This document shows positions 1 to 49,885 of a stretch of DNA of 49,885 nt, piece after piece. Made by a program: the position numbers and the translations under genes. Source of the DNA: an uncultured Gemmatimonadota bacterium (lineage in GTDB: Bacteria; Gemmatimonadota; Gemmatimonadetes; Gemmatimonadales; Gemmatimonadaceae); NCBI GenBank assembly GCA_903900795.1, contig CAIUOO010000400.1, forward strand, positions 1 through 49,885, given 5' to 3'. How positions within the stretch are numbered: the first letter of the stretch is position 1; the number at the start of each line of letters is the position of its first letter. The notes under the pieces were generated by a model, which ran no database searches, had not been told where the DNA came from, and worked only from the letters and a program-made list of their open reading frames with translations.

Positions 1-94
1 AATGGCTGGACGCACCGTGGGCATCATCCTGTGCGGGGGCAATCTCGATGCGTCTCGCGCTGTTACGGTGTTGTCCGGGGGCACGCCGGTTTGA
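1..94 (+). CDS. C-terminal end of a PLP-dependent threonine/serine dehydratase-like enzyme (partial)
   Basis: Frame from base 2 reads MAGRTVGIILCGGNLDASRAVTVLSGGTPV*, resembling the C-terminal (S/C)GGN segment of fold-II PLP dehydratases; truncated by window start. Confidence 0.5.
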   Translation, partial: MAGRTVGIILCGGNLDASRAVTVLSGGTPV

Positions 95-302
95 GTTTTG
101 GGTGGTTGGTGTGCTTGCGGATGGGTGATGGTCGCCGATGCACCCACCTTTCACCGCTTCCTGCGGGACGTGGTTCTCCACGCTGCCTCATCGCCGCAGG
201 AAAGCCGACGGGGAGTTCCCCACGGGCCGAGCGGCGTGCGCGCCCAAGCCAGCCACCGCACGCACCACGAACAAAGCCGCAAGCACACCACCACCGCAAA
301 AT

Positions 303-1277
303 TCAGGCGCGCGGGTGCGCCTGCCTATAGACCTTTTTGAGGCGTTCGACGCTGGTGTGCGTGTAGATCTGCGTCGTGCTGATACTCGCATGGCCGAGGA
401 GTTCCTGTACGGCGCGCAAATCCGCGCCGCCGTCGACCATGTGCGTGGCGAAGCTGTGCCGCAGCGAGTGCGTGCTCAGCCCCGCTCCTTCGTCGACCGC
501 AGACAGTAGCCCCACGATCGCGTGCTGAATGGCGCGCGGGCTCATGCGCCCGCCGCGTTCACTCAGAAACACGGCCCCGCGCGCAGGCTTCTTGTTGCTC
601 TCCTTCACCTTCGCGAGCAAGGCATCGCGCTTTACGAGGTAATTGCGCAGTGCGCGCTGGGCATGATCACCCAGGGGCACGATGCGCTCCTTGCGCCCCT
701 TGCCGCGCACCTTCACCTGTTGCGCGATGAGATCGAGATCGCCGAGATCGACGCCGCGCAGTTCCGAGAGTCGAAGCCCACTCGAGTAGAACAGCTCGAG
801 CATCGCGACGTTGCGCACATCGGTAAACTCGAGACTCTGCGCGCGTGTGGCCGCGTATTCGAGCAGCGTCTCCGCCTGCCGTTTGTCGAGATAGGCGGGC
901 AGTGTGCGCGGCAGCCGCGGCGACTTGACAGCGCGCGCGGGGTTCACGTCCACCCGTTCATCGCGGTGCATCCAGCGATAGAAGCTGCGCACGGCCGAGA
1001 GCTGACGTGCCACCGAACGTTTAGCGAGTCCACGGCGCGTGCAGTGCGCCATAAATCCGCGGATCTCCGTGCGTCCGAGCGCGTTCCACTGCCATCCGTC
1101 AATGCCATGCGTGCTGGCGAGCCACGTGGAGAACTCGCGCAGATCGCGCCGGTACGCCGAGATGGTGTTGGGCGACAGGTCGCGTTCCTTGGCGAGATGG
1201 ACGAGAAACTCGTCGATCTCGGCGGGAAGTGCCGTGTCGGGCACGTCCGCGTGCGGAAGCGCCGCCTCGTCACTCAT
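303..1277 (-). CDS. xerC: Tyrosine recombinase XerC/XerD family
   Basis: N-terminal SAM-like core-binding domain (FLVHLAKERDLSPNTISAYRRDL) and catalytic motifs (SGLRLSELRGV, HSLRHSFATHMVDGGADLRAVQELLGHASISTTQIYTH). Start set at MSDEAAL, inside the longer ORF. Confidence 0.9.
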   Translation of the reverse strand: MSDEAALPHADVPDTALPAEIDEFLVHLAKERDLSPNTISAYRRDLREFSTWLASTHGIDGWQWNALGRTEIRGFMAHCTRRGLAKRSVARQLSAVRSFYRWMHRDERVDVNPARAVKSPRLPRTLPAYLDKRQAETLLEYAATRAQSLEFTDVRNVAMLELFYSSGLRLSELRGVDLGDLDLIAQQVKVRGKGRKERIVPLGDHAQRALRNYLVKRDALLAKVKESNKKPARGAVFLSERGGRMSPRAIQHAIVGLLSAVDEGAGLSTHSLRHSFATHMVDGGADLRAVQELLGHASISTTQIYTHTSVERLKKVYRQAHPRA

Positions 1278-1284
1278 GTGGGCA

Positions 1285-2649
1285 TTACCCGCGGGTTGCC
1301 ATCGGCGTGATACCCGAGGTATCACGCCACTCGGCCATGGCCGCGAGCGCCCGCTCGGCGAACAGCTCGCGCTTCTTCGCCTTGTCCTTCAGCACCTTGG
1401 GCGCGACGCCTTCGAGCTCATCGAGCAATCCGAAGTTGGCGTTCATGGGCTGAAAGTGTTTGGGGTCGGCTTCGCGCATGTAGCGATAGAGCGCGCCCAT
1501 CATGGTCGCCGGCGGCGGCACCACCGGCGCGTCGCCGGCGATCTGGCGCGCGAGGTTGATACCGGCCATCAAACCGGTGGCACTGCTTTCGGTGTAGCCC
1601 TCAACGCCCGTGATCTGCCCCGCGAACATCAGCATCGGCGCATCGCGTAACGCCAGATGCGGCGACAACGCGGCCGGCGCGTTCACATACGAGTTGCGAT
1701 GAATGGATCCGAAGCGCAGGAACTCCGCTTCGGCCAAGCCCGGGATCATGCGAAACACGCGCGCCTGCTCAGGAATACGCAGGCGGGTCTGAAAGCCGAC
1801 GAGGTTCCACATGCGACCGCCGCGATCTTCCATGCGTAGCTGCACCACGGCGTGCGGACGCGACGTGGAGCGCGGGTCTTGCAGCCCGATCGGCTTCATG
1901 GGGCCGAAGCGCAAGGATTCGCGTCCACGGCGCGCCATTTCTTCGATGGGCATGCACCCCTCAAAGTAGGGCACCGCGTCGAACTCGTGCGCAGTGAACT
2001 GGTCGGCGGTGGTGAGGGCGTCGATGAACGCGTCGTATTCCTCACGCGTGAAGGCGCAGTTGAGATACGCCCCTTCGTCACCGGCTCCGTCCATTGTTTC
2101 CTTGCCCCAGCGTGAGGCGCGGAAGGCAATGGTCTGGTCGATCGACTCCAGCGACACGACCGGCGCGATGGCATCGTAGAACGCCAGCGATTCGACGCCG
2201 AGTCGCGCGCGAATGGCGTCGGCGAGCGCGTCGGAGGTGAGCGGGCCGGTCGCAATGATGCCGACCTCGGGAAGCACCGTGACTTCCTCGCGCGACACGC
2301 GGATACGCGGATGTGCATGAATGCGGTCGTGCACATGCTGCGAGAAGATCTCGCGATCGACTGTAAGCGCCGATCCCCCCGGCACACGCGACTGATCGGC
2401 GCAGTCGAGGATGAGTGAGCCGAGCTGCCGCATTTCGGCTTTCAGCAAGCCGTGCGCGTTGCTGGTTTCGGTGCTCTTGAACGTGTTCGAGCAGACGAGC
2501 TCACCGAGCTTCTCGGTACGATGCGCGGCGGTGCCGCGGACGGGGCGCATTTCGTGAACCACCACGGTATGACCGCGTTCGGCGAGCTGCCAGGCGGCTT
2601 CGCTTCCGGCGAGTCCGCCGCCGATCACCTGCACTTCGTTGGATGCCAT
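1285..2649 (-). CDS. trmFO: Methylenetetrahydrofolate--tRNA-(uracil-5-)-methyltransferase TrmFO
   Basis: FAD-binding N-terminus VIGGGLAGSEAAWQLAERGHTVVVHEMRP, CSNTFKS, GQITGVEGYTESSATGLMAGINLAR; located between topA and xerC as is common. Confidence 0.95.
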   Translation of the reverse strand: MASNEVQVIGGGLAGSEAAWQLAERGHTVVVHEMRPVRGTAAHRTEKLGELVCSNTFKSTETSNAHGLLKAEMRQLGSLILDCADQSRVPGGSALTVDREIFSQHVHDRIHAHPRIRVSREEVTVLPEVGIIATGPLTSDALADAIRARLGVESLAFYDAIAPVVSLESIDQTIAFRASRWGKETMDGAGDEGAYLNCAFTREEYDAFIDALTTADQFTAHEFDAVPYFEGCMPIEEMARRGRESLRFGPMKPIGLQDPRSTSRPHAVVQLRMEDRGGRMWNLVGFQTRLRIPEQARVFRMIPGLAEAEFLRFGSIHRNSYVNAPAALSPHLALRDAPMLMFAGQITGVEGYTESSATGLMAGINLARQIAGDAPVVPPPATMMGALYRYMREADPKHFQPMNANFGLLDELEGVAPKVLKDKAKKRELFAERALAAMAEWRDTSGITPMATRG

Positions 2650-3111
2650 GCGTGAAGTCTAACGGCTCGCGCTGTCGCTGGTTCGTGGTGCGCGCGGCGG
2701 CTGGTCCGGTGTGGACGCTCGTGCGGCATCGGGGGGCAGTGGTGCGCGTGAGCGCGACTTGACGGCGGTCAGCGCGCGGGGCTCACGCATGGCCGAGTCG
2801 GACGCGCGCGATCGGCGGCCGGAATGGGCGGATGCGACCAGCCGCGTGGCGGGACTCGTCGCGGCGCCACGGAGCGCGCGCACTTCGCCGCCGCGACGGG
2901 CTTCGGCGCGTTCGGCCGGGCCATGGTACGCGTACGACGCAGCCCGTCCCGGGCCGTGGGTCCCCGCGGCGAATCTCTGCGGGGGTGACGCCGGCGCCGG
3001 AGCGTAGCGACAGGCGCACGGCCACCCCCGCAGCAATTTCGCCAAGGGGATCCCACGGGTCGGGCCGGGCGTCTCGCGCACTCCAACACCCACAGCCCAC
3101 AGCCCACAGCA

Positions 3112-3150
3112 AAACGGTCGCACCAGGCAAAAATGCCCGTGCGACCGTTT
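3112..3150 (-). terminator. Hairpin downstream of topA
   Basis: Perfect 12-bp arms aaacggtcgcac ... gtgcgaccgttt, 25 bp past the topA stop, followed on the minus strand by ttttgc. Confidence 0.6.
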
Positions 3151-3174
3151 CACGACCCATCCAACCCGAGCCGG

Positions 3175-5790
3175 TCAGGCCACTTCGGCCACCAGTTCGG
3201 CTTCGTCCGGGCTCGGTACGTCCCACTCGTTCGCGCACTTGAGACACTTCCGGAACGCGCCGCGGGTCTTGTTGCTCTTGGCCTCGGCCCCCACGTATCC
3301 GCACTCCGGGCACGCTTCCGCCACAGGCTTGTCCCACACCACGAAATCGCAGTTGGGATAATTCTCACAGCCGTAGAACGCCTTGCCACGCTTTTTGCTG
3401 CGTCGCTCCGCGATCTCGCCGCCGTCCTTGGGACACTTCACGCCGGTGGGCATGGAGCGCGTGCCGCGGCACTTGGGAAACTTGGAGCAGCCCAGGAAAT
3501 CACCAGAGCGACCGTGACGCACCACCATGGCTTCACCGCACTCCTGACATTTGTACTTTGTGAGCTCGGCCGGCTTCTTCTCGCCCTTGATGGGGCGCGT
3601 GTACTTGCACGCCTTCGGGTGATGCTCACAGGCCACGAACGGCCCGAAGAACCCACCCTTGGCCACGAGCTTGCCACCGCAATCGGGACACTTCTCGGTG
3701 GCGAGCGCCGACAGGTCGTACGCTTCGCCGATGAGGACGTCAAGATCGTTGTCGTTCAGCGTGGCCTGGAACGGCGTCCAGAAATCGGTGAGCGCGCGCA
3801 CCCACCCCAGTTCGCCATCAGCGATCTTGTCGAGTTCCCCTTCCATCTGCGCCGTAAACTGCACGTTGAAGATGGCGGGAAATTTCTTGACCATGACCTT
3901 CTCGACCGTCTCGCCCAAGGGCGTAGGAAAGAAGCGCCGCTGTTCGAGCAACACGTAGCGTCGTTCGGCCAGCACCGAGATGATCGACGCATACGTGGAC
4001 GGCCGGCCGATGCCCAAGCGCTCGAGCTCCTTGACCAGCGAGGCTTCAGAGAAGCGCGGCGGTGGTGCGGTGAAGTGCTGCGTCGGCGTGATCGCCTTGA
4101 CCGGCACCGACTCGTTGAGCTCGAGGTACGGCAACGCCTGCTCGTCTTCGAGCGCCTTGGCGTCGCCCTCTTCGCGCGCTTCACGATAGAGCGTGAGGAA
4201 GCCGTCGAACTTGATAACTGAGCCGGTGGCGCGGAACAGGTAGGAACGCCCCGTCGTGGGGATGTCGAAATCGACGGTCGTGGTGTCGAACACAGCCGGA
4301 GCCATCTGCGACGCCATGAAGCGTTTCCAGATCAGTTCATAGAGTTTGAACTGGTCGGCGGTGAGCTTCTTGGCCAAACGATCGTCGGGACGGCGCGTGG
4401 GCTCGGTGGGACGCACGCCTTCGTGCGCGTCCTGCGCGTTCGCCTTGCCGCTCGGGTACAGCTGCATGCCGGCCGCGAGGTACGACTCGCCGTATTCCGC
4501 CTTCAGCCAATCACGCGCCGCACCAGCCGCCGTTTCCGACACGCGTGAGGAGTCGGTTCGCATGTAGGTGATGAGACCGACCTGCCCTTCCTCGCCGCCG
4601 ACGTCGATGCCTTCGTACAGATCCTGCGCCAAGCGCATGGTGCGCTTGGAGCCAAAGCCCAACTTCTTGGCGGCTTCCTGCTGCAGCGTGGACGTGGTGA
4701 ACGGCGCCGCCGGATTCTTGCGCTTTTCGCGACGCTTGACCTCGGTGACGGTGAACTGCGTCCGGCCCTTGAGGTCCGCAAGAATGCGCCCAGCCTCATC
4801 ACCGGTCGGAATTTCCGGCTTACTGCCGTCGATCTGATGCAACTTCGCGGTAAACGGCTGCGTGCCCTTCTGCAGGTCGGCCGCAATGCTCCAGTACTCC
4901 ACTGGCGTGAACGCGCGGATCTCGCGCTCGCGCTCGACGATGATGCGGAGCGCCACGGTTTGCACGCGACCGGCCGACAGCCCCTTCTTGACGGTCTTCC
5001 ACAGCACCGGGCTGGCCTTGTAGCCGACGAGGCGATCGAGCACACGACGAGCCTGCTGGGCATCGACCTTTTTGTTGTCGATGTCCATCGGGTTCGCCAT
5101 AGACTCTTGCACCTTGGCTTTCGTGATCTCGTGGAACATCACGCGGCGGATCGGCGCCGTGACGGCGTATCGAGGTGGCTGCGTGAAATACTGCTCGACA
5201 TGCCAGCCGATCGCCTCACCTTCGCGATCAGGGTCGGTCGCGATGAAAATCTCGCGAGCGCCCTTCGCCACTCGCTTGAGTTCGGTAAGGATGTCTTCCT
5301 TGCCCTCGATCGTGACGTAGTCGGGAGCGAAGCCGTGCTCGATGTCGATGCCGAGTTTCTTGGCCGGCAGGTCGCGCACGTGCCCGACCGTTGCCTTGAC
5401 CGTGAAGCCCTTGCCGAGGTACTTGCCGATGGTTTTGGCCTTGGCCGGCGACTCGACGATGACCAGCGTGGTCCCACCGGCGGGCGCGGGTTCGTCGTCG
5501 TCCGGGGCCGCGTCGACAATGCGGGCTCGGCTGCGCGCCTTGGTGCTGGTGGCCTTTTTCGCAGCAGTCTTCGAGGCCGCCTTTTTCGCGACGGTTTTCG
5601 AGGCGGCCGAGGCCGACTTTGCGGTCGGCTTACGCGCAGCCAACGGCTCAGCCGCCAGCCCTGCGGACGTCTTTACCGTTTTCTTCGCGGCCTTTTTGGC
5701 GGCCTTTTTGGCCACCTTCTTGACGGCTTTCTTCGCGACGGGCTTGGACAGGCTCGTCCCCGCCGCGGTCGTGCCCTTCTTGATTGGCAT
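3175..5790 (-). CDS. topA: DNA topoisomerase I with Lys/Ala-rich N-terminal extension and C-terminal zinc ribbons
   Basis: TLVIVESPAKAKTIGKYLG, ATDPDREGEAIGWH, LSAGRVQTVALR, YMRTDSSRVS; several CxxC zinc-ribbon repeats (EKCPDCGG..., YKCQECGE..., VKCPKDGG...). Start chosen at MPIKKGTT. Confidence 0.95.
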   Translation of the reverse strand: MPIKKGTTAAGTSLSKPVAKKAVKKVAKKAAKKAAKKTVKTSAGLAAEPLAARKPTAKSASAASKTVAKKAASKTAAKKATSTKARSRARIVDAAPDDDEPAPAGGTTLVIVESPAKAKTIGKYLGKGFTVKATVGHVRDLPAKKLGIDIEHGFAPDYVTIEGKEDILTELKRVAKGAREIFIATDPDREGEAIGWHVEQYFTQPPRYAVTAPIRRVMFHEITKAKVQESMANPMDIDNKKVDAQQARRVLDRLVGYKASPVLWKTVKKGLSAGRVQTVALRIIVEREREIRAFTPVEYWSIAADLQKGTQPFTAKLHQIDGSKPEIPTGDEAGRILADLKGRTQFTVTEVKRREKRKNPAAPFTTSTLQQEAAKKLGFGSKRTMRLAQDLYEGIDVGGEEGQVGLITYMRTDSSRVSETAAGAARDWLKAEYGESYLAAGMQLYPSGKANAQDAHEGVRPTEPTRRPDDRLAKKLTADQFKLYELIWKRFMASQMAPAVFDTTTVDFDIPTTGRSYLFRATGSVIKFDGFLTLYREAREEGDAKALEDEQALPYLELNESVPVKAITPTQHFTAPPPRFSEASLVKELERLGIGRPSTYASIISVLAERRYVLLEQRRFFPTPLGETVEKVMVKKFPAIFNVQFTAQMEGELDKIADGELGWVRALTDFWTPFQATLNDNDLDVLIGEAYDLSALATEKCPDCGGKLVAKGGFFGPFVACEHHPKACKYTRPIKGEKKPAELTKYKCQECGEAMVVRHGRSGDFLGCSKFPKCRGTRSMPTGVKCPKDGGEIAERRSKKRGKAFYGCENYPNCDFVVWDKPVAEACPECGYVGAEAKSNKTRGAFRKCLKCANEWDVPSPDEAELVAEVA

Positions 5791-5794
5791 CAGA

Positions 5795-6223
5795 TCAGTG
5801 TACCTGGGATCGCTCACCGTCCATCGCCCCATCATCGAACCCCACGTCCTCCGCGATACCACGGATGTCCGCGAGGCTGATGCGGCCGTCGATGTGGACC
5901 AGCGCGCGCTCCACCAACTGCTCAAAATCGTTGAGATTCACCGCTCCGGAGCCACCCAGCATCACCAGGTAGCCCCAGGCTTCGGCGGTAAACCGTCCGC
6001 GCTCGTGCGGCCCCTGAACGCGGAGCGGCCCGTTGCGCGACATCACAGCGCCACCCGATCCGCGGGGTGGTGCAGTATCGCTATAAAGGAGTGAAAGAAT
6101 CTCACCAATCTGTCGCCGGTCGTACCCTTGCGACGACAGATAGGCTTCAACCTCCACGACATCCGTGTCGGCCGCGAATCGTTCGCGCAAATCATCGATG
6201 ACAGGTGTCCACCGATCGTTCAT
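5795..6223 (-). CDS. DUF494/Smg-like protein
   Basis: Weak similarity to Smg/DUF494 (RFTAEAWGYLVMLGGSGAVNLNDFEQLVERAL); 4-bp gap to topA, matching the known smg-topA neighbourhood. Confidence 0.55.
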   Translation of the reverse strand: MNDRWTPVIDDLRERFAADTDVVEVEAYLSSQGYDRRQIGEILSLLYSDTAPPRGSGGAVMSRNGPLRVQGPHERGRFTAEAWGYLVMLGGSGAVNLNDFEQLVERALVHIDGRISLADIRGIAEDVGFDDGAMDGERSQVH

Positions 6224-6226
6224 CGC

Positions 6227-6778
6227 CTAACCTATCCTCGGAGTCCCGTCGTGGGCAAGCGCCACCACGGAATCAATAAGTCGTTGTGAGTCAACAGCTT
6301 CCACGTTTATCGTCACGTCGGCGAGCGCATACAGTCCCGATCGCCGGTCCCACAAGGACTGCATGGCCATGGCCGGGTCCGCTTCAGCGAGCAACGGTCG
6401 AACGTTCCGCGACCGAGTCAGGCGTCGCAGCGCCTCCCTCGGGGAAATCTGTAAATGAATGATACGCCCCAGCGGACGCAGGAGCGCCATGACACCCGGA
6501 ATAGTGACCCAGCCTCCCCCCGGCGCCAGCACCATCGGCGGCGCGGCGGCCAGTTCCTGTGTGAGCGCATACTCCAACGCACGAAACGCCGCTTCCCCGC
6601 GCTCGGCGAAGATACGCGCCACCGACAGCCCTTCCCGCTTCTCAATTTCGGCATCGAAGTCCAGAAACGGACGCGATAGGCGCCTCGCAACCGCACGCCC
6701 GACGGTGGACTTCCCGGAACCCGGTAGCCCGACGAGCACCACGTGCCCATCGATCTGAAGGCCGGCTGGCTGGGTCAC
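6227..6778 (-). CDS. aroK: Shikimate kinase
   Basis: P-loop LVGLPGSGKSTVGRAVARRL, FLDFDAEIEKREG, LAPGGGWV; overlaps the aroC stop. Confidence 0.9.
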   Translation of the reverse strand: MTQPAGLQIDGHVVLVGLPGSGKSTVGRAVARRLSRPFLDFDAEIEKREGLSVARIFAERGEAAFRALEYALTQELAAAPPMVLAPGGGWVTIPGVMALLRPLGRIIHLQISPREALRRLTRSRNVRPLLAEADPAMAMQSLWDRRSGLYALADVTINVEAVDSQRLIDSVVALAHDGTPRIG

Positions 6779-7965
6779 CCAACCCGCTCGTCCAATCGAG
6801 CCAGATACGCGTCGAAATTCCTCCGCACCTCGCCCAGCGAGTCGCCCCCGAACTTTTCCAGCACGGCATCGGCCAACACGAACGCCGCCATCGCCTCGGC
6901 AATCACTCCCATGGCGGGAACCGCGGTGACGTCGCTTCGTTCTGCCACGGCTGAGGCCGCCTGTCCCGTCGCAACGTCCACGGTACCGAGTGGACGCATC
7001 AGGGTCGAGATGGGCTTCATCGCGACGCGAATGACCAGTTCCTCGCCGGTGGTCATGCCGCCTTCGGTGCCCCCCGCGCGGTTCGTCGTCCGACGCACGT
7101 GGCCCGTCCGGGTGTTCCCCGGTGCGGCCTCGATCTCGTCGTGCACCTCAGCACCGGTGCGGCGGGCCGTCTCGAACCCCAGTCCGATTTCCACGCCCTT
7201 AACGGCCGGAATGGACAGCATGGCCTGCCCCAACCGTCCATCGAGGCGTCGGTCCCACGACACGTGAGAGCCGAGTCCGACGGGCAGGCCGGTGACGACG
7301 ACCTCGCAGATGCCGCCCAACGTGTTGCCATCCTTCTTGGCCGCATCGATGCGCGCGATCATCTCGGACTCGGCCGCAGCATCGAGCGTCCGCAACGGCG
7401 ACGCGTCCGCGGCGGCATTGATGTCGGGAGGCATCACGGATGGGCGGGCCGCATTGACCCCGCCCAGGTGCACCAGGTGCGAACCGACCCGGATGCCCAG
7501 TTCGCGCAGGAGCACGCGACAGACGGCACCGGAGGCCACGCGCGCGGTCGTCTCACGGGCCGAGGCACGCTCGAGAATGTCGCGGGCGTCGGTGCGATCG
7601 TATTTGAGCAGTCCCGTGAGATCGGCGTGTCCCGGACGCACCCGCGTCACCTGCCGCTTCCGGGGGCCGTCGGCGTCGCCGTCGCGCGGCGCCGGGTCCA
7701 TGATCTCGAGCCAGTTCTTCCAATCGCTGTTGCGGATCAGCATCGAGATCGGCGAGCCGAGCGTCTCGCCGGCGCGCACGCCCGACAGAAACTCGATGCG
7801 ATCGGTTTCGATCTGCATGCGGCGTCCCCGGCCGTACCCCTGCTGTCGGCGGGCGAGATCGGTGTCGACGTCGGCGGCCAGCAAGGGGACGCCGGCCGGC
7901 AGGCCTTCGAGGATCGAGACGAGCGCCGGGCCATGGGACTCGCCGGCGGTGGTAAAGCGGAGCAT
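6775..7965 (-). CDS. aroC: Chorismate synthase
   Basis: MLRFTTAGESHGPALVSILEGLPAG, RRQQGYGRGRRMQIE, RPGHADLTGLLKY, RASARETTARVASGAV; start set at ATG 7965. Confidence 0.95.
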   Translation of the reverse strand: MLRFTTAGESHGPALVSILEGLPAGVPLLAADVDTDLARRQQGYGRGRRMQIETDRIEFLSGVRAGETLGSPISMLIRNSDWKNWLEIMDPAPRDGDADGPRKRQVTRVRPGHADLTGLLKYDRTDARDILERASARETTARVASGAVCRVLLRELGIRVGSHLVHLGGVNAARPSVMPPDINAAADASPLRTLDAAAESEMIARIDAAKKDGNTLGGICEVVVTGLPVGLGSHVSWDRRLDGRLGQAMLSIPAVKGVEIGLGFETARRTGAEVHDEIEAAPGNTRTGHVRRTTNRAGGTEGGMTTGEELVIRVAMKPISTLMRPLGTVDVATGQAASAVAERSDVTAVPAMGVIAEAMAAFVLADAVLEKFGGDSLGEVRRNFDAYLARLDERVG

Positions 7966-8085
7966 GAGTGTGCGAAGCAGACGCGAACGGACGCCAGTAG
8001 TGCCGAGATCGATGTCACAACGTATGACGTGACACCGCGCGACGGGAGCGTTGCGCCGGAAGCGCGTGGCCCAGACTACGACACA

Positions 8086-8109
8086 GCCCCGGAGCGAGTG
8101 CCCCGGGGC
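8086..8109 (-). terminator. GC-rich hairpin downstream of the pil-operon lipoprotein
   Basis: gccccgg ... ccggggc arms; no clear U tract. Confidence 0.35.
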
Positions 8110-8149
8110 CGTACCGATTCCCCTGCGGGTGCTGGCGCCGACCGCGTCG

Positions 8150-10579
8150 TTACTGGCAGGAGGTCGTGAAATTGTCGGGCAGTGCCACCACGGTGACGCC
8201 GCGGACGGTGGCGCCGACGAGTACCAGCTGCCCGTTTGGACGCGTCGTGGCGCGGACCGGTCCGATGATCGGGTGGCGGATCGGGATCGACGCGATCTTG
8301 CGGTAGCAGTACGTGTCGAACACGTCGATGACCGGCTCGCTCGACGCAATGAACGCGAGGCGCGTGCGGAGCGTCGAGTTGGCACCCGTGTTGAGCGGGT
8401 GGAAATCGAGCCCGCCACCGCCGGGCCGTGACTGCAGGATGCCCTGCAATCGGAGCGTGCGATCGAAGAGATACGTGGAGTCACCCTTCACCGCGTTCAA
8501 CTCACCATCGAAGTTGATGCCCACGCCTTGGACGCGTGAGAACGTGTTGGCCACGAAATCGGCGACATCGAGCGGACGGGAAATACCGCGATCGATCACC
8601 GGCGTGGGCGGAATGGAATCCATGCCCATCGTCGCATCGTACGTCATGGCACGGCTACCAATCACCGATCCGCCTTCGCCGAACACCGCGCGACGGAAGT
8701 TGCCCGAACCGCGCACGAAGGTGGTGTCGCGGAAGGCCAGCTTATCGAGTCGGACGACGACCGAGTAAGCGAAGGTGCCGCCGCGGCCGTTCGGCACGTT
8801 CTGCTTGTATGGCACCAGGAGCGAATCCTTCCCGAAGCCCGCCGCGGCGAAGCGTTCGACTTCCAGCGTGTCCGAGCGGCCTTCCGACTGGCCCATCGCC
8901 TGCTCGAAGAAGAAGTGCGACGTGCGCTGCGTGAGATTCTCCCAGCGGATGGTGCCTTGGTTCGGGAACGGCACCGGCTGGCCCGGTGTGGGTGTGGTGG
9001 AGTACACCGCGATGATGTCGCCACACGGGGCGCCTGGCGTATCGGCACCGTTGCATGTTGCCGCCAGATACTGCGGACGATCGCTGAAGTCATACAGCGT
9101 GCGCTGTGCGATCGGCGCATCGGTGGCCTGCGCGCGCACCGTCGTGATGCTGTAGGCGACGATGTTTGGCAGCGCGTAGCGGAAGACTTCCCGGCCCGTC
9201 GTCCCCGCCCTCAGGTCGACATAGCTGATGTTGGTTCCGCCGGAATTCGCCACGAGCAGCGTGTCGCCCATGCTCCCATCGCGGTTGCGCGGCCACGGCG
9301 CGATGCCCCACGGGCGCGAGCCCACGGCGATCGGCGTGCGGAAGGTCGAGTCGGCCAGATCATAGACCTCGAGCCAGTTGCGCTCGATGTTCGAGAGATA
9401 GAGCCGATCGGTGCGCGGGAAGTAGAACGCATCGGCCACCTGTCCACCGCCGGGCAATGGACTGGTGTAGCCGGCGACGACCGCGACCGTGTCGAGGCGC
9501 AGAGCGCCCGATGTAAAGCGCGCCACATCGCGACGGCCATTCGCATTGCGGGCAAAGCTCGCAACGGTGACCAGCGTTGGGAACACCGTGACTGGGACCC
9601 GGGAGCGGAAGGTGCGAATCAGCGTGGAGAAGCCGCCGGTCGAGGTCACGGAGTCGGCGACGAGCAGCTGGCCGGTGAGACTGCGCACTTCATATCCGAG
9701 CATCGAGATCCCCACCGGATCCGTGGCTTCCACGAACACCGTGTCCTGCACTTCGAGTCGCGCCGCCACGCCCGTGCGCACGACCGGTACGGTGATGGCA
9801 TTGGCCGGCCTCTGCACCGCGTACTGCACCGCGGTACCCAGCACGCGCTGTTTGAGCGAGTCGATCACGAACGGCGTGACGGTGATAATCTGTCCCTTCA
9901 CGGTATCCGGAACGACGAGCGTGTCCATGACCGCAACCGAATCCCGCAACGGATTGGCGAAGGACGCGGAGTCCTTCACGTTGTACGCGCCGGTGATCTC
10001 GTAGCCGAGCGTGCTGACTTTGTACCGCGCCTTACCGGACAGGGAAATCACGAGGGACTTACCGCTCACGACCGGTGATCCGGTCACCGGGCTGGTCACG
10101 AGCGCCAACGGCGGCTCGAGATTGCCCACGGTGAGCGCGACGCGCGCCGTGTCGGACTGATTGCCGGCGCCGTCGGTGGCGATGGCCCTCACATTCACGG
10201 TGGCGCCCAGCCGGGTGTTGTTCGGCACCCGGATATGTACGTTCACCGTAAGTAACGTGACCGCGCTTGTCATGACCGTATCGTAGCTGGCGCTGATACC
10301 ACCAGCGAGCAGCACGCGAATGCGCTTGAGGCCGATGTTGTCGGAGGCGTTCACCGTCAGGGACAGCAGCGTGTCCGTCGCGGAGTTGCCCTTTGCCACC
10401 TGCACACGCGGGATGATCGTGTCCCGGAATGGCGGATCGATCACTTCATCCCCGCTGCACGCACCGAGGGCGGTGACGGCGGCGAGCGCCACCAACGTAG
10501 CCGGTCGGGCGGTGCGAGGCATGGGCCGAAGCGAGCGGCGGCTCGCGATGAATGCAGACATGGTGATGTGAGTCCTCAT
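8150..10579 (-). CDS. Large secreted lipoprotein with Ig-like repeats and propeller-like C-terminal half, linked to pilQ
   Basis: Signal peptide with lipobox (LVALAAVTALGAC|SGDE), Ig-like segments (VNASDNIGLKRIRVLL, AIATDGAGNQSDTARVALTV), propeller-like segment (YFPRTDRLYLSNIERNWLEVYDLADSTF); starts just past the pilQ stop. Confidence 0.75.
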   Translation of the reverse strand: MRTHITMSAFIASRRSLRPMPRTARPATLVALAAVTALGACSGDEVIDPPFRDTIIPRVQVAKGNSATDTLLSLTVNASDNIGLKRIRVLLAGGISASYDTVMTSAVTLLTVNVHIRVPNNTRLGATVNVRAIATDGAGNQSDTARVALTVGNLEPPLALVTSPVTGSPVVSGKSLVISLSGKARYKVSTLGYEITGAYNVKDSASFANPLRDSVAVMDTLVVPDTVKGQIITVTPFVIDSLKQRVLGTAVQYAVQRPANAITVPVVRTGVAARLEVQDTVFVEATDPVGISMLGYEVRSLTGQLLVADSVTSTGGFSTLIRTFRSRVPVTVFPTLVTVASFARNANGRRDVARFTSGALRLDTVAVVAGYTSPLPGGGQVADAFYFPRTDRLYLSNIERNWLEVYDLADSTFRTPIAVGSRPWGIAPWPRNRDGSMGDTLLVANSGGTNISYVDLRAGTTGREVFRYALPNIVAYSITTVRAQATDAPIAQRTLYDFSDRPQYLAATCNGADTPGAPCGDIIAVYSTTPTPGQPVPFPNQGTIRWENLTQRTSHFFFEQAMGQSEGRSDTLEVERFAAAGFGKDSLLVPYKQNVPNGRGGTFAYSVVVRLDKLAFRDTTFVRGSGNFRRAVFGEGGSVIGSRAMTYDATMGMDSIPPTPVIDRGISRPLDVADFVANTFSRVQGVGINFDGELNAVKGDSTYLFDRTLRLQGILQSRPGGGGLDFHPLNTGANSTLRTRLAFIASSEPVIDVFDTYCYRKIASIPIRHPIIGPVRATTRPNGQLVLVGATVRGVTVVALPDNFTTSCQ

Positions 10580-10583
10580 TGCG

Positions 10584-12749
10584 TCAGCGGCTCGGCGGGA
10601 TCGCCCCATCATCCAGGATGTGCGGGGTCACCAGAATGAGCAGGTCGCGCTTCGTTTCGTTCTTGGAATTCTGCGAGAACAAGCGACCGACGAACGGGAG
10701 GTTCATGAGAATCGGGATGCCACTGCGGAAACGGGTCGTCTCGGTGACGGTCAGGCCGCCGATCACGGCCGCCTCGCCATCAGCCACGAGCACCTGCGAC
10801 TCCGCACGCTGGCGGTTGAAGATCACGCCCACGTCGGTGGCCGCGATTTCCGCACTCGAGTTCTCCGCCTTGATCTTCATCAGCACCATACGATTGTTGG
10901 TAATCTGCGGCGTCACGGAGAGTTTGATACCAGCCTCTTCCTTCGACACCGTGGCGCGGGGGAAGAAGGCCGCCGCGTTCGGCTGGCCCTGCGCACCACC
11001 GCCACCACCACCGCCGCCACCGCCCTGGCCACCACCGCCTGAACTCGCGTCAATCACGCGGATCGGGATTTCCTGCCCCACGAAGATCTCGGCGCTGCGG
11101 TTGTTCAGAATCGTGATGCTCGGCTCCGACTGCACCTCGGCCAGCGACGACGTCTGCAGCGCAGTGAGGAACGCGGTGAGCTGAAACCGACCGAGCGCCG
11201 TGCTGTAGATCAGGTTGAGCGCATTCGGCTTGATCGCATTGTTGGCGTTGGCGATACCGGCGAGCGCGTTGCCGCCGAGCGCGATGCGCGCCGGCCCTTC
11301 GTACGCCTTGCCACCACCGGTCGCATCCGGCACGCCGTCGCCGTCGGTATCAACCGCGGTCAGCGTGTTCGGATCGATGCGCGGCACCAGCTGCTGGAAG
11401 AACTGCTTGTTGCCGGTGCCAAGGTCATAGGCGAGGCCGATGTCCTGGATGCCCGTGCGATTCACGAAGATGATCTTCGCCTTGATGGCGACCTGCGGCG
11501 TGCGGACGTCGAGCTGCTGCACGCGCGCGACGATTTCCGGGAGACGCGACGGGACTTCGGTGATGATCAGCTTGTTGGTCGCGCTGTCGGCGGCCACCGA
11601 GCCACGCACGACACAGCCTTGTCCGGCCGTCTGGTCCTGCTGACCGCCGCTGCCGCCGCCTTGATTCATCGGCATGCCCATATCACGTCCCGTGGCCATG
11701 GTGGTCAAGCCGGTGCAATCACGGGCCAGCAACTGCTGCACGGTGCCGCGCAGCACGGCAGCCTTCGAGTAGTTGATGTCGATGATCTGCGTCACGAGCG
11801 GCTCGAGCGCCTGATTCGTGGCGAGGTTGCGGTAGCTGTCGACCGTGATGATGCCGCTGGCATCTTCGGTGGCCGCGAGTCCCTGCGACTGCAGGATGGC
11901 CTGGAGGGCCACATCCCACGGCTTGTCGGCAATGTCCGCGGTGACGTCGCCCGACACGTCCTTTCCGACAACGATCGTGCGTCCGGAGAAGGTGGCAAAG
12001 GCAGCGATCACGTCGCGAATGTTCGTGCCATCGTAGCTGACCGTGATGCGCGGCTTCTGCTGCTGCCGGCGCGCCGCGGCCATCGACGACACCGTCGCGG
12101 GCGTGCGGGCGGTGAGCGGATCGCCCGAGTGATCATCGCGCACCGCCAGCGGTGGGCCGGCCTTCACGATCGGCGTCTCGACCTGCGGCTCTACCACCGC
12201 AGGGGCCGCGATCGGGGCCTGCTGCTGTTCGAGACGGCCAGCCGCGACCTGCGGCGACGGCTCGCCACCGGGGTTGGTGGACCCCCAGCGCGCAAAGGCG
12301 ACGACCGGCGCGCGAAGAGCAATGCGGATCTGGCCGTCCTCACGAACGACGGTGTAGCCGCGCGAGCCATCGAGATCGATGACGAGGCGTACTGTGTCGG
12401 CGCGATACTGCGAGAGACGCAGGTTGCGCACGGGCCCTCGGGTCTTGCCGTCGTACTTGGAGCCGATCGCGAGCGTGGCGCCACCGAGATCGACGACGAT
12501 GCGTGACGGATTGCCGAGGGTGAAGTGCTTGAACGTGACGGTCGAATCAATCGCCAAGACAATGTCCGCACCGGCCGGTGCCGGAGCGACGGCGATGCCC
12601 GACACACGACCGCGCATCGGCACGTCCACGACGGAGCTGATGGGCACCGCAGCCGAGGGGGCAGCGTAGTCCGCGTTCGCGGGCGCCAGCGCGAGCACGG
12701 CGGGCGCCAGGAGGGCGGAAATCACTGCAACGGTCGTCGGTCCCATCAT
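10584..12749 (-). CDS. pilQ: Type IV pilus secretin PilQ (AMIN, STN and secretin domains)
   Basis: AMIN-like N-terminus, STN-like ISVSYDGTNIRDVIAAFATFSGRTIVVGKDV, secretin core (VQSEPSITILNNRSAEIFVGQEIPI, VTPQITNNRMVLMKIKAENS, DLLILVTPHIL). Confidence 0.92.
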   Translation of the reverse strand: MMGPTTVAVISALLAPAVLALAPANADYAAPSAAVPISSVVDVPMRGRVSGIAVAPAPAGADIVLAIDSTVTFKHFTLGNPSRIVVDLGGATLAIGSKYDGKTRGPVRNLRLSQYRADTVRLVIDLDGSRGYTVVREDGQIRIALRAPVVAFARWGSTNPGGEPSPQVAAGRLEQQQAPIAAPAVVEPQVETPIVKAGPPLAVRDDHSGDPLTARTPATVSSMAAARRQQQKPRITVSYDGTNIRDVIAAFATFSGRTIVVGKDVSGDVTADIADKPWDVALQAILQSQGLAATEDASGIITVDSYRNLATNQALEPLVTQIIDINYSKAAVLRGTVQQLLARDCTGLTTMATGRDMGMPMNQGGGSGGQQDQTAGQGCVVRGSVAADSATNKLIITEVPSRLPEIVARVQQLDVRTPQVAIKAKIIFVNRTGIQDIGLAYDLGTGNKQFFQQLVPRIDPNTLTAVDTDGDGVPDATGGGKAYEGPARIALGGNALAGIANANNAIKPNALNLIYSTALGRFQLTAFLTALQTSSLAEVQSEPSITILNNRSAEIFVGQEIPIRVIDASSGGGGQGGGGGGGGGGAQGQPNAAAFFPRATVSKEEAGIKLSVTPQITNNRMVLMKIKAENSSAEIAATDVGVIFNRQRAESQVLVADGEAAVIGGLTVTETTRFRSGIPILMNLPFVGRLFSQNSKNETKRDLLILVTPHILDDGAIPPSR

Positions 12750-13255
12750 GGGTTCCTCACTTTCGTCGTGTCGCTGCTCAGTGGCAGCGTTTCCTGCCGG
12801 TTGAATCCGAATTCTTCGATGATGAACTGCACGGCTTTTTGTCGGATCGCGGCAACACGCAGCCGCCCAAGCTGCTGACCGACGCGCACGCGGTATTGCC
12901 GCTTCGAATACGTGTCGCGCAGAATGGCGACGGAGTTGCTGCCAGGGCCGACCGGATCGAAGGCGACCGCGGTGAGGCGCAGATCGCTGAGGAGCGGGCG
13001 CACATCGCTGCTGCTCATGAGCGACTGGTAGGGATCGCGCCGTCCGCCACCGCGGTACGCGAACGTTTCGCGCTGCAGCGTAATCTCAGTCGGCATGCCG
13101 GCGGTTCTTTTCGGCGACGCACTCGGCCCAACGGTACCGGCAGACTCGCCGGAAACGGTGCGCTCCGCGGTGGGGCCGACGGGCTGCTGCGCCTCGACGA
13201 CCCGAGGGGATACACCAAGGGCCAGCGTGGCGAGTCGAAAGATCAGGCGTTTCAT
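12746..13255 (-). CDS. pilP: PilP-like pilus assembly lipoprotein/periplasmic protein
   Basis: Position between pilO and pilQ; RRDPYQSLMSS ... LRLTAVAFDPVGPGSNSVAILRDTYSKRQYRVRVGQQLG resembles the PilP core. Confidence 0.7.
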   Translation of the reverse strand: MKRLIFRLATLALGVSPRVVEAQQPVGPTAERTVSGESAGTVGPSASPKRTAGMPTEITLQRETFAYRGGGRRDPYQSLMSSSDVRPLLSDLRLTAVAFDPVGPGSNSVAILRDTYSKRQYRVRVGQQLGRLRVAAIRQKAVQFIIEEFGFNRQETLPLSSDTTKVRNP

Positions 13256-13875
13256 GACGAACGTTCCTTGGCGGCGGGCTTGGCTGGCATCGTCTTCTCG
13301 ACGTAGGTCTGCAGCGTAATCGTGGAGGTCAGCACCCCATTCTCCGACGTCCTGGTCGCGTTGCGCGGGGCGTTGGCCCCCGAGCTGGCGACGATCGAGA
13401 AGTTCACCGGTGCGACGATACGGGCAAGGGACCCGACGTTGGCGAGGAACTCGCCGAACTGGTGATAGCCACCGATGATGGTGACGGTGTAGCGATAGGT
13501 GTCGAACCGTTCGCCGCGGACCACCGGCTCTGGCATGACGCCACCAACGTCGAGTCCAGCGCGGCGGGCCGCGGTGCTGACTTCTTCGAGCAATGCGGGC
13601 ACTTCGTTGCCGGTCGGCACGAGACGCCGCATGACCAGCAGGGCGGAGCGGTTCTCCGCTGCCTCGACACGCAGCTTCTCGATGCTGCCCGACGCGAACT
13701 CGCGGGCCGCGCGCTGGTTGGCGTCGGCAAGCGCCGCCACCCGGGCGGTGTCGGAGGCGAGCTGTTCTTCGCGGGCAGCATACGGATAAAGGTAGTATGC
13801 GACGGCGAGGGCAACGGCCGCGAAGCCAATCAGGAATTTGACCTGATCACGCTGGGTCTGAGGAAGCAGTGCCAT
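13252..13875 (-). CDS. pilO: Type IV pilus inner-membrane protein PilO
   Basis: One N-terminal TM helix, coiled coil and GGYHQFGEFLANVGSLARIV (PilO-like); operon position. Confidence 0.85.
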   Translation of the reverse strand: MALLPQTQRDQVKFLIGFAAVALAVAYYLYPYAAREEQLASDTARVAALADANQRAAREFASGSIEKLRVEAAENRSALLVMRRLVPTGNEVPALLEEVSTAARRAGLDVGGVMPEPVVRGERFDTYRYTVTIIGGYHQFGEFLANVGSLARIVAPVNFSIVASSGANAPRNATRTSENGVLTSTITLQTYVEKTMPAKPAAKERSS

Positions 13876-13887
13876 GGGAGTCTCTGG

Positions 13888-14643
13888 TCAGCGCACGGGA
13901 ACGACGAGGGGCGAGGTTCGTACCACCCCGGGAGGCGGCACTTCGTACTCCGCCGACAATTCAAACTGTGTGATGTCCTTGCCTTCGACAATCACGATCT
14001 CCGACTTGCTCAGGGCGACGTGCTGGATGAACGGCGAGCTCTCCATCTGCCGCATGAACATCGTGAGCGCCTGAATATCGACCGTCTGACCGACCACGCG
14101 GAACGTCAGCGCCGGATGGACTTCGATCGTGTCCTGCACCACGGCGTGTCGCTTGCCCTTGGCGGCAGCACTCGCCGTGACCGGTGTGGCGCCACCGGTA
14201 AGCACATCGGCACCCGGGGGCAGCGGCACCTTGCTCGTCTGCTCCAGCGTGGTCAGCCACGTATAGGCCGGCAGCGCGCGGCTGATCTCGTCGAGGAGAT
14301 GTGCCCAGTTATAGCGGTTCTCGTCGATCGTGCGGATGATCTGCAACTGGCGCTGGACCGAGTCGCGCTCGGCGGTCAGCGTCCGGCGCGCGTCGAGCAC
14401 TTTGGCGTAGCGCGTCGAATCGCGCACCGCGCGATCGAGTTGCTCCGTGACGTCGCTGGCGCGGGCATTCTGCGCGGTGAACAGGAGCCCGACGGCCGCG
14501 CACGCGACGACGACGGCTCCAGCGGCACCAACGAGCCAGGGATCGCGAACCGACGCACCGATGGACCCGAGCGAGCCGACGAAACGTCCGGCACCACGTG
14601 TGGTCTTCTTCGAGCCGGGGAGGAGATTGATCGTGAGCATCAT
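13888..14643 (-). CDS. pilN: Type IV pilus inner-membrane protein PilN
   Basis: INLLPG start, single TM segment, operon position between pilM and pilO. Confidence 0.85.
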   Translation of the reverse strand: MMLTINLLPGSKKTTRGAGRFVGSLGSIGASVRDPWLVGAAGAVVVACAAVGLLFTAQNARASDVTEQLDRAVRDSTRYAKVLDARRTLTAERDSVQRQLQIIRTIDENRYNWAHLLDEISRALPAYTWLTTLEQTSKVPLPPGADVLTGGATPVTASAAAKGKRHAVVQDTIEVHPALTFRVVGQTVDIQALTMFMRQMESSPFIQHVALSKSEIVIVEGKDITQFELSAEYEVPPPGVVRTSPLVVPVR

Positions 14644-14654
14644 GGTCGGATTCC

Positions 14655-15698
14655 TCAGGCCGCCGCGCGGAGCGCGAGTCCCACCGGGAGCATCAGCAGC
14701 GGGGCGACTTCATCGGTAGACAGGAATTCCAGCGCGCCGTCCCGCACGGTCATCCGGGCGAGCGCGTTGGCCGACTGCACGGGAATGCGCAGGCGCTCGG
14801 ACAGCCAGGCCAGCAGGCCCGGCACGCGCGATCCGCCGCCACAGGCGTACACCGCGCGGATCTGGCCGAAGCTGCGCGACGACGAGGCGAGGAACGTGGC
14901 GGCGCGCTCGAGACCAACGGCGAGTTCCTCGCCGCGCATGCCGATGGTGCCGTCGAGGAGGGGCGACCGATCGAAGCCGCGCAGCATGTCCTCCGCCTCC
15001 TCTCCACTGATGCCGTGCTCGCGCTGCACATCCTCGCGGAATCGTCGCGTGCCGACACCAAGGTCACGGGTCAGAATGGGTACACCCTCGTCGAGGATGT
15101 TCAGGTTCGTCTGTTCGTTGCCGATGTTGAGCAGCGCCACCGTCCCGTGCATCGCATCGGGGTGATTCGCTTCGAACGCGTTGTGCAGGGCGAAGGCATC
15201 GACATCGATCACCGAGGGCGGGAAGCCCGCTTCCTCGAGGAGATGTCGCTTCGCTTCCACCAGATCACGCTTCGCCGCCACCAGCAGTACGCTCATATCG
15301 ATTCCGTCGCCGTCCGGATCGAGGACCTGAAAGTCGAGTTCGACAGAGTCCATGTCGAACGGCACGTGCTGCTCGGCCTCCCACCGCATCAACTCACGGG
15401 CCTGTGCTTCCTTGACGCGCGCGATCGAGATCTTCTTGACGATCACATCGCGTCCGCCCACGGCTGTCACGAGGCTCTTCGTCGTCACGCCGGTCGCATC
15501 AAGCGTCTGGCGGATCGCATCAGCCACCAGGCCGTGATCCATCACTTCGCCTTCGACAATGGCGGTGTCGTACAGCGGCGTGATGACCACCTTGACGAGT
15601 TCCGGCGAGGGTCCGCTGTGATCGATGACCACGGCTTTCACAAGACCAGAGCCGACATCGAGTCCGATGGTGATTTTCTTTCGGCCGAGGAGCGCCAT
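14655..15698 (-). CDS. pilM: Type IV pilus actin-like ATPase PilM
   Basis: MALLGRKKITIGLDVGSGLVKAVVIDHSG, MRWEAEQHVPFDMDSVELDFQVL, YACGGGSRVPGLLAWLSERL; start set at ATG 15698. Confidence 0.93.
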   Translation of the reverse strand: MALLGRKKITIGLDVGSGLVKAVVIDHSGPSPELVKVVITPLYDTAIVEGEVMDHGLVADAIRQTLDATGVTTKSLVTAVGGRDVIVKKISIARVKEAQARELMRWEAEQHVPFDMDSVELDFQVLDPDGDGIDMSVLLVAAKRDLVEAKRHLLEEAGFPPSVIDVDAFALHNAFEANHPDAMHGTVALLNIGNEQTNLNILDEGVPILTRDLGVGTRRFREDVQREHGISGEEAEDMLRGFDRSPLLDGTIGMRGEELAVGLERAATFLASSSRSFGQIRAVYACGGGSRVPGLLAWLSERLRIPVQSANALARMTVRDGALEFLSTDEVAPLLMLPVGLALRAAA

Positions 15699-15767
15699 GG
15701 CTGTTGGGGTTGTTCTGGTGGTTGACACGCTGCCATTCGGCACTGAGCGCACCGAGGAGACAGACTG

Positions 15768-15846
15768 ACCGGCCTACACCCGGGAGGTCTCTCTTCAAAC
15801 GACGCTCCTCTCACGAGGTAACGCCGCCAAAGGAGAGACGGCCGGT
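15768..15846 (-). ncRNA. Candidate structured leader RNA upstream of pilM (no class assigned)
   Basis: Nested complementary segments: accggcc/ggccggt (7 bp), gtctctc/gagagac (7 bp), gcggcg/cgtcgt (6 bp with G-U), cctc-GUGA-gagg; lies 70-148 nt upstream of pilM. Confidence 0.4.
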
Positions 15847-15920
15847 TCACGTGCCCGGACCGTGACAGTGTCGGCCCAGGCGACCGCTGTCCGCAATCGG
15901 CCGTTTTGACTGGTTGCTGG

Positions 15921-17060
15921 TCAATTCAGCGGGGAATACCAGAGCGAGAACGGCATCGCGCGTGGTATGGCAATGGACGCGAGGGCCATTTGAACGGCAC
16001 AGCGATCGTATTGCACCCGGGTCTGAGCCCCGAGCTGCAGGTCGCGATGTCCGAGGGCGGCGACGAGGAGTGCCCCGCGAACGCGTAGTGCTCCGCCACG
16101 CGCGTCGAGTCGTCCGCGCACCACCAGGACGCCCTCGACATCCAGACGTCCCGTGATGACGAGGTCGCCGCTCACGGCAAGCAGTCCGCGCCATTGCGAC
16201 GGTGATTGCAAAACAACCGTCGCGCCATCGAGTAACAGGGTGTGCCAGCCTGGTAACGTCGCCAACGTTTGTGGGATCGAATCTGCGGCGCGAACGGGGC
16301 TGCGAGCGATCACGGAGATCCAGGCCTGATCGAATGCGACGCGCACCGTCGCGGTATCGGCGAGTCTCAGCGAGGACGACGGGGCCGTCCAGATCCCCGC
16401 CGGTGTATCGACAAGCGCGGCCGACGCGATCGGCACCAGCGAGAGGGTGTCCCGCAGGGCACCGCACGCGTCGGTGGCATCGGCACGATCGCGTCCATCG
16501 ATCGTGGTGGGATCCTTCCCATGGACCGTACCAATCGCGGTCAGCGCGCCGACGATCGGCAGGGGCGGTGGCTCGAGGAACAGCGCGCGCGTGACGTGGC
16601 GGCGGACGAGCCCCGGGGTCCCGAGCGGGCCGAGGATGACGTCGGCCGTCAACCACGCGACCAGTGGCTGGGTACGCGTGAGCCGCACCCAAACGCTGTC
16701 GCCGACGGCCGTGGTTACGCGCGTGGCGATCGTCGTGCCTAGCGACATGGCCGCCAGGGTCTCCGCCGGCCACGCATCAAGCCGTAGGGCAAGCCCTTCG
16801 TCGGCGGCGAATTGCGCGCGTACGCCGTTGGCGGCCAGTCGAGTGGCCCGGTAGCCGCGCCAGATCTTGCTGATGGCCGCCAACGCGAGCACAGCAACGA
16901 GGGCCGTCACCACGACGACGAACGGGAGGACGACGCCGGCACGCCGACGCCGCTCAGGGAGCACGCTGCGCACTTTCTGCTCGGAGTACAATATCGAGGG
17001 CGGCGGTATCTCGACGCGTCGGCAGGTGCCCGTGTGGCGCGCGATCGGCCCGCAGCTCAA
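15921..17060 (-). CDS. PilX-like minor pilus assembly protein
   Basis: RRRRAGVVLPFVVVVTALVAVLALAAIS N-terminal helix without Glu5, adjacent to PilW/PilV-like genes. Confidence 0.6.
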   Translation of the reverse strand: MSCGPIARHTGTCRRVEIPPPSILYSEQKVRSVLPERRRRAGVVLPFVVVVTALVAVLALAAISKIWRGYRATRLAANGVRAQFAADEGLALRLDAWPAETLAAMSLGTTIATRVTTAVGDSVWVRLTRTQPLVAWLTADVILGPLGTPGLVRRHVTRALFLEPPPLPIVGALTAIGTVHGKDPTTIDGRDRADATDACGALRDTLSLVPIASAALVDTPAGIWTAPSSSLRLADTATVRVAFDQAWISVIARSPVRAADSIPQTLATLPGWHTLLLDGATVVLQSPSQWRGLLAVSGDLVITGRLDVEGVLVVRGRLDARGGALRVRGALLVAALGHRDLQLGAQTRVQYDRCAVQMALASIAIPRAMPFSLWYSPLN

Positions 17061-17844
17061 GGCGCACGGCGGCGGCGTCCGCCGGTCGGCGAGTGACGGC
17101 GCCCGCGGCGTCGAGGACGCGCACGCTCAAGCCTCCCTGCGCGGGCGACAGCAACGGACCGGCAACCGGCTGCACAACGTCCCACACCCCAGCGGTGCGC
17201 ATGCGCTTTCCCAGATACCACGACGAGCCGCTGCGGTATAGTGACAGTCGGGTGCGTCGATGAGCCGCGACCGCTGCGCCCACGACGAGGGCGGACGGGC
17301 TCACGTCGGCCAAGGTCAGGCGGACCGTGCGTCGATCCGCCCACCCGACCATCCACGGCGAGGCGGTGCAGGCCGACGCCCAACTGATGTCGCGGACCGT
17401 GGTCCGGAGTTCGACGAGGGACGTCGGACTGTCACCGTCGGTGCGCCACAGCGTCAGCGCATCGCCGATCTGGAGGCCGCTCGCCCACGACACGCCGCGT
17501 GCGTCAGCGGGATCCGCTGACACCACGTCGATGCGTTCCGTCGGACCGCGGGGCGCGGCGCAGACCACGCCCGCGCCAAGGAGGGCGTCGAATTCAACGG
17601 CAGTGTCCGTGACCGTGTGCAGATCACGCGCGCGCAACGGCCGCAGTTCGGCCTCAAGGGTGGCGTGAGCGTGCCGAAGCTCGCGGGTGCTCCCCTGTGA
17701 GACGGCCGCCCGTCGCACGAGCCTCCAGGCGCCGAGGAGGGTGGCGGTGGCGGCCACCGCCAGCAGCGACGCCATCGGCAGCACGATCAACAGCTCGATC
17801 AGCGTGCCGCCGCGCCGCGCGGGGCGGAGGCGGTTCATCGGCAT
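16954..17844 (-). CDS. PilW-like prepilin-type protein
   Basis: MPMNRLRPARRG|GTLIELLIVLPMASLLAVAATATLL: class III prepilin signal with Glu5. Confidence 0.7.
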   Translation of the reverse strand: MPMNRLRPARRGGTLIELLIVLPMASLLAVAATATLLGAWRLVRRAAVSQGSTRELRHAHATLEAELRPLRARDLHTVTDTAVEFDALLGAGVVCAAPRGPTERIDVVSADPADARGVSWASGLQIGDALTLWRTDGDSPTSLVELRTTVRDISWASACTASPWMVGWADRRTVRLTLADVSPSALVVGAAVAAHRRTRLSLYRSGSSWYLGKRMRTAGVWDVVQPVAGPLLSPAQGGLSVRVLDAAGAVTRRPADAAAVRLELRADRAPHGHLPTRRDTAALDIVLRAESAQRAP

Positions 17845-18344
17845 CGCCCCGCACTGCTCACGTGTAACTCGCGCGTGGCAACGGTGGCCATCGCCGAGCC
17901 TGTCCACCGGACATCCGCCCGACCGCGGTGCAGCGTGCCGACGCCGCTGAGCGCCTCATCAACCCGCAGTCGCGTGGTGGGCCATCGGGTCGCCACGACA
18001 CTCGCTTGAGCGGTATCGCACGGCGCGAGCAGCGCACGACCAGCCACGTTTCCCTGTTCGCGTTGGGCGCGGGCGATCTGCAACGCATCGTCACCCAGCG
18101 TCGCCATAGACGCCGAGGTGACGACAAGCATCAAGCTGGCGATCGCCACCAGAACGAGGGCCATGAGGCACTCGACGAGCAGCTGTCCGCGGCGCGCCCG
18201 CCGGCTCTGGCGAGCGGCACGCGAACGAGCGGCACGCGAACGAGCGGCACGCGAACGAGCGGCACGCGAACGAGCGGCACGCGAACGAGCGGCACGCGAA
18301 CGAGCGGCACGCGAACGAGGGCGCGGGAATGAGGGGAGCGACAT
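17835..18344 (-). CDS. PilV-like prepilin-type protein with long repeat-containing leader
   Basis: RRARRG|QLLVECLMALVLVAIASLMLVV prepilin signal (Gly-1, Glu+5) preceded by 7 RAARS/Q repeats; upstream of and overlapping the PilW-like gene. Confidence 0.65.
   Translation of the reverse strand: MSLPSFPRPRSRAARSRAARSRAARSRAARSRAARSRAARSRAARQSRRARRGQLLVECLMALVLVAIASLMLVVTSASMATLGDDALQIARAQREQGNVAGRALLAPCDTAQASVVATRWPTTRLRVDEALSGVGTLHRGRADVRWTGSAMATVATRELHVSSAGRCR
18211..18315. repeat. 15-bp tandem repeat, 7 perfect copies (cgagcggcacgcgaa)
   Basis: Directly read: seven identical 15-mers, followed by one degenerate copy (cgagggcgcgggaat). Confidence 0.97.
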
Positions 18345-18401
18345 GGCCGCACGATACGGTGACGGCGGCCCTGCTCCGTCATCCGAATCGTGCGCGTGGG
18401 A

Positions 18402-19613
18402 TCATGACGCGGCGGGACGCTCGTCCGACGTCACCGCGGGCAGTCCGCCGGCCCCGGAGTGCAGCGGCAGCAGGATCACGAATGCCGCCCCCCCTTCGCG
18501 TGCGCGCTGCACCCAAATCGTGCCGCCCATATTCTCGATCGTGCTGGCCACGATCGCGAGTCCGAGTCCGGTACCCTTGCCTGGCTGCTTGGTCGAAAAA
18601 AACGGCTCAAAAATGCGCTCTTCGTCCTCGGGTGCCACACCCGTCCCCGAATCGGCCATGACGATCTGCAGGAACCTTTCGGGCGATTCCGGGCGTGCGA
18701 GCCAGGCCAGCGCGCGCTTACTGGGCCGATGTGTCAACCGCAGTGGCATGGGATCGGTGCGGCGCTTGTCGATCGAGTCCGCGAACGATTCGGCGTGGTT
18801 GATGCGGCTGCTGATGACGACGTCGCCCTCACGATCCATGGCGTCGACCGCGTTCAGCAAGAGGTTCACGAACACCTGATCAAGATCGTGCCGTTCCGCG
18901 AAGACGACGCCGTCGGGTGCCTCGAGTCCACGCGTGATCCGGAATCGGCGAACGATGCCCTGATCATCAAGCAGCCGCACCACCTCTTCGATCACCTCGT
19001 CAACGACGATCGGTTTGGGGGTCAGTCGTCGCGGCCGCGCGTAATCCAGCAGGCCGCGCATGATGCGATCGATACGGGCGATCTCGCGTTCGAGCGCGTC
19101 AATCGGCTCCGTGGTGCCTGGGACATCGGTGGTGCGCATGCGTAGGACATGTGCGTAGTTCGCGATGGCCGATACCGGATTGCCGATCTCGTGCGAGATG
19201 CCGGCCGCGATGCGCCCCATGGTGGCCAGCTTCTCGATGCGCATGCGCGACTGCGTCGCGGCGAGCATCTGCTCGGTCATCCGATTAATGCTGGTGGCCA
19301 GCTGCGCGAATTCGTACGTCTGCCCCACCGGTACGCGGCGGCTGTTGTCGCCCGCGGCGATCGCCTCGGCCGCTTCGACGCACTGCGCCAACGGGAGCTC
19401 GATCAGGATCACGACTTGCCGTCGCAAGACGCTCACCCACACCACCGAGACCAGAGTGACCAGCAGCGCGACCAGCGGCCACCGCAGGTAGGGCGGTAGG
19501 TATTCAGTGACCCACATCGTCAGGATGATCGCTGCCAGCGCGCTGCCGCTGGCGATAACGAGCACCTGCTTGAGTCGTTGATGAATGCGGGGAGTCGGAA
19601 TGGCGAGCACCAC
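18402..19613 (-). CDS. Membrane sensor histidine kinase (HAMP, HisKA, HATPase_c)
   Basis: Two TM helices, HAMP-like linker, H-box KLATMGRIAAGISHEIGNPVSAIANYAH, N box NLLLNAVDAM, G boxes DSGTGV and GTGLGLAIV. Confidence 0.9.
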   Translation of the reverse strand: MVLAIPTPRIHQRLKQVLVIASGSALAAIILTMWVTEYLPPYLRWPLVALLVTLVSVVWVSVLRRQVVILIELPLAQCVEAAEAIAAGDNSRRVPVGQTYEFAQLATSINRMTEQMLAATQSRMRIEKLATMGRIAAGISHEIGNPVSAIANYAHVLRMRTTDVPGTTEPIDALEREIARIDRIMRGLLDYARPRRLTPKPIVVDEVIEEVVRLLDDQGIVRRFRITRGLEAPDGVVFAERHDLDQVFVNLLLNAVDAMDREGDVVISSRINHAESFADSIDKRRTDPMPLRLTHRPSKRALAWLARPESPERFLQIVMADSGTGVAPEDEERIFEPFFSTKQPGKGTGLGLAIVASTIENMGGTIWVQRAREGGAAFVILLPLHSGAGGLPAVTSDERPAAS

Positions 19614-19693
19614 AGGAGGATGCGCGACCGGGGCTCCGGTGGCAACTGGGGCGGAGGAGAAGAGTGACCGATCAGGGTGGGGCCGGGATGACC

Positions 19694-19725
19694 AAGAGGG
19701 ACCGAGCGATTGCTCGGCCCCTCTT
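19694..19725 (-). terminator. Hairpin downstream of pilA copy 1
   Basis: aagagggaccgagc-gatt-gctcggcccctctt, 14-bp arms with one wobble pair, about 107 bp past the pilA1 stop. Confidence 0.6.
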
Positions 19726-19831
19726 GCGATGCCTCCGGGAGCCGGTGCGGGAGCCGGCGAGACAACCGGGGTGGCATCGATGTTCCCTCGACGACGCGAC
19801 CACGCGCGCCGCCGCCGGAATCATGTCGACG

Positions 19832-20206
19832 TTACTTGCAGGTGGCGCCGCCCGGCTGGCCTTCGGCGAGGCCGGCCGGCGTGTCCGAACCCGTGCCGAT
19901 CGAGCAGGTCGCGCCATCGGCATTCGCATGCGTCGCCGTGCCCGCCCAACCCGTCGCGGACCCCACAAATGTCAGCGTCACACCCGACGAACCCGTCGGC
20001 GCGGCGTAGCCGGCGTAGGTGTTGTTGTCCGAGAAGAACGCTTCGGCCGACGACACCATGTTCTTCAGGTCCGACTTCATGGCCGTCACGTACGCCTTGC
20101 GCTTCGTGTCGGCAAACTTCGGGATCGCGATCGCGGCGAGGATGCCGATGATCACGACGACGATCAGGAGTTCAATGAGGGTGAACCCCTTGCGAGTGCG
20201 CTGCAT
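19832..20206 (-). CDS. pilA: Type IV major pilin, copy 1
   Basis: MQRTRKG|FTLIELLIVVVIIGILAAIAIPKFADTKRKAYVTAMKSDLKNM; SD-like tggaga upstream. Confidence 0.92.
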   Translation of the reverse strand: MQRTRKGFTLIELLIVVVIIGILAAIAIPKFADTKRKAYVTAMKSDLKNMVSSAEAFFSDNNTYAGYAAPTGSSGVTLTFVGSATGWAGTATHANADGATCSIGTGSDTPAGLAEGQPGGATCK

Positions 20207-20267
20207 AGTCCGTCTCCATTTTAGTGGCCGACCGGGCATCAATGCCCGCTTCGTTACCGTCAGGTAA

Positions 20268-20283
20268 AGCAACCGGCGTACCA
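20268..20283 (-). promoter_or_regulatory. Sigma-54 -24/-12 promoter of pilA copy 1
   Basis: Minus strand TGGTACG-CCGG-TTGCT versus consensus TGGCACG-N4-TTGCW (one mismatch), 62 bp upstream of the ATG. Confidence 0.7.
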
Positions 20284-20375
20284 CGCCGCGTGCTTTCTGC
20301 AAGTCGTTGGCACCAATAGCGTTCCATACGCGCGCGCCCGTGCGTGCACCTGGTCGCGCCTTCATTTCGCCAGTT

Positions 20376-20392
20376 CCTTGCAATGTGCAAGG
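20376..20392. promoter_or_regulatory. Candidate upstream activator palindrome for pilA copy 1
   Basis: CCTTGCA-ATG-TGCAAGG, perfect 7-bp arms; centre about 115 bp upstream of the -12 element. Confidence 0.5.
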
Positions 20393-20446
20393 TGGTGCCC
20401 TCGCCAGGGCGCCCCCCGCTTGTCCCACAGCAAGGCGGCAACGGCA

Positions 20447-20474
20447 AAGGGGCCGAGCACGTGCTCGACCCCTT
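20447..20474 (-). terminator. Hairpin downstream of pilA copy 2
   Basis: aaggggccgagcac/gtgctcgacccctt, 14-bp arms with one wobble pair, about 57 bp past the pilA2 stop. Confidence 0.6.
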
Positions 20475-20530
20475 CCCCCCCGTTAGACGGTCCTACGCGC
20501 GGCGGAGCAGTGCCCCGCCCTCGTGAGGAT

Positions 20531-20905
20531 TTACTTGCAGGTGGCGCCGCCCGGCTGGCCTTCCGCGAGGCCGGCCGGCGTGTCCGAGCCCGTGCCGATC
20601 GAGCAGGTCGCGCCATCGGCGTTCGCATGCGTCGCCGTGCCCGCCCAACCCGTCGCCGACCCCACGAACGTTAGCGTCACGCCCGACGAACCCGTCGGCG
20701 CGGGGAAGCCGGCGTACGTGTTGTTGTCCGAGAAGAACGCTTCGGCTGACGACACCATGTTCTTCAGGTCCGACTTCATGGCTGTCACGTACGCCTTGCG
20801 CTTGGTCTCCGCAAACTTCGGGATCGCGATCGCGGCGAGGATGCCGATGATCACGACGACGATCAGGAGTTCAATGAGGGTGAAGCCCTTGCGAGTGCGC
20901 TGCAT
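20531..20905 (-). CDS. pilA: Type IV major pilin, copy 2
   Basis: 124 aa, differs from copy 1 at only three residues in the translated ORFs (AD/AE, GYAAP/GFPAP); SD-like tggaga upstream. Confidence 0.92.
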   Translation of the reverse strand: MQRTRKGFTLIELLIVVVIIGILAAIAIPKFAETKRKAYVTAMKSDLKNMVSSAEAFFSDNNTYAGFPAPTGSSGVTLTFVGSATGWAGTATHANADGATCSIGTGSDTPAGLAEGQPGGATCK

Positions 20906-20978
20906 AATGTGTTCTCCAGTGGGGGTCAATCGACGCTGGTCACCCGTGGTGATGCCCGGCGAGACATGGCGATGGTAG

Positions 20979-20993
20979 GCAACTGCCTTGCCA
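20979..20993 (-). promoter_or_regulatory. Sigma-54 -24/-12 promoter of pilA copy 2
   Basis: Minus strand TGGCAAG-GCAG-TTGC versus consensus TGGCACG-N4-TTGC (one mismatch), 74 bp upstream of the ATG. Confidence 0.7.
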
Positions 20994-21091
20994 CGTTGCC
21001 AGAAACACGCTAACCCATTATTTTTCAGATACTTGCATCATTTCAACGCCGGCCTACCCGGAGCATTGCCCATGGCCTTTCGCACGCTTCG

Positions 21092-21104
21092 TTGCATCGT
21101 GCAA
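21092..21104. promoter_or_regulatory. Candidate upstream activator palindrome for pilA copy 2
   Basis: TTGCA-TCG-TGCAA; centre about 119 bp upstream of the -12 element. Confidence 0.45.
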
Positions 21105-21254
21105 GAGTCAACCCGTGGGACGCCGTGGGACACCATTCCGGTGGCGTAATACTCGTGCCCCACGGGTGACACCGAGGCCTCCGGCCACGAACGCGAACGT
21201 GGCACGTGCAACCGCACGTGCCACGCATCGGCTCATAGAGCACCGGCGACCTCG

Positions 21255-21647
21255 CTACTGACAGAAGGGCTCACTCGGCGCATCCGCGGCCAACGACGTC
21301 CCCGCCGCGATCGTGCATTCAATCCCCGGCACGCCTACGTGCGTCGCCGTGGCAGACCATCCGGATGGCGTCCCGGTGAAGATCAGCGTCACGCCATCCG
21401 AGCCCTGCGGCGCCACCACGTCCTCATACGAATTGTCCGAGGTGTAGCGCGATTCGGCGACCGTGGCCAATCCTCGCAGATCTGACTTCATCGCGGTGAC
21501 GTACGCCCGGCGTTTCGCCCCCCCGAATTTTGCCATGGCGATCGACGCCAAAATCCCGATGATGACCACGACCACCAACACTTCGATGATCGTGAAACCG
21601 GTGCGACGTCGCAGAAGGGGGGACACCAGCAGAAGGGGGGACAGCAT
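21255..21647 (-). CDS. Third type IV pilin-like protein, translationally coupled to pilR
   Basis: MLSPLLLVSPLLRRRTG|FTIIEVLVVVVIIGILASIAMAKFGGAKRRAYVTAMKSDLRGL; ATGA overlap with the pilR stop. Confidence 0.85.
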   Translation of the reverse strand: MLSPLLLVSPLLRRRTGFTIIEVLVVVVIIGILASIAMAKFGGAKRRAYVTAMKSDLRGLATVAESRYTSDNSYEDVVAPQGSDGVTLIFTGTPSGWSATATHVGVPGIECTIAAGTSLAADAPSEPFCQ

Positions 21648-23029
21648 CAGTCGTCTCCGTAGCGGGCCAGCTTGCGATACAACGTGGACGGATCGATGCC
21701 GAGCAGATCGGCCGCCCGACTCTTGTTTCCACCTTCGTTCTGCAGCACCCATTGGATGTACGCGCGCTCGATGGCTTCGAGCGTGGGCGAGACCGGTGCA
21801 CGCTCTCTGACGAGCGGCTCGGCCCGACGGGCCGTTACGCGCTCCGGGAGCGCATCGGGTTCGATCACGGCACCGGTCGACAGGATGACCGCGCGCTCGA
21901 GCGCGTTCTCGAGTTCACGCACATTGCCTGGCCAGGCATACGCCATCAGCGCGTCGAGCGTGTCCTCACGCAGCGTCTTCACGCCTTCGTGCCGAAGCGT
22001 CGCGCTGCGCGCGAGAAACGACTCGACCAGCAACGGAATGTCATCCCGACGCTGGCGCAGCGGCGGCAGATGCACGGCGATCACGTTGAGCCGATAGAAC
22101 AAGTCGGGGCGGAAGCTGCCGCGCTTGATCTCTTCTTCCAGGTCGCGATTGGTGGCAGCCAACACGCGCGTGTTGACCGGCACCGCCTCCGTGGCACCGA
22201 CAGGAATCACCTCTCGCTGCTGCAACACCCGCAGCAATTTGACCTGAATCGACGCCGTCGTCTCGCCGATCTCGTCAAGAAAGAACGTCCCCTGATTGGC
22301 CGCGGTGAAGAGACCGGCCTTGTCTTTCACGGCACCGGTGAACGAGCCCTTGATGTGACCGAAGAGTTCACTCTCCAGCAGGGACTCGGGGAGGGCACCG
22401 CAGTTGATCGAGAGAAAGCTGTTGTCCGATCGCGTGCTCAACTCGTGGATGTATCGCGCAATCACTTCCTTACCCGTGCCTGACTCGCCGGTGAGCAACA
22501 CCGTGGAATCCGTCGGGGCGACCGTCTCGGCGAGACGCAGGACATCGAGCCACGGCTTGCTGCGCCCGATCGGACGACCATTTGTCGTGCGGTCGCGCCG
22601 CTTGATCTCCTGCTTCAGCGTGGTGTTCTCGGCGCGCAGGTGGCGATGCTCGGCGGCACGACGGAGGATGGCGAGCAGCTCGTCGTTACGAAACGGCTTT
22701 TGGATGTAGTAGAACGCGCCCTCGTTGACCGCCTGCATGGCAGACTGCAACGTGGCCTGGGCCGTCATCAGGATCACCGGCACATCGGGATCGACTTGAC
22801 GGGAGGTGCTCAAGACCTGGACGCCGCTCACATCGGGCATCCGCACGTCGGTCAGTACGATATCCGGTCGCAGTTCGGGGATGCGTTCCACGCCGGCCCG
22901 GCCACCGTGCGCCGTGAACGGGATGAACCCCTCGTTCTTGAGCAGAATGCGTAGCGACTCGAGAATGCCCGTTTCGTCGTCCACGATGAGCACGCGCGGG
23001 GCGTCACCGGCGAGCGCAGGAAGGGTCAC
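21647..23029 (-). CDS. pilR: Sigma-54-dependent response regulator PilR
   Basis: Receiver domain, AAA+ core with GESGTGKE and GSFTGA (PilR-type GAFTGA motif), Fis-type HTH (GGNKSRAADLLGIDPSTLYRKLARYG). Confidence 0.9.
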   Translation of the reverse strand: MTLPALAGDAPRVLIVDDETGILESLRILLKNEGFIPFTAHGGRAGVERIPELRPDIVLTDVRMPDVSGVQVLSTSRQVDPDVPVILMTAQATLQSAMQAVNEGAFYYIQKPFRNDELLAILRRAAEHRHLRAENTTLKQEIKRRDRTTNGRPIGRSKPWLDVLRLAETVAPTDSTVLLTGESGTGKEVIARYIHELSTRSDNSFLSINCGALPESLLESELFGHIKGSFTGAVKDKAGLFTAANQGTFFLDEIGETTASIQVKLLRVLQQREVIPVGATEAVPVNTRVLAATNRDLEEEIKRGSFRPDLFYRLNVIAVHLPPLRQRRDDIPLLVESFLARSATLRHEGVKTLREDTLDALMAYAWPGNVRELENALERAVILSTGAVIEPDALPERVTARRAEPLVRERAPVSPTLEAIERAYIQWVLQNEGGNKSRAADLLGIDPSTLYRKLARYGDD

Positions 23030-24825
23030 GGGGCAACTCCAGAAAGGCGAGGGAGCAACGCATCGGCCGAATCGTCCGGATGCGGCTCGACGGGGACAGC
23101 ATTGTACACGGGCGTTTCACCGCGACGAGACGAATCATGGTCGCTGGCGGTTGGCAGCAGCATGGTGAAGCGCGTCCCACGGGGCAGCGAATCCACCAGC
23201 ACGACCCCGCGATGCGCCTCGACCGCACGATGCACCACCGGGAGTCCGAGGCCGGTCCCGCCAGCCTTGCCGGTCACGAACGGTTCGAACAGGCGATCCT
23301 TCAGCTCCGGTGGGACACCGGGGCCGTCATCGGTCACACTCACCGTCAACAGCTCTCCGGTGAGCATCGCCGACGCGGCACCGTGCTCGCCGGTCGGGCG
23401 ATAGCGGTCGACCTCGATAAACACGTGCCCCTCGGGTCCGACGGCCTGTACGGCATTGAGGACCAGGTTGAACACCGCGCGATGCAGCAAATCTTCGTCG
23501 CCTTCCACCGATGGCAACCCGGGCGCCACGCGCACCTGAACCTGCACGCCGTCGCGCCGATCAGGATGCGACGCGGCGATTGTCGAGGCCGCATTCACGA
23601 TCGCGCCCAAATCGACACGACTCACGCGCGTCACGCGCGCCCGGGCGAAATCGAGGAAGTCCGCGAGTAATCGGGTGAGTCGATCGGCCTCACGCACCAC
23701 GAGATCGTGCAAGATGCGCTCGTCGTCATCGTCGGCCGTTGGCTCCAACGACCGCCCCCGCCGGCGCGCCAGTTGCTCGGTGGCGCTGCGAATCGACGCC
23801 AGCGGATTCCGGATTTCGTGCGCGAGGGATGCGCTGAGCTCCGCCACCGCTTGCAGTCGTTCGGCGCGGATGTGCAAGGCCTGAATGCGCTTGCTGTCCG
23901 AAATGTCCTGAAAGATCGCGGTCGCCGTCACGCCCCCGTCCTTCCGTGTGCCATTGGCCACCGTGGTCGTGACACCGATCTCGACCATCTCGCCGCCCCG
24001 GTGTATCACGCCTTCGGCACGCGTGGTCCGAACGCCCTCGCGCGACGACCGCTCGAGGAGCGTGGCGAGCTGCGGGGAGACACCGAGCAGCGTGTCCAGC
24101 ACCGGCAGCCCAAGGAGCAACCGCAGCTCGAGCCCGAGGAGATCGGACGCCGCGGGATTCGCGTACAGGAGTCGCCCCTGCGCGTCAACGGTCATGATGC
24201 CGGACCGAATCGTGCGGAGAATGTCAGCCGCTTCGTGCCGGACCTTCACGAGCTGCTCGGCGAGGGCCTCACGACCCATACCGGCCTGACGGAGACGTGA
24301 CGACACGTAGCCGGAACCAAGTGCGACCACCACGAAGACCGCGATTTGTATGGTGATGCCGACGTAGGGCGTTCCCGGCCTCAGCAGGAGGACATCGGCC
24401 GAGTACAGCAGGCAGGCGCCTCCCGCCACGGCCAGCCCGCCGCGGAACGGCAGCAGCAACGCCGCGCTGGCGATGACGAGGATATACAGGGCGGCGAACT
24501 GAGAGCTCCAGCCACCGGTGATGTGCACGACGGCCGTGACCAGCGCCAAGTCGATCGCGCACTGGATGGCATAGAAGCCCAGCCCCAGCGTACGCCGTTC
24601 GACTTCGCCGTAGAGCGCCGAACCGATCGTCGCCAGCGTCGCGCCCGCGAAGGCCAGCGTCGCGATCAGCGTGTCGCTCGGTGCCGCCTCACTCCACACG
24701 AACACGGCCGCCACCAGAATCGCACACGAGAGCACGACGCGGCCAAGCCAGACCCAGCGCAGCACGCGGCGCGGGTCGAGCATCTCCTGAATCGGTTCCT
24801 GTGGGATCGCTGGGGTATATCGCAT
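23026..24825 (-). CDS. pilS: Sensor histidine kinase PilS (multi-TM, PAS, HisKA, HATPase_c)
   Basis: Six-TM-like N-terminus, PAS, H-box AELSASLAHEIRNPLASIRSATEQLAR, TGLGLPVVHRAVEAH; overlaps pilR. Confidence 0.88.
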   Translation of the reverse strand: MRYTPAIPQEPIQEMLDPRRVLRWVWLGRVVLSCAILVAAVFVWSEAAPSDTLIATLAFAGATLATIGSALYGEVERRTLGLGFYAIQCAIDLALVTAVVHITGGWSSQFAALYILVIASAALLLPFRGGLAVAGGACLLYSADVLLLRPGTPYVGITIQIAVFVVVALGSGYVSSRLRQAGMGREALAEQLVKVRHEAADILRTIRSGIMTVDAQGRLLYANPAASDLLGLELRLLLGLPVLDTLLGVSPQLATLLERSSREGVRTTRAEGVIHRGGEMVEIGVTTTVANGTRKDGGVTATAIFQDISDSKRIQALHIRAERLQAVAELSASLAHEIRNPLASIRSATEQLARRRGRSLEPTADDDDERILHDLVVREADRLTRLLADFLDFARARVTRVSRVDLGAIVNAASTIAASHPDRRDGVQVQVRVAPGLPSVEGDEDLLHRAVFNLVLNAVQAVGPEGHVFIEVDRYRPTGEHGAASAMLTGELLTVSVTDDGPGVPPELKDRLFEPFVTGKAGGTGLGLPVVHRAVEAHRGVVLVDSLPRGTRFTMLLPTASDHDSSRRGETPVYNAVPVEPHPDDSADALLPRLSGVAP

Positions 24826-24927
24826 GACCGCGGGAAGACTTGCAGAATGCCGGAGAAACGGACGGCTCGGTAGTCTTGCAGATTGCACTACCCTGACGAA
24901 TCACGCGCATGTCCGTTTCCTTACAGT

Positions 24928-26280
24928 ATGCTTGCTGACCCTTCTTTGCCCGTTGTCCAGGAAATCACTTTCGGGGCCGCTTCGGGACGATTGCTCGTCG
25001 TGCTCTTGCTTGTCCTGCTCAACGCCTTCTTTGTCGCCGCCGAGTTCGCGCTGGTGGCGGTCCGGCGGAGCCGCATCGACCAGATGGCTGCCGAGGGCGA
25101 CGGCAGCGCCAAAGTGGTGCAGCGTGCCCTCAGTCAGCTGGACCGCTACATCTCGGGCACCCAACTCGGCATCACCCTGGCCTCGCTCGCCCTCGGCTGG
25201 ATTGGCGAACCAGCGATCGCCGTGCTGGTGGACCGCGCGCTGCACGTGGTGGGCGTCGAGCCAGCCGCCGGTGCGATACACACCGGCGCCGGGATCGCCG
25301 TCGCGTTCCTGGTCATCACGTTTCTTCACATCGTGCTGGGCGAGCTCGCCCCCAAGTCGATCGCCTTGGCGCGCCCGGAAACCGTGAGCCGCTGGGTGGT
25401 CCGCCCGCTGATCCTCTTCTCCCGGGTGATGTCACCCTTCATTGGCATGCTCAACGGCACCGCCAACCGGTTACTGAAGCTGCTGGGAGTGGAGCCCGTG
25501 TCCGAAGGGGGCCATGTGCACAGCCCGGAGGAATTGCGACTGCTCGTGATGCAGGCTCGTGCGCACGGCACGCTCGACGAATCCGACTCAGCCATGCTGG
25601 CTGGGGTGTTCGACTTCCATAATAAGAAGGCGCTGGACGTGATGCGCCCACGGACCGACATGATTGCCATCGCCGAAGATGTCGAGCTCGACGAACTGAT
25701 CGCGACGCTGCGGCGCGAACGCTACTCGCGCTATCCGGTCTACCGCGACACACCGGACGATATCGTGGGCGTGTTTCTCGCGAAGGACTTCTGGCTCGAT
25801 GAACATCCGGACACGTTCTCATTACGCGATCATCTTCGCGAACCGCTGTTTGTGCCCGCGACACGCGCGGCCGAACGCGTGCTGGATGATCTCCGGCGCA
25901 CGCGCGCGCACCTTGCGGTGGTGCTCGACGAGTATGGTGGCACGGCCGGTATCGTGACGATGGAAGATTTGGTCGAGGAAGTCGTGGGCGATATCGCGGA
26001 CGAGTATGATCCGCTGTCGCGCGATGCCCTGCTCTTCGACGGCGTGCTGGAACTTGCCGGCTCGATGTCACTCGTCGACGTACGGTCGGACCACAAACTG
26101 CCGATCCCTGAGGGCGACTGGTCCACGCTTGGCGGGTATGCGTTCGCGATGCTCGGGCGTCTGCCCAAGGTCGGCGACCGCGTGACGTATCCGGGCGGCG
26201 AGCTCGAGATCGTCGCGATGGACGGCCGCCGGGTCGCGGCTCTCCGCGTGCACCTGCGCACCGAAGGGAGCGCCACGTGA
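24928..26280 (+). CDS. HlyC/CorC family protein (DUF21/CNNM, CBS pair, CorC_HlyC domain)
   Basis: LLNAFFVAAEFALVAVRRSRIDQMA, CBS region (VMRPRTDMIAI ... DDIVGVFLAKDF), YGGTAGIVTMEDLVEEVVGDIADEYD. Confidence 0.92.
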   Translation: MLADPSLPVVQEITFGAASGRLLVVLLLVLLNAFFVAAEFALVAVRRSRIDQMAAEGDGSAKVVQRALSQLDRYISGTQLGITLASLALGWIGEPAIAVLVDRALHVVGVEPAAGAIHTGAGIAVAFLVITFLHIVLGELAPKSIALARPETVSRWVVRPLILFSRVMSPFIGMLNGTANRLLKLLGVEPVSEGGHVHSPEELRLLVMQARAHGTLDESDSAMLAGVFDFHNKKALDVMRPRTDMIAIAEDVELDELIATLRRERYSRYPVYRDTPDDIVGVFLAKDFWLDEHPDTFSLRDHLREPLFVPATRAAERVLDDLRRTRAHLAVVLDEYGGTAGIVTMEDLVEEVVGDIADEYDPLSRDALLFDGVLELAGSMSLVDVRSDHKLPIPEGDWSTLGGYAFAMLGRLPKVGDRVTYPGGELEIVAMDGRRVAALRVHLRTEGSAT

Positions 26281-26331
26281 TCTCGGGGGCGATGCGGCGC
26301 TCGCCATGCCGCGCGCGGGGAGGGGGCTGAC

Positions 26332-26769
26332 ATGACGGCACCGTCGCAGGAGGACGTGGATGTGGTGCCCGGCGTCCGTATTCCGGCGTCCGAACTTGAG
26401 ATCACTGCGATTTCCGGGAGCGGGCCCGGTGGGCAGCATGTGAACCGCAGCGCCACACGGATCGCGTTGCAGTGGAACGTGCGTCACACGCGCGCCTTGG
26501 GCGACGCACAGCGCGCCTTGGTCGTGGCGCGCCTCGCCTCGCGTCTGGACAGCGACGGCGCGCTGCGTATTGTGGCCGGCGAATACCGCAGTCAGCAGCA
26601 GAACCGGCGTACCGCCATCGAGCGACTGGTGCAACTTCTGTCACGGGCTTTGGTCGTGCAGAAACCGCGCAGGGCCACACGGCCGACGCGGGGCTCCGTC
26701 GAACGGCGGTTGACCGAGAAGCGTCAGCGCAGCGAAACCAAGCGGCGCCGACGACCCGACGACGACTGA
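26332..26769 (+). CDS. arfB: ArfB/YaeJ-like peptide chain release factor-like protein
   Basis: GPGGQHVNRSATRIALQWNV (GGQ) with basic C-terminal tail. Confidence 0.82.
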   Translation: MTAPSQEDVDVVPGVRIPASELEITAISGSGPGGQHVNRSATRIALQWNVRHTRALGDAQRALVVARLASRLDSDGALRIVAGEYRSQQQNRRTAIERLVQLLSRALVVQKPRRATRPTRGSVERRLTEKRQRSETKRRRRPDDD

Positions 26770-26882
26770 GCGGCTCCGACCGTGAGAACGTGTCACGGCA
26801 CAGACATGGACGGCCATGTCGCCCAGTCTTAACGGCCGTCCCGCTTGAATCCCGATCAGCGCTTTCGTATTTGTTCGTACAT

Positions 26883-27323
26883 ATGACGGCAGCGCCTCGT
26901 CCCCACCGGCTGTTTCGCATTGCCCTGGCCTGTGTGGCTGCGGTATGCGTGTTGCTCGCCGGTGCATCGATGGCCGATCGGCTGCTCCCGTCGTTGCCGC
27001 CGTCCGTGCACGCTACGGGCTCCAGCCGGGTTCTGCGCGAAGCTACGGCCCGCGCGCTCGCGGTGCACCACGGTGCCCCGATCAATCACGCGTCGACGCG
27101 ACCGGCCACGACCAAGCACCCGGCTTGGCAGCGTAGCGGCGGCCGTCGCCCCCATCGCACGGCGTCCTCGCAGATTTCAACTTTTGAGCGGACGCCGGGT
27201 ACGGTCGGTGGCCCCGCCGGTTACGAACGCCGCGGCCTCTCGGCCACGTCGCGTCTTGCGGTCTTCCAGGGCGATCGACGCCTGGACTACGCGCCAACTC
27301 GAGCTCCACCGACCCATCGCTGA
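26883..27323 (+). CDS. Hypothetical small exported protein
   Basis: ORF with N-terminal hydrophobic segment (LFRIALACVAAVCVLLAGASMA); no family recognised. Confidence 0.35.
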   Translation: MTAAPRPHRLFRIALACVAAVCVLLAGASMADRLLPSLPPSVHATGSSRVLREATARALAVHHGAPINHASTRPATTKHPAWQRSGGRRPHRTASSQISTFERTPGTVGGPAGYERRGLSATSRLAVFQGDRRLDYAPTRAPPTHR

Positions 27324-27440
27324 TCGGTCGCGGTATGGGTTTCACGAGTGCGGGCACTCAGGTCCGCCTCTCATCGCGTTCGCCCGCCTCGCCCCACGCG
27401 ACGCGGGGACGAGCGTGCTCATCGCTCTCTCGATGGCGTT

Positions 27441-29663
27441 ATGTCGGCTCAGGCCACCCGTGTCAATCAACTCGTCACCGCGGCGCTTGGACTCGACGTC
27501 GAGCAGGCGCGCTGGCGCGCGCTCACGCGTCAGATCGCGCCCACCGACCCGCTACCGAACCGCCTGCGCTCGATCGGCGGCGCGATCGATGTCGGCTATC
27601 TCGATCGGCAAATCTCCGGCGATACGCTCAAGCTGGCGATCGCCGAGCGTACCGTCCCCATCGTCTTGCTTGACCTACGCAACGACGATGCCATCGTCTT
27701 GTGCCGCAATTCGGACGATCGCGTGCACGCGGTGCTGGTGCCGCGGGATGGGAGCGAATCCGCCATCGAGGGCCAGGGTGACGCGCTCGCCGATGCGCTG
27801 ATGGCCCGTCTTGGTTCGGGGAACGTGTTGTCGGCGCTGGCGCCAATGGCACTGCGGCCGGCCAACAGTGCCCTCTCAAGCGACTACCCACATAGCCCGG
27901 TCGGCCATGCGGGTCACACCGACGAACAGGAACACACGACCGCGCTCGACCGCACCCTTGCGCTCTTCGCCCGGGAGCGTCGGGAGATCCTCACCGTCTT
28001 CTTCTACGCGACGCTGTCCGGTGGCCTGAGTCTGATTCTCCCGTTGGCCGTGGGCGGCATCGTGCAGATCGTACAGGGCAGGCTCTACCTGCAGCCTGTG
28101 ATCGTGCTGATCTCCTTCGTCGTGCTCGGCACCATCGTGGCCGGCGTGCTGCAGGTCGGCATTTTGAAGGTGGTGGAGCGTATTCAGCAGCGGGTATTCG
28201 CCCGCATGGCGCTCGAGTTCGCGTTTCGCATCCCACGGCTGCGCTACGCGGCGTCGCTGGAGTCGAATCTCCCCGAGCAGATGAACCGTCTGTTCGAGGC
28301 GATCGCGATTCAGAAGGGCGTACAAAAGTTGCTGCTCGATGTGCCGACCGCACTGCTCACGATCGTGTTCAGCCTGCTCCTGCTCACGTTGTACAGTCCG
28401 TGGTTCTCCGTCTTCGCGATCGGGGTCACCGCCGCCTTGTGGTTCATTATCCGATGGACGGGGCCGGAAGGGCTCGAAACATCGATTGTGGAGTCGAAGT
28501 ACAAGTACAAGGCGGTGCACTGGCTCGGGGAAATCGCGCGCGCCTTTCATGCCTTCAAGTACGCCGGCGACTCCACGCTCCCCGTGGAGCGGATGGACGA
28601 TGTGGTCACCGGCTATCTCAAGTACCGGCGCAAGCACTTCGCTGTCCTCGTGAAGCAGACGATCGCCCTGATCGGTTTCAAGACATTCATCACCGCCGCC
28701 GTGTTGATCATCGGTGCGACGCTGGTGCAGAGCAATCGGCTGCTGCTGGGACAGTTCGTCGCGGCCGAAGTGGTCATCGTGACGGTGCTGGCCGGCGTCG
28801 AAAAACTGATTACCAGTCTGGCCACGGTGTACGATGTGCTCACCAGCGTGGACAAGTCGGGCCACGTGGCGGACCTGCCGCTCGAAGCCCGCGGCGGCCT
28901 CGCGCCGATTCATACGCCCGGCGTTGGCGTAGCGATCGCCACCAAGGACTTGCGGTATCGCTATCCCTCCGCGCGTTCCGCCTCGGTGGATGGCGTGACC
29001 GTGCAGATCGCGCCCGGCGAACGGGTGGCCATCATGGGCTCCGACGGATCCGGCCAGTCCACACTGCTCAAGCTGCTCGGTGGCATCATCGACGACTACG
29101 ACGGCACGATCCGATTCGACGGCATCACGCTGCGGGACCTCGATCGGCCGGCGCTCCGCGCACGGATCGGGCAGATGCTCTCCTGGACGGACCTGTTCGA
29201 CGGCACGATCGAGGAGAATGTCAGCGTGGGCCGCGCGCACATCACGCCGCGCGATGTCCGTGAAGCCCTCGATGACCTCGCCCTCACCGACGAAATCCAG
29301 CAGTTGCCGCAAGGCATTCAAACCGAGATCACGAACGGCGGACGCACTCTTCCCACGTACCTCGCGAGCAAGCTGCTCGTGGCGCAGGGTATGGTGGGCC
29401 GTCCTCGCCTGATCGTGCTCGACGACTTTTTTCAGAATCTCGACGCGGCGTCGCGGACGCTCATCATCAAGGTGCTCACCGACCGTAAGCGGCCGTGGAC
29501 CGTCATCACGGTGTCGCACGATCCCCAGCTGCTCGCCGCGTTCGATCGTGTGCTCATCGTCGATCAGGGACGGCTCGTGCGCGAGGGCCCGTTCAGCGTG
29601 CTGCGTGAAGACCCGATGTGCCGCAACCTCTTGCACGAGACGCCAGTGACCACGGGAGCCTGA
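27441..29663 (+). CDS. ABC exporter, type I secretion-like TMD-NBD fusion with degenerate NBD motifs
   Basis: About 200-aa N-terminal region, ABC_membrane TMD, NBD-like region IAPGERVAIMGSDGSGQSTLLKLLGG ... LIVLDDFFQNLD ... VITVSHDPQLL; followed by HlyD and TolC genes. Confidence 0.85.
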   Translation: MSAQATRVNQLVTAALGLDVEQARWRALTRQIAPTDPLPNRLRSIGGAIDVGYLDRQISGDTLKLAIAERTVPIVLLDLRNDDAIVLCRNSDDRVHAVLVPRDGSESAIEGQGDALADALMARLGSGNVLSALAPMALRPANSALSSDYPHSPVGHAGHTDEQEHTTALDRTLALFARERREILTVFFYATLSGGLSLILPLAVGGIVQIVQGRLYLQPVIVLISFVVLGTIVAGVLQVGILKVVERIQQRVFARMALEFAFRIPRLRYAASLESNLPEQMNRLFEAIAIQKGVQKLLLDVPTALLTIVFSLLLLTLYSPWFSVFAIGVTAALWFIIRWTGPEGLETSIVESKYKYKAVHWLGEIARAFHAFKYAGDSTLPVERMDDVVTGYLKYRRKHFAVLVKQTIALIGFKTFITAAVLIIGATLVQSNRLLLGQFVAAEVVIVTVLAGVEKLITSLATVYDVLTSVDKSGHVADLPLEARGGLAPIHTPGVGVAIATKDLRYRYPSARSASVDGVTVQIAPGERVAIMGSDGSGQSTLLKLLGGIIDDYDGTIRFDGITLRDLDRPALRARIGQMLSWTDLFDGTIEENVSVGRAHITPRDVREALDDLALTDEIQQLPQGIQTEITNGGRTLPTYLASKLLVAQGMVGRPRLIVLDDFFQNLDAASRTLIIKVLTDRKRPWTVITVSHDPQLLAAFDRVLIVDQGRLVREGPFSVLREDPMCRNLLHETPVTTGA

Positions 29664-29668
29664 ACACC

Positions 29669-31030
29669 ATGGCCTTGTCCGATCTCGATATCGAACGCGA
29701 GCTCAAGCACCTGCCGTTGGAAACGACGGCGTTGCTGGGCGAAGCGAACACCAGCCGCATCGTGTCCCGGTGGCTGCTGGGCATTCTGATCACGCTGTTC
29801 CTGGTGCTGTTTCTACCGTGGCAGCAGAGCGTCCGCGGCGAAGGGAGCGTCACGGCCCTCGATCCCTCCGACCGTCCGCAGGAACTGCCCACGCGCATCG
29901 ATGGCCGCATCGAGCGGTGGTACGTACAGGAAGGGCAGTACGTCCAAAAGGGCGACAGCATCGTCCGCATCTCGGAGATCAAGGAGGAATATCTCAATCC
30001 CAACGTGCTGCCGCTCACGTCGCAGCAGCAGGCGGCGAAAGAATCCGCGATCGGCGAGAAACAGAACAAGGCGGCCGCCCTCAGCATGCTAATTTCGCAG
30101 CTTGAAGCGCAACGTGATTTCAAGCTGCAGCAGACCGCGAACAAGATCGAGCAGTACCGCGCCGAAGTCCGTCAGGCCGTCCTCGAGGACTCGGTGGCGC
30201 GGGATCAACTGCGCCGCCGTGAGCGGCTCTTCCGCGACACGCTCGGCCTCGTGTCGGTGAACGAGTTGCAGGCGTTTCAGATCCGCGTGCAGTCGGCGTC
30301 GGCCAAACTGGTGGAGAAGCAGCAGATGCTGCTCAGCACGCAGACCGATCTCTCGAGCATTCCCGCCGAATACGGGGAGAAGATTTCGAAGGCCCGTTCC
30401 GACCGCGCATCAACGCTGGCCGAGGTCAGCGAAGGCCGGTCGGAGGTGGCGAAGCTCAAGGATAAGGTCGGTTCGCTCACCATCCGCAACGGGTTCTACC
30501 TCATCGAAGCGCCGCAGGATGGCTACGTGGTGCGCGCCACGAAGGCCGGCCAGGGCGAGATCGTGAAAGCCGGTGAGCCCATCGTCACGATTCAGCCGGC
30601 ACGGCCAAGCAAGGCGGTCGAGCTGTTCGTGAAACCCATGGACATCGCGTTGCTGAAGCCGGGGCGGCATGTGCGCATCTTCTTCGACGGCTGGCCCGCC
30701 CTGCAGATCTCGGGATGGCCACAGGTGGCGTCGGGCACCTTCGGGGCCCAGGTCGCCGTCATCGACCAGTTCCCGAACCGCGCGGGGCAGTTCCGCGTGT
30801 TGCTGGTCCCCGACACCACACGCGATGCACCGTGGCCAGCGCAGCTGCGCCTCGGCACTGGCGTGCAGGGATGGGCGATGCTCGACAACGTGACGGTTGG
30901 CTGGGAAATCTGGCGTCAGCTCAACGGCTTCCCGCTCTCGATCAATCCCAACGAAGCCCTGCCGGCCGACGCCGTGGCGGGTGAGAAGAGCGCGGGCAAG
31001 AGCGACGCCAAGGGCGGAGGCAAAAAATGA
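29669..31030 (+). CDS. HlyD family periplasmic adaptor
   Basis: Single N-terminal TM, lipoyl-like halves (LPTRIDGRIERWYVQEGQYVQKGDSIVRI; NGFYLIEAPQDGYVVRATKAGQGEIVKAGEPIVTI), coiled coil. Confidence 0.9.
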   Translation: MALSDLDIERELKHLPLETTALLGEANTSRIVSRWLLGILITLFLVLFLPWQQSVRGEGSVTALDPSDRPQELPTRIDGRIERWYVQEGQYVQKGDSIVRISEIKEEYLNPNVLPLTSQQQAAKESAIGEKQNKAAALSMLISQLEAQRDFKLQQTANKIEQYRAEVRQAVLEDSVARDQLRRRERLFRDTLGLVSVNELQAFQIRVQSASAKLVEKQQMLLSTQTDLSSIPAEYGEKISKARSDRASTLAEVSEGRSEVAKLKDKVGSLTIRNGFYLIEAPQDGYVVRATKAGQGEIVKAGEPIVTIQPARPSKAVELFVKPMDIALLKPGRHVRIFFDGWPALQISGWPQVASGTFGAQVAVIDQFPNRAGQFRVLLVPDTTRDAPWPAQLRLGTGVQGWAMLDNVTVGWEIWRQLNGFPLSINPNEALPADAVAGEKSAGKSDAKGGGKK

Positions 31031-32481
31031 GCGTCGCCACAGGTGCGTCGCTCGCGGTGCTGATCAGCGCCGCACTCGCCTGCTCGGCGTCGGCGCAGTC
31101 GAAACCCGTCAAACTCGATACGCTCGGCACGCCGTTCACCTTTCCCGCCTTTGTGGACGGAATTCTCGCCCATCATCCGGTGGCCACCCAGGCGCGACTC
31201 GTGGCCGATCAAGCGCGGTCCGATCTGCGCACGGCGTGGGGGGCCTTCGACCCCACAGTGACCGCCACGTGGGATCAGAAGAAGTTCGGCGGCACGCAGT
31301 ATTTCAACTACTTCGACGCGGAACTCAAGATTCCGTTGCCGATCGGGGCGGATGTCACGATTGCGTTCGACCGCACCATGGGCCGGTACTTCAATCCGGA
31401 CCGGCGGACGCCCTCAAACGGTACGGTCGAAGCGGGTATTTCCATCCCGTTGGGCCAGCGCATTCTCACCGATGAGCGCCGCAATGCGCTGCAGCAAGCG
31501 CGTGCGGCGCGGGACGCCGGCGAGGCCGATCGCACCGCCATTGTCAATAAGCTGCTGTTTTCGGCGGCGAAGGACTACGGCGTGTGGTATGAAAGCTGGC
31601 GGCGCCGGGTGATCGCGCAGGAAGGTGAGGCGTTGGCCGAGTTTCGGTTGCAGGCCGTGCGACGGCGTGCCGCGAACGGTGAAAGCGCCCCCATCGACAC
31701 CATCGAAGCGCTGCTGGAGCTGCAGCGTCGCGAGGTTACCCGCTTCGAAGCGGAGGCGTCGTTCTATTTCGCATCACTCGACGTCACGGCGTACCTGTGG
31801 GATGACGCCGGGCGGCCGGCACCGTTGCCCGCCGACGCGATGCCCGTACTCCTCGGCATCGAACAGGTGGGCATCGACTCGACGCGCCTCGAGGCGCTCC
31901 TCGACCTCGCCACCCGCCGCAACCCCGACCTCCTGAAAGTGCAGGCCCGGATCAAGCAAGCCGAGGCGCAGCGACTCTTCAGCAAACAGGCACTCCTGCC
32001 GCTGGCCGAAGCCAAACTGGCCGGGCTCGGCGAGAGCGATAGCGAGCAATCCTTTTTCGATGGCGAGCGGCTGGACAACAACTACAAGGCCGGCCTCAGC
32101 ATCAAGTCGCCCCTCCTTTTTCTCAGGGAAACGGGTCGATTCGCGTCGGCCGGACAACGGCTTGAATTCCAACGGCTCGAGCGGGACCGCGTGCGGCGCG
32201 AGGTCGAATTCGACGCGCGGGCGGCCATCTTCGACCTGTTCAATCTGGAGCGGCTGCGGCAGCGACAGGTGGCCAACGTGCGGAACGCGAGGCTGTTGCG
32301 TGAAGCCGAGCAGGTGCGCTTCGACAACGGCGAGAGTACGCTGCTGATCCTGAATCTGCGCGAACGTCTGGTGCTCGATGAAGCGGTCAAGCTGGCGGCG
32401 GTCGAGGCAAAGGTGGCGGGCGCTCGTGCCGCGCTCGCAGTCGCCACGGGCGACCGGACGCTGCTGTTGAAGCAGAACTAG
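31027..32481 (+). CDS. TolC family outer membrane protein
   Basis: Signal peptide; helical repeats typical of OEP (DERRNALQQARAARDAGEADR..., QVRFDNGESTLLILNLRERLVLDEAVKLAAVEAKVAGARAALAVATGD); overlaps the HlyD gene. Confidence 0.88.
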   Translation: MSVATGASLAVLISAALACSASAQSKPVKLDTLGTPFTFPAFVDGILAHHPVATQARLVADQARSDLRTAWGAFDPTVTATWDQKKFGGTQYFNYFDAELKIPLPIGADVTIAFDRTMGRYFNPDRRTPSNGTVEAGISIPLGQRILTDERRNALQQARAARDAGEADRTAIVNKLLFSAAKDYGVWYESWRRRVIAQEGEALAEFRLQAVRRRAANGESAPIDTIEALLELQRREVTRFEAEASFYFASLDVTAYLWDDAGRPAPLPADAMPVLLGIEQVGIDSTRLEALLDLATRRNPDLLKVQARIKQAEAQRLFSKQALLPLAEAKLAGLGESDSEQSFFDGERLDNNYKAGLSIKSPLLFLRETGRFASAGQRLEFQRLERDRVRREVEFDARAAIFDLFNLERLRQRQVANVRNARLLREAEQVRFDNGESTLLILNLRERLVLDEAVKLAAVEAKVAGARAALAVATGDRTLLLKQN

Positions 32482-32545
32482 GTCGCGAGAGTTGGACACG
32501 GGCGGCAGCGGCGTTTGATTACGCGCATGCTTTCACTGTGCCAAT

Positions 32546-32854
32546 ATGCCTAACCGAAAAGAGTGGGACCTGCCGGACGACGCCGGCGATCCCGACGAGG
32601 CCGAGGAGGCGCTCGACGACGAGGAGTTTCCCATCGGCGACGGCGTCGCCGACCTCGTCGGGGAAGTGTACTGCCCGTATTGCGGCGAACCGGTGGAGAT
32701 CACGCTTGATCCGGGCTCCGGAACGCATCAGCAGTACATCGAGGATTGTCAGGTCTGCTGTCGCCCGTGGCTCGTGTCCGTGAGTTATGACGACGACGGC
32801 ACGGCCCACGTGCACGTGGACGCGAACGACGACCACGACGAGAACGATGGCTGA
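32546..32854 (+). CDS. CPXCG motif-containing cysteine-rich protein
   Basis: VYCPYCGEPVEITLDPGSGTHQQYIEDCQVCCRPWLVSV. Confidence 0.85.
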   Translation: MPNRKEWDLPDDAGDPDEAEEALDDEEFPIGDGVADLVGEVYCPYCGEPVEITLDPGSGTHQQYIEDCQVCCRPWLVSVSYDDDGTAHVHVDANDDHDENDG

Positions 32855-34343
32855 CCGTTCACGCCCGACCGCCGCCGAGTGGCGTCACCTGTTGCCGGAG
32901 GCGCTCCGCCGGCCAGCGCAGGAGGGCGCGCGCGTGGTTGCGCTGCACTGGCTCGAACAGCTGTGTGAAGCGCGCGCCCGGTGGGAACCGGCGGCATTGA
33001 CGACGGCCCACGAGTCCGGTGTGCCCACGATGGCGCCCGGCACCGCATTCGGTACCGACGCGGAGACCCTGCACCGCGCTCGGGTGGCGCTGCGACGGCT
33101 GCGCGCGGTGCTCCGCGAGCATGAGAGCGCCCTCGACGGCGCGGTGGACCGACACACGCAGCGTGCCCTGCGGGCTCTCGGCCAAGCGACGAACGCGGTG
33201 CGTGATGCCGACGTACAGCGCTCCTGGCTGGACGCTGAGATGGAGCAGCTCCCTACCGTGGCCCGCGCCGAAGCCATCCGCCTTCGGGCGATTCTCGACC
33301 GCCAGGCGTCCCGCTCATCGGCCGCGGTGACGCGCGCGTTCGAGAAACATCTCGATCCGATCGTGGACCGCCTGCTCGCTCGCCTGTCCACCTACATGCT
33401 GTTGCACCGCGTGGGGATACCGACCACGCCCACCCCGTTCGCGCGGCATCTCGCCACGCGGGTGGAGCGAGCGTCGGCGCGACTGCGGCGTGATCTCGAG
33501 CGTGTGACCAGCGCGGACTCGCGCGAGGCGATGCATCAGGTGCGCATCCGACTCAAGCGCCAGCGCGCGATGCTCGCGCCCTTCGCCAAGTCGCGTCCCG
33601 CACTTGGTGCGTGGTACGAACTCGCCACGCGCGGTCAGGATTTGCTGGGCGCGGTACGCGACGCAGATCTGTTGGCGGAACGTGCGCTCAAGGCCAAGCT
33701 GCCGGCGCTCCATCTCGCCTTGGGTGGCATCGCGCGAGCGCACTACGAGGCATTCACACTCGACTGGTGTGCCCGGATCGACGGTGTCATGCAGTCGCTT
33801 GACCTAGCCGTCCTCGAACTGCAGCGCGACAGCGCCCCCGTCACCGACGCCGGCGTGCCTCTCGAGATCGAACGCAAGTATCTCCTCACGCGCGTCCCCC
33901 CGGTGGCCGCCGCCGTTCCGCCCACACTGATCGAACAAGGCTGGCTGCCAGGCACCGCCCTGCGGGAGCGGTTACGTCGCTCCACTAATCCAGACGGCAC
34001 CGTCGTGTGTTGGCGCAATGTGAAACTCGGGCCGGCGCAGGCCCGCGTCGAAATTGACGAAATCACGAGCCGCGAGCTGTTCGACGCGATGTGGCCCCTC
34101 ACCGCCGCGGCGCGCGTGCGCAAGCAGCGACATGTCGTGCGCGATGCGGCCTACGCGTGGGAGATCGATGTGTTTCTCGACCGCGACCTCGTGCTTGCCG
34201 AAGTCGAACTCTCGGGGCTCGATGACAGGCCGGAGCTGCCCGAATGGCTCGTCCCCTACCTCGAGCGCGACGTCACGGGTGAGCCCGCCTATTTCAACTC
34301 GGTGCTGGCCCGTGCCGAGCGTCGGCACGGATCCAGACGGTGA
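32847..34343 (+). CDS. CHAD domain protein with C-terminal CYTH domain
   Basis: Two CHAD-type repeats (HRARVALRRLRAVLR; MHQVRIRLKRQRAMLAPF ... LLGAVRDADLLAE), then CYTH (LEIERKYLLTRVPP ... EIDVFLDRDLVLAEVEL). Confidence 0.82.
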   Translation: MADRSRPTAAEWRHLLPEALRRPAQEGARVVALHWLEQLCEARARWEPAALTTAHESGVPTMAPGTAFGTDAETLHRARVALRRLRAVLREHESALDGAVDRHTQRALRALGQATNAVRDADVQRSWLDAEMEQLPTVARAEAIRLRAILDRQASRSSAAVTRAFEKHLDPIVDRLLARLSTYMLLHRVGIPTTPTPFARHLATRVERASARLRRDLERVTSADSREAMHQVRIRLKRQRAMLAPFAKSRPALGAWYELATRGQDLLGAVRDADLLAERALKAKLPALHLALGGIARAHYEAFTLDWCARIDGVMQSLDLAVLELQRDSAPVTDAGVPLEIERKYLLTRVPPVAAAVPPTLIEQGWLPGTALRERLRRSTNPDGTVVCWRNVKLGPAQARVEIDEITSRELFDAMWPLTAAARVRKQRHVVRDAAYAWEIDVFLDRDLVLAEVELSGLDDRPELPEWLVPYLERDVTGEPAYFNSVLARAERRHGSRR

Positions 34344-34427
34344 CGCCCGCCGTGTGGTGGACATGGTGAGGGCGCTCACCCGTCGCGCGCGCGACGAACC
34401 TAGGATTTCCCGTAACGAGCTCAGCTG

Positions 34428-34895
34428 ATGACGACGACCGCCCGCGCATATCTCGTGAATCGCTTCCAGACCGATGCCGTCGTGCTGCGCGAGCGGGTGA
34501 CGCTGATGGCGCGCGGCACGAAGGTCCCCGGTCCCGATGCCGCCACATCGCGCCGCATGGCCGACGCGTGCGATGAGGTCGTGGCTATGTTGTTGGCCGT
34601 CGCCGGCAGCGGTCACGCCGCGACCGAGCTCGAGGCCATCATGGCGCTGGTTCCGCTGCTCGAACATCGCGCCACCGAGCAGCAGTCAAATCCAGCCGTG
34701 CGCTCGGTGTACGTCGGGGCCGCCACCCGCATCCGTGAAGTGCGGTTGGCGGAAGCACAGTCCTCGCCTGCGGACGGTGTGCCCGCCGACGATCTCGAGG
34801 ATGTCGATGATGTCGATGATGTCGATGACGACGATGTCGATGATGACGTGATCGTCTTCGACGAGGATGACGACCGCGCTGACGGCACGCCATAA
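34428..34895 (+). CDS. Hypothetical protein with highly acidic DVD-repeat C-terminus
   Basis: ORF flanked by real genes; C-terminus DDLEDVDDVDDVDDDDVDDDVIVFDEDDDRADGTP. Confidence 0.6.
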   Translation: MTTTARAYLVNRFQTDAVVLRERVTLMARGTKVPGPDAATSRRMADACDEVVAMLLAVAGSGHAATELEAIMALVPLLEHRATEQQSNPAVRSVYVGAATRIREVRLAEAQSSPADGVPADDLEDVDDVDDVDDDDVDDDVIVFDEDDDRADGTP

Positions 34896-34898
34896 GCG

Positions 34899-35306
34899 AT
34901 GCGCGACGACGACGAACAGTCTCCGCCCGGCAAAGTCCGGCTCGATAAGTGGCTCTGGGCCGCGCGGTTCTTCAAGACGCGGGCACTGGCCGCCGACGCG
35001 ATCGATGGCGGCAAGGTTGACGTGAACGGCGACCGGGCGAAGCGCGCGAAATTGGTGCAAGCGAGTGACGAGATTCGCCTGCGGCAGGGTCCGCTCGAGT
35101 GGCAACTTCGCGTGAAAGATGTCGCCGAGCGCCGGGGGTCCGCCGAGATCGCTCAGCGCTTGTACGAGGAAGTGGCCGATGGCAAGCGAAAACGCGAGGC
35201 CGCGCAGGAGCAACTCCGGCAGATGCCGACCGGGTTTGCGTTCGGCGACAGCAAGCCGGGCAAACGAGACCGACGGGCCATTCGTCGGCTGAAAGGCGAT
35301 GGATGA
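34899..35306 (+). CDS. S4-domain RNA-binding protein (Hsp15-like)
   Basis: VRLDKWLWAARFFKTRALAADAIDGGKVDVNGDRAKRAKLVQASDEIRL. Confidence 0.85.
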   Translation: MRDDDEQSPPGKVRLDKWLWAARFFKTRALAADAIDGGKVDVNGDRAKRAKLVQASDEIRLRQGPLEWQLRVKDVAERRGSAEIAQRLYEEVADGKRKREAAQEQLRQMPTGFAFGDSKPGKRDRRAIRRLKGDG

Positions 35307-35489
35307 CCGTCGGACCGTTCGATGGAGGGACCACCTTCATGAATTGGCCTTCACCCTGTTTCGTGTACGAGAAAACTACATTAACGTGGTCAAACAACGG
35401 TCGGGGGATCACCTCGCCGACGATGGCGACATCCCTCCCCCTGGCTGGGGTACCCGCCGACATCCGCTCCCGTCACTGCTCTTCGCCGC

Positions 35490-36188
35490 ATGGTTCCTTC
35501 TCAATCCGTCACGCACCTGCGGATTCTGGTCATCGAAGACGATCGACTCGTCGCTGATCTGATGCGTCAGGTTCTCGTGGACGATGGTTACGACGTCGAT
35601 ATCGCACCGATTGCCGAAGACGGACGCCGCCTTGCACTGTCGAACGCGTACGATGCAATCGTCCTCGACCTTGAGCTGCCCGACCGCAACGGACTCGCGG
35701 TGCTGCAGGATTTGCGTCGCGAGGGGAGCACCACGCCGATCGTGGTCGCCACGGCGCACGATACGACCGCCGATGTGGTGCGCGCGCTCGATGCGGGGGC
35801 TGATGACTATCTCCAGAAGCCGTTTCCCAACGAAGTACTCGCGGCCCGAGTGCGGGCGGCGATCCGCCGAGGCGGAGCCCGATCCATGGAGCGCGTGAAC
35901 GCGGGCGATCTCACGCTCCATCGCGTCACACACGAAGTGTATTGCCACGGCAAGGAGGTCATCCTGACGGCGCGTCAGTATGCGTTGCTCGAATTCCTCG
36001 CGATGCGCGCCGGTGAAACGGTCACGCGACCGATGCTGCGGGAGCATGTGTGGCACTTGCACTTCGATCCCGGCTCGAACGTGGTCGACGTGCACGTAGC
36101 CCAACTGCGCAAGCGACTGCGCGAGTCGGGCAGTGTGGTCGACATTCGGACCGTGCGCGGCGAAGGTTACTCGCTCGACCTCGGCTGA
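35490..36188 (+). CDS. OmpR/PhoB family response regulator
   Basis: Receiver (ILVIEDDRLVADLMR ... DAIVLDLELPDRNG ... DYLQKPF) and winged-helix effector (VDVHVAQLRKRL ... IRTVRGEGYSLD). Confidence 0.92.
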   Translation: MVPSQSVTHLRILVIEDDRLVADLMRQVLVDDGYDVDIAPIAEDGRRLALSNAYDAIVLDLELPDRNGLAVLQDLRREGSTTPIVVATAHDTTADVVRALDAGADDYLQKPFPNEVLAARVRAAIRRGGARSMERVNAGDLTLHRVTHEVYCHGKEVILTARQYALLEFLAMRAGETVTRPMLREHVWHLHFDPGSNVVDVHVAQLRKRLRESGSVVDIRTVRGEGYSLDLG

Positions 36189-36505
36189 TCCGCCGGCGTC
36201 TCCGTCACACCGAGCGCCCGCGCGACGATCGCCTCGATCGATTCGCCGGGCGCTCGCTGCATGATCGGCACCGGTGGCCCGAGGGTGGCCGGTCGTGCGA
36301 GCACGAGCGCGCGCGCGACATCCGCATCGCGGCCGTCATCCCCCACGATGATGGCGGCCGGAGTGCCGTCCGCCAGCGCTTTGGCGAGTTCTGCCGGTCG
36401 GCTGGCGAGACGCACGAGGGCCCCCGCCGCGCGCAACAGCGCATCGCAGTGCAGGCGAAACGGCCGATTCGTGGCGTAGACCACCATCCGCAACAACGAC
36501 ATCAC
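36167..36505 (-). CDS. Hypothetical protein
   Basis: 112-aa ORF convergent with the response regulator (22-bp overlap), next to ridA on the same strand. Confidence 0.5.
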   Translation of the reverse strand: MMSLLRMVVYATNRPFRLHCDALLRAAGALVRLASRPAELAKALADGTPAAIIVGDDGRDADVARALVLARPATLGPPVPIMQRAPGESIEAIVARALGVTETPADQPRSSE

Positions 36506-36511
36506 CCGCGC

Positions 36512-36922
36512 CTACAGTGCGGCGATGGCCGAGATTTCGACGAGGATACCTCGCAGCGACGCCCCCACGACGGCGCGCGCCGGGTACGGCGGTGAGAACA
36601 CCGTGCGGTACACGCGATCGAAGGTGCCCCAGTCGTTCTCGTCGGCCAGATACACCGTGATGCTGACCACGTTGGCCAGCGTGGCGCCCCCTGCGATCAG
36701 GATGCGCTCCATGTTCGCCAGCGTGAGGCGAGTCTGCGCCTCGACGTCGCCTGCGACGATCTCCCCGGTCGCCTGATCGCGCGGCGTCTGCCCGGACACA
36801 AACATCAGGCTCCCGATATTTGCGGTGCGCACGCCCGGAGAGTAGGCTCCCGCAGGGGCCGGCAGGTTGGGCAGCGCGACCGGAGTCCACGGACGATCGG
36901 ACGGCGCGTCAGCGTGTGGCAT
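36512..36922 (-). CDS. RidA family protein
   Basis: GSLMFVSGQTPRDQATGEIVAGDVEAQTRLTLANMERILIAGGATLANVVSITVYLAD. Confidence 0.9.
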   Translation of the reverse strand: MPHADAPSDRPWTPVALPNLPAPAGAYSPGVRTANIGSLMFVSGQTPRDQATGEIVAGDVEAQTRLTLANMERILIAGGATLANVVSITVYLADENDWGTFDRVYRTVFSPPYPARAVVGASLRGILVEISAIAAL

Positions 36923-36952
36923 TTTTACAGTCTCGAAGAGAAAGGGGGCGCG

Positions 36953-38092
36953 ATGACAACGTATCTCGAACAGCTCGAGACACCGGTACCGATCGTCGAC
37001 ATGGATCGGCTCGCGTTCAATCTGGACCGAATGGCGGCGTACGCCAGCCTGCACGGGCTCAGACTGCGGCCGCACGTCAAAACCCACAAGTCGCCGCGCA
37101 TCGCGGCGGAGCAGCTGCGCCTGGGGGCGATCGGGATGACCTGCGCCACGCTCCGTGAGGCCGAGGTGATGGCGGAGGTGTGCGACGATATTCTGGTCGC
37201 CTATCCGCCGGTCGGGGCCGCACGGCTCGAACGGCTGGCGCGACTGCCGCGGGACGTGCGTGTCACCGTGGCCGCCGACGACGCCCATGCGCTCGACGCC
37301 CTCAACGTGGCCGCCCGGCTGGGACAGCGACAGTTCGATGTGCTGGTCGAAGCGGATCTCGGCATGCACCGCGTCGGCGTATCGTCGCCCGAACGCGCGG
37401 TCGCGATCGCGCAACACATCGACCGTGCCTCGGCGCTGAATTTCGCCGGCATGCTGTTCTATCCCGGACACATTCGCGAGGCGGTGGGCGAACAGGGCGC
37501 CCCCCTCACGCAACTCGGCGCGGACATTGCCCGTTATGTCACGGCGCTCGGTGCCGCGGGGCTGCCGCCACGCGTCGTAAGCGGCGGCTCAACACCGGCG
37601 GCGTGGCGTATGCACGAGGTGCCGTTGGTGAACGAAGTACGCCCGGGCACCTACGTGTACAACGACCGCACCACCGCGATGATCGGCGCCTGCGATTGGG
37701 ATGACTGCGCACTCACCGTGCTCGCCACAGTCGTGAGCGTGGCAGTGCCGGGACAGGCCGTGATCGACGCCGGTACCAAAGCGCTGGGACGCGAGCCGCT
37801 TCGCGCCGAGGGCGATGGCTACGGCGCGCTGCTGGATCATCCGGAGGTCGTGGTGTCGCGGATGTCCGAGGAGCATGGCATTCTGGATCTCTCCAAGACC
37901 ACGTGGCGTCCGCGACTTGGTGATCAGGTGCGCGTCGTCCCGAACCACGTGTGCATCGTGGTGCATCTGTTCGACGAGATTATCGGCGTGCGCGGACATG
38001 CGGTGGAAACGCGCTGGCCGGTGGAAGCCCGTGGCCGTGGCCCGGCGCTCGACGAACTCGCGGAAGGACCATCGCGACCACGCGCGGTGTAA
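36953..38092 (+). CDS. D-threonine aldolase / D-serine dehydratase-like PLP enzyme (alanine racemase N-terminal fold)
   Basis: ETPVPIVDMDRLAFNLDRMAAYA ... LRPHVKTHKSPRIAAEQL ... VVSGGSTPA ... EEHGILDL ... VRVVPNHVCIVVHLFDE. Confidence 0.87.
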   Translation: MTTYLEQLETPVPIVDMDRLAFNLDRMAAYASLHGLRLRPHVKTHKSPRIAAEQLRLGAIGMTCATLREAEVMAEVCDDILVAYPPVGAARLERLARLPRDVRVTVAADDAHALDALNVAARLGQRQFDVLVEADLGMHRVGVSSPERAVAIAQHIDRASALNFAGMLFYPGHIREAVGEQGAPLTQLGADIARYVTALGAAGLPPRVVSGGSTPAAWRMHEVPLVNEVRPGTYVYNDRTTAMIGACDWDDCALTVLATVVSVAVPGQAVIDAGTKALGREPLRAEGDGYGALLDHPEVVVSRMSEEHGILDLSKTTWRPRLGDQVRVVPNHVCIVVHLFDEIIGVRGHAVETRWPVEARGRGPALDELAEGPSRPRAV

Positions 38093-38099
38093 CCAGTCT

Positions 38100-38570
38100 T
38101 TACGCGCGGGCGATCGGCCCGGTCCGTCCGCGCGCGAGCTTCACCAGATCCATCGGCGCCAGCGAGAGCTCGAGTCCGCGACGGCCGGCGCTCACGTAGA
38201 TGCGATCGAAGGCCAGCGCACTCGCATCGACCACCACCGGCAGGGGCTTCTTCTGGCCCAGCGGACTGATGCCGCCCACGACGTAGCCCGTGGCCCGCTC
38301 AGCCGCCGCCGGGTCGGCCATGCGGACGCGTCGGGCGCCAACAGCAGCGGCCAGCGCTTTGAGGTCGAGCATCATGAGCACGGGTACCACGGCGCACACC
38401 AGTCCGACGCCTTCCGCGTCAGCCACCAGCGTCTTGAACACCATGGCAGGCTCGAGGTGCAGCCGATCCACGGCTTCGCGCCCGTAGGACTCGGCGGCCG
38501 GGTCGTGCTCATAGGACAGCACGTCGTGCGCAATCTTGGCCTTTCGCACGAAGAGGATGGCGGGCGTCAT
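38100..38570 (-). CDS. ybaK: Cys-tRNA(Pro) deacylase YbaK/EbsC family
   Basis: MVFKTLVADAEG, GYVVGGISPLGQKKPLPVVVDASAL, SAGRRGLELSLAPMDLVKL. Confidence 0.88.
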   Translation of the reverse strand: MTPAILFVRKAKIAHDVLSYEHDPAAESYGREAVDRLHLEPAMVFKTLVADAEGVGLVCAVVPVLMMLDLKALAAAVGARRVRMADPAAAERATGYVVGGISPLGQKKPLPVVVDASALAFDRIYVSAGRRGLELSLAPMDLVKLARGRTGPIARA

Positions 38571-38619
38571 CCTTCAAGATTGCCGCTAGCTTACGCGAGG
38601 GCCACCGCTTTCTCGGGAC

Positions 38620-39906
38620 ATGACCACTCTTTCTCCACGCCGCATTCTGCTGGTTGACGCCGACGCGTTCTTCGTGGCTGTCGCGCGCCAGGAAGATCCG
38701 GACGGCGCCGGCAAGGCATCGCTGCTGATCGTCGGCGGGCGACCGGGCTCGCGCGGCGTGGTGTGCAGCGCCTCTTATGAGTGCCGCGCCTTTGGCGTGC
38801 GGTCGGCCATGCCGATCTCGCGCGCGCTCAAACTCTGCCCGCAGGCCACCTGCGTGCCGGTGCCTCGTGCTGCGTGCAGCGCCCGCAGCAAGGAGATCCA
38901 GCAGGTGCTGGCCACCTTTGCCCCGATCGTGCAGGCGTCGAGCATCGACGAGTGGTACTGCGACATGGGCGGCACCGAAGCGCTGTACGGCCACGAGTCG
39001 CTCGAGGCCACCGCCCATCGCCTGCGGGACGCGGTGCGCGCCGCCACCGGACTGACCGTCTCAATCGGCGCCGGGACGTCGCGACTGGTCGCCAAGATGG
39101 CCGTCGAGCTGGCCAAGCCCAAACCTGGCACCGGTGCCACCGGCGTGCGCTGCGTGCCCCCGGGGAGCGAAGCCGCGTTTCTGGCGCCATTCCGCCTCGC
39201 CGACCTGCCAATGGTCGGCCCACGGTTCTCGGCGACGTTGGAGCGCATGGGACTCGACACCATCGCCGACGCGCAGCAGTGGAGCATGACCGATCTGCAG
39301 TCCCGCCTCGGGGAGCGCGGCGGCGCTTGGCTGCATCGCCGCGTGCGGGGCATCGATGACAGCGTGGTGACGCCCCGGGAGGTGCAGAAGCAGGTGAGTC
39401 GGGAGGAGACCTTCGGGCGCGACTTGCACGACGACGACCTGCTCGAGCGCGAACTGCTCCGGCTGGCGGTCCGCGTGAGCACCGACCTGCGCCGGCAGGG
39501 GCTCCGGGCGAGAACGGTGACGGTGAAGCTCAAGGACGCCGACTTCACAACGCGGTCGGCCCAGCGGACGCTGGCCCAGCCGATCGAGTCCGAGAAATCG
39601 GTGATCAAGGCCGCCAGGGTGCTGTACCGGGCGCTTCGGGGCAAACGGCGGGGCGGCGTGCGTCTGCTGGGCATCGGACTCTCGCACTTCGACGACGACG
39701 CCGTCGGGACGGCCCCTGCCGTGCAACTGGGCTTCTTCGCAGCCCCGCCCACCCCTCCGGCCGAGGGGGAACCGGTCGAAAATGCCAAGGACCGGGCGCT
39801 GACACGGGCACTCGATCGGATCCGGGACCGTTATGGAGGCACGGCCATCATTCCAGCGCGCCTCGTCGATCAGGCGCGCGATACGGGGCCGAGGGTGGAA
39901 GAATGA
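38620..39906 (+). CDS. dinB: Y-family DNA polymerase (DinB/Pol IV)
   Basis: ILLVDADAFFVAVARQ, GRPGSRGVVCSASYECRAFGVRSAMPISRALKLCP, SSIDEWYCDM, SIGAGTSRLVAKMAVELAKP. Confidence 0.92.
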   Translation: MTTLSPRRILLVDADAFFVAVARQEDPDGAGKASLLIVGGRPGSRGVVCSASYECRAFGVRSAMPISRALKLCPQATCVPVPRAACSARSKEIQQVLATFAPIVQASSIDEWYCDMGGTEALYGHESLEATAHRLRDAVRAATGLTVSIGAGTSRLVAKMAVELAKPKPGTGATGVRCVPPGSEAAFLAPFRLADLPMVGPRFSATLERMGLDTIADAQQWSMTDLQSRLGERGGAWLHRRVRGIDDSVVTPREVQKQVSREETFGRDLHDDDLLERELLRLAVRVSTDLRRQGLRARTVTVKLKDADFTTRSAQRTLAQPIESEKSVIKAARVLYRALRGKRRGGVRLLGIGLSHFDDDAVGTAPAVQLGFFAAPPTPPAEGEPVENAKDRALTRALDRIRDRYGGTAIIPARLVDQARDTGPRVEE

Positions 39907-39980
39907 CACGGCCTTGTTTAGCTTCCCTTTGCTGAGATTCGATTTCTTCGCCGTTTGCGCTTTCCTGTCGGGGTGTCTTC

Positions 39981-40244
39981 ATGAGTGTCGCGTACGATCC
40001 GAACAAGCTTGGCTGGCCTGCTGCCGCCGTGACCACGGTGGCCACGTTGGGGCTGCTGTTCACCGCCTACACGATCCACAAGAATACGTATCGGCATCCG
40101 CGCGACCCGATGAACTTCCAGGTGTATCACGCGGAAGACAACGCGAAGCACAGCACCGCCGCGAGCCATGGAGAGGCCACGCACGAGGCCGCCCCGGCCG
40201 CCGAAGGTGCCCCGCCCGCTCCGGCTGCCGAAGCCAAGCACTAA
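39981..40244 (+). CDS. Small predicted membrane protein
   Basis: 87 aa with one TM segment (WPAAAVTTVATLGLLFTAYTIHK) and Ala/Glu-rich tail; followed by a strong hairpin. Confidence 0.6.
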   Translation: MSVAYDPNKLGWPAAAVTTVATLGLLFTAYTIHKNTYRHPRDPMNFQVYHAEDNAKHSTAASHGEATHEAAPAAEGAPPAPAAEAKH

Positions 40245-40268
40245 GGCGGCTCCGGTTCTGCGCAGAAT

Positions 40269-40308
40269 GAAACAGCACCGCAGCCCATCGGGACCGCGGT
40301 GCTGTTTC
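40269..40308. terminator. Bidirectional terminator between convergent genes
   Basis: gaaacagcaccgc ... gcggtgctgtttc, perfect 13-bp arms followed by gtttt. Confidence 0.8.
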
Positions 40309-40322
40309 GTTTTGGGCGCGCG

Positions 40323-41933
40323 CTACAGCGGCAGCGTAAACCAGAACTCACTGCCTTTGCCCAGTGCGCTGTCGACGCCGATCTCACCACCGTGCGCGTC
40401 GATGATGCCTTTCGCGATGAACAAACCGAGGCCTGACCCCGCCCGAAGGAGTCGCGGCGCCTGCCAGTGGCGCTCGAAGAGCCGCGGCACGTCGCCAGCG
40501 GACACGCCGGGGCCGGTGTCGCGCACGCCGACCCGCACACGATCCGCCTGACGCTCGGCCGTGATCGCGATCTCTCCACCGTGCGGCGTGAAGCGCACGG
40601 CGTTGCCGAGCAGGTTCGACAGCACCTGCGCCAGTCGATGCCGGTCGGCCTGCACCGGCGGAAGATGCTCGTCGATACGCCGCACAAACCGGAGCACGGC
40701 GTCTTCCATGACGGGTTCGAACATGTCCGCCAATTCCGTCACCAGTTCAGACAGCAGCACTGGCTGACACTCTACCCATAGGCGGGCACTGGCAATGCGT
40801 GAGACGTCCTGTAGATCCTGAATCAACCCGTCGGCCTGCCGGGCGGCGCCGCGAATCGCTTCCACATCCTCTCGCTCCATCAGCGGCCGCTCGTCGCCGG
40901 GCTCACGGCTCAGCACCGCACCGGTCAACATCACGATCGCATTCACAGGATTGCGCAGGTCATGCGACACGATCGCCAGCATATCGTCGCGCTCACGCAC
41001 CGCGCGACGCGATTCCTGGTACAGTCGCGCGTTCTCGAGGGCGAGCGCCGCGAGGCCGGCAAACTGGTCGGCCACGTGGCCCTCGTCCTTAGTGTGCGAG
41101 GCACCCGGCGCCGTGCGCACGAGATGCAGCGCGCCGATCGCCCGTCCGCCGGCCCGCAGCGGCACGAGCAACACGCTGCTTGCGCCAAGCGACTCGGCGC
41201 GCTCACGTGATGCCTGATCGCGAAAATTCGCCGACAACCACGAGGCTACGTCGGTGATGCGCTGCACCTCCGTTTCGTGGGCCACCCGTCCGGCGCTCGC
41301 AGCCGGGAGAGCGGCGTCGAGCGTTTCAGCGACACGTGACACGAGCCCGGACGACTCGTCGTGCCGCCTCGGATCCACATGGGTAGCCGCCGCACGTCGG
41401 ATCTGCCCATCGGAGGTCAGCAACTCCAGCACGCTCCAGTCACCCAACAGCGGCACCGGCAGCTCGGCGATCGTCGCCATCGTGGACTCCACATCGAGCG
41501 ATGCCGCAAGCACCCAACCGGCGGTCGCCAGCAGCTTCTGGCGCTCCTCGTTTCTTCGACGCTCGCTGACGTCGCGCAAGGTCACCATGAAGGTGCGCGC
41601 GCCGTCCATGGTGACGCGCGCGATCGACGCCTCGGCCGGGAATTGCTCGCCATGTCGGCGAAGGCCCGAAATCTCGCGCCGCTCAGCCATGCGCCGGGAC
41701 TCGGTGTCGCCCTCGGCGAAGGTCCGGATGTGCCCGCGATGCATCGCACGCGTCGCCATCGGGAGCAGCCGGTCGAGTGGCTGCCCAAGCATCTCGTCCT
41801 CGGTCCACCCGAAAATGTGCTCCGCGCCTTTATTGAAGCGCACGATGCGGAAATTGTCATCAAGCGCGATAATGGCGTCAGCGGCGATTTCAACGATTGC
41901 CGCGAGCGCTGCATGCGAATGCGTGTCAGCCAT
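40323..41933 (-). CDS. PAS-GAF sensor histidine kinase
   Basis: PAS (IIALDDNFRIVRFNKGAEHIFGWTEDEMLG), GAF-like region, H-box AIVSHDLRNPVNAIVM, GSGLGLFIAKGIIDAHGG. Confidence 0.9.
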   Translation of the reverse strand: MADTHSHAALAAIVEIAADAIIALDDNFRIVRFNKGAEHIFGWTEDEMLGQPLDRLLPMATRAMHRGHIRTFAEGDTESRRMAERREISGLRRHGEQFPAEASIARVTMDGARTFMVTLRDVSERRRNEERQKLLATAGWVLAASLDVESTMATIAELPVPLLGDWSVLELLTSDGQIRRAAATHVDPRRHDESSGLVSRVAETLDAALPAASAGRVAHETEVQRITDVASWLSANFRDQASRERAESLGASSVLLVPLRAGGRAIGALHLVRTAPGASHTKDEGHVADQFAGLAALALENARLYQESRRAVRERDDMLAIVSHDLRNPVNAIVMLTGAVLSREPGDERPLMEREDVEAIRGAARQADGLIQDLQDVSRIASARLWVECQPVLLSELVTELADMFEPVMEDAVLRFVRRIDEHLPPVQADRHRLAQVLSNLLGNAVRFTPHGGEIAITAERQADRVRVGVRDTGPGVSAGDVPRLFERHWQAPRLLRAGSGLGLFIAKGIIDAHGGEIGVDSALGKGSEFWFTLPL

Positions 41934-42044
41934 GTCACGACAATAGCCTCTCGGACCGCAACTTTTCCAGCATCGGGCCAATTCCGTCCCGAAGGTGTTG
42001 CCGGAGCGTCCGGTCGTTCGCCCTCCCCTCACGCCGATCTGCGA

Positions 42045-43931
42045 ATGCGCTGGACCTCGATTCCCCGATTGCCGGCGGCGGCCCTCGCCTTCCTCGCGTT
42101 GGGGACGGTCGTGCCGCTGATGGTGAGCGCCGATCCGTGGCGGAACCGGATCTGGTTCGCCGGACTCGTGCTTACCGGCATCCCAGTCGTGTGGCGCACC
42201 TTCACTGGGTTGCTGCGCGGCGCGTTCGCGGCCGACGTGGTGGCGATGCTGGCGATCGCCGGCTCGATCCTGCTGGGACAGCCGCTGGCTGGGCTGGTGG
42301 TGGTACTCATGCAGACCGGCGGCGAAGCGCTCGACGCGTATGCCGTCGCGCGTGCCTCGGGCGCGGTGGAGGCACTCGAGGCCGACGCGCCTCGTACGGC
42401 GCATCGGGTCGTGACGGGGCAGGTGCACGACATCGAGGCCATCGAGATCACCCCGGGCGATGAACTATTGGTCCGGCCCGGCGAACTGGTGCCCTGCGAT
42501 GGCACCGTGGTCAGTGGTTCGTCGCACGTGGACACCTCTCGGCTCACCGGGGAACCCATTCCGGTACGCGCGGCCGTTGGCACATCGCTGCTCTCCGGCA
42601 GCGTGAATCAGGAGGGGGCACTGACGCTGCGCGCGGTGCGCACCTCGCAGGACAGTCAGTACGCGCGCATCGTGGACCTGGTGCGGACCGCGCAGGCCTC
42701 CAAGAGTCCGCTGCAACGCACGGCCGATAAGTGGGCGGTGTGGTTTACACCGCTCACCATCGGTGCCTGCGTGCTGGCGTGGTTCTTGTCTCATGATTGG
42801 AACCGCGTGTTGGCGGTGCTCGTGGTCGCGACCCCCTGCCCGCTCATTCTGGCGGCCCCGGTGGCGATCATCGGCGGCATCAATCGCGCGGCGAAGCGCT
42901 CCATCATTGTGCGCAACGGCGGCGCGCTGGAAGCGCTGGCCTCGGTAAACTCGGCGGTTTTCGACAAGACGGGCACGCTGACCGTGGGAAAGCCGCGCGT
43001 GCATCAGGTCGTCACCGACGATGGCGTCTCCGCCGAGGCGATGCTCGGCATGGCGGCGGCCGTGGAGCAAGGCTCGGGACACTTGCTGGCCCGCGTCATC
43101 GTGGCCGAGGCCGAGTCGCGCGGAGCGACGATGCGGATCGCCACAGAGTTGGTGGAGACCGCGGGGCGCGGTGTCACGGGCCTGGTAGACGGTCGCTACG
43201 TGGCGGTGGGGTCACCCGACTTCGTGCGCGAGCGGGTGCCGTCGATGGCCGCGCGACTGGCGGCGCTCGAGGTGGGATCGTCGGGGTTGCGCGCGTATGT
43301 GGCCACCGACGGCAGTAACAAGGGCGTGGACACCGGACACGTGGCGTCAGTGGCGCGCATCGAGTTTGCCGACGAGCTGCGCGAAGAGCTGGCGCCGATG
43401 TTCGCGGAGTTGGCCGCGCTGGGGATTACCGACGCGTATCTGTTTTCGGGTGATACGGCGGAGAACGTGGCGAAGATCGCGAAGGCGGTGGGGATCACGC
43501 AGTACGAAGGCGATCTCACGGCGGAGGCGAAGGTGGCGCGCGTGGCGGCCTTGGAGGCGCGCGGTCGTCGCGTGGTGATGGTAGGCGACGGCACCAACGA
43601 CGCACCGTCGCTGACCACGGCCACGGTGGGCATCGCGCTGGCCGGACACGGTGGCGGCGTGGTGGCGGAAGCGGCCGACGTGGTGATGCTGATCGACGAT
43701 CCGCGTCGTGTCCCGGAAGCGGTACGGATTGGACGGCGATCGCTGATGATCGCGAAGCAGTCGATCTTTGTGGGGCTCGGGCTATCGCTGGTGGGGATGG
43801 GGTTTGCGGCGGCGGGGATGCTGACGCCGGTGGCGGGAGCGTTGATCCAAGAAGTGATCGATGTGGCGGTGATTTTTAATGCATTGCGCGCCGCGAGCGG
43901 TGGCCGAACAGCGAGGAGCGCGACGCGTTAG
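42045..43931 (+). CDS. Heavy-metal translocating P-type ATPase (P1B, TPC-type)
   Basis: ATPCPLILAAPVAIIGGINRAAKRSIIVRNGGALEAL, DKTGTLTVGKP, MVGDGTNDAPSL; no N-terminal metal-binding domain. Confidence 0.9.
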   Translation: MRWTSIPRLPAAALAFLALGTVVPLMVSADPWRNRIWFAGLVLTGIPVVWRTFTGLLRGAFAADVVAMLAIAGSILLGQPLAGLVVVLMQTGGEALDAYAVARASGAVEALEADAPRTAHRVVTGQVHDIEAIEITPGDELLVRPGELVPCDGTVVSGSSHVDTSRLTGEPIPVRAAVGTSLLSGSVNQEGALTLRAVRTSQDSQYARIVDLVRTAQASKSPLQRTADKWAVWFTPLTIGACVLAWFLSHDWNRVLAVLVVATPCPLILAAPVAIIGGINRAAKRSIIVRNGGALEALASVNSAVFDKTGTLTVGKPRVHQVVTDDGVSAEAMLGMAAAVEQGSGHLLARVIVAEAESRGATMRIATELVETAGRGVTGLVDGRYVAVGSPDFVRERVPSMAARLAALEVGSSGLRAYVATDGSNKGVDTGHVASVARIEFADELREELAPMFAELAALGITDAYLFSGDTAENVAKIAKAVGITQYEGDLTAEAKVARVAALEARGRRVVMVGDGTNDAPSLTTATVGIALAGHGGGVVAEAADVVMLIDDPRRVPEAVRIGRRSLMIAKQSIFVGLGLSLVGMGFAAAGMLTPVAGALIQEVIDVAVIFNALRAASGGRTARSATR

Positions 43932-44014
43932 GACGCGCATAGCCGCCAGGCATTCCTGGAGGCAGCGCGCCACCCAGGTTGGCAATGGCGGCGTCACCCG
44001 CGACTGACGACGTG

Positions 44015-45805
44015 CTAGAACTCGTCGGCGGCGAAGGCCATGATCGGTGCGGAGCCCGCCTGAATGGCGGCCAGCAGCGTGGCCGCTTCGGGCAACAGCC
44101 GCCCGAAGTAGAAACGTGCCGTCTTGAGCTTGGCGTCGAGGAATCGCTTCTCCCCCTTCCCCGCCGCCAACTGCTGCTGCGCCACCGTCGCCATGCGCAG
44201 CCACTGCCACCCTACCGCGACGTATCCCATCAAGTGGAGATACTCCGTGGCCGCCGCCCCGACTTCATCAGGATTCGCAAAGCCCTTTTCCGCCAGGAGC
44301 ATCGTCGCCTTCTGCAGCTGGTACAGCGATCCGCCGAGCGCCTTCGCGAACTCCTCGAGTCCCTCCACCTGTGCCGCCGCGTCCACGTCGCTCTTGACCA
44401 ACTCGAAGAAGCGACGCACCAGGCGTCCCCCTTCCATCGGCAGCTTCCGGCCCACGAGGTCGAGTGCCTGCACCGCATTCGTGCCTTCGTAGATCTGTGC
44501 GATGCGCGCATCGCGCACATACTGCTCGATGCCGTACTCTTTGATGTACCCGTGCCCGCCAAGCGTCTGCAGCGCGATGTTGGTGTTGTCAAACCCCTTG
44601 TCGGTCAGAAACGCCTTGATCACCGGCGTCATCAGCGCCACCAGGTCCTCGGCCGCTTCACGTACGGCCGGGTCGGCATGACGATGCTCGAGGTCGATGC
44701 GGATGCCAACCCAGTAGGCCAGCGACCGCATGCCCTCGTTGAACGCCTTGATGCGCAACAAGCCTTTGCGCACATCAGGGTGCACGAGAATGGAATCGGC
44801 CGGCCCCGAGGGATTCTTCGGGCCCGTGAGCGATCGTCCCTGCAGACGGTCCTTGGCATACGCGAGGGCGTTCTGATACGCGACTTCCGCCAGCCCCAAC
44901 CCCTGCAGGCCCACCGCCAAGCGCGCGCCGTTCATCATGACGAACATCGCGCGCATGCCCTTGTGCGGCTCGCCGACCATCCAGCCCGTGGCGTCCTCGA
45001 AGTTGAGCACGCAGGTGGCCGACGCCTTGATGCCCATTTTGTGCTCGATCGATCCCACCGTGACGCCGTTGCGCGCGCCCGGCGTACCGTCGGCGTTGGG
45101 TAGATATTTGGGCACCAGAAACAGCGAGATGCCCTTCGTGCCGCCCGGCGCATCGGGCAACTTGGCGAGCACGAGGTGCACGATGTTCTCCGTCAGGTCG
45201 TGATCGCCCGCAGAGATAAAGATTTTCGTGCCGGTGATCGTGTACGCGCCGTCGGCAGCCGGAATCGCCTTCGTGTTGATGATGCCGAGATCGGTGCCGG
45301 CGTGCGCTTCCGTGAGGCACATCGTGCCGCCCCAGGTGCCATCGATGAGCTTGGGCAGGAAGCGGTCCTTGAGCTCGTCCGATCCGTGGCTCAGCAGGGC
45401 GCTCACGGCGCCATGCGTCAGCCCGGGGTACATGCTGAACGACAGGTTCGCGGAGCACAGCATCTCCTCCATCACGAACCGTACCGACTCGGGGAGTCCC
45501 TGTCCGCCGTACGCGGCATCAGCCGACACGCCGGTCCACCCGCCGGCCGCGTACTGGGCGTACGCCTCCTTGAAACCGCGTGGTGTGCGCACCTCGCCGT
45601 TCGCGTACATCACCCCCTCCGTGTCACCGCTCTGGTTGATCGGGAAGAGCACCTCCTCGCAGATCTTGGCGCCCTCCACGAGGACGGCATCGATCAGGTC
45701 GGGCGTCGCGTCCTCGAACCCGGGGAGCGCGGCCAACTGCGCGACATCATGGACGTCATGCAGCAGAAAGCGGATATCGTCGAGTGGGGCCTTATAGGCG
45801 GGCAT
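44015..45805 (-). CDS. Acyl-CoA dehydrogenase family protein (long, C-terminal domain type)
   Basis: CLTEAHAGTDLGIINTKA, KIFISAGDHDLTENIVHLVLA, QTLGGHGYIKEYGIEQYVRDARIAQIYEGTNAVQALDLVGRKL. Confidence 0.92.
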   Translation of the reverse strand: MPAYKAPLDDIRFLLHDVHDVAQLAALPGFEDATPDLIDAVLVEGAKICEEVLFPINQSGDTEGVMYANGEVRTPRGFKEAYAQYAAGGWTGVSADAAYGGQGLPESVRFVMEEMLCSANLSFSMYPGLTHGAVSALLSHGSDELKDRFLPKLIDGTWGGTMCLTEAHAGTDLGIINTKAIPAADGAYTITGTKIFISAGDHDLTENIVHLVLAKLPDAPGGTKGISLFLVPKYLPNADGTPGARNGVTVGSIEHKMGIKASATCVLNFEDATGWMVGEPHKGMRAMFVMMNGARLAVGLQGLGLAEVAYQNALAYAKDRLQGRSLTGPKNPSGPADSILVHPDVRKGLLRIKAFNEGMRSLAYWVGIRIDLEHRHADPAVREAAEDLVALMTPVIKAFLTDKGFDNTNIALQTLGGHGYIKEYGIEQYVRDARIAQIYEGTNAVQALDLVGRKLPMEGGRLVRRFFELVKSDVDAAAQVEGLEEFAKALGGSLYQLQKATMLLAEKGFANPDEVGAAATEYLHLMGYVAVGWQWLRMATVAQQQLAAGKGEKRFLDAKLKTARFYFGRLLPEAATLLAAIQAGSAPIMAFAADEF

Positions 45806-46015
45806 GGACGGGCATCCTCCGGGCAGGAAAACAGCGAGGGTGATCAGCTCGATTGGAAGCTGGGGCGGAATCGGGATGTCGGCAAGCCCTAATTGCGACG
45901 CGACCGTCATGTTTTAAGGCCGCGGGTCTTTCCGTGTACGCGTCTGGAGCTTTTCTTACGTGGCGAGCGTAAGCACTTCAGGCCCTGTTCGCCGATTCCT
46001 CTCGAGTCCGAAAAA

Positions 46016-47929
46016 ATGATGAAGCAGTTTTTGACCGCCGTCGCCGCCAACCTGCTCACGATCGCGATCTGCGTGGTGGGCGGCATCCTGCTCATTGTCG
46101 GCATCGCCGCATCAGCCGGGTCGAAGGAACCCGTGAAGGTGGCTGAGGGCTCGGTACTCGTGATCGATCTCGATCGCGCCTTGTCCGATCGGCCGGCGGA
46201 AACGCCCCAAGGATCGTTCCTCGACGATGCACTCTCGGGCGGACGCGGCGACGCCATCCCGCTGCGCGCCGCGACGATCGCCCTCAAGGCCGCCGCCGAC
46301 GACGACCGCATCAGCGGCATTCTCCTGCGCGGCTCCATCTCCGCCGACGGCTATGCCTCAGGCTTCGCTGCCCTGCGCGAACTACGAGCCGCGATCGCCA
46401 GCTTCCGGTTGTCAAAGAAGCCGGTGCACGCCTATCTCGTGAATCCGGACACGCGCGATTACTACCTGGCCTCGGCCGCCAGCATGATCACGATCGATCC
46501 GTTCGGATCCCTGGCCATGCCCGGCCTCGCGTCGGAGCAGGTGTTCTTCACCGGCATGTTCGAGAAGTTCGGCATCGGCATGCAGGTGAGCCGCGTCGGG
46601 AAATTCAAGGCGGCCGTGGAGCCGTTCACCCGGACGGACATGAGCCCCGAGAATCGGTTACAGACTGAAACGTACCTCGGCGATCTGTGGAGCGAAGTGA
46701 AGCGTGGTGTCGCGGAAAGTCGCGGCATCGACACGGTCGGTTTGCAGACGCTGATCGACGCGCAGGGCATCATTCTGCCGGCCGAGGCGAAAGCCGCCAA
46801 GCTGGTCGATCGCGTGGCGTACTTCGACGATGTCCTCGACGACTTGCAAAAGCTCGCCTCGGCCGCGCGCACCGCCGACGGCGCCACGCCGAGCCCCAAG
46901 GACAGCACGCGTGCGGCGGAGATGGCGACCCTACTCGATCGTCCCACCCTGCCACAGATCACGCTCGGAGACTACGCACCGATCGCAGTGGCGAAGGAGC
47001 GCAGCTTCAGCGCGAGCCAGACCATCGCGATCGTCTACGCCGAAGGCGACATCGTGGACGGGGAAGGTGGCGACGGCATGATCGGCGGCGCGTCGCTCTC
47101 GCGCGAGCTGCGCCGCGTGCGCAACGACGGCAAGGTAAAAGCCGTCGTGCTGCGCGTGAACAGCCCAGGAGGTAGCGCGATCGCGTCCGAGCAGATCCAG
47201 CGCGAACTGACGCTGATCCGGAAGCAAAAGCCCATCGTGGTCTCGATGGGGACGATGGCGGCGAGCGGCGGCTACTGGATCAGCACGGCGGCGGCGCGCG
47301 TCTTCGCGCAACCGAATACGATCACCGGGTCGATCGGTGTGTTTTCGCTGGTGCCGAACATCAAGGTGCTCGCCAATCGCAACGGCGTCACGTTCGACAC
47401 GGTGAAGACCGGCCGCTACGCCGATCTGTTCTCGATCGCGCGTCCACGCTCGGAGGCCGAACTGGCCGTGCTGCAACGCGGGACCGATGCGGTGTACGAA
47501 GCGTTCCTCGCGCGCGTGTCGACGGCCCGCTCACTCAGCACCGACTCGGTGCGCACCATCGCTGAAGGGCGCGTGTGGTCGGGCGAAGACGCCATGCGCA
47601 TTGGCCTGGTGGACTCCATCGGCGGGCTTGATGCGGCGCTGAAAAGTGCCGCATCGCTGGCCAAGATCACCGGCGACTACGACGTGCGTGAATACCCGCG
47701 CGTGAAGAGCGCCACCGAGAAGCTGACCGAGCTGCTCGAGCATAAGCCGACCCCGGTGGCGGCGACGATCGGGGCGGCCACGAATCCCGGCGCGAGTGCG
47801 CTCCTCTCAGGGCGCGGCCCGGCCAGCGCACTGGCCCGGGACCTCACGCGTGAGCTGGATGTACTGCTGCGCTACAACGACCCGCGCGGAGTGTACGCGC
47901 GCATGCCGTTCGTGCTCCGAATCCGCTAG
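46016..47929 (+). CDS. sppA: Signal peptide peptidase SppA, long form
   Basis: N-terminal TM, VGKFKAAVEPFTRTDMS (Lys), VVLRVNSPGGSAIASEQI, VSMGTMAASGGYWISTAA (Ser), TGSIGVFSL. Confidence 0.92.
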   Translation: MMKQFLTAVAANLLTIAICVVGGILLIVGIAASAGSKEPVKVAEGSVLVIDLDRALSDRPAETPQGSFLDDALSGGRGDAIPLRAATIALKAAADDDRISGILLRGSISADGYASGFAALRELRAAIASFRLSKKPVHAYLVNPDTRDYYLASAASMITIDPFGSLAMPGLASEQVFFTGMFEKFGIGMQVSRVGKFKAAVEPFTRTDMSPENRLQTETYLGDLWSEVKRGVAESRGIDTVGLQTLIDAQGIILPAEAKAAKLVDRVAYFDDVLDDLQKLASAARTADGATPSPKDSTRAAEMATLLDRPTLPQITLGDYAPIAVAKERSFSASQTIAIVYAEGDIVDGEGGDGMIGGASLSRELRRVRNDGKVKAVVLRVNSPGGSAIASEQIQRELTLIRKQKPIVVSMGTMAASGGYWISTAAARVFAQPNTITGSIGVFSLVPNIKVLANRNGVTFDTVKTGRYADLFSIARPRSEAELAVLQRGTDAVYEAFLARVSTARSLSTDSVRTIAEGRVWSGEDAMRIGLVDSIGGLDAALKSAASLAKITGDYDVREYPRVKSATEKLTELLEHKPTPVAATIGAATNPGASALLSGRGPASALARDLTRELDVLLRYNDPRGVYARMPFVLRIR

Positions 47930-47941
47930 GAAACGCAGGAA

Positions 47942-48026
47942 CACTCGCGACTCCAAACTTCAACTCACGACTCGAGACTCACGTGAGTCTTGCGTCGTAT
48001 TGAGTCGAAGTTTGGAGTCGCGAGTG
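47942..48026. repeat. 85-bp near-palindrome between convergent genes
   Basis: Outer arms cactcgcgactccaaacttc / gaagtttggagtcgcgagtg (20 bp perfect), central 16-bp perfect palindrome agactcacgtgagtct. Confidence 0.95.
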
Positions 48027-48027
48027 C

Positions 48028-48354
48028 TCACTCAGGCCGGAACGAATTCACCACGCGCAGGCGCTCCGCCCACATCGCGCGCGCGGCACGCGCCGTGGCG
48101 AGCGTGGCTTCGGCCATCGCGATGCACGCCGGGAGATTCTTTGCCGTCACGTCGCCGAGCGCCCACTCCGCAACCTTCTCGCGTGCCGTGGCTTCGGTCA
48201 GGCGCTGATCGTAGCGCTCGGCGTGCGGGCGACTCCAGGCCGCAACCGGACGGTCGTCATCGATGCCGGACAAGCTCCAGATGCCGTCGTGCACAGGAAT
48301 AAAGTCGAGGAGAAATCCGTCAAAATCCTCGGGAACGGTCGTCGTGGCGGTCAT
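48028..48354 (-). CDS. Hypothetical protein
   Basis: MTATTTVPEDFDGFLLDFIPVHDGIWSLSGIDDDRPVAAWSRPHAERYDQ...; convergent with sppA. Confidence 0.6.
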   Translation of the reverse strand: MTATTTVPEDFDGFLLDFIPVHDGIWSLSGIDDDRPVAAWSRPHAERYDQRLTEATAREKVAEWALGDVTAKNLPACIAMAEATLATARAARAMWAERLRVVNSFRPE

Positions 48355-48522
48355 GTCGGCGGGTCGGGAGGGGAATTGGCCTGTCAAGCGGGCGGGCATG
48401 AACAGTAATGAATTCGCGTCCGCGATGCAGAGCGCACCACCCACGCCGTCCGCCATCGTCCGCCAAGCCGACTTCGACCACGGCGACACCGGTAACCGTG
48501 ATGAGCGGCAGCGGCGACGGCG

Positions 48523-49885
48523 CTACTCCGCCTGGATACGCATCACGAACGTGAGACGCCGCGGCAGTCCGGGCTCGAAATAGCGCGCACGCGTCGCATT
48601 GATCACCACCGAGCCGGCGTAGCGACGATCGAACACGTTTTCGATGCCGAGCGTCGGCTCGAGTCGTACGTGGCCCAGGCGTGGGGCCGTGTAGCCGGCG
48701 CGCATATTCCACGCCGCGTAGCCGGCGGCGAACACCGTACTCGCATCGTCGGCACTCACGCGCGACGACGCGGTGCCGTCGATGGTGGCGAACCATCCGG
48801 CGCGACGTGCGGTGACGTACGCCTGCAGCAGGTGCGCGGGAATGCCCGGAATCACCTTGCCGTCGTAGTTCGCCGCGCCCACGCGGTACGTGTCGAATGC
48901 AAAGCGCGACCAGGTGTGCGACACGCCGACATCGAACACCGATGTCGAGGCATTGAGGTTGGTTTCAACGCCTAGTCTCGACGTACGTCCTGCGTTGCGG
49001 AAGGCACGGCGACCCGGCTGATTCGGCACGTCGAACGGCACCAATTCATCGAGTACGGTTGCACGGAACAACGCCACGTCGGCACGAAGCCGTGACCACA
49101 GCATGCCCTGCACCCCCACTTCGGCCGTGCGTGTACGCTGGGGATCGAGCAACGCGTTCAGGCCGGCCGCGCCGTTGTCCTGATTGGTGAGTTCGGTGAT
49201 CGTGGGCGTTTCGAAGGCCGTGCTCAGGTTTGCATACACCGACACGAGCGGTCGCGCGCGCCACGAAAGGCCGAGCATGGGGCTGACCGCACTCAGCACA
49301 CGCTCGCCGGAGTCGTTGAGATTGGTCGCCGTGATGAAGCGGTCGCGCACCGCAAAGTTCACGCGGTCGTAACGCAGCGCTGCGCTGGCGAAGAGCCGAT
49401 GTGGCGCTTCCACCTCGGCGCGCACATAACCGCCCAGTCCACCCACGCGCTCCTGTTGATTGAGGCGAATGGCGCCCCGCTCGTTGCCGGGCTTCGGGCA
49501 GAGCGTGGTGGCCGGCGCGGTGGCCGCGAGGGTGGCGCAGTTCTCGAAGTTCAAGCGATCGTCCACCTGCCGCTGCGCATCGACACCGCCGCCGAGGCGG
49601 ACCGGCCATGGCAATCGGGTGCTACGGAATGCGCCATGCAGCGACCCACCGGCCACGCGCCGATCCACGGCGACGACGGCGAACGGCAATGGATTGTCGA
49701 GCGTGCGTGTGCCCACGAAGAGCGACGCATTGAGCGTGTTGGGGCCGTCGCCGCGCGCCGCCAGCAGCGAGAGCTGTGAGTGCTCCACCGCTTTCCGGGA
49801 GCGACGCGTGATGTTCAACGAATCGGGCAACCGCGGATTGCGCGCCAGCTCAGCCGCCGTGAGCGCCCCGGTATTTTCGGCGCGT
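48523..49885 (-). CDS. TonB-dependent receptor, C-terminal part (continues beyond window end)
   Basis: Beta-barrel motifs, VYANLSTAFETPTITELTNQ, LGIENVFDRRYAGSVVINATRARYFEPGLPRRLTFVMRIQ; frame open to the window edge (AENTGALTAAELARNPRLPDSLN upstream). Confidence 0.88.
   Translation of the reverse strand, partial: RAENTGALTAAELARNPRLPDSLNITRRSRKAVEHSQLSLLAARGDGPNTLNASLFVGTRTLDNPLPFAVVAVDRRVAGGSLHGAFRSTRLPWPVRLGGGVDAQRQVDDRLNFENCATLAATAPATTLCPKPGNERGAIRLNQQERVGGLGGYVRAEVEAPHRLFASAALRYDRVNFAVRDRFITATNLNDSGERVLSAVSPMLGLSWRARPLVSVYANLSTAFETPTITELTNQDNGAAGLNALLDPQRTRTAEVGVQGMLWSRLRADVALFRATVLDELVPFDVPNQPGRRAFRNAGRTSRLGVETNLNASTSVFDVGVSHTWSRFAFDTYRVGAANYDGKVIPGIPAHLLQAYVTARRAGWFATIDGTASSRVSADDASTVFAAGYAAWNMRAGYTAPRLGHVRLEPTLGIENVFDRRYAGSVVINATRARYFEPGLPRRLTFVMRIQAE

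Follow-up and report, generated by a model that had tools for sequence, protein, structure and literature searches.

A degenerate nucleotide-binding domain in an ABC-exporter-derived protein of a HlyD–TolC operon, and relatives that lack the domain

ATP hydrolysis is the defining trait of ABC exporters, and it is also assumed to power type I secretion systems and tripartite pumps of ABC type. For hydrolysis, the nucleotide-binding domain (NBD) requires the Walker A lysine, the LSGGQ signature, the catalytic glutamate and the Q-loop glutamine. Departures from this scheme are already known, i.e., ABC-derived transporters without NBD such as SbmA, and half-degenerate heterodimers, which are common. 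SbmA is proton-driven, and its presumed ancestors are ABC transporters whose NBDs were lost (PMC13316013). In an engineered NBD-less MsbA (MsbA-MD), the transmembrane domain (TMD) still performs proton-coupled efflux with a pH gradient (PMC4979069). Here we describe a protein with a degenerate NBD encoded in an operon with HlyD and TolC homologs, together with its relatives in five phyla.

The window protein, its motifs and its maintenance

In the window, i.e., the whole 49,885-nucleotide stretch of DNA analysed here, a coding span of 740 codons (27441-29660), read directly from the sequence with its ATG start and TGA stop, encodes the protein under study (Table 1). It matched PF00005 with 56.8 bits against a cut-off of 25, and its TMD matched PF00664 with 27.1 bits, slightly under the cut-off of 28. 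Among the 54 PF00005 matches of the genome, the window protein, here with 60.8 bits, scored lower than nearly all others that span the model. In the AlphaFold2 prediction (mean pLDDT 74.8, pTM 0.68), the NBD fold is intact, the TMD has six helices and the N-terminus forms an alpha/beta domain; residues 140-164, 308-323 and 436-453 are its poorest stretches. In Foldseek, the top PDB match was HlyB in the HlyB/D complex (8dck, 7sgr), followed by PCAT1, with TM-scores of only about 0.5. The NBD and TMD folds, the PF00005 match, the marginal PF00664 match and the Foldseek ranking thus place the window protein among the ABC exporters. It stayed far below the curated NCBIfam cut-offs of the HlyB, LssB and PrtD models, with 188 versus 693 bits for TIGR03375, 146 versus 726 for TIGR01846 and 160 versus 510 for TIGR01842. 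The N-terminal domain is the fastest-evolving part of the protein, and a Pfam search found no C39 match in it.

Table 1. Positions of the window gene, its domains and motifs, its operon neighbours and small upstream ORFs of TMD-only loci
Feature	Position	Strand	Remarks
Degenerate-NBD inner-membrane protein, ABC-exporter-derived, 740 aa	27441..29663	+	ATG 27441, TGA 29661-29663; orthologues
N-terminal alpha/beta domain, residues ~1-160	27441..27920	+	Site is that of the HlyB/PCAT1 C39-like domain
Transmembrane domain, residues 166-490	27936..28910	+	Portion kept by TMD-only relatives
Degenerate nucleotide-binding domain, residues 497-733	28929..29639	+	Predicted fold intact, pLDDT mostly 77-94
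Walker A GSDGSGQST, from G533 to T; Gln539 replaces Lys	29037..29063	+	CAG at 29055-29057
LPTYL at LSGGQ signature position, starts at L637	29349..29363	+	Sequence and alignment
Walker B end LDD (D661, D662); Asp662 replaces catalytic Glu	29418..29426	+	Sequence and alignment
HlyD-family periplasmic adaptor	29669..31030	+	PF13437, TIGR01843; conserved neighbour in ~66 loci
TolC-family outer-membrane protein (OEP)	31027..32481	+	PF02321; start overlaps hlyD stop (ATGA); conserved neighbour
Small upstream ORF, examples	L253:4484-4819; L254:7163-7495(-); L257:7149-7484(-); L176:6454-6798	as marked

The initial annotation had described an ABC exporter in which the Walker A lysine, the signature, the Q-loop glutamine and the catalytic glutamate are all substituted, with the H-loop and D-loop remaining, and each of these assignments was right. 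Ser581 occupies the Q-loop position, and VSHD (H-loop) and NLD (D-loop) are retained. A HMMER alignment with P-glycoprotein confirmed the register of the motifs. At identical alignment columns, four canonical exporters of this genome have K, Q, LSGGQ, E and H; hence, the alignment itself is not at fault. None of the four elements required for hydrolysis is present in the window protein, which has Q, LPTYL, D and S instead. Judging from its sequence, it may have lost ATP binding or hydrolysis.

A scan of genome contigs yielded relatives of 71-95% identity from Gemmatimonadaceae MAGs, and more orthologues came from other Gemmatimonas genomes. These (L009-L024 and further orthologues) carry like substitutions, including those of the one-contig genomes G019, G039 and G074, and share the pattern G-x-D-G-[SA]-G-[QR]-[ST]-T, a Q-loop serine, an L-x-x-x-x signature without GGQ, and DD. 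Conservation of the substituted motifs, which the initial annotation had raised, holds for the degenerate pattern and the DD, but not for the glutamine itself, as it alternates with arginine in Gemmatimonas, and with Glu, Ser, Thr or Lys in the remaining Gemmatimonadota. The catalytic position is Asp throughout Gemmatimonas and Asp, Glu, Ser or Gln in other Gemmatimonadota. As far as this comparison could go, canonical motifs were not found in any close homolog. Equal motifs in independent assemblies rule out a sequencing or assembly error.

Pairwise Nei-Gojobori estimates of dN/dS between the window protein and L009-L011, L017 and L019 were 0.025-0.046 for the TMD and 0.10-0.12 for the NBD; overall, close relatives showed about 0.02-0.05 and about 0.1, respectively. 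In each of 15 pairs compared, the NBD was less conserved than the TMD. An orthologous canonical exporter from these genomes shows no such difference between its two domains. Selection hence maintains the window protein, chiefly through its TMD. The NBD of this lineage is under weaker constraint than the TMD, and since purifying selection still acts on it, it must do something. Uninterrupted orthologues and these dN/dS values rule out a pseudogene. The earlier view of a maintained, divergent transporter rather than decay is thus borne out, as the orthologues of independent Gemmatimonas assemblies are single copy, keep the degenerate pattern under purifying selection and have no canonical partner in the operon.

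Operon, family extent and graded degeneration

The hlyD and tolC genes follow in the tight array that had been read from the DNA, and the window operon has the ABC-HlyD-TolC gene set of type I secretion. Among about 66 loci with good flanks, nearly all show the order ABC, hlyD, tolC; exceptions were some Armatimonadota, where tolC comes first, and Nitrospira, with hlyD-tolC-ABC-ABC. No RTX or leader-peptide substrate was seen near the operon, and no substrate gene was recognised beside it. Elsewhere in the window, the minus strand carries three type IV prepilin-like genes in tandem (GFTLIELLIVVVIIGILAAIAIPKF type) at 19832-21752, two of which hardly differ along much of their length; the three adjoin a sensor kinase and an NtrC-type regulator (21647-24888). 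A CHAD domain protein at 32787-34343 apparently runs into a CYTH-like region (LEIERKYLL), and Pfam gives CHAD alone.

An operon of TMD protein, HlyD and TolC occurs in Gemmatimonadota, Bacteroidota, Nitrospirota, Acidobacteriota and Armatimonadota. Of 298 Gemmatimonadota genomes, 36 contain family members; a larger tally of 105 also counts generic exporters scoring about 205-230 bits. The phylum holding Chloroherpetonaceae (Bacteroidota in GTDB) has members in 88 of its 345 genomes. The phylum of Blastocatellia (Acidobacteriota) contributed 9 of 247 genomes, Armatimonadota 12 of 121 and Nitrospirota 21 of 118. Scores with the profile of alignment A2 exceeded 450 bits for full-length members of most phyla and 420 bits for those of Nitrospirota; TMD-only members reached about 310-344, and no generic exporter went beyond about 230. 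The TMD profile gave members 328-466 bits (Nitrospirota mostly 269-323) and generic exporters at most about 35. The TMD alone is diagnostic of the family. Several charged TMD positions (K292, K296, H399, E443, E454 and K455) are conserved in the family and absent from the three generic exporters compared; the conserved acidic positions include D300, E443 and E454.

TetR regulators usually have a role in small-molecule efflux. Judged by eye, a TetR-like gene is often found upstream of the NBD-bearing loci of Bacteroidota, which hints at efflux of small molecules there. In some Bacteroidota loci (L187, L196, L200), the operon adjoins SulP-type transporter and beta-carbonic-anhydrase-like genes, also judged by eye.

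The NBDs of the family span a range from near-canonical, with the Q-loop glutamine already gone, to fully degenerate. Members from Acidobacteriota and Armatimonadota mostly have K, LSRGQ, LDE and H, with Asp, Tyr or Thr at the Q-loop position. Some other members keep K and E without the signature. In Gemmatimonadota, the lysine is mostly lost (Q, R, E, S or T) and the signature is lost in all, and Nitrospirota motifs resemble ADTTMAKTA, FAPTH, and FEG or FDG. Just 12 of the 132 NBDs compared combine K, GQ, E and H, and none of these 12 has the Q-loop glutamine; a glutamine stands at this column in 11 degenerate members, where the loop aligns poorly. Loss of the Q-loop glutamine is ancient and family-wide, and not peculiar to the window protein. 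The Walker A lysine is kept in about 60% of the NBD-bearing sequences compared, and LSRGQ, LDE and His in some; hence, nucleotide binding may persist, and in the near-canonical branch also hydrolysis. In an outgroup-rooted quick tree the outgroup branches were very long, and the order of ancestral states is therefore weakly rooted.

Two Acidobacteriota loci (L277, L278) have degenerate NBDs with KSR or KTL after Walker A and a lost H-loop, in one also without the Walker B glutamate. As other members of this phylum are near-canonical, the two may have degenerated separately. Nitrospirota contain two overlapping or adjacent tandem family copies (L171:8267-11772 on the minus strand, also G1266, G1305, G1323 and G1326), both with fully degenerate NBDs. 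They follow hlyD-tolC in L171, and sometimes a third copy lies elsewhere. Such a tandem pair could possibly form a heterodimer of two pseudo-ATPases.

The NBD-less branch

The most telling fact about the family is a branch without NBD, which was invisible to the initial annotation. Its first sign was a set of four Bacteroidota matches spanning the TMD alone. In the order of one of these four hits, searched with their alignment, a TMD-only gene (frames of 333-371 codons) was present in 57 of 201 genomes and a full-length gene in 37. We examined 56 TMD-only rows, a few of which are one gene fetched twice. Their frames end 1-9 residues past the TMD profile, i.e., at the TMD/NBD junction. In all loci examined, hlyD overlaps the TMD-only gene or begins within about 20 nt, with tolC next where the flank suffices, and no NBD was found in the operons of the 56 rows. 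A split gene or frameshift is ruled out, as hlyD follows immediately and no downstream NBD remnant was present in any frame.

In a careful IQ-TREE analysis of the TMD, the TMD-only rows were monophyletic (100/99) and joined degenerate Bacteroidota members (100/97 and 99/91) within a clade of 42 rows that has no intact member (100/100). The TMD-only genes are under strong constraint (dN/dS 0.014-0.032). This nesting and constraint point to a single loss of the NBD in the sampled rows, in an ancestor whose NBD had already degenerated, after which the machine stayed in use. TMD-only proteins differ at Q249 (now E), W361 (Y) and F372-K373 (Y-R), and the coupling-helix-2 region has a changed length. 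The new glutamate might hint at an SbmA-like glutamate ladder, and the altered region is reminiscent of SbmA, which lost coupling helices (PMC13316013), although both are only suggestive.

Directly upstream of the TMD-only gene, at least 40 of the 56 rows have a small ORF, and a few more have one with a variant ending (examples in Table 1). The protein of about 105-120 residues has a basic N-terminus, a hydrophobic segment, a charged middle and an end that reads VPTPPPD or similar. Six of these proteins gave no Pfam family match. In whole-genome searches, the ORF occurred once per genome, at the operon site alone, in 7 of 10 TMD-only genomes, and was not found in two NBD-bearing control genomes. 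It is a candidate fourth component or regulator of the TMD-only machine, and would be a membrane or secreted protein.

Energy coupling, alternatives and comparison with known systems

The reading we favour, with a probability of roughly 0.6, is that a HlyB-like type I secretion lineage no longer depends on its own ATP hydrolysis and now forms an NBD-degenerate tripartite machine, an equivalent of SbmA with HlyD and TolC, in which the TMD is a secondary-active or gated conduit. The window protein would be the inner-membrane part of a distinct family of envelope machines made of TMD protein, HlyD and TolC, with a HlyB-like ABC exporter of type I secretion as putative ancestor. The Q-loop glutamine, the coupler of nucleotide to TMD, is already gone in near-canonical members. 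Walker A lysine, LSGGQ, catalytic glutamate and H-loop histidine were lost in differing combinations, and one Bacteroidota branch deleted the NBD while keeping the operon. Because of the motif losses and the deletion of the NBD with the operon kept, the machine most likely works without ATP hydrolysis by an NBD of its own. The TMD dimer may be a conduit, either gated or secondary-active and then probably proton-coupled, through which substrate reaches the HlyD–TolC duct, and the leftover NBD of the window protein might be a structural or regulatory dimerisation domain. We infer both the absence of ATP hydrolysis and the export direction. Proton coupling would be the likeliest energy source in analogy to SbmA (PMC13316013) and NBD-less MsbA (PMC4979069).

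The NBD might act in trans, i.e., the TMD could borrow the NBD of an unrelated exporter, much as ECF transporters share one ATPase module. Ordinary NBDs are plentiful in TMD-only genomes, and TMD and NBD genes of YddA type can be split (PMC13316013). However, no family-type NBD was found in 15 TMD-only genomes, where the best match, at 178 bits, and the other best NBDs listed sit inside ordinary exporter-length ORFs; in three NBD-bearing control genomes, the family NBD profile scored 249-299 bits. The same search discounts a relocation of the NBD within the genome. The altered coupling-helix-2 region (FK to YR, W361 to Y, and length) also speaks against a borrowed NBD, which moreover would leave the degenerate fused NBD of the window lineage unexplained. 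We consider this explanation unlikely.

A gated channel or regulator seems similarly doubtful to us. Here, the protein would not pump but open or anchor the HlyD–TolC duct, with the NBD as its switch, similar to CFTR or SUR. An NBD fold that is predicted intact and under purifying selection would agree with this, and the loss of the whole NBD in one branch would suit a structural role of the TMD. The large conserved TMD with its family-specific charged residues, however, resembles a working translocation path.

The degenerate protein could also be one half of a heterodimer, paired with a canonical half-exporter encoded elsewhere, so that one site is dead and one live. Heterodimers commonly have one degenerate site, for instance with Glu changed to Asp or, in ABCG5/G8, Lys to Arg (PMC7756269, PMC8277102), and the window genome holds many other exporters. 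Known heterodimers, however, keep one live site, whereas every catalytic contribution of the window chain to either site is changed. The separate NBD subunit that the initial annotation had named as a counter-argument did not turn up, either as a canonical exporter partner in the operon (about 66 loci compared) or as a second family copy in the window genome. The NBD-less branch, furthermore, has no NBD for pairing, and we regard a heterodimer as improbable. An ordinary ATP-driven exporter with unusual but functional motifs is very improbable, even with the near-canonical relatives of Acidobacteriota and Armatimonadota, as lysine, signature and catalytic glutamate are all changed together in the window lineage, a related branch dispenses with the NBD, and deletion of the Walker A lysine strongly lowers MsbA ATPase activity (PMC4979069).

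We hence prefer a machine that works without its own ATP hydrolysis. A wider proposal, which we hold only tentatively and at somewhat less than even odds, is that these phylum-spanning tripartite exporters turned from primary to ion-gradient-driven transport, with the intermediates of Q-loop, catalytic and NBD loss still extant and the TMD-only branch gaining a small upstream membrane or secreted protein. Stepwise discarding of the ATPase with HlyD and TolC kept would, if true, show a primary transporter becoming a secondary one. Natural intermediates would make this question testable, for which SbmA and engineered NBD truncations have so far been the basis. Such genes should not be annotated as ATP-driven exporters.

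We found no description of the family in open-access papers, nor of a tripartite HlyD–TolC system with both sites apparently lost or the NBD deleted and with living intermediates. The type I secretion ABC transporters HlyB (8dck, 7sgr) and PCAT1 are alike in the N-terminal domain at the C39 position, the six-helix TMD, the NBD and the HlyD and TolC partners, but in the window family the ATPase motifs are lost, some members are NBD-less and no RTX or leader-peptide substrate was seen nearby. Substitutions of these types (E to D, K to R, altered signature) also occur in TM287/288, TmrAB and ABCG5/G8. One live site remains in those heterodimers, whereas here both sites of the presumed homodimer are hit, with no partner apparent. 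SecA_DEAD-associated loci resembling type I secretion also combine HlyD/TolC-type genes with the lack of a recognisable working ABC ATPase, but have no ABC transporter gene and a second SecA-type ATPase instead (PMC4452313). MsbA-MD is an engineered truncation, not a natural family, and not tripartite. Searches of TMD-only and degenerate members gave no SbmA Pfam match up to E 10, which excludes membership in SbmA/BacA (SLiPT). SbmA and, as proposed here, the window family nevertheless share an ABC-derived TMD without NBD function and a presumed full-length ABC ancestry. SbmA works alone as an importer and has a TM0 domain as well as a glutamate ladder, whereas the window family is associated with HlyD and TolC and retains graded intermediates.
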